Assembly (NCBI GenBank): GCA_001800135.1
Contig: MGUU01000010.1
Span: 337,495-372,754 of the forward strand
Direction of reading: 5' to 3'
Length of the DNA: 35,260 bases
DNA from: Elusimicrobia bacterium RIFCSPLOWO2_02_FULL_39_32
GTDB taxonomy: Bacteria; Elusimicrobiota; Elusimicrobia; 2-02-FULL-39-32
The notes under the pieces were generated by a model, which did not search any database, was not told where the DNA came from, and was given only the letters and a program-made list of their open reading frames with translations. This document shows positions 1 to 35,260 of this stretch, piece after piece (position 1 is the stretch's first letter; the number at the start of each line of letters is the position of its first letter). Position numbers and translations under genes: made by a program.

Positions 1-912
1 AAGAATTCCAGCTCCATGGCTGATTTTTAAGAATTTTGCTCTTCCAGATCTCCCGTAACCAGCATTTCGAATTGAACGTAGTGGCAGGGAAATTTCATAA
101 CGGTTCTTTTTCAAAGATTCAACTATTTCGGATTCAGTGACCAATCTTTTCCAAAAGTAATTTGGTTCATTCCCGCAGAATCTGCATCGGACTGACTTTA
201 AGTAAGGATAAATGATATTCGTTAGCCATGTGTTGGAGACTTGTTCGGTTTGTCCCCCGCAGTTGGCAAAAAAAACAGAGTTTATAAGCTCACCGCGATA
301 GGTTAAAATTTCATGATCAGTTTCATCCACAGCCTGATTGGTTGTCTCTTTTTCACTATTCAGCCCGCCATAAACCTGACAATGGACTTTGCTGCAAAAA
401 TGAAATCCTTCGCTTTCATGTCTTTTTAAGTTTTTTAAAGCAAAGGTTCTACTGATCACAGCTTGTGCTTTAAGGGATTCTTTCGGCCAATCCCAGGATA
501 CTTCTTTTGGTAAAATACCATAAAGGTAATGATCCAGCCCCAATTCATTGATAACGGTTATCTTTTCTTGGTCTGTTTTTTTTAAGATGATAGTATCCCT
601 ATACTTTTTTCCATTGACAATAATAAAATCATCTTCTTCCGGAACGATTCGAATCAAATCGCTCCATTCCTCACTTCCCACAAACAATCCTTTTTTATTT
701 GCAGAAATTTGGCAAAAGGTTTGTTTTTCTAAATTTTTTTTAACTCCCCGGATTAAATCATAAATAAAAAATTTTTTTTCAGATTCAACATTAAGATTTG
801 AAACATTTTCTAACACAGCTACCTTAATAATGGTTTCAGGAATTTCAAGGCTAAAAACAAAGGAGTTGGGGAGACATAAAAACAAGAATGCCGCAAGAAT
901 TTTTATCTTCAT
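1..912 (-). CDS. SpoIID/LytB-domain protein, exported (3' end cut off by window edge)
   Basis: The open frame runs from ATG at 912 off the left edge (304 codons, no stop). Residues 1-21 form a signal peptide (MKIKILAAFLFLCLPNSFVF). The SpoIID core is recognisable at residues ~125-235: GLDHYLYGILPKEVSWDWP, then LKAQAVISRTFALKN, then a conserved Cys-containing segment (HCQVYGGL) and VFFANCGGQTE. Known family members bind or cleave denuded peptidoglycan glycan (lytic transglycosylase SpoIID, LytB amidase enhancer), so an envelope role is inferred. A TGTAAAAT sequence, which resembles an extended -10 box, ends 6 nt before the ATG and there is no Shine-Dalgarno. The gene is divergent from the tRNA-Thr gene. 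Family assignment is confident; substrate and exact activity are not. Confidence 0.88.
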   Translation of the reverse strand, partial: MKIKILAAFLFLCLPNSFVFSLEIPETIIKVAVLENVSNLNVESEKKFFIYDLIRGVKKNLEKQTFCQISANKKGLFVGSEEWSDLIRIVPEEDDFIIVNGKKYRDTIILKKTDQEKITVINELGLDHYLYGILPKEVSWDWPKESLKAQAVISRTFALKNLKRHESEGFHFCSKVHCQVYGGLNSEKETTNQAVDETDHEILTYRGELINSVFFANCGGQTEQVSNTWLTNIIYPYLKSVRCRFCGNEPNYFWKRLVTESEIVESLKKNRYEISLPLRSIRNAGYGRSGRAKFLKISHGAGIL

Positions 913-937
913 TTTTCCATTTTACAAAATTTTCTAA

Positions 938-963
938 TTGTTCTTTTATATTTTTGATAGAAT
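938..963 (+). promoter_or_regulatory. Putative promoter of tRNA-Thr / porV unit
   Basis: An extended -10 (TGA followed by TAGAAT at 958-963) lies 22 nt before the mature tRNA. The best -35-like hexamer, TTGTTC at 938-943, is only 14 nt away, so the assignment rests on the extended -10. Confidence 0.4.
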
Positions 964-985
964 ACTCTTTTAAAGTAAAAATTTT

Positions 986-1057
986 GCCGGGATAGCTCAG
1001 TGGTAGAGCAACGGTTTCGTAAACCGTAGGCCGCGAGTTCGACCCTCGCTCCCGGCT
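986..1057 (+). tRNA. tRNA-Thr (anticodon CGT)
   Basis: The full cloverleaf is visible. The acceptor is GCCGGGA/TCCCGGC, the D stem GCTC/GAGC and the anticodon stem ACGGT/ACCGT around loop TTCGTAA (anticodon CGT). The T stem is GCGAG/CTCGC with loop TTCGACC. The discriminator is T at 1057 and CCA is not encoded. The next gene starts only 8 nt downstream of the mature 3' end, so the two are almost certainly co-transcribed. Confidence 0.96.
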
Positions 1058-1065
1058 AAAAAAAT

Positions 1066-2040
1066 ATGAAAAAATTAAAAATTGTTATTTTTTTTCTAGC
1101 GCTTATTTTGATTGGCTTTCCTTATAAAAGTCACTCTTCTGGAAATAGTTCTTACCCTTTTTTGTTAATTGCCCCTAGTCCTAAGGCAGGTTCCATGGGA
1201 GAAGCATTTGTGGCTGTGGCAGAAGGGCCGGAAACTGTTTTTTTTAACCCATCTGGCCTTGGTTTTGAAAATGAAAAACATTTATATTTTCCTAGTCTTA
1301 TTCCCCCTTTTGTGGAAGGAATTAAATATAATAACGTAGTTTATGTTCAGCCAAATTCAAAAGGAGCATGGGCTGTTCAGGGTGGAATGTTTCATATTGG
1401 AGGCTTTAAAAAAACAGTGGCTGACGCTTCCTTAAGTGATGGCTTTAGAGAAATAGAAAATTTTTCAACTTATGATTTAAAGATATCCGCAGCTATGGGA
1501 AGAAAATTAAATCGTCAATTTGCATTTGGAACCACAATCGCATATTTAAGAGAATCTTTAAGTGATCAAATCAATTCTGCCATAGCTTTTGATATTGGAT
1601 TTCTTTATGCTTCAAAAATAAACCCGGTAAAAATAGGTTTTGCCCTACAGCATTTAGGCTTTAAAATTAATTCTTCTCAAAGTTCAGACCATTTGCCTTA
1701 TCTACTAAAAGCTGGTATTTCTATTAGAAGATTAAAGAATTTTGGTTTTACTTTTATTCCTGAGAATAGTTTAGGAACCATTGAATTCTTTAAACCTTTT
1801 GAATCTGTGGGCTCTTTACGCTCTGGAATTGAAGTTCCCTTATCCAAACAATTTCATTTAAGATCCGGATATATTTATCACTTAAAAAAACAGGGATTGG
1901 GCTCTACTCTTTCTCTTCCTAATGGTTTTTCATTTGGGTTAGGATTCTTTTTTTCAAGCTGGTCTTTAGACTATGCAACAGCTTCTCAAGGGGAATTAGG
2001 GCTTACCCATCGTATTGCAGTGGATTTAAAATGGAAATGA
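1066..2040 (+). CDS. PorV/PorQ-family outer-membrane barrel protein
   Basis: The 324-residue protein has a signal peptide at 1-24 (ending near YKSHSSG). The mature N-terminus PSPKAGSMGEAFVAVAEGPE then FFNPSGLGF is the hallmark of the PorV/PorQ/UPF0164 family. Alternating amphipathic strands follow to the end, and the C-terminus (HRIAVDLKWK) looks like a closing beta strand. Known PorV in Bacteroidota is a FadL-like barrel serving type IX secretion; family members in candidate phyla are mostly uncharacterised. The ATG lies 8 nt after the tRNA-Thr 3' end, with no room for a Shine-Dalgarno outside the tRNA. It is followed 21 nt later by the first ligase gene, so the two are probably an operon. 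It is one of three paralogues in this window. Confidence 0.85.
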   Translation: MKKLKIVIFFLALILIGFPYKSHSSGNSSYPFLLIAPSPKAGSMGEAFVAVAEGPETVFFNPSGLGFENEKHLYFPSLIPPFVEGIKYNNVVYVQPNSKGAWAVQGGMFHIGGFKKTVADASLSDGFREIENFSTYDLKISAAMGRKLNRQFAFGTTIAYLRESLSDQINSAIAFDIGFLYASKINPVKIGFALQHLGFKINSSQSSDHLPYLLKAGISIRRLKNFGFTFIPENSLGTIEFFKPFESVGSLRSGIEVPLSKQFHLRSGYIYHLKKQGLGSTLSLPNGFSFGLGFFFSSWSLDYATASQGELGLTHRIAVDLKWK

Positions 2041-2061
2041 TTATAGAAAAGGATTGTTCCA

Positions 2062-4851
2062 ATGGCTAATACAATGACTCAAGGGAATCGTAATATTGTC
2101 CATAAAATATCAGGATATCTGGACACGGCTTTACCTATTTTTTTCTTTTTGCTCGCTATTTCTTTTTATTTACGCACTTATGATTCTGCAATGGTAAAAA
2201 TTACAGAGGTGCAAATGTTTGGAACCATTTTGATCGCTCTATGGCTTTGTAAAATTTTTGAGAGCGGCCGCTGGCCTTTTAGTAATAATCAGACATTATT
2301 ACTTTTACCTTTTATAGCTTTTTTTACTTGTGGTGTAGTTTCCTTTACCCGGTCCCCATTACATTGGGGAAGTTTTGATTTTTTTGTTCGGCGCGTAATT
2401 TATATAGGAATTGCCATGATCACAGTGACAGAGGTTACATCTTTAGTAGATTTTAGAAGGGTGACTCGTTGGCTGATTATTGCTGTAGCTGTATGTACTA
2501 TTTATGGATTTATTCAGTTTATTGATACTCGTTTTTTCCCTCCGGGTCCACCAAGTATAGGAATTGATAAGTTTGTTTGGAGATGGGCTTTTGGAGGGAG
2601 GGTGTTTTCTACTTTTGGCAATCCTAACTTTTATAGCAATTTCCTTGTGATTATGATTCCTGTGATGATGGCACATTATTTTCGTACGCGTCAATTTTAT
2701 GTAGTGCCTTTAATTATACTTACCTTGGCAAATATCTACTGGACCAATTCAAAAGGTCCTGCTATGGGTTTGATTGCAGGAACTACAGTTTTTTCTTTTT
2801 TACTCATCCGTTTTTTTATTCAGAGTAAAAAAATTAAGTTTTTTATAATTTCAACTGCTTTTTTTATTGTGCTGTGTTTAGGCTCATATATTTATTTAAG
2901 AGTATTTGTTCAAGGTGGAATTACTTCTTTCACATTTCGAATGTACACATGGTTATCCACATGGGAAATGATCAATGCCAAACCCATTTTAGGAAATGGA
3001 ATAGGAACTTTTTGGGTCATTTATCCTGCATATAGAAGACCAGCCATTTTTCATATTGAGTCTAAACATAACACAGAAACTGACCATTCGGAAAATGAAC
3101 ATTTAGAGGTTTGGCAAGATGAAGGATTGATTGGCATGGGAATTTGGTTATGGATGATTCTAATGATTAGTATTGGAACTTATAGAGTGTTATTAGTCGT
3201 CACTTCTCAGCCCTCCACCGGTCCGCCTGGTGAAAAGAAAAGAATGCCAGAGGATGCCTATCATATGCTTGGTTTTTTTTCTGGTTTTTTGGGGATGTTA
3301 ATTCACAACAATACAGATGTCTCAATGCGTTTTGTTTCCTCCGGGGCTCCTTTTTGGTTATTGGCAGGATTAAATGCATCCTTAATCATGTATTCTCCTA
3401 TTCCTGAAAAACAGACCAATGTTGTGTTTCAAGATAAAGGACATCTTGCATCCCTTGATAATTTTAAGGGGACCTTTTTCAAAATTTTTAGATTTTTTGT
3501 GGTTACAGCTATCCTGATTGCGGCTATTAGAATATTAAGAGAATTTGATTGGTGCCAAGGCAGGGATGGAATGAGAAATCCTAATGAACTACCTCATTTT
3601 GTGATTACTTGGGTTGTTTTTCTTTTATGTTGGGGAAGTTCAGTTTGGTGGTTTACAAAAATTGCTCTGAATTGTAAACGATTAAAATCTTTAGGGGTCA
3701 TTTTAGGATTAGTTCCATTATTGATATTTTTTTGGGGGTTCTTTGTGGGAGACGTAAATCACAATCGAGCCATATTTTTTTCTAAACAGGGCATGTGGGC
3801 AAGGGATGCTGAAAATGATGCAAAATCTCTTGGATTCCCATTGGAATATCGGACAATCTATTCTGGCACTGGAATAGGAACCATAGATAAGGATTCAAAA
3901 GTAGGAAATTTTTTTGGATTTTTTTTTCCAGATATTTTTTGGAGAAGATATGGGATTGGCGCTGCTATCGAACATTATGATCAAGTTAATCGTTTAAAGC
4001 CGGATTTTATCATGGCCCACTATTTTAGAGGAAACGTTTATAATGATTGGGGTTCGCAATTTGTTCAAAAAACTAATGAAGCCTATCAGAAAGGAGACAT
4101 AGCGCAGGGAGAGATTTTTAGAAAAAAAACTGAAGAATTGTGGGGTAAAGCCATGTCCGCGTATGCGGATACAAGAAGATTAGGGCCTAACTATGTTCAA
4201 ATGCATCATCAAGTTGGACTGGTAGAGCATAAATGGGGTGATTTTTATAATGGGCTTGCATCTGCAGCAGAAAAATATGGAAAGAATGAACTAGCGCAAG
4301 AATATAGAAAAGTGTATAAAGAACATTTGATCAAAGCTTTAGAATTTTATCAATTATATTATAAAATTGATCCGGTTTATGACCAGAATTTCTATCGGCA
4401 AGCTCAAGTTTATATTCAGTTGGGGGAGTTAGATAAAGCCGAGCAGGTTTATTTGGATCATATTGAAGCAAAAGAGTGTAAGAAATCCTATCATCATATT
4501 TTTGGAGGCTTTTATGTTCCTTATCTGGGTTCGCCTGAAAGTCGTTACGACTTAGGAAGCCCACAACATACTCATGACATTGTAAGCACAACTAAACCCG
4601 AGGCTTGGGTCATTTTAGGAGATTTTTATGCATTTTTAAAAAATGATTCTCTTAAAGCTGAAAGGGCCTATAAAAGAGCGGTTATTTTAAGACCTCAAAA
4701 TATTGATTTTATTAAAAAATTTGCGTCCTTTTATGCTCAGCATGGGAAAAATGAAGAATCATTGCGCTACTGGAATAAGGTTTATCAGTTAAATCCCAAT
4801 GATCCTGATGTACAAAGAATTATTCGTGACCAGAACTTACCAAAGAGATGA
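2062..4851 (+). CDS. O-antigen ligase-like membrane protein with C-terminal TPRs (first copy)
   Basis: The 929-residue protein has about ten or more hydrophobic helices through residue ~570. The Wzy_C/WaaL signature region is near residues 311-370: GNGIGTFWVIYPAYRR, then HSENEHLEVWQDEGLIGMG, with the conserved His/Glu and Gly-rich turn. Family members transfer polymerised glycan to lipid or protein acceptors at the periplasmic face. The soluble C-terminal half (residues ~630-925) carries TPR-like repeats, clearest in the last 80 residues (AERAYKRAVILRP, ESLRYWNKVYQLNPNDP). The gene follows the PorV-like gene by 21 nt and precedes a paralogue by 49 nt. The acceptor substrate cannot be told from sequence. 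Confidence 0.82.
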   Translation: MANTMTQGNRNIVHKISGYLDTALPIFFFLLAISFYLRTYDSAMVKITEVQMFGTILIALWLCKIFESGRWPFSNNQTLLLLPFIAFFTCGVVSFTRSPLHWGSFDFFVRRVIYIGIAMITVTEVTSLVDFRRVTRWLIIAVAVCTIYGFIQFIDTRFFPPGPPSIGIDKFVWRWAFGGRVFSTFGNPNFYSNFLVIMIPVMMAHYFRTRQFYVVPLIILTLANIYWTNSKGPAMGLIAGTTVFSFLLIRFFIQSKKIKFFIISTAFFIVLCLGSYIYLRVFVQGGITSFTFRMYTWLSTWEMINAKPILGNGIGTFWVIYPAYRRPAIFHIESKHNTETDHSENEHLEVWQDEGLIGMGIWLWMILMISIGTYRVLLVVTSQPSTGPPGEKKRMPEDAYHMLGFFSGFLGMLIHNNTDVSMRFVSSGAPFWLLAGLNASLIMYSPIPEKQTNVVFQDKGHLASLDNFKGTFFKIFRFFVVTAILIAAIRILREFDWCQGRDGMRNPNELPHFVITWVVFLLCWGSSVWWFTKIALNCKRLKSLGVILGLVPLLIFFWGFFVGDVNHNRAIFFSKQGMWARDAENDAKSLGFPLEYRTIYSGTGIGTIDKDSKVGNFFGFFFPDIFWRRYGIGAAIEHYDQVNRLKPDFIMAHYFRGNVYNDWGSQFVQKTNEAYQKGDIAQGEIFRKKTEELWGKAMSAYADTRRLGPNYVQMHHQVGLVEHKWGDFYNGLASAAEKYGKNELAQEYRKVYKEHLIKALEFYQLYYKIDPVYDQNFYRQAQVYIQLGELDKAEQVYLDHIEAKECKKSYHHIFGGFYVPYLGSPESRYDLGSPQHTHDIVSTTKPEAWVILGDFYAFLKNDSLKAERAYKRAVILRPQNIDFIKKFASFYAQHGKNEESLRYWNKVYQLNPNDPDVQRIIRDQNLPKR

Positions 4852-4900
4852 TTGTATTTTTATCTCCAATTATCTCAAAAAATAGAATATTTTAATTAGC

Positions 4901-7591
4901 ATGATCCTTTTTAAAAAAAGTTCAGCATGGCTGCTTGTGCTTTTACAAGGGTTTTTTACCTATTTTTTGAGCCAATATTTAAGTCAATGTGCGGGGGTAA
5001 GTTTATTTAATCTTTTTCAAGGTCCAGGCTGGTTCATAATACTTTTTTTACTTAATTTAGGATTGACCTTACTTCTTATTTTAGTGGCTTTATGGAAACA
5101 TGAAGTTGCTTTGCTTATTCTCCTAATTGTTATTCATACAGTTTGCCCTATTCTTTTTTTTACTAGCTTAACCAGGAATCCTTATTTTACTCAAATTGTC
5201 TTATTTAATATTTGGGTTTCTTTTTTATGGATAGTTTATTTTTTTGAAGGTTTAATAAATAAAAAATTAATATTTCCAAAAACACCTTTAGATATCCCCA
5301 TTTTTAGTTTTCTTCTAGTCACCATAATTTCTTTGTTAGCCTCATTTTTAAGCCATGAAAATTCTTTTTACGCATCCATATTTTCAGAAGGTTTAAAGTC
5401 TTTGATTTTTTTGATAATCAATGTAATTTTAGTTTTTTATGCTGCTAGTTTAATTGAGCCAAAATGGAGAAAGAGGTTTATATTGCTCACTTTTTGGGTC
5501 GGAACTTTGTCAGCTCTTTATGGCTTAATGCAATCCTATGGTTTTGAAATAATCTGGAAAGGCGGTTTAACCCCTTTTGGCAATCGGCCTGTTTCTACTT
5601 TTGGAAATCCTAATTTCCTTTCTTCTTATTTGCTTTTGCTTTTTCCTTTGCTAGTGGCGCAATTATGCTCGTCTAAACTGAAATTTACGTTTTTAATCAC
5701 ATCCTTTTTGTTAATCCTTATTACTGCAGGAATTATAGCAACCATGACACGTTCTACATGGGTTGGTTTAGTTGTTTCTATCTTTCTTCTTCCATGTTCT
5801 CAGGTTATTCGTGAATTTATTAAAAAAAATATTAGAACTTTGGCAATTTTTTTTGGCTTAGTGGCCTTTTGCATATTTTTTTGGCCTAAAAGCAAGGTAG
5901 GCGGGTATGCTAATCCATGGGAACGCATTATTGAAATCCAGAATGTAAAAAATAAACAAGGTTATGGACCTTGGCATCAGCGAATATTGATTTGGACCTC
6001 CTGTTGGAGTATGGTAAAGGATCATCTCTTATTAGGAAAGGGGTGGGGGTTACTTGAGCTTTTTTATCCTTATTATCAGGGAAAATCTCTTTATCATCCT
6101 TTATTAAAGAGATTTCGCACTCATGCAAATAACGCCCATAATGAAGTGATTGAGATTTGGTCCCAAACAGGTTTTATTGGCATGGGAATCTATTTATGGA
6201 GTTGGGTTGTTCTGATCTTTGCAGGTTGGAAAGTAAGCCAATTTTATACTATTGAAAAGAGGGATAATTCTTTGTGGAGTTGGGCTTTAACTGTTGGCTC
6301 TATAGCGATGTTTACTGATAATTTTTTTGGAAATGTTTCTCTTCACTTTACTGTGCCTGCTTTTCTTTTTTGGTGGCAGAGCGGTCTTTTAATGGGAATG
6401 GTTCGAAATGAAAATAGTGTAAAGAATAGAAAGGATCCAATCGTCTATTGTTTTAATAATTCCGCTGCTTTTTCTAGAAGTTTATTTTGTATTTTAATTC
6501 TATTGCTTTGCCTGAGTTGTGTGTGGAATTTTAGAAGAGAGTTTCAGGAAATTTATTATTTTAGAGGATTTAAGGTTTCACAATCTAAGGATCATCAAGA
6601 TTTATCGCGCAGAGAGTTGGAAAGCGCTTGGAAATGGTATCCTAGAGAAGTGAATACAAACTATGAACTTGCAAATACCTATTCTCGTTTAGCCCAGCAA
6701 AATAGTCAGTCTGGTTTAAATTCTCAAGCCCAAAATTGGCGTTTTACGGCTGTTTGGGCTTATTTAGAGGCTTTAAGAGCCAACGCTGGGTATGATGAAA
6801 TTTATTTTAACCTTGCTGCTACTCAATCACAATTGGGTTGGTTTGAAGATAAATTTTCAAATTTTTCTATTTTAACCCCGCGCGGATCACAGGCACACGG
6901 TATGGCAGAAGAAACTAAAGGAGCTATTTATAATTATAGCAGGGCATTGGCCATCAATCCTCTTTCTAAAGAATCTTATAATTTTTTAGGTAATGTTTAT
7001 TTGCAAAATTTAAAAGACTATTTGCCTCAAGGAGTAAAATTATATGAGAAGGCAACAATTTTTTTTCCTGAAGAAAAAGATTTTTGGCTAAATAAAGCAT
7101 ATTTTGAAATTCAGTCTCAGCTTTTTGATCAGGCTTACCTTAGCTTAAAGACTGCTCAAGCTATAGATCCATTTCATGAATTAACCAGACGAAATATAAA
7201 CGCGTTTATGATTCAAACCAAAAGGAAAGAAGATCCTTTGATTGAGAATGATCGTTTAGTTTCAGATATTCTTCTTTACATACAAGCTAAAGATTGGAGC
7301 CATTTAAAGGAAAAGAGCCAAGATCTTATAAAGAGTTTTCCTAATTTATTTCAGGCGCGATTTATTCTTGCAAATACTTATTTTGAACTAAAGCAATGGA
7401 ATGATGCTGAAAATGAATATTTAAAAGCATTGAGAATTGAACCTAATCATAAAGTTGCTTTAACTAACTTAGCCTTAACCTATCGTTTAGAGAACCGTTT
7501 TAAAGAAGCAAGAAATATTTATGAGAAGATTTTAAATAATGACCCAACTGATTCTACAGTTAAAAATTTGATTCAATCCTTACCACAATAA
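4901..7591 (+). CDS. O-antigen ligase-like membrane protein with C-terminal TPRs (second copy)
   Basis: This 896-residue paralogue of the preceding gene has the same layout. Multiple membrane helices extend to residue ~545. The Wzy_C segment lies near residues 379-435 (GKGWGLLELFYPYYQGK, then AHNEVIEIWSQTGFIGMGIY). TPRs fill residues ~580-890, the best being AENEYLKALRIEPNHKVAL and EARNIYEKILNNDPTD. Both copies also share a motif near the middle of the membrane domain (VSTFGNPNFLSSY here, FSTFGNPNFYSNF in copy one), which supports tandem duplication. The likely role is ligation or polymerisation of surface glycan, with the TPR domain as a partner-binding platform. The gene ends 45 nt before yebC. 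Confidence 0.82.
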   Translation: MILFKKSSAWLLVLLQGFFTYFLSQYLSQCAGVSLFNLFQGPGWFIILFLLNLGLTLLLILVALWKHEVALLILLIVIHTVCPILFFTSLTRNPYFTQIVLFNIWVSFLWIVYFFEGLINKKLIFPKTPLDIPIFSFLLVTIISLLASFLSHENSFYASIFSEGLKSLIFLIINVILVFYAASLIEPKWRKRFILLTFWVGTLSALYGLMQSYGFEIIWKGGLTPFGNRPVSTFGNPNFLSSYLLLLFPLLVAQLCSSKLKFTFLITSFLLILITAGIIATMTRSTWVGLVVSIFLLPCSQVIREFIKKNIRTLAIFFGLVAFCIFFWPKSKVGGYANPWERIIEIQNVKNKQGYGPWHQRILIWTSCWSMVKDHLLLGKGWGLLELFYPYYQGKSLYHPLLKRFRTHANNAHNEVIEIWSQTGFIGMGIYLWSWVVLIFAGWKVSQFYTIEKRDNSLWSWALTVGSIAMFTDNFFGNVSLHFTVPAFLFWWQSGLLMGMVRNENSVKNRKDPIVYCFNNSAAFSRSLFCILILLLCLSCVWNFRREFQEIYYFRGFKVSQSKDHQDLSRRELESAWKWYPREVNTNYELANTYSRLAQQNSQSGLNSQAQNWRFTAVWAYLEALRANAGYDEIYFNLAATQSQLGWFEDKFSNFSILTPRGSQAHGMAEETKGAIYNYSRALAINPLSKESYNFLGNVYLQNLKDYLPQGVKLYEKATIFFPEEKDFWLNKAYFEIQSQLFDQAYLSLKTAQAIDPFHELTRRNINAFMIQTKRKEDPLIENDRLVSDILLYIQAKDWSHLKEKSQDLIKSFPNLFQARFILANTYFELKQWNDAENEYLKALRIEPNHKVALTNLALTYRLENRFKEARNIYEKILNNDPTDSTVKNLIQSLPQ

Positions 7592-7636
7592 ATGATAAAA
7601 TATTTGAATTAAAATTAAGATTAGAGAGGAGCTCTC

Positions 7637-8389
7637 ATGTCTGGACATTCAAGATGGGCTGGAATAAAACATAAAAAAGCGATTATTGACTCCAAACGAG
7701 GCAAGATTTTTACAAGGATTGGACGGGAAATAAGCGTTGCCGCTAAAGAAGGAGGCGGCAATCCGGAAAATAACGCGCGGCTGCGCAAAGCCATGGATGA
7801 CGCAAGAGAAGTTAACATGCCGCAGGAAAATATTAAAAGGGCTATACAAAGAGGCACAGGAGAACTTCCCGGAGTTAGTTTTGAAGAGGTGCGCTATGAA
7901 GGGTATGGGCCGCAAGGGGTGGCTATTTTAGTGGAAGCCACAACAGATAATAAAAATAGAACCACTGCTGAAATTAGAAAAATATTTTCTGAGCATGGCG
8001 GCAATATTGCAGAGGCTGGAGCTGTGGCTTGGATGTTTTCTTTAAAAGGCTATATTGCGGTGGAAAAAAAAGCAGTGAGCGAAGAATCTCTTTTATCTTT
8101 GGCTTTGGATTCTGGGGCAGAAGATATGAAGTCCAGCGATGAAGACTATTATGAAATTTTTACAACGCCTCAAGATTTTCAAAAAGTAAAGAATGCCTTA
8201 GAATCTAAAAAAATTTTAGTGACTAATCAGGAATTAACTCAAATATCTCAAACCTCCATAGCTGTTTCTGGAGAGGAGGCGCAAAAACTTCTTTCTCTTA
8301 TACAGGAATTGGAAGAGCATGAGGACGTAAAATCCGTTTTCTCCAATTTTGACATTCCTAAAGAAATTTTATTGAAAATGAGTGTTTGA
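7637..8389 (+). CDS. yebC: YebC/PmpR-family protein
   Basis: The 250-residue protein begins MSGHSRWAGIKHKKAI, the invariant YebC signature. GGGNPENNARLRKAMDDA and MPQENIKRAIQRGTGE follow, together with the mid-domain EGYGPQGVAILVEATTDNKN. Length is typical of the family. A good Shine-Dalgarno (AGAGGAG) lies 7 nt before the ATG. YebC proteins are described as DNA-binding regulators in some species and, more recently, as ribosome-associated factors that relieve proline stalling. The stop codon overlaps the start of ruvC, the classic yebC-ruvCAB arrangement. Confidence 0.97.
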   Translation: MSGHSRWAGIKHKKAIIDSKRGKIFTRIGREISVAAKEGGGNPENNARLRKAMDDAREVNMPQENIKRAIQRGTGELPGVSFEEVRYEGYGPQGVAILVEATTDNKNRTTAEIRKIFSEHGGNIAEAGAVAWMFSLKGYIAVEKKAVSEESLLSLALDSGAEDMKSSDEDYYEIFTTPQDFQKVKNALESKKILVTNQELTQISQTSIAVSGEEAQKLLSLIQELEEHEDVKSVFSNFDIPKEILLKMSV

Positions 8390-8880
8390 GTGTGGTGATT
8401 CTAGGTATTGACCCGGGTTTTGGAATTACAGGATACGGTCTTATAGAAATCCACGATTCAAAAGCCAAAAATCCGGAGATACTAGAAGCTGGCATTTTAA
8501 AATCCAAGCAAAATAAGAATATTTCAGAACGGCTTTTTGAAATTTATAAAAGTTTAAATGACCTTCTTCAAGAGTTTTCCCCTTCAGTTTTAGCCATAGA
8601 AGAGATTTATTCTATCAGTCGATTCCCTAGAAGCGCTATTTTTATTGGGAATGTTCAAGGGATTGTGCTTTTGGCGGCAGCTCAAAGAAAAATTCCTGTA
8701 TTTAGTTATTTCCCAATACAAATTAAAAAAATATTGTTAGGATATGGGAGAGGCACAAAATTACAGATGCAAAAGATGGTGCAAAGAACTTTTAAACTTG
8801 AAACCGTTCCAAAACCGGATGATGTGGCAGATGCCTTGGCAGTAGCTCTTTGTCACGCGCACAGGACTTACCGCGGATGA
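8386..8880 (+). CDS. ruvC: Holliday junction resolvase RuvC
   Basis: The 164-residue RuvC has the catalytic acidic residues in place: Asp in ILGIDPGFGITGYG, Glu in LAIEEIY and the C-terminal Asp/His cluster in PKPDDVADALAVALCHAH. It cleaves four-way junctions symmetrically as a dimer with RuvAB. No ATG is available. The TTG at 8386 overlaps the yebC stop; GTG codons at 8392 and 8395 are equally plausible and would give the usual short N-terminus before ILGIDPG. Translation is probably coupled to yebC. The 3' end overlaps ruvA by 4 nt (ATGA). Confidence 0.95.
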   Translation: MSVVILGIDPGFGITGYGLIEIHDSKAKNPEILEAGILKSKQNKNISERLFEIYKSLNDLLQEFSPSVLAIEEIYSISRFPRSAIFIGNVQGIVLLAAAQRKIPVFSYFPIQIKKILLGYGRGTKLQMQKMVQRTFKLETVPKPDDVADALAVALCHAHRTYRG

Positions 8881-9527
8881 TTACTCAAATTTTTGGGAAA
8901 GTGGTGGAAGTAAGCGAAAATTCAATTACTTTGCAAGTGAATGAATTTGCTTATGAGTTATTTGTGCCTGGAAGCGTTATAGATTTTTATAGAAAAAAAT
9001 TTAGGGGTGTTCAGAATAATGAGGAGTCGGAAGTTTTTTATACGATTCAATACCTTGAAGGGAGCACTGGACATGGGAATCAGTTTGTCCGCTTAGTAGG
9101 GTTTAAAAGAAAAATAGAAAAAGATTTTTTTCTTGCCTACACAAGCGTTGAAGGGATTGGCTATAAAACAGCTTTAAAATCTTTGATATTGCCTATTCAA
9201 AAAATTGCTTTGGCTATTGAAAGGAATGATTGCGCGACCTTAAAGAAATTGCCCCATATTGGTTCTAGAACCGCTGAGAAGATGGTAGCGACTTTAAAAG
9301 GAAGAATGAAAAAATTTATTTTAGATCAGGAAGAAAGTCCTTTGTCCGTAAAATCTGAACCTGATTTTCACTTAGAAGTGTTGCAGGTCTTAAAACAGGT
9401 GGGCTACAGCGAATTTGAAGCGCAAAAACTGATTGATGCGGTTTTAGGAAAAAATCCTCAAGTAAACAGTTCTGAAGAGATGATTCAAGAAATTTTTAAG
9501 ATGAAAAATAAAATAAGCAATGACTAG
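8877..9527 (+). CDS. ruvA: Holliday junction branch-migration protein RuvA
   Basis: The start at 8877 (MITQIFGKVVEV, ATGA overlap with ruvC) fits the family; an in-frame TTG at 8850 would add nine residues lying inside ruvC and is rejected. The 216 residues contain the N-terminal OB domain and two helix-hairpin-helix motifs (SVEGIGYKTALKSL and LPHIGSRTAEKMV). A C-terminal three-helix domain (LEVLQVLKQVGYSEFEAQKL) contacts RuvB. RuvA tetramers hold the junction open for RuvB. The OB domain is a little longer than usual because of an acidic/basic loop around residues 40-52. Confidence 0.95.
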   Translation: MITQIFGKVVEVSENSITLQVNEFAYELFVPGSVIDFYRKKFRGVQNNEESEVFYTIQYLEGSTGHGNQFVRLVGFKRKIEKDFFLAYTSVEGIGYKTALKSLILPIQKIALAIERNDCATLKKLPHIGSRTAEKMVATLKGRMKKFILDQEESPLSVKSEPDFHLEVLQVLKQVGYSEFEAQKLIDAVLGKNPQVNSSEEMIQEIFKMKNKISND

Positions 9528-10551
9528 AGAAAGAGTTGTTTCTCCAAAAGAAGTCTCGCAGGAAGAAGAAAGCTGGAATTTAAGCCTAAGGCCTCAGGTT
9601 TTAAATGAGTTTATTGGACAGAAGGGGGTAGTGGATAAACTCTCCATTTCTTTGGCTGCCGCAAAAAAAAGAGAGGAACCTTTAGAGCATATGCTGCTCT
9701 ATGGGCCTCCGGGTCTTGGAAAAACTACCCTGGCTCATATTATATCAAGAGAAACTAACTGTAAAATTTTTGCAACTTCCGGCCCTGCACTAGAAAGATC
9801 CGCTGACTTAATTGGAATACTGACAAACCTTCAAGAGGGAGATATTCTTTTTATTGATGAAATTCATCGTTTATCTACAATCGTGGAAGAATTTCTTTAC
9901 CCTGCCATGGAAGATTTTAAAATTGATTTTGTGGTGGATAAAGGAGCTTACGCTAAAACCCTGAATGTGCCTTTGAAAAGGTTTACTTTGATTGGCGCAA
10001 CTACTCGCGCTGGATTTCTTTCAGCACCTTTAAGGGAAAGATTTGGACTTACCTATCATCTAACTTTTTACGAGACTGAGGATTTAGTGAAAATTGTTAA
10101 GAGATCTTCAGGACTTCTTTCTATAGAGATCGGTCATGAGGTCGCCCATGAAGTTGCGAAACGTTCACGAGGCACTCCTAGAATTGCCAATCGTCTCTTG
10201 AAGCGGGTGCGTGATTTTGCCCAGGTAAAAGCAGCAGGAAAAATTAGTCTTGATTCTACAATCGAATCTTTAAAAATTGAAGGAATAGACCATTTGGGTT
10301 TGGATGAGCTGGACAAGAAATATATTAAGGTTATCTTAGATCACCATCAGGGTGGACCTGTAGGAATTGAAACCATTGCAGCCACATTGAATGAAGCTGC
10401 TGAAACCTTAGAGGAGATGGTTGAACCTTATCTTTTAAAGATAGGATTGCTTAGCCGAACCCGTTTAGGAAGAAAAGTGAATGAATCTGCGATTAAATCT
10501 TTAAAAATTGAGAATTTAAAGATTCCATCTTCTCAAGGGAATCTTTTCTAG
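9520..10551 (+). CDS. ruvB: Holliday junction ATP-dependent helicase RuvB
   Basis: This is a full-length (343 aa) RuvB. The N-terminal signature is LRPQVLNEFIGQKGVVDKL. Walker A is GPPGLGKT (62-69), Walker B is DILFIDEIHRL, sensor 1 is LIGATTRAG and the arginine-finger region is APLRERFG. The C-terminal winged helix contains DHHQGGPVGIETIAATLNE. It is the hexameric motor of RuvAB branch migration. The ATG overlaps the 3' end of ruvA by 8 nt. It is the last gene of the rightward operon and faces a convergent gene across a repeat element. Confidence 0.98.
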   Translation: MTRERVVSPKEVSQEEESWNLSLRPQVLNEFIGQKGVVDKLSISLAAAKKREEPLEHMLLYGPPGLGKTTLAHIISRETNCKIFATSGPALERSADLIGILTNLQEGDILFIDEIHRLSTIVEEFLYPAMEDFKIDFVVDKGAYAKTLNVPLKRFTLIGATTRAGFLSAPLRERFGLTYHLTFYETEDLVKIVKRSSGLLSIEIGHEVAHEVAKRSRGTPRIANRLLKRVRDFAQVKAAGKISLDSTIESLKIEGIDHLGLDELDKKYIKVILDHHQGGPVGIETIAATLNEAAETLEEMVEPYLLKIGLLSRTRLGRKVNESAIKSLKIENLKIPSSQGNLF

Positions 10552-10581
10552 ATCAGGGGACCAATTTATTTAAGGTAAGTA

Positions 10582-10767
10582 TTTAGCGCACCGTCGTCAT
10601 TCCCGCGAAAGCGGGAATCTAGAAAGACAATACCACTGAACTAGATTCCCGCTTTCGCGCGAATGACTGGAGGCGTCCCAAAGGGACAGTCCCTTCTTAC
10701 AAAAGAATCTCTTAAGAGGAGGGACGAGCGAAGCGAGTGGTGTCCTTTAGGACAATCTTGCGCTAAA
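10582..10767. repeat. Palindromic intergenic repeat element (MITE/REP-like)
   Basis: The gap between convergent ruvB and a porV-like gene (10552-10791) is filled by nested dyads. The main one pairs 10596-10622 with 10641-10667: 27-nt arms with one mismatch and an 18-nt spacer, starting GTCATTCCCGCGAAAGCGGG. The left arm is itself a hairpin (CCCGC-gaaa-GCGGG). Further small dyads follow: GTCCC/GGGAC at 10675-10687 and GTCC/GGAC at 10742-10752. The whole is bounded by a 9-bp inverted repeat, TTTAGCGCA (10582-10590) and TGCGCTAAA (10759-10767). No transposase is present. It may also act as a bidirectional terminator. The element boundaries are inferred. Confidence 0.7.
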
Positions 10768-10791
10768 CGGGTACCATTTAAGTGATATTGG

Positions 10792-12000
10792 TTAACGAAT
10801 CAGACGATACTCTTCTTTATGGTCTTTATCAATTAAGATTGGTTTTTCTTTTTCCTCTTTAATCAGTTCATTTTTTTCTTTCTTTTCTTCAATTAAAATA
10901 TTTTTTTCTTCTTTGGCTGGCTTTATTAATTCTATTTTTTCCTCTTTTTCTATTGTTTTATCCAAAAGTTCATTGTCAGTGCTGGGAGAATAGATTTCAT
11001 CTTTAATTTTTCCAAAGTGAAAAATTAATGTAACCCTATGCGTTTTTTCCAGTTCAATTCTATTGACATAAGCATAGTCTAGGGTAAGATTCCTTTCACT
11101 GATGCCAATTCCTAAACTGTAATCTTCATCCGCAAAATCCATTCTGTAACCCCCACGCAGAAAAAAAGTTCTTTTTCCTTTTTCCCCTCCTAAACCATAG
11201 TCCCCGCCAACGCGAACTTTAATTTTTTCTCCAAGCACTCTTTCACCTTGAGTGCCCATACTTAAAGCGCCGTAATTTTCATTATCCCAGAGATCTAATC
11301 CCAACCCTACGGATTCAAATAGAGGCAAATCATGTTCTTTTGATTTATAGCTTAGTTTTGAGCCTAAATTTTTAATTGTGGCTCCAAGGTTGACCCGTTT
11401 GGAAAAATGTTTAGGAAAAGGGAAAAAAAGTATGCCTGCGTCTAGCGCATAAGATCTGCCGGTATATTGATCTACTAAAGTGGAGTTAATCATTTTAGGA
11501 GAGACCCCAATATTGAACCAATTAGAAAACATTCCAGAAACAGTGATTCCAGCTGCAAAGCTTTTTTCCGCGCTAAAGGATTGGGTGGTTCCATTGGAAT
11601 AATTAATATCTATGTTTCCCGCAGAGTAATAAGTGAACCCAGCGCCTATTCCAACCTTAAATGTTTTGAGTTTATTGGAAAAACTTTGCGCATAATGAGT
11701 TCCTCCATAAACAGCTTGATCAAAACTTGAAACAAAAGACAAATTAATTTCAGGCTGGAGGATTTGCGCTAAACTTGCGGGATTACTGCTTAGGGCATCA
11801 AGTTTAAGCACCTTGACAGCTCCTACCCCTCCCCGGGCAACCTCTTTTGCATCCAGATTTTCTAAAAGAAAGTTAGCCGCAGTTTTGCCTTCTCCTGCTA
11901 AAAGATAAGAAGTACTATTTAATTGAGAAAAAATAAGAATAAAGAAATTTAAAGATATACGCCGAATCTTATTTTTTTTAAAAAAAAGTTCTTTTTTCAT
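10792..12000 (-). CDS. PorV/PorQ-family outer-membrane barrel with charged C-terminal tail
   Basis: The 402-residue protein has an N-terminal basic and hydrophobic signal segment (residues ~1-36). LDAKEVARGGVGAVKVLKLD then SSNPASLAQI is the PorV/PorQ entry motif, and amphipathic beta strands run to residue ~330. The last ~65 residues are a Lys/Glu-rich tail with a loose repeat of the form ELIK-EEKE-ILI, unlike the other two PorV-like proteins here. The ATG directly abuts the stop of the upstream YCF48-repeat gene (TAA then ATG), implying translational coupling. It probably helps export or anchor surface proteins, by analogy with type IX PorV; this is unproven outside Bacteroidota. Confidence 0.8.
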   Translation of the reverse strand: MKKELFFKKNKIRRISLNFFILIFSQLNSTSYLLAGEGKTAANFLLENLDAKEVARGGVGAVKVLKLDALSSNPASLAQILQPEINLSFVSSFDQAVYGGTHYAQSFSNKLKTFKVGIGAGFTYYSAGNIDINYSNGTTQSFSAEKSFAAGITVSGMFSNWFNIGVSPKMINSTLVDQYTGRSYALDAGILFFPFPKHFSKRVNLGATIKNLGSKLSYKSKEHDLPLFESVGLGLDLWDNENYGALSMGTQGERVLGEKIKVRVGGDYGLGGEKGKRTFFLRGGYRMDFADEDYSLGIGISERNLTLDYAYVNRIELEKTHRVTLIFHFGKIKDEIYSPSTDNELLDKTIEKEEKIELIKPAKEEKNILIEEKKEKNELIKEEKEKPILIDKDHKEEYRLIR

Positions 12001-13251
12001 TTATTGGACAACAGCTATTTTTTGAGTTTTAGAAAAATTGGGTCCTTCAATATGCACAAAATAAATTCCACTGCCCACTATTTCACCATCCTCATTTTTT
12101 CCGTCCCAAGTAATGGAATAGTTGGTGCTTGCATTTTTTGCTTCATTGACTAAAGTTTTAATCTTTCTGCCCTGCATGTTATAGATGCGTATCACAACAT
12201 TTCCTTGATTTAAAATACTGTACTCTATGGTTGTTAGCTCGGCTTTAGAAGGGTCAAAAAGATTATTGATCGCTTTTAGGGATCCCTGGGGAGTGGAATC
12301 GCTTGCGGCAGTTTCTGTTGTTGATGCTGTTGAATTTTTTATTATGGTTCCGGATGCGCCTACCGCATAGCCAACAGGTTCCGTAGAAAAGAAAACATCA
12401 TTTAATTGATTAGTTGTGGAGCTTTTTTCACTTTCGAAATTTCTTCCACTGTCGCTGGATTTAACAACAATTCCGGAATTTCCTACAACCCATCCGGTGG
12501 TTGTGCTGATAAAATGCAATGCATTAAAATTAGTTGTAGTGCTAATCAAGGAACTCCAAGTTGAACCGCTGTCTGTAGATTTTCGAATCACGCCATTTGC
12601 GCCTGCCACCCAGCCTGTGGAAACACTAATAAAAAATAGTGATCTTAAATTTTCAGTTGTGCCGCTGGTTTGCGCGTTCCAATTTTCTCCTCCATCCATG
12701 GTTTTCAAAATTGTGCCGGAATTCCCAACCGCCCATCCTGTAGATGTATTGATGAAAAAGATTGCCCTTAAGTCATTAGAGGTGCTTCCATTTAAAGCGC
12801 CATTCGACCAGCTTGCTCCGCCGTCTTGAGATTTTCTTATTCTGCCTAATTCCCCAGCTGCCCAGGCAGTACTGAGATTAACCCAATAGACACTATAAAG
12901 AATGTTACTTATGCCGCTGGTAACTGCGCTCCATGTAGTTCCTGTATCAGAGGATTTAAGAATAACTCCGTCACTTCCAACTACAAGACCTGTAGAAGAA
13001 TTGATGAAATGCACATCTCTTAAAGCTGTTGTGGTTCCAGAGGTTTGTGAACTCCATGTAGAGCCGCCGTTTGTGGTTTTTAATATTACTCCTTGAGAGC
13101 CAACAGTCCATCCTGTTTCAGAATCTTGGAAATAGACTGCATTGAGATCTGTGGTAACGCCAGAGCTTTGAGATTTCCATGCCGCAAGGATAGGTTGGGT
13201 ATGAAAAAAAATAAAGGAAAGAGCTAGAGAACCTTTTAAAAAGAACTTCAT
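12001..13251 (-). CDS. Exported YCF48-repeat beta-propeller with FlgD-type C-terminal domain
   Basis: The 416-residue protein has a signal peptide at 1-23 (ends HTQPILAA). Seven tandem repeats of ~40 residues follow, each with a TGW-VG--G-I-K--D-G--W core (for example GWAVGNSGTILKTMDGGENW), which matches the YCF48/HCF136 propeller fold. Residues ~325-416 form an Ig-like module (VIRIYNMQGRKIKTLV, TWDGKNEDGEIVGSGIYF) of the FlgD_ig type, which occurs as a C-terminal sorting-like domain in secreted proteins of several phyla. It is coupled to the downstream PorV-like gene, so the pair may be a cargo and its export or anchor factor (inference). There is no Shine-Dalgarno, and a predicted -10 box ends 8 nt before the ATG. 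Confidence 0.87.
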   Translation of the reverse strand: MKFFLKGSLALSFIFFHTQPILAAWKSQSSGVTTDLNAVYFQDSETGWTVGSQGVILKTTNGGSTWSSQTSGTTTALRDVHFINSSTGLVVGSDGVILKSSDTGTTWSAVTSGISNILYSVYWVNLSTAWAAGELGRIRKSQDGGASWSNGALNGSTSNDLRAIFFINTSTGWAVGNSGTILKTMDGGENWNAQTSGTTENLRSLFFISVSTGWVAGANGVIRKSTDSGSTWSSLISTTTNFNALHFISTTTGWVVGNSGIVVKSSDSGRNFESEKSSTTNQLNDVFFSTEPVGYAVGASGTIIKNSTASTTETAASDSTPQGSLKAINNLFDPSKAELTTIEYSILNQGNVVIRIYNMQGRKIKTLVNEAKNASTNYSITWDGKNEDGEIVGSGIYFVHIEGPNFSKTQKIAVVQ

Positions 13252-13259
13252 TAAAGATA

Positions 13260-13288
13260 AATTTATCAGAGAATAGAAGAAGTGTCAA
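13260..13288 (-). promoter_or_regulatory. Promoter of YCF48/porV operon
   Basis: On the minus strand, TTGACA (13283-13288) and extended -10 TGA-TAAATT (13260-13265) are separated by 17 nt. The predicted transcription start is 1-2 nt before the ATG at 13251, implying a leaderless message. The -35 boxes of this and the divergent tRNA-fMet promoter together form a GTCAA-n6-TTGAC dyad. Confidence 0.6.
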
Positions 13289-13294
13289 GTTAAT

Positions 13295-13323
13295 TTGACC
13301 AGTTTTGTTCATTATGATATAGT
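13295..13323 (+). promoter_or_regulatory. Promoter of tRNA-fMet
   Basis: TTGACC (13295-13300), a 17-nt spacer and TATAGT (13318-13323) preceded by TGA. The mature tRNA begins 6 nt after the -10, so almost no 5' leader is made. Confidence 0.72.
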
Positions 13324-13362
13324 AATTTTGCGGGGTGGAGCAGTCTGGTAGCTCGTTGGGCT

Positions 13363-14026
13363 CAATACCGCGAAATTAAAATGAATACAAGCCACAAAGG
13401 AAGTCTTGCAGAACAGGCAGTCACTCTTGAAGCTCTGAAGCGTGGCTGGGGGGTTCTAAAACCTATTGGAGATTGTTTGCCATATGATGTTGTCTTCGAT
13501 ATTGAAGGAACTCTCGTTAAAATTCAAGTTAAGCTTGCATGGTTTGATGATACGCGTGAAAACTACGTCATTGATAACCGTCGAACTAAAACAAATCGAT
13601 CTGTAATGATTCGAGAAGTTTATGCTCTTACAGATTTTGATTTTGCAATTGCTTATTTAATGGATATTAATGTGTTTTATGTTTTTCCTGTGGATGTATT
13701 TATCAGTTATGCCAGTGAAATTCATTTAGTGGAAGCTGACAAGCGTCAACGAAAACCTCGTTCTGTTATTTATCGTGATGCCTGGGATTTAATTTCGCAA
13801 TGGGCTGCGCATAAGGAAACTGATGCGCGAACTTCTGTCAAATTCGGGGAAGCCAGTAATGAGGTAATCCCGAGCCAAGCTGTGCTAGTTTAAACATCAG
13901 CACAGAAGGTGTAGAGACTTAATGGCAGACACCCTAACAGCGGCGTAAGTCGTATGAGGGTGAAGAGAAAGTCCAGACCACAAATCTTAAGTTAAACTTA
14001 GGAGCCGCGAAAGCTGTAGTGGTATG
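13363..14026 (+). ncRNA. Group I self-splicing intron in tRNA-fMet
   Basis: The 664-nt intron lies between exon nucleotides T33 and C34; it follows a T and ends in G, as group I introns require. The pairings can be traced. P1 joins exon 13359-13364 to 13801-13806, with the splice-site U13362 on G13803. An 11-bp extension joins 13370-13380 to 13788-13798 and closes a loop that holds the ORF. P2 is 13807-13812/13823-13828, P3 13834-13839/13924-13929 and P4 13844-13848/13869-13873. P6 is 13880-13886/13899-13905. P7 is GACTT 13916-13920 with AAGTC 13969-13973. P8 is 13930-13935/13957-13962 and P9 13985-13991/13997-14003. P10 pairs CAT of exon 2 with ATG at 13800-13802. The core resembles the tRNA-type (IC3) introns of cyanobacterial tRNA-Leu. 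Confidence 0.92.
13381..13893 (+). CDS. Intron-encoded PD-(D/E)XK homing endonuclease (I-Ssp6803I type)
   Basis: The 170-residue protein lies wholly inside the tRNA-fMet group I intron. It has the restriction-like fold signature: Glu11 in the first helix, then Asp36 (LPYDVVFD) and Gln49-Val-Lys51 (KIQVKLAW). Those spacings match, as I recall, the catalytic residues of I-Ssp6803I, the endonuclease of the cyanobacterial tRNA-fMet intron. The predicted role is to cut intronless tRNA-fMet genes at the anticodon region so that the intron is copied in. The start codon sits at the end of the extended P1 stem with no Shine-Dalgarno. The last ~35 codons coincide with ribozyme elements P1' to P6, and the stop is in the P6 loop, so the sequence is constrained twice. 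The frame is intact. Confidence 0.9.
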   Translation: MNTSHKGSLAEQAVTLEALKRGWGVLKPIGDCLPYDVVFDIEGTLVKIQVKLAWFDDTRENYVIDNRRTKTNRSVMIREVYALTDFDFAIAYLMDINVFYVFPVDVFISYASEIHLVEADKRQRKPRSVIYRDAWDLISQWAAHKETDARTSVKFGEASNEVIPSQAVLV

Positions 14027-14067
14027 CATAACCCAAAGGTCGCTGGTTCAAATCCAGCCCCCGCAAC

Positions 14068-14111
14068 AAAAATCGTCCTGGCCATTCAAAGGTCAGGGCG
14101 ATTTTTTTTTT
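14068..14111 (+). terminator. Rho-independent terminator of tRNA-fMet
   Basis: The stem AATCGTCCTGGCC (14071-14083) pairs with GGTCAGGGCGATT (14091-14103) around loop ATTCAAA, with two G-T pairs, followed by a T run at 14102-14111. An A run on the 5' side could let it also end the leftward transcript of the 14143-16233 genes. Confidence 0.9.
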
Positions 14112-14142
14112 GATAGATTCTGTTTGTCTTTTTGGAATAAGG

Positions 14143-14427
14143 TTAGTCGTGGATTTCAAACCATGGAACATTTTCTTTTCCATGGGGATGGAATTCTGTG
14201 GGATAAACTTTGTTCTCAACAATTTCATACCAAGGATATTGAATTGGGGATTTTTGAGGATGAGTTGGAGACGGATAGATTTTATTTTCCCTAATCTGAT
14301 ACCAAGGGTCTAAATCTTGACCATCAGGATGATCTTGTGTGGTAAAAATAAAGCCTTCTTTTATTTCAAAGGTGGCTAGATTTTGCATTCCTTTAGGATG
14401 AAATTTTGTATTGAAAAGTTTTGACAT
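14143..14427 (-). CDS. Small protein of imperfect HP-G...PWYEI repeats, unknown function
   Basis: The 94-residue protein consists of four imperfect ~22-residue repeats, best seen as PWYEIVENKVYPTEFHPHG and PWYQIRENKIYPSPTHPQ. The fixed features are a central Tyr/Phe-Pro or Thr-Thr, His-Pro, and a Pro-Trp-(Tyr/Phe)-x-Ile end. There is no signal peptide or membrane helix. Its ATG overlaps the stop of the kinase-like gene by one base (TAATG), so translation is coupled and a linked role is likely. I recognise no named family. The internal repeats and coupling argue that it is a real gene. Confidence 0.72.
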   Translation of the reverse strand: MSKLFNTKFHPKGMQNLATFEIKEGFIFTTQDHPDGQDLDPWYQIRENKIYPSPTHPQKSPIQYPWYEIVENKVYPTEFHPHGKENVPWFEIHD

Positions 14428-15806
14428 TAATAGTTGTAAATACTTCCCCCAATAAATTCCCGCAAGATGGAATTTTTTGGAATAAAATCAATGTTTGGAA
14501 AAGATTTTAATGACTTTAACAATTTATAAACCCTCTGAGATCGGATAAAAGCATCCATCTTGTGCGGCTCTTTTTTATATTTTTCTATAATTTCAGGAAA
14601 TTTTTTTTCAATCATGATTTTATATACAGGAAGCTCATAGGGAATAGATCCATTAAATACAATGTCCGCGTTAGAAATAAAAGGAACAATATATCTTTTC
14701 TCGCTCCTTCTAACATAGTGCCAATGCCCCACTGTTTTCGTGGCATCACAACCTCTTTGCCAGCTGTCCCGGATCATTCTGCGTAAAAGTCTAAGGTCTG
14801 TCCAGCGCACAAAGTTGCCGTCCTTATCTTTAATTTGGCAGATCGCTTCAATATAAAATTTAAATTTTTGTTCTTTAGGCACAACTTGCGTCAGTTCCTC
14901 ATGGAGACCATGAAGGCTGTCAATTAAAATAATCTCGCCTTTTTTTAAATAGAGTTCCTGAGAAAATCCAACCCTTCTCCCTTTTTTAAAATCATACAAA
15001 GGCATTTTTATTTTTTTTCCTTTTAAAAGCTGGTTTAAATCTTCATTGATGAGCGCAATATCTAGCGCATCCGGCCTTTCAAAGTCATAATCTCCATATT
15101 TATCTTTTGGATGAGCTTCCAGACTTTTAAAATAATTGTCTAAATTCATTAACACGAATGAAATTCCTTTTGATTTTAAGGATTCACTTATTTTGAGGGT
15201 TGTGGTAGTTTTTCCGGAACTTGAGGGGCCGGCAACGATCATTAATTTTATTTGACCGATCTTTTTTTTAAGGGTCTCAGCGACTCTATGGATTTGTTCA
15301 TGATAATGCTTTTCTGAATCAGAAACGAGTTTTTTCCAAAGGCCATTTTCCATGGAAGCGTTTAATTTTTCCACGCTGTCGCAAGCATGATCTACATTCC
15401 AGGAATAAACTTTCCATACCAGTTTATAAGGAATTGTATCCTCTGCGGCTACAGTCAATTCTTTTTTTTCTCTGATTCTTGCGCGTTCAGCTCTATAAAG
15501 GATAAAAGCTTTGGCTGTGCGCGCATGCCCATTTTCAATCAATACTTTTTCAATTAGATCCTGGATTTCTTCTACAGTGGGAATTGTATTGTCAATATAG
15601 GTTTTGTTTATTTTTCGGATGACTTGATTTGCAAGAAGAACCGCAAGCTCCCTATCATTCCCCTCAACCTGCACCGCTGCTTTAAAGATAGCATTTGTGA
15701 TTTTTTCTTTGTCAAAAGCTACTATTTGTCCGTTTCTTTTGATGACTTGAGTGATTTTGTAAGACGATTTATGAAGAGGGAAGAGAGTCAGTTGGTTTTC
15801 TACCAT
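14427..15806 (-). CDS. ATP-cone / uridine kinase-like P-loop fusion protein
   Basis: The 459-residue protein carries an ATP-cone at residues ~17-110 (ITQVIKRNGQIVAFDKEKI, then the end HARTAKAFILYRAERARIRE). A linker follows (DTIPYKLVWKVYSWNVDHA). A phosphoribulokinase/uridine kinase-type P-loop domain starts at 188, with Walker A GPSSSGKT (193-200), LMNLDNYF and FERPDALDI (substrate lid region). ATP-cones normally sense ATP/dATP in ribonucleotide reductases and NrdR, so an allosterically controlled nucleoside or sugar kinase is inferred; the substrate is unknown. The gene lies 28 nt after arsC and is coupled to the 94-residue repeat protein. Confidence 0.8.
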   Translation of the reverse strand: MVENQLTLFPLHKSSYKITQVIKRNGQIVAFDKEKITNAIFKAAVQVEGNDRELAVLLANQVIRKINKTYIDNTIPTVEEIQDLIEKVLIENGHARTAKAFILYRAERARIREKKELTVAAEDTIPYKLVWKVYSWNVDHACDSVEKLNASMENGLWKKLVSDSEKHYHEQIHRVAETLKKKIGQIKLMIVAGPSSSGKTTTTLKISESLKSKGISFVLMNLDNYFKSLEAHPKDKYGDYDFERPDALDIALINEDLNQLLKGKKIKMPLYDFKKGRRVGFSQELYLKKGEIILIDSLHGLHEELTQVVPKEQKFKFYIEAICQIKDKDGNFVRWTDLRLLRRMIRDSWQRGCDATKTVGHWHYVRRSEKRYIVPFISNADIVFNGSIPYELPVYKIMIEKKFPEIIEKYKKEPHKMDAFIRSQRVYKLLKSLKSFPNIDFIPKNSILREFIGGSIYNY

Positions 15807-15834
15807 AAGAAAGTAGAATTTAATTTGTTTGGAT

Positions 15835-16233
15835 TTAAATGAATTTTTTCTCTTTTAATAATTCTAAAACTTGCTTTTTTATTTGGTCTCGCACTTTTTT
15901 AAAGTCCTCAGCTCCCCCGCTAAAAGGGTCTGGTATTTCCCAATCTAATCTTTCCGTGGTTTTAATTTGGGGACAAGCATCCCCGCATCCCATCCCAACA
16001 ACTATATCATAGTGGATTTGAGGCACTTCATAGAGGCTTTTGGAAGAATGCTGGCTAATATCTATCCCAACCTCATGCATCACTTGAATGGTTCTAGGGT
16101 GAATATAACCTAAGGGTCTAGATCCAGCGCTATAAGCTTCTATTTTTTCTTCCGCAAGCGCTTTAGCAAACCCTTCTGCCATTTGACTTCTGCAGGAATT
16201 GCCTATGCAGACAAATAAAATTTTTGGTTTCAC
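15835..16233 (-). CDS. arsC: Arsenate reductase / low-molecular-weight phosphatase-fold protein
   Basis: The 132-residue protein has the LMW-PTP active site CIGNSCRS (Cys9, Cys14, Arg15) and general acid Asp in IPDPFSGG. A Cys pair in MGCGDACP (Cys83, Cys87) is typical of thioredoxin-coupled ArsC proteins. It would reduce arsenate through a Cys relay and then be recycled by thioredoxin, whose gene lies 275 nt upstream. The start is GTG. A leader with its own promoter, dyad and 9-codon ORF precedes it. No ArsR, Acr3 or ArsB gene is present here, so a phosphatase role cannot be excluded. Confidence 0.87.
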   Translation of the reverse strand: MKPKILFVCIGNSCRSQMAEGFAKALAEEKIEAYSAGSRPLGYIHPRTIQVMHEVGIDISQHSSKSLYEVPQIHYDIVVGMGCGDACPQIKTTERLDWEIPDPFSGGAEDFKKVRDQIKKQVLELLKEKKFI

Positions 16234-16282
16234 TTTAACCCAAAAGGTTTTAAGTCAAAAGGCTTATTTTTTTCTATAGATT

Positions 16283-16312
16283 TTAGCAACCGCAAGGTGA
16301 TTTTGGTCCCAT
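16283..16312 (-). CDS. Putative 9-residue leader peptide MGPKSPCGC upstream of arsC
   Basis: On the minus strand an excellent Shine-Dalgarno (GAGGAGG) lies 6 nt before ATG, followed by codons for MGPKSPCGC and TAA. It is among the strongest ribosome-binding sites in the window, in front of a peptide ending Cys-Gly-Cys. It lies between the arsC promoter and the weakly initiated arsC GTG, about 50 nt upstream of that start. A Cys-rich leader could sense thiol or cysteine status or bind arsenite. It could also be chance. Confidence 0.4.
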   Translation of the reverse strand: MGPKSPCGC

Positions 16313-16345
16313 ATGCTTCCTCCTCTTTTAAACTATTTTTTTATA

Positions 16346-16367
16346 AAAGCCGAAACTTTTCGACTTT
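16346..16367. promoter_or_regulatory. 22-bp dyad at the arsC transcription start
   Basis: AAAGCCGAAA (16346-16355) and TTTCGACTTT (16358-16367) form a dyad with one mismatch, centred just downstream of the minus-strand -10. It could be a repressor operator or a 5'-end mRNA hairpin. Confidence 0.5.
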
Positions 16368-16372
16368 ATTAA

Positions 16373-16400
16373 ATTATAGCAGACAATTATAAAAAATCAA
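16373..16400 (-). promoter_or_regulatory. Promoter of arsC leader operon
   Basis: On the minus strand, TTGATT (16395-16400) is followed by a 16-nt spacer and a consensus extended -10, TGC-TATAAT (16373-16378). The expected start is near 16366. The rest of the 274-nt gap (16401-16507) shows only a weak AAATCC/GGATTT hairpin after trxA. Confidence 0.65.
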
Positions 16401-16507
16401 TAACCTCAATCAAATCATCTAAGATGTTACCGAACGCAGTCTATCTTTAAATCCTTTTTTTGAAATAGGAGATTGGATTTGACAAAAGCCTATTGCAAAA
16501 GCAGGGT

Positions 16508-16825
16508 TTAAAGAAGATTCTCCATTTTTTGGCGAATCTCTTTTTCTGGTTGTACCCCTACGAGTTGTTCAACTAATTTTCCAGATTTGAATAATAGAAG
16601 CGTGGGGATGGCCTGCACTCTATATTGAATAGCTGTATTTGGATTGTCGTCTGTATTCAGTTTAAAAACTTTCACTTTTCCAGTATATTCGTTTCCTAAT
16701 TTTTCAATAATGGGCGAAAGCATTCTGCATGGGCCGCACCAAGGTGCCCAAAGGTCCACTAAAACAGGCTCTTGTGATTTTAGAACTTTTTCTTCAAAAT
16801 CCGTATCATTTATTTCTTCTGCCAT
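16508..16825 (-). CDS. trxA: Thioredoxin
   Basis: The 105-residue protein is a canonical thioredoxin: VDLWAPWCGPCRMLSPI holds the redox pair Cys30/Cys33, followed by the cis-Pro segment VQAIPTLLLFKSGK. It has no signal peptide, so it is cytoplasmic. It reduces disulfides in enzymes such as peroxiredoxin, ArsC and ribonucleotide reductase; the first two are encoded close by on the same strand. GGAGG lies ~10 nt before the ATG. Confidence 0.97.
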   Translation of the reverse strand: MAEEINDTDFEEKVLKSQEPVLVDLWAPWCGPCRMLSPIIEKLGNEYTGKVKVFKLNTDDNPNTAIQYRVQAIPTLLLFKSGKLVEQLVGVQPEKEIRQKMENLL

Positions 16826-16858
16826 GGATGAGTTTCCTCCAATTAAATTAATATTTTT

Positions 16859-18091
16859 TTATTTTAACAAATCTAAAATGTTTCTACAAATTTCCGCCAA
16901 AAATAGTCCTAACCAGGTGCCGTAAATGTTGCCCAGTATCGCTAAAAGCACGCCCAAAGGAGCTGAATTTTTTTGGTAGATACTGGCTACTAGAGGAGCT
17001 GAGATGGTTCCCCCCACATTCGCTTGGCTGGCTGTAGCCAGAAGAAAGATTGGAATTTTGTAAATTTTAGAAAAGAAAAGCAAAAAAATTCCATGAAAGA
17101 AAACCCAACTAAAACCCAAGCCAATAAATAAAGGCGCATGAGTAAGAGCATGAAGGTTTGCCTTAGCTCCTATAGAAGTTAGAAGGATGTAGAGAAGAAA
17201 ATTGCCTAGTTTTGAAGCTCCCCAATCTTCAATTTTTTTTAATTTTGTGCAGGAAAGCAAAAGAGGAATAAAGGTGGCAAAAAGGATGACCCATGTCCAA
17301 CGATTTAAAGCAACCCCAACCTCTGGACATTTTTGAGCAAGGAAAAAGTAGAGTTGCGTCATGAGATAAGAAAGGATTAAAAGAATCGCAAATTTTTGGA
17401 ACTTTTGAAAGATTTTTTTTTGATAACTCATTTTAATCTCTGGCTGCTCATTAGGTGGGGTAGTAGAATCTGTAGTTGAGATGGCTTGAAAATCTTCTTG
17501 CATGGGTATCCCTAAAAAATTATTCAGTTGTTTTTGATATTGTGAAAGAAAGACCAACAGAGCCATCCAACAGTAAGCGACCACTGTGTCTGTGATAATT
17601 AAATTAGAAAAGAGAGATGCAGGGGGTTGCAAAATTTCTCTCACAGAAATCATGTTTGCGCTTCCACCGGTCCAAGTAGCTGAAAGGCATCCCCATCCTT
17701 TCCAAAATTCCTGTTCTATTGCATTTAAAGGAGAGCCTGCAAAGCTAATTAGGATGAGGAAAGTTCCTATTCCTCCTAGAAAAATTCCCAAAGTGCCTAT
17801 TCCCATTGCAATTAAAGCTTTTTTGCTTAATTTAAATAAAGAAGGGATATCTGTGCCAATTAAAAGAAGAAAAAGAGCGCTGGGCAGGAGAATTTTGCTT
17901 ATTACATTATAGAGAGCATGTTCCTGAGGTATGAGATTTAAAGTAGAAAGTAAGGTTGGGGTAAAATAGCACCAGAAAGGAACTGGTAAGTAATTAAATA
18001 TCCTTTTTGTTCCCTTAGCGCAAGCAAGGAATTGAATCAAGAGTACAGTCGTACAAAGTACAGTGAATAATAATATGGAATTTGTGATCAT
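16859..18091 (-). CDS. DUF819-family integral membrane protein
   Basis: The 410-residue protein has about ten to twelve membrane helices in two halves, separated by a hydrophilic loop near residues 190-225. The conserved GWGCLSATWTGGSANMISV segment in the first half and ATASQANVGGTISAPLVAS in the second are typical of the DUF819 (YjcL-like) family, which resembles secondary transporters with an inverted repeat. The substrate is unknown. No Shine-Dalgarno is visible. It starts 24 nt after the NlpC/P60 gene, suggesting an operon with it; trxA follows 33 nt downstream. Confidence 0.82.
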   Translation of the reverse strand: MITNSILLFTVLCTTVLLIQFLACAKGTKRIFNYLPVPFWCYFTPTLLSTLNLIPQEHALYNVISKILLPSALFLLLIGTDIPSLFKLSKKALIAMGIGTLGIFLGGIGTFLILISFAGSPLNAIEQEFWKGWGCLSATWTGGSANMISVREILQPPASLFSNLIITDTVVAYCWMALLVFLSQYQKQLNNFLGIPMQEDFQAISTTDSTTPPNEQPEIKMSYQKKIFQKFQKFAILLILSYLMTQLYFFLAQKCPEVGVALNRWTWVILFATFIPLLLSCTKLKKIEDWGASKLGNFLLYILLTSIGAKANLHALTHAPLFIGLGFSWVFFHGIFLLFFSKIYKIPIFLLATASQANVGGTISAPLVASIYQKNSAPLGVLLAILGNIYGTWLGLFLAEICRNILDLLK

Positions 18092-18115
18092 GAAAGAGAA
18101 TTTTGTAATAGGATT

Positions 18116-19045
18116 TTAAAAATAGGTTCCAAAATAGATGAAACGATTTCCCACAGCTTTATTTTCATCCATTTCGTCTAAAGAGATACCGAATTTTTCT
18201 TTAAATTTAATGATTCTTACAAACTCGCCTGTTTTAGGCGCTTCAATGAGCGTTTCTTTATCTATAAAAATAGAAACATGAGAAATTTTTTCTTTATTCT
18301 CTTTGGAAGCGCTAAAAATAAGATCCCCCTTTTTTAATTTATTTTTTTTAATCTTCTTAGCTTTTAAATATTGTTCATAAGAGTCTCTTGGAATGTCTAA
18401 GCCGGCAACTCTATAGGCAAGATTGACTAAGCCTGAACAGTCTGTAGCAGTCACTTGAGTTTTTTGTTCTGGCATGTGCGCAGATCGTCCTCCCCAGAAA
18501 TAGGGGTCATTTAAAAGCTGAGACGCGCTTTGTAGGATGATCTCCCTTTTCATTGCGTCTGAACGTTTGATTTTTAATGAATGGATATCTAAATCTTTAA
18601 TCCATGCGGTTTTCTTATCTATCGTTTCTATTTTTCTAAAACCTTGCTGGATTATTTTTGTGGCTTTAATTTTTGTGCCTAGGGAAAGGGGAAGAAGAGT
18701 TGAGTTTAGATCAGGAGTAGAATAAAGATAAGTTGTTTTTTTATTAACTACTGAATTAGGGAGTACAATTTTATCTATTAATAGCACAGCATCTTTTTTA
18801 ACCCACCCGGGGTACCCTTCCCAGAAATGACTATGGGAATATTCTAACTGTTCCACTGCCTCTACTTTTAGCCAATCTCCACTTTGATTTTTAATTTTTA
18901 TGAGCTCTCCATAGAGTAGCTGGGTTTCTTGTAAAGGATCAAAATCGAGTGAACTTGGAAACGTAGTTGAAGCTGATCTAAGATCAGTTATTGAATGTGC
19001 TATGATTCCCCATTTTTCACTGGGATAAACTTCACAAAGAAGCAA
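18116..19045 (-). CDS. SH3b / NlpC-P60 peptidoglycan endopeptidase
   Basis: The 309 residues contain SH3b-like repeats (from WGIIAHSITDLRSAS; a second around residues 95-150) and a C-terminal NlpC/P60 domain. Its catalytic Cys203 is in TDCSGLVNLAYRVAG, His256 in ISHVSIFID, and a polar third residue lies near IEAPKTGEFVRI. This layout resembles the YkfC/DvLysin group of D-glutamyl-meso-diaminopimelate endopeptidases. The only usable start is TTG at 19045, directly after the T run of the terminator that ends the peroxiredoxin transcript. In-frame codons through the terminator would encode a signal peptide (KAVFTLLFFFLLLCEVYP) but contain no ATG, GTG or TTG, so the true N-terminus is uncertain. 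Confidence 0.85.
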   Translation of the reverse strand: MLLCEVYPSEKWGIIAHSITDLRSASTTFPSSLDFDPLQETQLLYGELIKIKNQSGDWLKVEAVEQLEYSHSHFWEGYPGWVKKDAVLLIDKIVLPNSVVNKKTTYLYSTPDLNSTLLPLSLGTKIKATKIIQQGFRKIETIDKKTAWIKDLDIHSLKIKRSDAMKREIILQSASQLLNDPYFWGGRSAHMPEQKTQVTATDCSGLVNLAYRVAGLDIPRDSYEQYLKAKKIKKNKLKKGDLIFSASKENKEKISHVSIFIDKETLIEAPKTGEFVRIIKFKEKFGISLDEMDENKAVGNRFIYFGTYF

Positions 19046-19046
19046 G

Positions 19047-19085
19047 AAAAAAAATAGAAGGGTAAATACAGCTTTTACCCTTCTA
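19047..19085 (-). terminator. Rho-independent terminator after the peroxiredoxin gene
   Basis: A perfect 12-bp stem (19055-19066 with 19074-19085, TAGAAGGGTAAA and complement) has a 7-nt loop and eight consecutive T on the minus strand. It lies between the peroxiredoxin stop and the NlpC/P60 start. Confidence 0.92.
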
Positions 19086-19116
19086 TCCTTTTTTTTAAAA
19101 GAAAAGATGCTAAGAA

Positions 19117-19740
19117 TTATTTTTTTACTGTTTCTCTTAAAGCTTCGAAAACTTTTCCCACCATTTGCGGACCAGGTTTTAATGTTTTATCCCCTTTGTT
19201 CCAGCCAGAAGGACAAACCTCATCCGTATGAGTGGAAAGGTAAGCATTGGCGGATATTTTTCTTGCAAGTTCTTCAGCATTTCTTCCCACATTATAGAAG
19301 TTTACTTCTGAAGAGATCAATTTTCCGTCAGGTGAGATGATAAAAGTTCCTCTTAAAGCAAGGCCTGTGTTTGCATCATATACGCCAAAAAGTCTGGAAA
19401 CATTTCCTGTTGGATCTGCGCCCATGAGGTATTTAACATTTTCCAATAGTTTCTCGCTATTTTTCCAGGCTAGATGAGAGAATTTAGTATCTGTGCTAAC
19501 TGAAATAACTTCTGCCCCTTCTTTTTTAAGATCATCATATTTTTCCGCAATGTCTGAGAGTTCTGTAGGGCAGACAAAGGTAAAGTCCGCGGGATAAAAA
19601 TAAAGAATCACCCATTTTTTTTCTTTTAGCAAGGATTCTAAAGATATTTTTCCAAAGTCATTTCTTTTGGGGTCAAAGACTTCCATTTCAAAATTAGGCA
19701 CTGATTGTCCAACTGACAAACAACATTTTTCTTCACTCAT
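19117..19740 (-). CDS. 2-Cys peroxiredoxin (AhpC/Prx1 type)
   Basis: The 207-residue protein has the peroxidatic Cys57 in ADFTFVCPTELSD and the resolving Cys176 in DEVCPSGW. Other family elements are VSTDTKFSHLAW, LRGTFIISPDGK and a C-terminal tail. It reduces hydrogen peroxide and alkyl hydroperoxides and is recycled by thioredoxin or AhpF. GGAG lies 8 nt before the ATG. A strong promoter with an overlapping dyad is found ~200 nt upstream, suggesting regulated expression, and a terminator follows the gene. An extra Cys-Cys at residues 6-7 is unusual. Confidence 0.95.
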   Translation of the reverse strand: MSEEKCCLSVGQSVPNFEMEVFDPKRNDFGKISLESLLKEKKWVILYFYPADFTFVCPTELSDIAEKYDDLKKEGAEVISVSTDTKFSHLAWKNSEKLLENVKYLMGADPTGNVSRLFGVYDANTGLALRGTFIISPDGKLISSEVNFYNVGRNAEELARKISANAYLSTHTDEVCPSGWNKGDKTLKPGPQMVGKVFEALRETVKK

Positions 19741-19938
19741 CTTAAATCTCCTTTTTTCAACCCGAATATTACATTAAAAATGAAACTCAACTTATTTTTT
19801 CTTTTCTAATGCGTACTTTAAAAAAACAATTTAGAAAGTTTTTCAAAATATTTTTAACCCATTAGATGACAGGTTTTTTGTTGAAAAGAATTTCTATTTT
19901 GATTTTCTTAGGATTTGGTCCAATGTTTTAATTTAAAA

Positions 19939-19967
19939 ATATTATAAAAATACTACTTTTTTGTCAA
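19939..19967 (-). promoter_or_regulatory. Promoter of peroxiredoxin gene
   Basis: On the minus strand, consensus TTGACA (19962-19967) and TAATAT (19939-19944) are separated by 17 nt. The predicted 5' UTR is ~190 nt, AT-rich and without clear structure; this accounts for most of the 271-nt gap between tRNA-Gly and the gene. Confidence 0.7.
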
Positions 19968-19985
19968 GATTTGACAGATTTGTCA
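19962..19985. promoter_or_regulatory. Candidate operator overlapping the peroxiredoxin -35 box
   Basis: A perfect dyad TGTCAA-GAT-TTGACA (19962-19976) overlaps the -35 box, and a second TGACA-GATT-TGTCA (19972-19985) shares one half-site. Three alternating half-sites at regular spacing suggest a dimeric repressor or redox regulator site; which regulator is unknown. Confidence 0.5.
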
Positions 19986-20011
19986 GATAAAGGGATAGGA
20001 ATTTAATTTGG

Positions 20012-20082
20012 AGCGGGTAGCGGGAATCGAACCCGCATATACAGCTTGGAAGGCTGTCATTCTACCACTGAATTATACCCGC
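20012..20082 (-). tRNA. tRNA-Gly (anticodon TCC)
   Basis: The cloverleaf on the minus strand has acceptor GCGGGTA/TACCCGC and anticodon stem ACAGC/GCTGT around CTTCCAA (anticodon TCC). The T loop is TTCGATT and the discriminator is T. CCA is not encoded. Confidence 0.96.
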
Positions 20083-20091
20083 GTAAATCTC

Positions 20092-20120
20092 TTTATATAA
20101 AATAGCAAGATTTTGGTCAA
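20092..20120 (-). promoter_or_regulatory. Promoter of tRNA-Gly
   Basis: On the minus strand, TTGACC (20115-20120), a 17-nt spacer and TATAAA (20092-20097) lie 9 nt before the tRNA 5' end. Confidence 0.75.
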
Positions 20121-20131
20121 TCCTAAAGGAA

Positions 20132-23100
20132 CTACCTGTATAAAGAGATGACGAGTTTTCTGCCTTGGTTTGTGCGCGCTAAGTAGAGCCCTGTTTCGCA
20201 GTCTGTTCCGTTTTCATTGGTTCCATCCCAAAGAGCCTGTTCTTTTTCAGTGATTGTTTTAACTATTTTTCCTTTTCTAAACTGTAGAATGGATATAGGA
20301 ACATCTGTTGGTTCAAAAGAAATAGAGTCATTGATCCCATCATGGTTTGGGGTAAAACGAAGATCCAGCTCTTTTTTTGCATGAAGAGTGGATTTTAGAT
20401 TTTCTTCTGGCGCATCTGATGCGGAGAGATAGATTTGCAAAGGCTCGCTTTCAATTCTTTCCCCATCTGAGTTAAAGACTACAATGACGAAATTTTTCCA
20501 GCCATTTTTTAGATTTTCTTCTGGGGTAAAAGAAAAATTTCCTTCCAGGTCAGAAAATGTGGTGCCAATATAATTTCCAGTTTCAAAGATTTGCATTTGC
20601 GTTTTTGGCATCCCGCTATTTCCAGAAAGCGTTGGTTTTCTAGATTTAGTATAGACTCCTCTTCCATTTGTAAAATCATTTAATTTAGGTTTAGCCCCCT
20701 CAGTTCTATAAATGGTGAACCTTACAGGCCCTGTTAAAGGAGATTTTTTGCCAGATTCATCTTCCGCATAAGCAAAGATTTCATAATCTTTTGGCTCTAA
20801 TGATTCTAATTTTTTGCTCCATTGGCTTTTATTTTCTCCATTTTGAAAATAGACTGGAGACTTTCCCAGAAGGTTTCCTTTTTTTTCAATTAAAACAATG
20901 GTAAGAGCTGGGTTTGGCTCCGCAGTACCTTCAAGGAACACGCTGTCTTTAAGTTTGGCGTTTATTTTTAATGTGGGAGGAGTTAAGGAGCTGTTATTTA
21001 GAATAGGATCAGAATCAAAATGGGATGAAAGAAGAAAAACGGCTCTACTACTATTGCCAGCAAGATCCTCCAATTCTATCCCTAAATAATGAGGTGTTGT
21101 AGTAGAAAGAGAGAATTCGAAGCGATCTTTAAATTTAAAACCAAGGCTTAAATTTTTTAACATTTTGGAATAATCTTTATCCATGGATACCCTGCCTTCT
21201 TTAAAATTTGGTTCATCAAGTTTAAGGGAGAATTTTAAATTTCTAATTTTAAGTTTATTTTCTATCTCTTCTTTTAATTTTATTTCGGAATTTTGTTCAG
21301 AGAGTTCAAGAAGTTTTGGAGGGGTATTATCCACAAATACTTTAAATTGTTTATTGATTTTTTCTTTACCCCGGCTTAAAGTCAAGTTTGCGGTGTGGGC
21401 GCCTTCTTCCAAAATGAAGTCGCTTTCTAAAATTTCTTCAAATTTTTTTCTTTGTCCTGTAAAAATCCCTTTGACCAAAAACTTTCCATCTACTTCTAAA
21501 CTGAATTCGCTATTTTCTTTAAGCACAGCTTTTAAAGGAAAACTGCTTTTTTTTCTTTGGTCAAATAAAAGGTTGCTTTGAATAAAATAGGGTTCCTCAA
21601 TTTCTATATTTAGCGGACTAATCTCTAGGGTCGCTTTAAACTGCTCTTTTGTAACATTGCCATCCGAGTCTTTAGCAACAAGTGTTAAATTTTGTTCCCC
21701 ATTTTTTAAAAGCGTTCCAGCGGATTCAGGCAGGTTGAGCTCCCATCGGTATAAAAGATCGCTATCTATTCTGATCACAGTAGTTGCGATTGAAATCCCA
21801 TCTTTTTCCAGAGTGATTTGAGTGAAATTATCCGTTGAGAATGGCTTATCTCGAACTGTTCCTGAAAGCCCGCCGTACTGCCCTAAATCATAAATGCGTA
21901 TGGTTCCAGGCAAACCGCTTAAACTTAACTCCGGAGGATCATTAAAGAAATCACCTTGATCTAAAACCAAAGTAAAAAGTTTGGAAACGCTTTTCCCATT
22001 TTTAATGAATTGTATCATTGCAGGATGCTCCCCAACTGAAAGTTTAAAGGGAAGATTCACAACTGTTTTTAGAGTGTTATTTAAACCTAGGAAATAGTCT
22101 TTAAAAATTTCTTTTCCATTGACCCTTAAATTTAGCTTGGAATTGGGGATGACTGGAAGTTCCATATCCAAGGCTTGTCCTTGTCCCTCAAATCCCTCAA
22201 GAGCTTTTACTTGCAATTTTTCCGGCAAATCTATTTTAAATGGTTTTTTATTTACATTTAGATAAATTAATTTTTCATCTTTGTTGCCATCAATGTCTAT
22301 CGCTTTAATTTTTAAAAGATGCGAACCATTGGGCAGGGTGTGTGATTTTTCTTCAGGTAGCATGAATAGAAATTCTCTATTTATTTTCATGGAAACAAAT
22401 TCTTCGGCAATCATTAGATCCTCTTTCCAAAGTTGAACAGCAATGGGACTATTTTCAAAAGGTTCATCGTGAATTCTTCCAGAGATAAAAGAACCTTTTT
22501 CGCCAAAATCAATAATTGAAAAGTTTTCAGTTTCTAACTCAATTTTTGGAGCGCTATGATCTAATAGAAACGCAAATGGAAATGCTTCTCCTTGAAATAG
22601 ATTGCCGGCAAAATCTTTGGCTCTAACGCGCATGTAAAATTTACCATGGGTTTCATTTTTTTGGAATTGTTCTATTTTTAAAGCCTGTTTAATTTTTTGT
22701 AAAGAAACGCTGAATGGAATAATTTTTTCTCCAATTTTTTTAATATTAAACCATTCTTCTTGATTTAGAAGCTCGTTCCAAACCCAATCAGATGGCTCGG
22801 GTTCCTCTTCTACAATAGATCTAGTCACTAAATGCCAATGCCCATCTTGATTTAAACTGACACTTAGATCGTATCTGGGCAAGATCATCTCCTTGTTGTT
22901 TTCCTGAAAATAGATCCAAAAATGGTTGCGGTCAAAACTTTTAAAACTAGGGTCTTTTTGTTCAATAGAGGTAATTTGGAGCGAGGGAGCTTGGGTATCG
23001 TAATGAAGAGGGAAGAAAGCCATAGATGAAGAATTCCCTGCGTCATCAGTTGCAAGAATCCCAAGGATGACTGTCTGATTTGGAGGACAATGGATCAGGG

Positions 23101-25618
23101 TCTCTTCAGGAACAAAAGTTTTTCCGCCCAATGATAAAATTTTTGAAACATCCTCCATGGAGTCTCCTAAAGCGTAAGTCAGGGTTACAGAAGATTGGTC
23201 TTCACTTACTTTTATCTGGAGTAAGACTGTTCCTTTACTTAAAATATTTGCCAAAGTCATTTGAGAACTAAGAATATTCTCTTTAGTTTCCTTATCAAGA
23301 AGCCCTTCAATTTTTGGGCTTTGATTATCCACAATTAATTCAAAATTTATTTCTTTACTCCTGCCATCTCTTTTTAAGACCGCTTTAGCTGGATGAGGGC
23401 CTATGGCTAGAGGATGTTCACTAAAGATTCTTTTATTAATTTGCCGTTCTGCTTGATTAAAATAATCGCTCATCCAATTTTTTTCAGAGATGCTTAAAGT
23501 CAAAAAAGAATTTTCTTTAGCCTCAGCTTTAAAATCAATAAAAGAAAGTTTTTTTCCATTTTGTTCTATTTCAAAGGATTGGGTATAAAGAGGATTTTTT
23601 ATTTTGAGCTCAAAATCAAGAATATCCACTTTTAATTCTATCGGCAGAATGTTTTCATTGCCATCTATATCAAACGCATGCAAGTTAAGGGAATGAATCC
23701 CATTGGGTAAAAGAGAGCTGTTTTTTTCTGGGATCCCTAAAGACCACGGGGCAAGCGATGCATTAAGAAAAACTGTTCCGGAAGCGATTACGATCCCTTC
23801 TTTTTCTAAAGAGAGCCAAACAAAACTGTTGTTTCTTGAAGATGTCTCTTTTACAGTTCCTCGCAAAGGGCTTAATTCTCCAAAATCATTTATTTCCACT
23901 TTTCCCCCTTCACCCCGTTCTATTGTTATTAATGGAGAATTTAGATCTTTTTTTATCCATTCAAATTCTATTGGATCACCTATAAAATTGTTGCCAAATT
24001 CATCCTGAGCTCTAAATTTAAAAAATAGTTTTGTAGCTGTTTTAAAATTCCTGATTTCTCTGACTTTTTTAAAATCCAGTAAAATTCTTTGGGAATCATC
24101 GCTAAAGTGTTCCCATCTTTCTTCAGGAGGAAGAGCGTAGGGTATCCAAGGCAAGGCTGGCGGTGGGTTTTCAATTACATCTCTGGAGAGTAGATGAAAA
24201 GGTCCTTGCTGGGAAGTGGAAACAGACAGATCAAACCGGCTGTTTAGTTTCCTTTTTTCAAAAATAAATTCTATTTCAGAAGATTCTTTTTGTTTAATTT
24301 CTTTTACTTTTATTTCCGGAGGTTCACCGCTGATTTGAAAAGAGAATATTTTATCTATGCTATTTTCAGCAAAGTTTGTAATTAATATCTTAAAAAAATA
24401 AAGACCAGATCTAAAACCAGAATCTAACTTTTTTTGAGAGCCCACATTTTTAAATTCATTCTCTGGTATCACCCACTCCTGCCAAACCCCTTTTTGCCAG
24501 CTTGTCTGGGGAGGAGCCAAGCTAAAAAACTGGTATTCTCCGGAACTATCCATGGTTGTAAAGCCATTCTTGTTGGGTCGGAAAAGATTAAGATGGATTG
24601 ACATGGGTTTAATTTTTAAAAAAAGATCATCGCTTTTCCAAAGGATTTTTAAAAATCCGTTTTCTTTTTTAACTAAAGCGGTTTGGTTTTCAGAGAGAGG
24701 TGTCTCTTTCCCATTCCAATCAATCTTTACACCTTCTAAACTAGGCACAGATCTCCAAACGCCTAAATCATCAGAAACTTTTTGGAGTTCCTCCGCAAGC
24801 GATGTTATTTTTAGAATGACATTCATTGAAAGAGAAGAGCTAAGCTGAGAAAAGGGATTGACCCAAACCTGAACACCCCCCACACTGCTAAAAACTTCTT
24901 TAAAACTCTCTAGATTTTTTCCTAAGAGCCAAACCTCTCTTTGTCCATTGTGGCAACGGATGCGCCAACTCCCATTTTCTTGATATTTTTCTATGCCTTT
25001 ATCCCACATCTCTTGGGTTAGATGATCGCTGTGAACCCAACCTGGGACTCCTTTGACTTGATAAAATTCCAATTTCCTAAATTGAAAGTCTCTTGCATAG
25101 TAATTTTCCTTTTCCATGCCTAGAGAATCTATTGTTTTAGGAGAGCCCTCAAAATTTAATTTACCTTTATAAATTCCATTGCCAAGGGAATCCAATCGCA
25201 CAGCTAAATCCGTTCCTCTATAAATATCGTCATAGATTGCGAGGATATAACTTGGAGAAAAATTAGAACAGGTTTTAATGGACATTTCATACTCTTTTGG
25301 CGGAGCTACAAAAACAGATAAAATTTTTTCTAAAAGAGTGGAGCTGATTTTTGTATTTTCATTTTCTATCCAAAACGCTTCTATAGCGCAGGGATCTGTT
25401 TCTATAAAATCTCTAAATTGAGGAACACGCGCATAAAGGAATCTATTCAGATTTAGAGTAAGGATAAGAGTTAAGATAAAATATTTTTTGAAGATGTTCC
25501 AAAGATTGTATTTAGAAGGGCTCACTGGGCTTGGCGCTTGCATTCCGCCAAGCCCAGTGGATGCTGAGCCCGCAGGGGCGAGCGACCCCTCGAAATATAA
25601 TCTTTGGACGGTTTTCAT
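20132..25618 (-). CDS. Giant exported protein with Ig-like repeats and FlgD-type C-terminus
   Basis: The 1828-residue protein has a membrane/signal segment at residues ~43-63 (FILTLILTLNLNRFLYA). A unique N-terminal domain runs to ~430 and contains an SH3-like/GWVHSDHL stretch. Long beta-rich Ig-like domains follow. Three ~90-residue units are clearly related, near residues 578, 1039 and 1243; each begins DFGE or DLGQ, then GTV or GRI, and ends LxNGxxxLxxxAxDxDGN. The C-terminal ~85 residues (RFTPNHDGINDSISF, then ALWDGTNENGTDCETGLY) are a gliding-motility/FlgD-type Ig domain found on exported surface proteins. It is probably a surface adhesin or stalk. Residues 5-40 are encoded by a palindromic insertion element, so the signal peptide sits unusually far in. 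M26 is an alternative start, inside the element. Confidence 0.82.
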   Translation of the reverse strand: MKTVQRLYFEGSLAPAGSASTGLGGMQAPSPVSPSKYNLWNIFKKYFILTLILTLNLNRFLYARVPQFRDFIETDPCAIEAFWIENENTKISSTLLEKILSVFVAPPKEYEMSIKTCSNFSPSYILAIYDDIYRGTDLAVRLDSLGNGIYKGKLNFEGSPKTIDSLGMEKENYYARDFQFRKLEFYQVKGVPGWVHSDHLTQEMWDKGIEKYQENGSWRIRCHNGQREVWLLGKNLESFKEVFSSVGGVQVWVNPFSQLSSSLSMNVILKITSLAEELQKVSDDLGVWRSVPSLEGVKIDWNGKETPLSENQTALVKKENGFLKILWKSDDLFLKIKPMSIHLNLFRPNKNGFTTMDSSGEYQFFSLAPPQTSWQKGVWQEWVIPENEFKNVGSQKKLDSGFRSGLYFFKILITNFAENSIDKIFSFQISGEPPEIKVKEIKQKESSEIEFIFEKRKLNSRFDLSVSTSQQGPFHLLSRDVIENPPPALPWIPYALPPEERWEHFSDDSQRILLDFKKVREIRNFKTATKLFFKFRAQDEFGNNFIGDPIEFEWIKKDLNSPLITIERGEGGKVEINDFGELSPLRGTVKETSSRNNSFVWLSLEKEGIVIASGTVFLNASLAPWSLGIPEKNSSLLPNGIHSLNLHAFDIDGNENILPIELKVDILDFELKIKNPLYTQSFEIEQNGKKLSFIDFKAEAKENSFLTLSISEKNWMSDYFNQAERQINKRIFSEHPLAIGPHPAKAVLKRDGRSKEINFELIVDNQSPKIEGLLDKETKENILSSQMTLANILSKGTVLLQIKVSEDQSSVTLTYALGDSMEDVSKILSLGGKTFVPEETLIHCPPNQTVILGILATDDAGNSSSMAFFPLHYDTQAPSLQITSIEQKDPSFKSFDRNHFWIYFQENNKEMILPRYDLSVSLNQDGHWHLVTRSIVEEEPEPSDWVWNELLNQEEWFNIKKIGEKIIPFSVSLQKIKQALKIEQFQKNETHGKFYMRVRAKDFAGNLFQGEAFPFAFLLDHSAPKIELETENFSIIDFGEKGSFISGRIHDEPFENSPIAVQLWKEDLMIAEEFVSMKINREFLFMLPEEKSHTLPNGSHLLKIKAIDIDGNKDEKLIYLNVNKKPFKIDLPEKLQVKALEGFEGQGQALDMELPVIPNSKLNLRVNGKEIFKDYFLGLNNTLKTVVNLPFKLSVGEHPAMIQFIKNGKSVSKLFTLVLDQGDFFNDPPELSLSGLPGTIRIYDLGQYGGLSGTVRDKPFSTDNFTQITLEKDGISIATTVIRIDSDLLYRWELNLPESAGTLLKNGEQNLTLVAKDSDGNVTKEQFKATLEISPLNIEIEEPYFIQSNLLFDQRKKSSFPLKAVLKENSEFSLEVDGKFLVKGIFTGQRKKFEEILESDFILEEGAHTANLTLSRGKEKINKQFKVFVDNTPPKLLELSEQNSEIKLKEEIENKLKIRNLKFSLKLDEPNFKEGRVSMDKDYSKMLKNLSLGFKFKDRFEFSLSTTTPHYLGIELEDLAGNSSRAVFLLSSHFDSDPILNNSSLTPPTLKINAKLKDSVFLEGTAEPNPALTIVLIEKKGNLLGKSPVYFQNGENKSQWSKKLESLEPKDYEIFAYAEDESGKKSPLTGPVRFTIYRTEGAKPKLNDFTNGRGVYTKSRKPTLSGNSGMPKTQMQIFETGNYIGTTFSDLEGNFSFTPEENLKNGWKNFVIVVFNSDGERIESEPLQIYLSASDAPEENLKSTLHAKKELDLRFTPNHDGINDSISFEPTDVPISILQFRKGKIVKTITEKEQALWDGTNENGTDCETGLYLARTNQGRKLVISLYR
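25499..25607. mobile_element. Palindromic insertion element captured in frame in the giant gene
   Basis: Imperfect terminal inverted repeats lie at 25499-25520 and 25586-25607 (22 nt, 3 mismatches, outer end CCAAAGATT). Inside is a perfect 14-bp dyad (25523-25536 with 25546-25559, CACTGGGCTTGGCG) plus a smaller AGGGG/CCCCT hairpin. It is more GC-rich than the surrounding gene. It supplies 36 codons (residues 5-40). Without it the protein would begin MKTV followed by NIFKKYFILTL, a normal signal peptide. There is no transposase and no obvious target duplication. Confidence 0.75.
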
Positions 25619-25696
25619 AGATATTTATTCAACTTTATTTTAATAATAAAGTTTAGATTAAGAAGGATCGTTACTCAATCCCTAGATTTGGTTTAT

Positions 25697-26281
25697 TTAG
25701 GCAGGAATTTTTCTTGAATTTTTTCTTTGCTCTTGGAGGATTTTAGCTTCCCATTTAGCTGCTCTCACTGAAGAACAATAACGCACAGCCAGCTCTCTCA
25801 TGTAATTGGGCCAGGATTCTGGTTTCTGGTAACCCCATCTGCAAAATTCCCAGACCCAATTTAAAAATTTTTCTTTTGTCCATTTGATTTTAAAAATTTC
25901 ATGTTTTTTTCTCTGTTTTTTTCTTAAATCACTGATCATCCCAGCTTCCCATTTTGCTTTGCGTACGGAGCCGCAATATTTCTTAGCTAGAGCTCTTAAA
26001 TTTTTTGGCCAATCTTTTTCATTTTTATATTCTTTTAAACAAACTTGTCGCACGCGAGCTTTAAATTTTTCGTAGTTCCAATGACGATCATTTAAAATTT
26101 TTGCTTTCCATTTTGCTCGTCTTAGAGATCCACAATATTTTTTACACGCTTTATATAGCGCTGGTGGAAAATGGGATGCATCCACATACCTATTTTTACA
26201 AAGTTTATGCACTGCTTTGAGCACTTTTTCCTCATTCCAAGTCGCGGGACGGCCCAATGAGTTTTTTTGTTTAATCAACAT
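25697..26281 (-). CDS. Triple-repeat putative DNA-binding protein (homing-endonuclease-associated repeat-like)
   Basis: The 194-residue, very basic protein is built of three ~49-residue repeats at residues 15-63, 68-116 and 134-182. Each has W-x-x-EK at the start, a central Cys, and the end LAKKYCGSVRKAKWEAGMI or a close variant. The pattern (helix, helix, aromatic-(F/C)GS-x-R-x-A-x-x-A-(G/K)-(I/L)) resembles the HNH_repeat / homing-endonuclease-associated repeat, thought to be a small helical DNA-binding unit. No HNH or other nuclease motif is present, so it could be a regulator or nucleoid protein. There is no signal peptide. A TGT-TATAAT box ends 6 nt before the ATG, predicting a leaderless mRNA. 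Confidence 0.65.
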   Translation of the reverse strand: MLIKQKNSLGRPATWNEEKVLKAVHKLCKNRYVDASHFPPALYKACKKYCGSLRRAKWKAKILNDRHWNYEKFKARVRQVCLKEYKNEKDWPKNLRALAKKYCGSVRKAKWEAGMISDLRKKQRKKHEIFKIKWTKEKFLNWVWEFCRWGYQKPESWPNYMRELAVRYCSSVRAAKWEAKILQEQRKNSRKIPA

Positions 26282-26287
26282 GCAAGA

Positions 26288-26293
26288 ATTATA
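26288..26293 (-). promoter_or_regulatory. Extended -10 box of the triple-repeat gene
   Basis: TATAAT on the minus strand is preceded by TGT and followed by 6 nt, then the ATG at 26281. A start 7 nt downstream would fall on the A of the ATG. No good -35 is seen. Confidence 0.55.
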
Positions 26294-26348
26294 ACATAGT
26301 CTCTTAATTTAAATGGTTCATTAGTGTTTTTTTGTTGGAACCTGCAAC

Positions 26349-27122
26349 TTATTGTCTTGTAATCGCTGTAAATCCTAGAGCGCTGATGGTAATGACAATG
26401 AGATAGATTAAGTTAATCTGTTTTTCTGTGAGCTCTCCAAATAAAGAGCCTGCGCTGGGCGGAAAATAGATGATTGAGCCTTGAGGCACTAAAGGGTTTT
26501 CCTTTCCTTTTACAATATCTTCATAACGCAGGGTTTTTAGCGTTCTTTCAGCTCCATCAAAATAACTTACTTTAAAATTGCTTCCTTGAGCCCTGTCCAT
26601 GGCTTCTGCAATCAGCGCGCTTAAAGGCAGGTCTGCGGGATAATTTCCAGGTTTTTGAACTTTTCCTAATACCTGCACTGTGTTCATGGGACTCATCACA
26701 ACTCCAATTTGAAAAACCTGGCCGGTGAGCTGATTTATTTCTCTGATAGCCTGGCTTAATTTTCTACCAGCTATGGGAACCGGACCTAATCCAGGGATAG
26801 AAACAATGTTTTCAGATCTAACTTTTACAAAAACAGGGTTTCCAACTATTTGGTTTGAATTCCTGTCAACTAAGGCGAACTTTAAGATCATGCCAAGGCT
26901 AATAATAGGATCAAATTCAATAGTAGGATAAAGAATAGGGAGATTGAGATCAGGAACAGGGCTGTTTTGATTTCCATGGTTACTATCAATTGGAGTTTCA
27001 GCTTGAACCATTTGTTGACCTAAGGAAAGGGATATTAATATTACAGTTAAAGCAAGACTTATTAGTTTTTTGAAAATTTTTATAAAGGGGTTCATCATAA
27101 AATGTTCATTAGTCCTAAACAT
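26349..27122 (-). CDS. SLBB-domain polysaccharide export protein (Wza-like)
   Basis: The 257-residue protein has a signal peptide within residues 9-41 (ends QQMVQA). A Poly_export-like region follows (FVKVRSENIVSIPGLGPVPIAGRKLSQAIREI), then an SLBB domain (VQVLGKVQKPGNYPADLPLSALIAEA) and VPQGSIIYFPPSAG. The last ~22 residues (LIYLIVITISALGFTAI) form a hydrophobic helix. Wza-type proteins form the outer-membrane exit channel for surface polysaccharide. The extra C-terminal helix recalls the amphipathic pore helix of Wza, though it is more hydrophobic. A start at M9 or M10 is possible. It probably works with the O-antigen ligases of this window. Confidence 0.8.
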   Translation of the reverse strand: MFRTNEHFMMNPFIKIFKKLISLALTVILISLSLGQQMVQAETPIDSNHGNQNSPVPDLNLPILYPTIEFDPIISLGMILKFALVDRNSNQIVGNPVFVKVRSENIVSIPGLGPVPIAGRKLSQAIREINQLTGQVFQIGVVMSPMNTVQVLGKVQKPGNYPADLPLSALIAEAMDRAQGSNFKVSYFDGAERTLKTLRYEDIVKGKENPLVPQGSIIYFPPSAGSLFGELTEKQINLIYLIVITISALGFTAITRQ

Positions 27123-27134
27123 TCACTGCCTTGC

Positions 27135-27162
27135 AGTATATTTTCATATGTAAATCATTCAA
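27135..27162 (-). promoter_or_regulatory. Promoter of SLBB gene
   Basis: On the minus strand, TTGAAT (27157-27162), a 16-nt spacer and TATACT (27135-27140). The expected start is ~6 nt before the ATG at 27122. Confidence 0.5.
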
Positions 27163-27163
27163 G

Positions 27164-28099
27164 TTAGAACACAAAGGTCATGCCTGCAAGGGAAGAACCT
27201 TCGGAACTAGTTTCATTCAAAGGAAATTCATAACTGAGCGTTAATTTATAAGCGGATGTCTCTTTTTTTGAGTTTAAAATATTTCCTTTTTTTAATCGAT
27301 TCAGATATAAAGTGATTCCACTGGAAAGATTGTTTTCCCCTGCTCCAAAATTTAGTTCAGCCTTATCTAAAATTTTGATTTGTAAAGCTCCTTGAGATGT
27401 AAAATCCTTATTTCTATGACTTACTTCTAACATGGGGTTTAAAGTAAGGTGAAATTCTTCTATTTCCAGAATGTTCTTTACCCCCAGCCCCACTCTTATT
27501 TCTAAAGGGATTTTTTCTTTGGAGGAGCTACCAAAATTTGCAGGGAGAATATTTTGCATGGAAGCTCCTAGGTAGGTTTTTTGGATTCTCAAATTTAATC
27601 CAAGATCCCCTGAAAATTTATTGATTGTGATTGGATTTAAGGCAGGATCAGTTGAGTTGAGCGGGTCTCCTCGCCTTAAAGAGAGCAGCTTAAAATTAGA
27701 GCCAACAGTTAAATCCCATCTATTTTCTTTTTCTCCAAATTTTTTGCCAATATTCAATAGACCTGTAATTTCTCTGTAATAGAGATTGGTGTCGGTAAAG
27801 AGAATCCCGATCCCATAGCCAATATCAAGAATTTGTCTGGTTAAAATACAGCTCCCAAGTTTTGCCTGGAGATTTTCAAAATCAGGATGTGGACTGGAAT
27901 AACCCATGGAAAGCTGTGTCCCTTCTAAACGCATGACTTGAGAGGGGTTATAAAGAATGGCCCAAGGGTCGTCCCCTAAAGCAGAATAGGCATTGTTTAA
28001 AGAACTAGCTTCTGCAGCTAGTTCTTCAATTTCAAATGCAGCTTCAAGAGAAGCTTTGGTTAGAGAAAATAGTAGAAGGAAAAGAAAAGTTATCTTCAT
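27164..28099 (-). CDS. PorV/PorQ-family outer-membrane barrel protein (third copy)
   Basis: The 311-residue protein has a signal peptide at 1-20 (LFLLLFSLTKASLEA). The family entry motif is degenerate but clear (NNAYSALGDDPWAILYNPSQV). Amphipathic strands run to a terminal strand ending GMTFVF, with the C-terminal aromatic typical of outer-membrane barrels. It lies 41 nt upstream of the SLBB gene, which seems to have its own promoter. By family it may take part in protein or glycan export; the specific partner is unknown. The 191 nt upstream (28100-28290) show no clear promoter or gene. Confidence 0.8.
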   Translation of the reverse strand: MKITFLFLLLFSLTKASLEAAFEIEELAAEASSLNNAYSALGDDPWAILYNPSQVMRLEGTQLSMGYSSPHPDFENLQAKLGSCILTRQILDIGYGIGILFTDTNLYYREITGLLNIGKKFGEKENRWDLTVGSNFKLLSLRRGDPLNSTDPALNPITINKFSGDLGLNLRIQKTYLGASMQNILPANFGSSSKEKIPLEIRVGLGVKNILEIEEFHLTLNPMLEVSHRNKDFTSQGALQIKILDKAELNFGAGENNLSSGITLYLNRLKKGNILNSKKETSAYKLTLSYEFPLNETSSEGSSLAGMTFVF

Positions 28100-28290
28100 T
28101 TCTAGAGGCCTGTTTCAGTAAAGGTTGTTGCTCTCCTATTCCAATCGCTCAAAAGAAACAAATGAATCAAGTTTTGAGTAAAAATAAACCGCTTGCATTG
28201 CTTCTTTGGAGTTTGGTAACAGTTCCAGTAATGACTTTATAACCTCTACTGGGCAGACAATCATTGTAAAGAAGCGTTAGGGAGATTCCT

Positions 28291-28728
28291 TTAGCTGTTG
28301 ACAGCTTCTTCAAAGAGTTCATCTGTTTTTTGAGGTTCATTTTCTAGACTAAGGTCATTTGTGCTTTCAGAATCCGGCTGGATTAGTTTAGAGAGAAATT
28401 GGATTTTACGAACATCCACCTCAATTGAGGTGCGCCTTTTGCCTTCTTTATCTTCCCAGGAGCGCGATTTTAAGCGTCCCTCCACATAAACCGGGCTTCC
28501 TTTTTTTAAACGTTCCCCGCAGAGCTGGGCTGTTTCTTGCCAAACAACCGCTGGAATAAAAGAAGTTTGCTCTTTCCATTCCTGATTAGAATCCTTATAA
28601 TACTTGTTTACAGCTATGGATATTTTGCAGACCGCATGGCCTTTAGCTGTAAATTTAAGTTCAGGGTCGTGAGTGATACGGCCGGTTAATTTTACGTCGT
28701 TGATCTGACAGAGACGGAGTGTTGTCAT
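28291..28728 (-). CDS. ssb: Single-stranded DNA-binding protein
   Basis: The 145-residue protein has an OB fold from residue ~9: INDVKLTGRITHDPELKFT, then FIPAVVWQETAQLCGERLKKGSPVYVEGRL and the RRTSIEVDVRKIQFL strand. It binds ssDNA during replication, recombination and repair. The acidic C-tail is present but ends DELFEEAVNS, not the usual DDDIPF-like tip that recruits partner proteins. AAGGAG lies 9 nt before the ATG. It has its own promoter, divergent from hinT. Confidence 0.95.
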   Translation of the reverse strand: MTTLRLCQINDVKLTGRITHDPELKFTAKGHAVCKISIAVNKYYKDSNQEWKEQTSFIPAVVWQETAQLCGERLKKGSPVYVEGRLKSRSWEDKEGKRRTSIEVDVRKIQFLSKLIQPDSESTNDLSLENEPQKTDELFEEAVNS

Positions 28729-28772
28729 TTTGTTTTTCTCCTTTTATGGCACTTTTGTTTGTTACAGAAATG

Positions 28773-28801
28773 ATTTTACAGGCGATTGATTTCATCTACA
28801 A
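28773..28801 (-). promoter_or_regulatory. Promoter of ssb
   Basis: On the minus strand, TTGTAG (28796-28801), a 17-nt spacer and extended -10 TG-TAAAAT (28773-28778). The expected 5' UTR of ~38 nt includes the Shine-Dalgarno. Confidence 0.5.
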
Positions 28802-28862
28802 TAGGGGAATTAGGTCAATCTAGGCAGGAAAATTTTTTAAAAAATTATTTTCCTCGAAGCCC

Positions 28863-28890
28863 TTGAAAAGGTAAGGAAAATTGCTATAAT
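28863..28890 (+). promoter_or_regulatory. Promoter of hinT
   Basis: TTGAAA (28863-28868), a 16-nt spacer and extended -10 TGC-TATAAT (28885-28890). The expected start is near 28897, ~5 nt before the ATG. Confidence 0.62.
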
Positions 28891-28901
28891 TATAAAAATA
28901 T

Positions 28902-29246
28902 ATGGAGGGGTGCATTTTTTGCAAAATTGTCCGCAAAGAGATCCCCGCAAGAATCGCAGCTGAGAACTCTTTAGTTCTTGCTTTTTACGACGTTAACCCT
29001 CAAGCTCCAGTTCATATTCTAGTGATTCCTAAAGAACATATCTCCTCTGTGCTAGAAATTAAAGAAAATCATCAAGAAGTTTTAAGTCAGATGATTCTCT
29101 TGGCTAAAAGGATTGCAAAGCAGGAAGGAGTGGATCAATCAGGGTTCCGGCTGGTTTTTAATTGCGGAGCTGATGCTGGCCAGGCAGTGGATCATTTGCA
29201 TCTGCACCTTTTGGGAAAAAGAAGGTTAGGCTGGCCCCCGGGTTAG
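28902..29246 (+). CDS. hinT: HIT-family nucleotide hydrolase (HinT-like)
   Basis: The 114-residue protein begins MEGCIFCKIVRKEIPA, has VHILVIPKEHI in the middle, and ends with the histidine triad HLHLHLL (His98, 100, 102) and C-terminal GWPPG, as in HinT. Such proteins hydrolyse purine nucleoside phosphoramidates and acyl- or lysyl-adenylates. There is no Shine-Dalgarno; the -10 box predicts an mRNA starting ~5 nt before the ATG. The rpsU-dnaG-rpoD cluster follows 55 nt later. Confidence 0.93.
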   Translation: MEGCIFCKIVRKEIPARIAAENSLVLAFYDVNPQAPVHILVIPKEHISSVLEIKENHQEVLSQMILLAKRIAKQEGVDQSGFRLVFNCGADAGQAVDHLHLHLLGKRRLGWPPG

Positions 29247-29301
29247 AGCTAAACGGTTACATAAATTTAGAAATTGTATTGGGAGGTGATGTTAACAAAT
29301 C

Positions 29302-29496
29302 ATGGTTGGAATTAAGATTAGAGAAAATGAATCCATTGAAGAAGCCTTAAAACGGTTTAAACGGGAATGTGATCGTCATGGACTAATGCTTGAAATGAAA
29401 CGAAGAGAGCATTATGAATCTCCCAGTGTAAAGCGTAAAAGAAAGGCTCAGGAAGCAAGAAGAAAATTTAAAAAGAAATATCCTCGTTTTCGTTAA
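29302..29496 (+). CDS. rpsU: Small ribosomal subunit protein bS21
   Basis: The 64-residue protein matches bS21: IKIRENESIEEALKRFKREC at the start and a basic tail VKRKRKAQEARRKFKKKYP. It sits near the anti-Shine-Dalgarno end of 16S rRNA. A near-perfect Shine-Dalgarno (GGGAGGTGAT) precedes the ATG by ~11 nt, stronger than at most genes here. It is the first gene of the rpsU-dnaG-rpoD macromolecular-synthesis cluster; dnaG starts 3 nt after its stop. Confidence 0.97.
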   Translation: MVGIKIRENESIEEALKRFKRECDRHGLMLEMKRREHYESPSVKRKRKAQEARRKFKKKYPRFR

Positions 29497-29499
29497 AAA

Positions 29500-31365
29500 A
29501 TGTTCATATCCGAAGATACGGTTGAGCGCGTGAGAGAGGCAAATGAAATTGTGGAAGTAATCCACGAGTATGTGCCTCATTTAAAACGCGCTGGCAAAGA
29601 CTATAAAGCGAACTGTCCTTTTCATCAAGAGAAAACCCCCTCGTTTGTGGTGAGCTCTGAAAAAGGGATCTATCACTGTTTTGGCTGCGGAGTAGGAGGG
29701 GATGTTTTTAAGTTTGTGATGGAGTTGGAACGCTGTTCTTATGGGGAGGCGATCAAAAAACTGGCTCAAAGAAAAGGGATTCCTGTTGAGGAAAAAGAGA
29801 CTAACCCCCAATATATCCAAGAACAAGAAAAGAGAAAAAAACAACTTTTTATTTTTAAAAGAGCTGCCAGGTTTTATCATAAAAGTTTAATGGAGTCTGA
29901 GGAAGCTGCCTTAGCGCGTCATTATTTGACTAAAGAGCGCGGGCTTACTTTGGAAACCATAGAAAAATTTCAAATAGGATGGGCTCAAAAATCAGGCGCT
30001 GCTTTATTAAATACTGCTCTAAAAGCCGGAATTGAATTAACTGAACTTAGAGAAATCGGTCTTATTTTTAAGAGAGAAGAAAGCGGCAAGTGGCTAGATC
30101 AGTTTCGGGAAAGGATTATTTTCCCGATTGTTGATCTTAAAGGGGATGTGATTGGTTTTGGCGGAAGAATTTTAAATGAAAAAAAAGCATCTGGAGACTA
30201 TCAGCCGCCAAAATATATTAATTCTCAAGAGAGTTCAATTTTTCAAAAAGGAAAAAACCTTTATGGTTTTTTTCAGGGATTGAAAAAGATTAGGGAACAA
30301 AAAGAGTTAGTGCTGGTAGAGGGGTATATGGATGTGGTGGGTTGTCACCAAGCTGGAATTCTAAATGTGGCGGCTCCTTTAGGAACCTCTTTAACCATGG
30401 ATCAATGCCAGCTTTTAAAGCGGTATGTGGAACAGGTAACTTTATTATTTGATTCTGACCCGGCTGGGGATAGAGCCACACAAAGAGGAGCTGAACTTCT
30501 TTTAGATTTAGGTTTTATGCCCATGGTCACGCGACTTCCTTTAGGAGTGGACGCGGATGAATATTTGAAAAACCATTCTAAGGAAGATTTTGAGAAGCTG
30601 TTGGAACAAAAATATACTATTTTTGAGTTTCAGCTTAAATGTGAGCTGGAGAAAAATTCTACTTTGCCTGAAATGGTTAAAAAAACAACTGTGCTGCAGA
30701 GTTTATTTCCTTTGTTTTTAAAAATTGAGAATGAGATTACCCGCTCAGAAATGATCAAAATTCTTTCTTCTCGTTTAAAAATAAAAGAGGATTTGCTTTA
30801 TGCAGAATTGAAAAAAATGCAAAATGGAAAATCTCGAATTTTAGCAAAAGAGTTTCAAACTTCAAAACTTAGGAAATCATTGAACAATCCAATTTCTAAT
30901 TCGCAAAAAAAAGAACTTTTATCCGCAAAAGAGGAATTGCTTTGTTTAGCTGTCCGCTATCTTGATCTTAGGCCCATTTTGGTTCAAGCTCATAAAACAT
31001 ATGGAATTTTTTCTGACATTGGAAGTTTAGAATGTTTGGAAGTTCTTGAAAGCCAAGAGCTTTTAGAACTGGGCAGTTTCTTAAGCCATTTAAGCGAAGA
31101 CTGTTCGAGATGGTTAAGCGATCTTTTAATGAAACAAAGAGAAGTTTCGAATCCCAGGGAAGTTTTTGACTTAATTTTTAATAGGATTGAATTAAAAATG
31201 AAAGAGGTTGAGAGAAAAAGTTTAGAAAAAGATCTTATACAAATTTTAAATAGCGGGGACACTGTTGGGCAAGCGCAAATGCTTCGTTATCAAGAGTTAA
31301 CCCAAACTTTAAAAGGCAAGGGAAGCGATAAAAAATACGAATCTAAAGAAAGGTTCGTGAATTAA
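29500..31365 (+). CDS. dnaG: DNA primase
   Basis: The 621-residue protein has the CHC2 zinc finger (Cys39, His42, Cys60, Cys63 in ANCPFHQEKTPSF and YHCFGCGVGGDVF). The primase core includes IIFPIVDLKGDVIGFGGRIL. TOPRIM motifs are LVEGYMDVVGCHQAGI (~270) and FDSDPAGDRAT. A C-terminal helical DnaB-interaction region completes it. It makes RNA primers at the fork. The ATG is 3 nt after rpsU with no own Shine-Dalgarno, so translation is probably coupled. Length is normal. Confidence 0.98.
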   Translation: MFISEDTVERVREANEIVEVIHEYVPHLKRAGKDYKANCPFHQEKTPSFVVSSEKGIYHCFGCGVGGDVFKFVMELERCSYGEAIKKLAQRKGIPVEEKETNPQYIQEQEKRKKQLFIFKRAARFYHKSLMESEEAALARHYLTKERGLTLETIEKFQIGWAQKSGAALLNTALKAGIELTELREIGLIFKREESGKWLDQFRERIIFPIVDLKGDVIGFGGRILNEKKASGDYQPPKYINSQESSIFQKGKNLYGFFQGLKKIREQKELVLVEGYMDVVGCHQAGILNVAAPLGTSLTMDQCQLLKRYVEQVTLLFDSDPAGDRATQRGAELLLDLGFMPMVTRLPLGVDADEYLKNHSKEDFEKLLEQKYTIFEFQLKCELEKNSTLPEMVKKTTVLQSLFPLFLKIENEITRSEMIKILSSRLKIKEDLLYAELKKMQNGKSRILAKEFQTSKLRKSLNNPISNSQKKELLSAKEELLCLAVRYLDLRPILVQAHKTYGIFSDIGSLECLEVLESQELLELGSFLSHLSEDCSRWLSDLLMKQREVSNPREVFDLIFNRIELKMKEVERKSLEKDLIQILNSGDTVGQAQMLRYQELTQTLKGKGSDKKYESKERFVN

Positions 31366-31467
31366 ACCTGAAATTTTCATTTCTTAACCCGAAACACTTC
31401 GCTTTTCAACTGAATATTTTGGGTATATGTAATAATCAGGTTAAAACAAGGGTGGTAAAGTAAAAAT

Positions 31468-33219
31468 ATGGATCACAATGAAATTATAAAAGAGCTGATT
31501 GAGCAAGGGCGAGAAAGCGGTTACGTTACATACGAAGAAATTCACCGGTATTTGCCGGATATTAATGTGAATACAGAGGAATTAGACACGCTTTTTGACC
31601 GGCTGCAAGAATTAGGCATACCAGTGATTAAGAAAGGCGATGAAGCCAATTTCTTAGAGCAGCATCGAGGGACACCTGCCTTAGAGCTTCCCAGCACAGA
31701 GGAAATTGAAACTGCTCAGCAAATAAACGAACTGGAAGTGGATACTCAAAATTCAATTCGGATGTATTTAACTGAGATGGGCAAAGTTCCACTTTTAAAT
31801 AGGGAAGAGGAAATCCATTTAGCGCGCAATATTAAAGAGAATGAAAAAACTTTGAAGTGGATTGTATTAGAATCCCCCATTACCATGCGGGAAATCCGAA
31901 ATTGGGAAAATTTGATTACTCAACAAGAAATGACGCCTAAAGAGCTCATGCCTCGGGGAAGAAAAACAACTCAGGAACTCTACCGCATGAAGAAAAAGAT
32001 GAAAGAGGTTGTTAAATTCATTAATCAAGCGGAGAAAAGACTTTTGTTTGCTCAAGCCAAGGCAAAAGAAAAATCTTTAACTGAAACTAAGAGGCAGTAT
32101 TGGCAAACTGTTGCGGAAAAAGAAAAAGACGAGATCATTAAAAAAATTGTTGCTTTAAATTTAAATCAGGAAAAAATTAGAAGGCTGACCAATAAAATTA
32201 AAACTTTGGCTCAAAAGGTGTTGGAAACAGAAGACGAGATTCATCGTTATGAAAAAAGATTTAAAATGAGCTCTACTGAACTCTTTAGAGTTTATGATCA
32301 GTCCAAGAAAGGAAAAATTTCTGCCAGCGTTTTTAGAAAAGCAACAGGCTATACTCTTACAGGCATTGAATCCACTATTCTTAACCTAAAGAATATTGTA
32401 AAGAAACATAACCGAATGTGTCTTTTACTGCCAGTGAGCAAGAACCATTTGCTTGAAAAATATAATGAAATTAAGCGGTTAGAAGAGACTATCCTTATCA
32501 ATAAAAAAGAGCTGATTAAGGCTAATTTGCGTTTAGTGGTTTCAATCGCTAAAAAGCATGTGGGCGGATCTTCTTTGGAACTTGCGGATTTAATTCAGGA
32601 GGGTGGCTTAGGACTAATTAAAGCAGTGGAAAAATTTGAGTGGAAAAGAGGTTTTAAATTTTCCACTTACGCTACTTGGTGGGTGAGGCAGGCTATTAAC
32701 CGCGCTATTGCGGACCAGTCTAGAACCATCAGAATCCCTGTGCACATGAAAGAGATGATAGCTAAAATGGCAAAGATTGCCCGCAAATGCAGGCAGGATT
32801 TTGGCAGGGAACCTTTGGTAGAAGAGTATAGCAAAGCTTTGCGCTTGTCCACAGATAAGGTTCGTTCTATCTTAAAAATTATGCAAGAACCTATTTCTCT
32901 TACGACCCCAATCGGTGAAGATGAAGATTCCTATTTGGAAGATTTTATTGAAGATAAACAAGGGCCTACTCCCACCAAATCCGCAATGGAATATTTAAAG
33001 CGCCAGGAAATTGAAGGGGTGCTATCCACTCTTTCTGAAAGAGAAGCGGAAATTATCAGGCTTCGGTTTGGAATTTCTTCCGGCTACCCGCGAACTTTGG
33101 AAGAGGTGGGTAAAATTTTTAGTGTGACTCGGGAAAGAGTGCGTCAGATCGAAGCAAAAGCGATCCGCAAGTTAAGGCACCCTACCAGAAGCAAACGTTT
33201 AAGAGAATATTTAGAGTAA
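31468..33219 (+). CDS. rpoD: Primary sigma factor RpoD (sigma-70)
   Basis: The 583-residue protein has all group 1 regions. Region 1.1 is at ~1-80. Region 1.2 is [21 protein letters not shown] long non-conserved region (~130-330) makes it similar in length to proteobacterial RpoD. Region 2 contains [31 protein letters not shown], and [17 protein letters not shown] for -10 melting. Region 3 follows, then region 4 ([22 protein letters not shown]) for -35 binding. A GGGTGG Shine-Dalgarno lies ~12 nt before the ATG. The 102-nt gap after dnaG could hold an internal promoter (TTCAAC and TGTAATAAT-like), which is weak. It converges on the response regulator gene 9 nt away. Confidence 0.98.
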
Positions 33220-33228
33220 AGATATATT

Positions 33229-34506
33229 TTAAGGAGAGGTTTGTTCCAGTTCGCTTAAGCTTTTCTTTATGATTGTACTCTCCCCTTCTAAAGCGATCCA
33301 GGCATTATTTTCTTGAATTGTAAAAGCTGAAATCTGTTTTCCTTTTTCCACAGCTTCCTTAAAAATATAAGTTTTTTCTAGTTTAAAGCGTTCTTGCATG
33401 GAATTCATAAATATTTTTCCGCCCAAGGCGCTCGCGCTAAAAAAACTATCCTTATTGTGAAAAAGCCCCACAGGGAATGTTCCAGGACTCTCATAAGTGG
33501 CAATGACAGTTAATTTATCATCTAAGGCATGCTGATAAATTTTGCGCGTGGTAGCATCGCAGCTCCAAAGGTATTTGCCGTCATAATAGAGTCCGGAAGG
33601 GTTGGGTCCAGGGCTTGGATAGGTATCTCTAACATCCAAGGCGTTATTTAAGTGGTGGCGAACAATTGTTTTTTTCCAAGAGTCGCAGGTATAGAGTGAG
33701 TTATTCCCCGGGGCGATTCCTGTAAGGTGAAATCCATTTAAGGAATAGGATTTAATTAAAACTAATTTTTTTTCTTGGATCTGATATTGGTAAATGGTCT
33801 GAGTAAACCAATCTGACGCCCAAAGGGTTTCCCCATCAATGGCAAGACCAGAAACTTTTGAGTTTGGTATAACGTACTCTATTTTTTGAGATTCAAGTTT
33901 ATAAAATTTTTTAGTTAAAATTCCAAGGGTTAAGAGAAAACTAAGAGAGATAAAGACAAAGACAAAAATTTTAGTTTTCTTGTTGTTCCCAACAATTTTT
34001 TCTTCCCTTATTTCAGAGCCATTCTGGTTGATCCCTTTAAAAGGAATTGAACTGATAGAAGAGAGGTTTTGCCCTTTGACCGGCTTTCTTAAAGGCTCTA
34101 ACTTTTCAACCACTCTTTTTTCAAACAATCCCCCTTTTTTTAAGGTATCTATTTGCAGAGCTTTATTGATTACCTCTATTAAATGGTCGTTGTCAAAAGG
34201 TTTAGAGACATAGTCTGTGGCTCCTAATTTAATGGCTTGCACCGCTTCTTCAATGCCTCCATAGCCTGTGACCATAATCACTGGCAATTCAGGTTTTTTT
34301 AGCTTAATTTTTTCCAAGACCTGAATGCCATCCATGCCTGGAAGCCTAAAATCAAGCAGGACTAGTTCTAAGGGAGTTTGTTCTATTTTTTTAAGAGCTT
34401 CTTCCCCGGAGTCAACAGACACGACTGTATGATTTTCTGAAAGCAGGACATTGGTCAGAGCCCAAATCATGTCATGTTCGTCATCCACAACTAAAATTTT
34501 AGCCAT
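33229..34506 (-). CDS. Response regulator receiver fused to a TM helix and putative extracytoplasmic beta-propeller
   Basis: The 425-residue protein starts with a complete CheY-like receiver (1-118): Asp8, Asp9, phospho-acceptor Asp52 (LLDFRLPGMDG), Thr80 and Lys102. A polar linker (119-175) is followed by one membrane helix (179-198, FVFVFISLSFLLTLGIL) with a basic residue cluster on its N-terminal side. The rest (~210-425) has four or five repeats such as GLAIDGETLWASDWFTQTIY and SGLYYDGKYLWSCDATTRKI, like NHL/YncE-type propellers. There is no DNA-binding or enzymatic output domain. The receiver would be cytoplasmic and the propeller periplasmic. It is the last gene of a LysM-kinase-regulator unit; GAGGAA precedes the ATG. 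A phosphorylation-controlled envelope signal or anchor is inferred. Confidence 0.85.
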   Translation of the reverse strand: MAKILVVDDEHDMIWALTNVLLSENHTVVSVDSGEEALKKIEQTPLELVLLDFRLPGMDGIQVLEKIKLKKPELPVIMVTGYGGIEEAVQAIKLGATDYVSKPFDNDHLIEVINKALQIDTLKKGGLFEKRVVEKLEPLRKPVKGQNLSSISSIPFKGINQNGSEIREEKIVGNNKKTKIFVFVFISLSFLLTLGILTKKFYKLESQKIEYVIPNSKVSGLAIDGETLWASDWFTQTIYQYQIQEKKLVLIKSYSLNGFHLTGIAPGNNSLYTCDSWKKTIVRHHLNNALDVRDTYPSPGPNPSGLYYDGKYLWSCDATTRKIYQHALDDKLTVIATYESPGTFPVGLFHNKDSFFSASALGGKIFMNSMQERFKLEKTYIFKEAVEKGKQISAFTIQENNAWIALEGESTIIKKSLSELEQTSP

Positions 34507-34520
34507 AATTTCCTCTTTTT

Positions 34521-35174
34521 TTATGCGGGAATTTTAACAGTTACAGTTGTTCCTTTTTTTTCTAAACTAGAAACATCAATATTTCCTCGATGTTGTTCTA
34601 TGATTCTTTTGGTAATAGGAAGGCCTATGCCAATGCTTCCCTCTTTGGTTGTGTAAAAAGGAGAAAAAATTTCAGCTAAGTCTTTGGGGTGCATGCCAAT
34701 CCCAGAGTCTTTAAAGGTAAATGTAAAATTTCCATCCAGTTTTTTTGCTTCTATGGAAACTGTGCCTCCAGAGGGCATGGCCTCAATTGCGTTTAAAACT
34801 ATATTAAGAAAAGCTAAGAGAAGCTGCTGATGATCCGCTTTTGGGTGCGATAGATTTTTATCCTCTTTTAAGAGGATGCGCACTCTTTGCAAATGAGATT
34901 TGTCTCTGACAATAGCGGTCACTTCCTGCAGCAAATGCGAAATAGAAACTTCTTTAAAATTTAAAATCATGGGTTTTGAAAATTCCACAAATTCATCTAA
35001 ACGAGCATCCAGATATTTTATGCTGTTTACAATCGCTTGCAGAGATGTGGCGGTTTCATCATCTAATTTTTTGTTTTTAAGAATTTGGCTGGCATTGCTT
35101 AAGATAACGCCGCAAGGGTTTCTTATTTGATGAGCCATGCCAAAAACTAGCTTTTCGAAATCTATATCATTCAT
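34521..35174 (-). CDS. Soluble sensor histidine kinase (HisKA + HATPase)
   Basis: The 217-residue protein consists of just the transmitter. The H box is GMAHQIRNPCGV (His15), the N box LNIVLNAIEAMPSGG, the G1 box DSGIGMHP, the F box FSPFYTTKEG and the G2 box GIGLPITKRI. It lacks any sensor or membrane domain, resembling the NtrB/ZraS-type catalytic core. Input presumably comes from a partner protein. It lies 3 nt after the LysM gene stop and 14 nt before the receiver-propeller gene, which is its likely phosphotransfer partner. Confidence 0.92.
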   Translation of the reverse strand: MNDIDFEKLVFGMAHQIRNPCGVILSNASQILKNKKLDDETATSLQAIVNSIKYLDARLDEFVEFSKPMILNFKEVSISHLLQEVTAIVRDKSHLQRVRILLKEDKNLSHPKADHQQLLLAFLNIVLNAIEAMPSGGTVSIEAKKLDGNFTFTFKDSGIGMHPKDLAEIFSPFYTTKEGSIGIGLPITKRIIEQHRGNIDVSSLEKKGTTVTVKIPA

Positions 35175-35177
35175 AAT

Positions 35178-35260
35178 TTATTTTTGAGGTAGTAGCAGGA
35201 TTTGACCTGATCTGATGTTACCTCCTCTTTCGATGCGGTCTTGATTGAGTTCATAGATTT
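35178..35260 (-). CDS. LysM-domain protein (C-terminal end only)
   Basis: The last 27 codons before TAA at 35178 encode IYELNQDRIERGGNIRSGQ then ILLLPQK, the second half of a LysM peptidoglycan-binding module at the very C-terminus. The rest lies beyond the window. Its stop is 3 nt upstream of the histidine kinase ATG, so the genes are one operon and the LysM protein may be the envelope-facing partner. Confidence 0.75.
   Translation of the reverse strand, partial: IYELNQDRIERGGNIRSGQILLLPQK

Follow-up and report, generated by a model that had tools for sequence, protein, structure and literature searches.

The locus described here raises the question of how a bacterium can make initiator tRNA from a gene that is cut in two, and how the interrupting element came to be there. 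The gene lies on the forward strand at 13329-14066 of the window, by which is meant the whole stretch of DNA analysed (35,260 nt of contig MGUU01000010.1 from Elusimicrobia bacterium RIFCSPLOWO2_02_FULL_39_32), and is an initiator tRNA (CAU) into which a group I intron of 664 nt is inserted after U33. We consider it very likely, with a probability of about 0.93, that a group I ribozyme restores the split tRNA-fMet and that an endonuclease encoded in the P1 loop drives homing of the intron into intronless tRNA-fMet genes.

The split gene was reported neither by standard ARAGORN nor by the Rfam tRNA model when the window was searched. ARAGORN with introns allowed gives a tRNA-Met(cat) at 13329-14067 with an intron of 664 nt, in agreement with an earlier sequence-only reading of this DNA, which had proposed an interrupted initiator tRNA with an intron of that length. 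Joined in silico, the exons form a cloverleaf (-30.6 kcal/mol), with the discriminator base at 14066. The parts of the locus are as follows.

13295..13323, forward strand: sigma-70-like promoter of the tRNA-fMet gene, TTGACC-17-TATAGT, predicted solely from its consensus match (the region holds 3 such sites, shuffled versions of it 1.9 on average)
13329..13362, forward strand: tRNA-fMet 5' half, positions 1-33, last base U33 (ARAGORN, boundary analysis)
13363..14026, forward strand: group I intron, 664 nt, final G (Rfam, ARAGORN, site comparison)
13370..13380, forward strand: 5' strand of the P1 extension, GCGAAATTAAA, a perfect 11-bp complement of 13788-13798
13381..13893, forward strand: I-Ssp6803I-type PD-(D/E)XK homing endonuclease, 170 aa, in loop L1 (homology to PF11645 and 2OST)
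13788..13798, forward strand: 3' strand of the P1 extension, complement of 13370-13380
13800..13802, forward strand: P10 strand AUG, pairing with C34, A35 and U36 of the 3' exon (sequence)
13803..13806, forward strand: internal guide sequence GGCU, whose first G pairs with U33 (sequence)
13807..13828, forward strand: P2 hairpin (changes on both sides in 9/9 pairs)
13834..13929, forward strand: P3 (13834-13839/13924-13929), enclosing P4, P5 and P6 (RNAalifold, alignment covariation)
13916..13973, forward strand: P7 (13916-13920/13969-13973), the guanosine-binding pseudoknot, and P8 (13930-13934/13958-13962) (covariation)
14027..14066, forward strand: tRNA-fMet 3' half, from C34 (anticodon CAU) to discriminator A73, CCA untemplated (ARAGORN, boundary analysis)
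14068..14106, forward strand: intrinsic terminator (predicted)

The 5' exon ends in GGGCU and the 3' exon reads CAUAACCC. A terminal intron G is compatible with the U33/C34 boundary alone, and the introns of three further loci (L104, L129 and L051) start with T, so that C34 must come from the 3' exon and the site is U33|C34. Boundary analysis and the T-starting introns therefore agree with the insertion after U33 that had been read from the sequence, and the U-G pair at the splice site, the terminal G and P10 were likewise borne out. Bacterial initiator tRNAs usually carry a C1-A72 mismatch; the window tRNA has a U1-A72 pair (13329 and 14065).

The Rfam group I intron model (RF00028) matches positions 13770-13996 with 59.4 bits, above the gathering cut-off of 50 (E 8e-13). 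The match begins at 13770, and the model misplaces P1, because the ORF sits in the P1 loop. Structure was examined in 38 of 76 extracted ribozyme cores, cyanobacterial ones included, which are alignable throughout at a mean column identity of 67%. On these, RNAalifold recovered P2, P3, P4, P5, P6, P8 and P9-type helices. It paired part of the guide sequence with a P7 strand and did not form P7, and this pseudoknot was added by hand before the pairing statistics were taken. Across the 38 cores, 98.2% of 1966 cells are paired, compared with 32-41% when partners are slid, and changes on both sides occur in 35 of 52 core pairs. Every P7 cell is paired (100%); four P7 pairs out of five are invariant, and the fifth is exchanged from U-A to G-C in seven sequences. 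The GGGC at 13802-13805, in the guide sequence, and the terminal G are invariant in 38/38 aligned cores, a figure taken from the alignment since the guide script sought GGGC and left 4 of the 76 introns without a located guide. P10 is kept less than strictly elsewhere, the partner of A35 being U in 59 of the 72 introns measured. The group I core is conserved and is not a chance fold; the full core proposed from the sequence is upheld by Rfam score and covariation alike. Group I introns of tRNA genes have been classed as subgroup IC3.

Whether the host depends on this ribozyme turns on its other tRNA genes. The host assembly (2.52 Mb, 97% complete, 27 contigs) gave 44 tRNA matches, 43 of them typed by ARAGORN. 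Two of the typed tRNAs carry CAU, and their sequences read as Ile2-like and elongator-Met-like. The 44th match showed no initiator-like halves, and a search of the host genome for an intact tRNA-fMet anticodon arm, at up to two mismatches, returned 0 matches. An intact second tRNA-fMet, which the sequence-only reading had named as evidence against itself, was thus not found in this 97%-complete genome. The missing copy implies that splicing is probably needed for life of the host, with an intact copy in the missing part of the assembly conceivable.

Other RNA genes of the host and its class appear to be interrupted as well. ARAGORN calls a tRNA-Asn(GUU) with a group I intron in the host (L001 1459-1778, on G000:C24), with no intact tRNA-Asn among its typed tRNAs, and the same at eight more loci of the class (L035-L038, L040 and L044-L046). 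Further split genes among its calls are labelled tRNA-Phe, Thr, Leu, Arg and Ser, and some of these labels may be wrong. The host 23S rRNA holds two further group I introns (L002 and L003, on G000:C22).

The ORF within the intron matches PF11645 (PDDEXK_5) at E 4.6e-44, with 150 bits against a cut-off of 26, and the PDB chain 2OST at E 1.1e-58 over ORF residues 3-149, the sole solved chain at E up to 1. These matches support the PD-(D/E)XK endonuclease claimed earlier. The 2OST chain, a 'putative endonuclease' of 151 residues which we take to be I-Ssp6803I, is 63% identical to the window ORF. E11, D36, Q49 and K51, presumably the active-site residues, are all present, as alignment confirmed for the residues named in the sequence-only reading. 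In a family of 70 proteins, E11 is kept in 69 (K in L075) and the other three in 70/70; 2OST has Q at position 11, presumably a deliberate inactivating mutation.

At its 3' end the ORF passes through the P1 strand, P2, P3, P4 and P5 and stops within the P6 loop. The overlap with the ribozyme measures ~106 nt, and the last ~35 codons are coding and ribozyme at once. In a comparison with G005, a genome of the same family, fourfold sites are unchanged at 15/15 positions within this overlap versus 29/47 elsewhere in the endonuclease (Fisher p 0.003). Judged by these sites, the RNA is under selection within the overlap. The two endonucleases share 83% amino-acid identity despite 62% fourfold identity, by which measure the protein is under purifying selection. 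Single-protein searches of genome_contigs, viral_contigs and plasmids found no relative. Phage records gave only partial matches of 31-37%, in 3 records, and an alignment search of viral_contigs gave one partial match at 39%.

From what is known of these families, splicing and homing may proceed as follows. The ribozyme in the transcript would bind guanosine at P7. It would cleave behind U33, which the guide GGCU holds in a U-G pair; P10 would then align C34, and the two halves would be joined into tRNA-fMet. The endonuclease would cut a near-palindromic sequence of the anticodon stem-loop in intronless tRNA-fMet genes, and repair of the cut gene would copy the intron into it.

Traces of such mobility can be sought in the host family, where the same gene occurs in several states. 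In G001, a sister species in the same genus, an intact tRNA-fMet stands between the same neighbours, with flanking proteins 87-98% identical, and both window tRNA halves equal this intact tRNA up to base 74. G004, of the same family, provides a second empty allele, with the same two genes flanking its intact tRNA-fMet. G005 has an intron between the same neighbours as the window. Proteins encoded around it are 58-81% identical to those of the window in six compared genes, and others are down to 46%. Outside the ribozyme overlap, the 29/47 unchanged fourfold sites of the endonuclease (62%) compare with 147/461 (32%) in the six neighbours (Fisher p 8e-5), a coarse comparison since the neighbours are close to saturated at such sites. 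These counts are signs that the window and G005 introns share a more recent ancestor than the genes flanking them. The lateral movement proposed earlier thus gains from the empty alleles and from an endonuclease more alike between genera than its flanking genes.

Two further members complete the picture. G003, of the same family, has a 259-nt tRNA-fMet intron that retains of the ORF only the start and the ribozyme-overlapping 3' end. The window's other genes were not found in 18 kb around this intron, which therefore lies at another place. In G007 the tRNA-fMet is intact and the window's neighbours are absent from the stretch examined. Sequence comparison thus supports a pattern of gain, decay and absence as expected of a mobile homing intron.

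Several smaller differences surround these alleles. The split tRNA-fMet of G005 (L188) has two acceptor-stem mismatches, so not every copy is obviously functional, and an intact copy was not found in that 80%-complete assembly. In G001 (L184) the intact tRNA-fMet gene encodes its CCA; ~63 nt downstream the tRNA 3' end is repeated, together with the shared terminator, as if an insertion had occurred there. Co-conversion of the 3' flank, which would have marked a homing event and was considered for the terminator shared by the window and G005, was set aside, the same terminator being present in G001 ~60 nt further down. Downstream of the tRNA terminator, G001 has ~900 bp that the window lacks at 14107-14145; a comparable stretch occurs in G005.

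In the phylum as a whole, the endonuclease or a remnant of it was found in 4 of 340 Elusimicrobiota genomes. An exact-pattern search for the ribozyme core returned 11 of the 340, namely the four fMet introns already found and seven tRNA-Leu introns. This search missed L051, so the fMet intron count in Elusimicrobiota is a lower bound. L051 is a second tRNA-fMet of G021 (G021:C63), split at U33|C34 by a diverged, ORF-less group I intron of 237 nt and mislabelled by ARAGORN as tRNA-Pro.

A scan of genome_contigs gave 76 loci under 16 phylum-level labels including Elusimicrobiota. One of these labels, 'Deltaproteobacteria', is unplaced; a Phormidesmis locus, likewise unplaced, was counted as cyanobacterial. 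Most non-cyanobacterial loci come from metagenome assemblies, so labels resting on a single locus may be wrong; named strains among them are Spirosoma fluviale DSM 29961 and Neolewinella lacunae KCTC 42187. The intron lies in tRNA-fMet at 76 of the 78 loci examined, with the site at U33|C34 in all that were found, including 74 of the 76 scan loci. The exceptions are L125, at a contig end, and L112 (Cytophagales), which has a homologous endonuclease and no tRNA-fMet in the stretch examined. The site scripts looked for a 5' half with CU at its end and a 3' half that opens with CAUAA; the first resolved 70 of the 78 loci, all 70 with a terminal intron G, and a looser one resolved 76. Comparison with the cyanobacterial site, suggested in the sequence-only reading, showed it to be identical.

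The position of the ORF varies. Among the 76 introns (74 scan loci, the window and G003), it lies inside the intron in 35 and outside but nearby in 40, 33 of them cyanobacterial, and is deleted in one (G003); L130 and L136 were relabelled by hand as having the ORF outside. Behind ORF-less fMet introns of cyanobacteria (for example L085, L091 and L121), the DNA encoding the C-terminal tails of free-standing endonucleases resembles ribozyme P2-P4. In a test of 33 of the 41 free-standing endonucleases (the 40 with outside ORFs and L112; the other eight were too short), 16 tails beat all 40 codon shuffles and 17 did not. All 16 are cyanobacterial, nearly all presumably from genera of Nostocales, and they are mutually related. 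Such ribozyme-like tails suggest that the endonuclease gene escaped from inside the intron. A wider reading is that the I-Ssp6803I intron is a pan-bacterial selfish element that jumps between phyla via the nearly invariant initiator anticodon loop. The intron-borne endonuclease would be followed by loss, as in G003, and by escape to a separate gene beside the tRNA, with a cyanobacterial group keeping a ribozyme-fossil tail. We regard this reading as a whole as reasonably probable, with less assurance than the splicing and homing proposed for the window.

Which lineage supplied the intron to the host is a separate matter, and trees bear on it. In the protein tree (70 rows, after exclusion of 7 of the 77 endonucleases for a length below 120 aa), the window and G005 pair at 100/99 and then group weakly with Nitrospirota and Armatimonadota (94/76). 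The G021 protein pairs with one from Vulcanimicrobiota (100/98). In the ribozyme tree (76 rows, bootstrap not settled), the window, G005 and G003 stand together at 96/84, next to a Chloroflexota copy (92/85); the Armatimonadota copy sits with cyanobacteria (94/88), unlike in the protein tree. The G021 copy is placed apart from that of the window in both. Approximately unbiased (AU) tests did not reject one Elusimicrobiota clade (p 0.167 with 3 proteins, p 0.205 with 4 ribozymes) or one clade of all cyanobacterial ribozymes (p 0.366). In the ribozyme test, joining the window group to all cyanobacterial copies cost 33.8 log units (p 0.0685). A cyanobacterial donor, implied in the sequence-only reading, is not supported, since the window copy stands outside cyanobacteria in both trees, although by this p value it is not strictly rejected. 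By its sixteen phylum-level labels, the intron family is not cyanobacterial.

The same observations bear on other histories of the locus. The intron could be an old, vertically inherited possession of the ancestor of the host family, lost in G001, G004 and G007, with little or no lateral transfer. The grouping of the window, G005 and G003 ribozymes would fit such descent, as would the shared chromosomal locus of the G005 and window introns and the AU tests that leave one Elusimicrobiota clade standing. However, the endonuclease has kept about twice the fraction of fourfold sites that its neighbours have, the locus is empty in a species of the same genus, and the G021 copy goes its own way in both trees, with Vulcanimicrobiota for its protein, so that we hold vertical descent to be unlikely. 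An assembly chimera or contaminating cyanobacterial DNA might be suspected in an assembly of 27 contigs, but the intron is found at 351 kb of a contig of 373 kb, between genes that keep their order and high identity in the sister species, and the separate G005 assembly has the intron between the same neighbours; this explanation is barely credible.

Splicing and homing themselves can also be doubted. If the window copy were a pseudogene, a dead insertion, translation would be initiated by another, unseen tRNA. Splicing is here a prediction from sequence, the G005 copy has its acceptor-stem mismatches and ~3% of the genome is missing from the assembly. Yet the search of the host genome turned up no further initiator-like tRNA, the window copy has intact core helices, which its relatives conserve, the tRNA halves match the intact G001 gene up to base 74, and promoter-like and terminator-like sites are present, all of which makes a dead insertion very improbable. 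The intron might instead splice with an inactive endonuclease and now be immobile. Homing endonucleases often decay, and G003 has kept its tRNA-fMet intron while losing nearly all of the endonuclease. In the window, by contrast, the ORF is full length with its four catalytic residues, and the comparison with G005 points to purifying selection, so an immobile intron, too, seems improbable, if not to the degree of a dead insertion. Restoration of the tRNA by the ribozyme, with homing driven by the P1-loop endonuclease, accordingly stays the preferred reading.

If so, the host's only detectable initiator tRNA gene would depend on a ribozyme, at a locus that standard tRNA annotation misses. The host family, with empty, occupied and endonuclease-deleted versions of tRNA-fMet (the first two at the same locus), may allow a homing cycle of gain and loss to be traced in real genomes. 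The same element, at the same nucleotide under sixteen phylum-level labels, would make a good system for studying cross-phylum homing. In literature searched by title and abstract opening, no description of a cross-phylum spread of I-Ssp6803I/fMet introns was found, subscription papers aside, and no report of group I introns or self-splicing in Elusimicrobia or Elusimicrobiota.

Related systems are known, in particular from cyanobacteria. PMC1995217 lists the 655-nt intron of Synechocystis PCC 6803, with its 150-aa ORF, as the PD-(D/E)XK case. In PMC8450103, the missing fMet or Ile2 gene of 36 genomes is attributed to group I introns; the examples named are two cyanobacteria in the case of fMet, and Acidovorax and Burkholderia in that of Ile2. 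PMC5733544 names ORF-bearing fMet introns of cyanobacteria and discusses their lateral transfer, and bacterial group I introns are reviewed in PMC3984707.

The Synechocystis tRNA-fMet intron shares with the window its host gene and ORF placement, and its endonuclease, I-Ssp6803I (2OST), belongs to the same family as the window ORF, at the 63% identity given above. In Synechocystis salina L115, the site is the same U33|C34, the intron is 655 nt and the ORF 150 aa; the window ORF is longer, at 170 aa, because L115 has a stop shortly behind P2 that is missing from the window, where the frame stays open through P3-P5. The window differs in its host phylum, Elusimicrobiota, and its copy is nearer to those of Nitrospirota, Methylomirabilota and Armatimonadota (protein tree) or Chloroflexota (ribozyme tree) than to cyanobacterial ones. 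Cyanobacterial ORF-less fMet introns, such as that of L085 from Nostoc, have the same site, ribozyme family and a homologous endonuclease; in the L085 type, however, the endonuclease gene lies outside the intron, whereas that of the window lies inside. The tRNA-Leu introns of other Elusimicrobiota (L195-L201) have the same small tRNA ribozyme type, and seven share the core motif with the window, but they interrupt another tRNA and, at ~200 nt, are too short for a window-type endonuclease. The type of element is thus already known from cyanobacteria, and the present analysis adds that the insertion site is identical, that no intact copy was found, that empty and decayed alleles exist, and that the spread reaches far beyond cyanobacteria.
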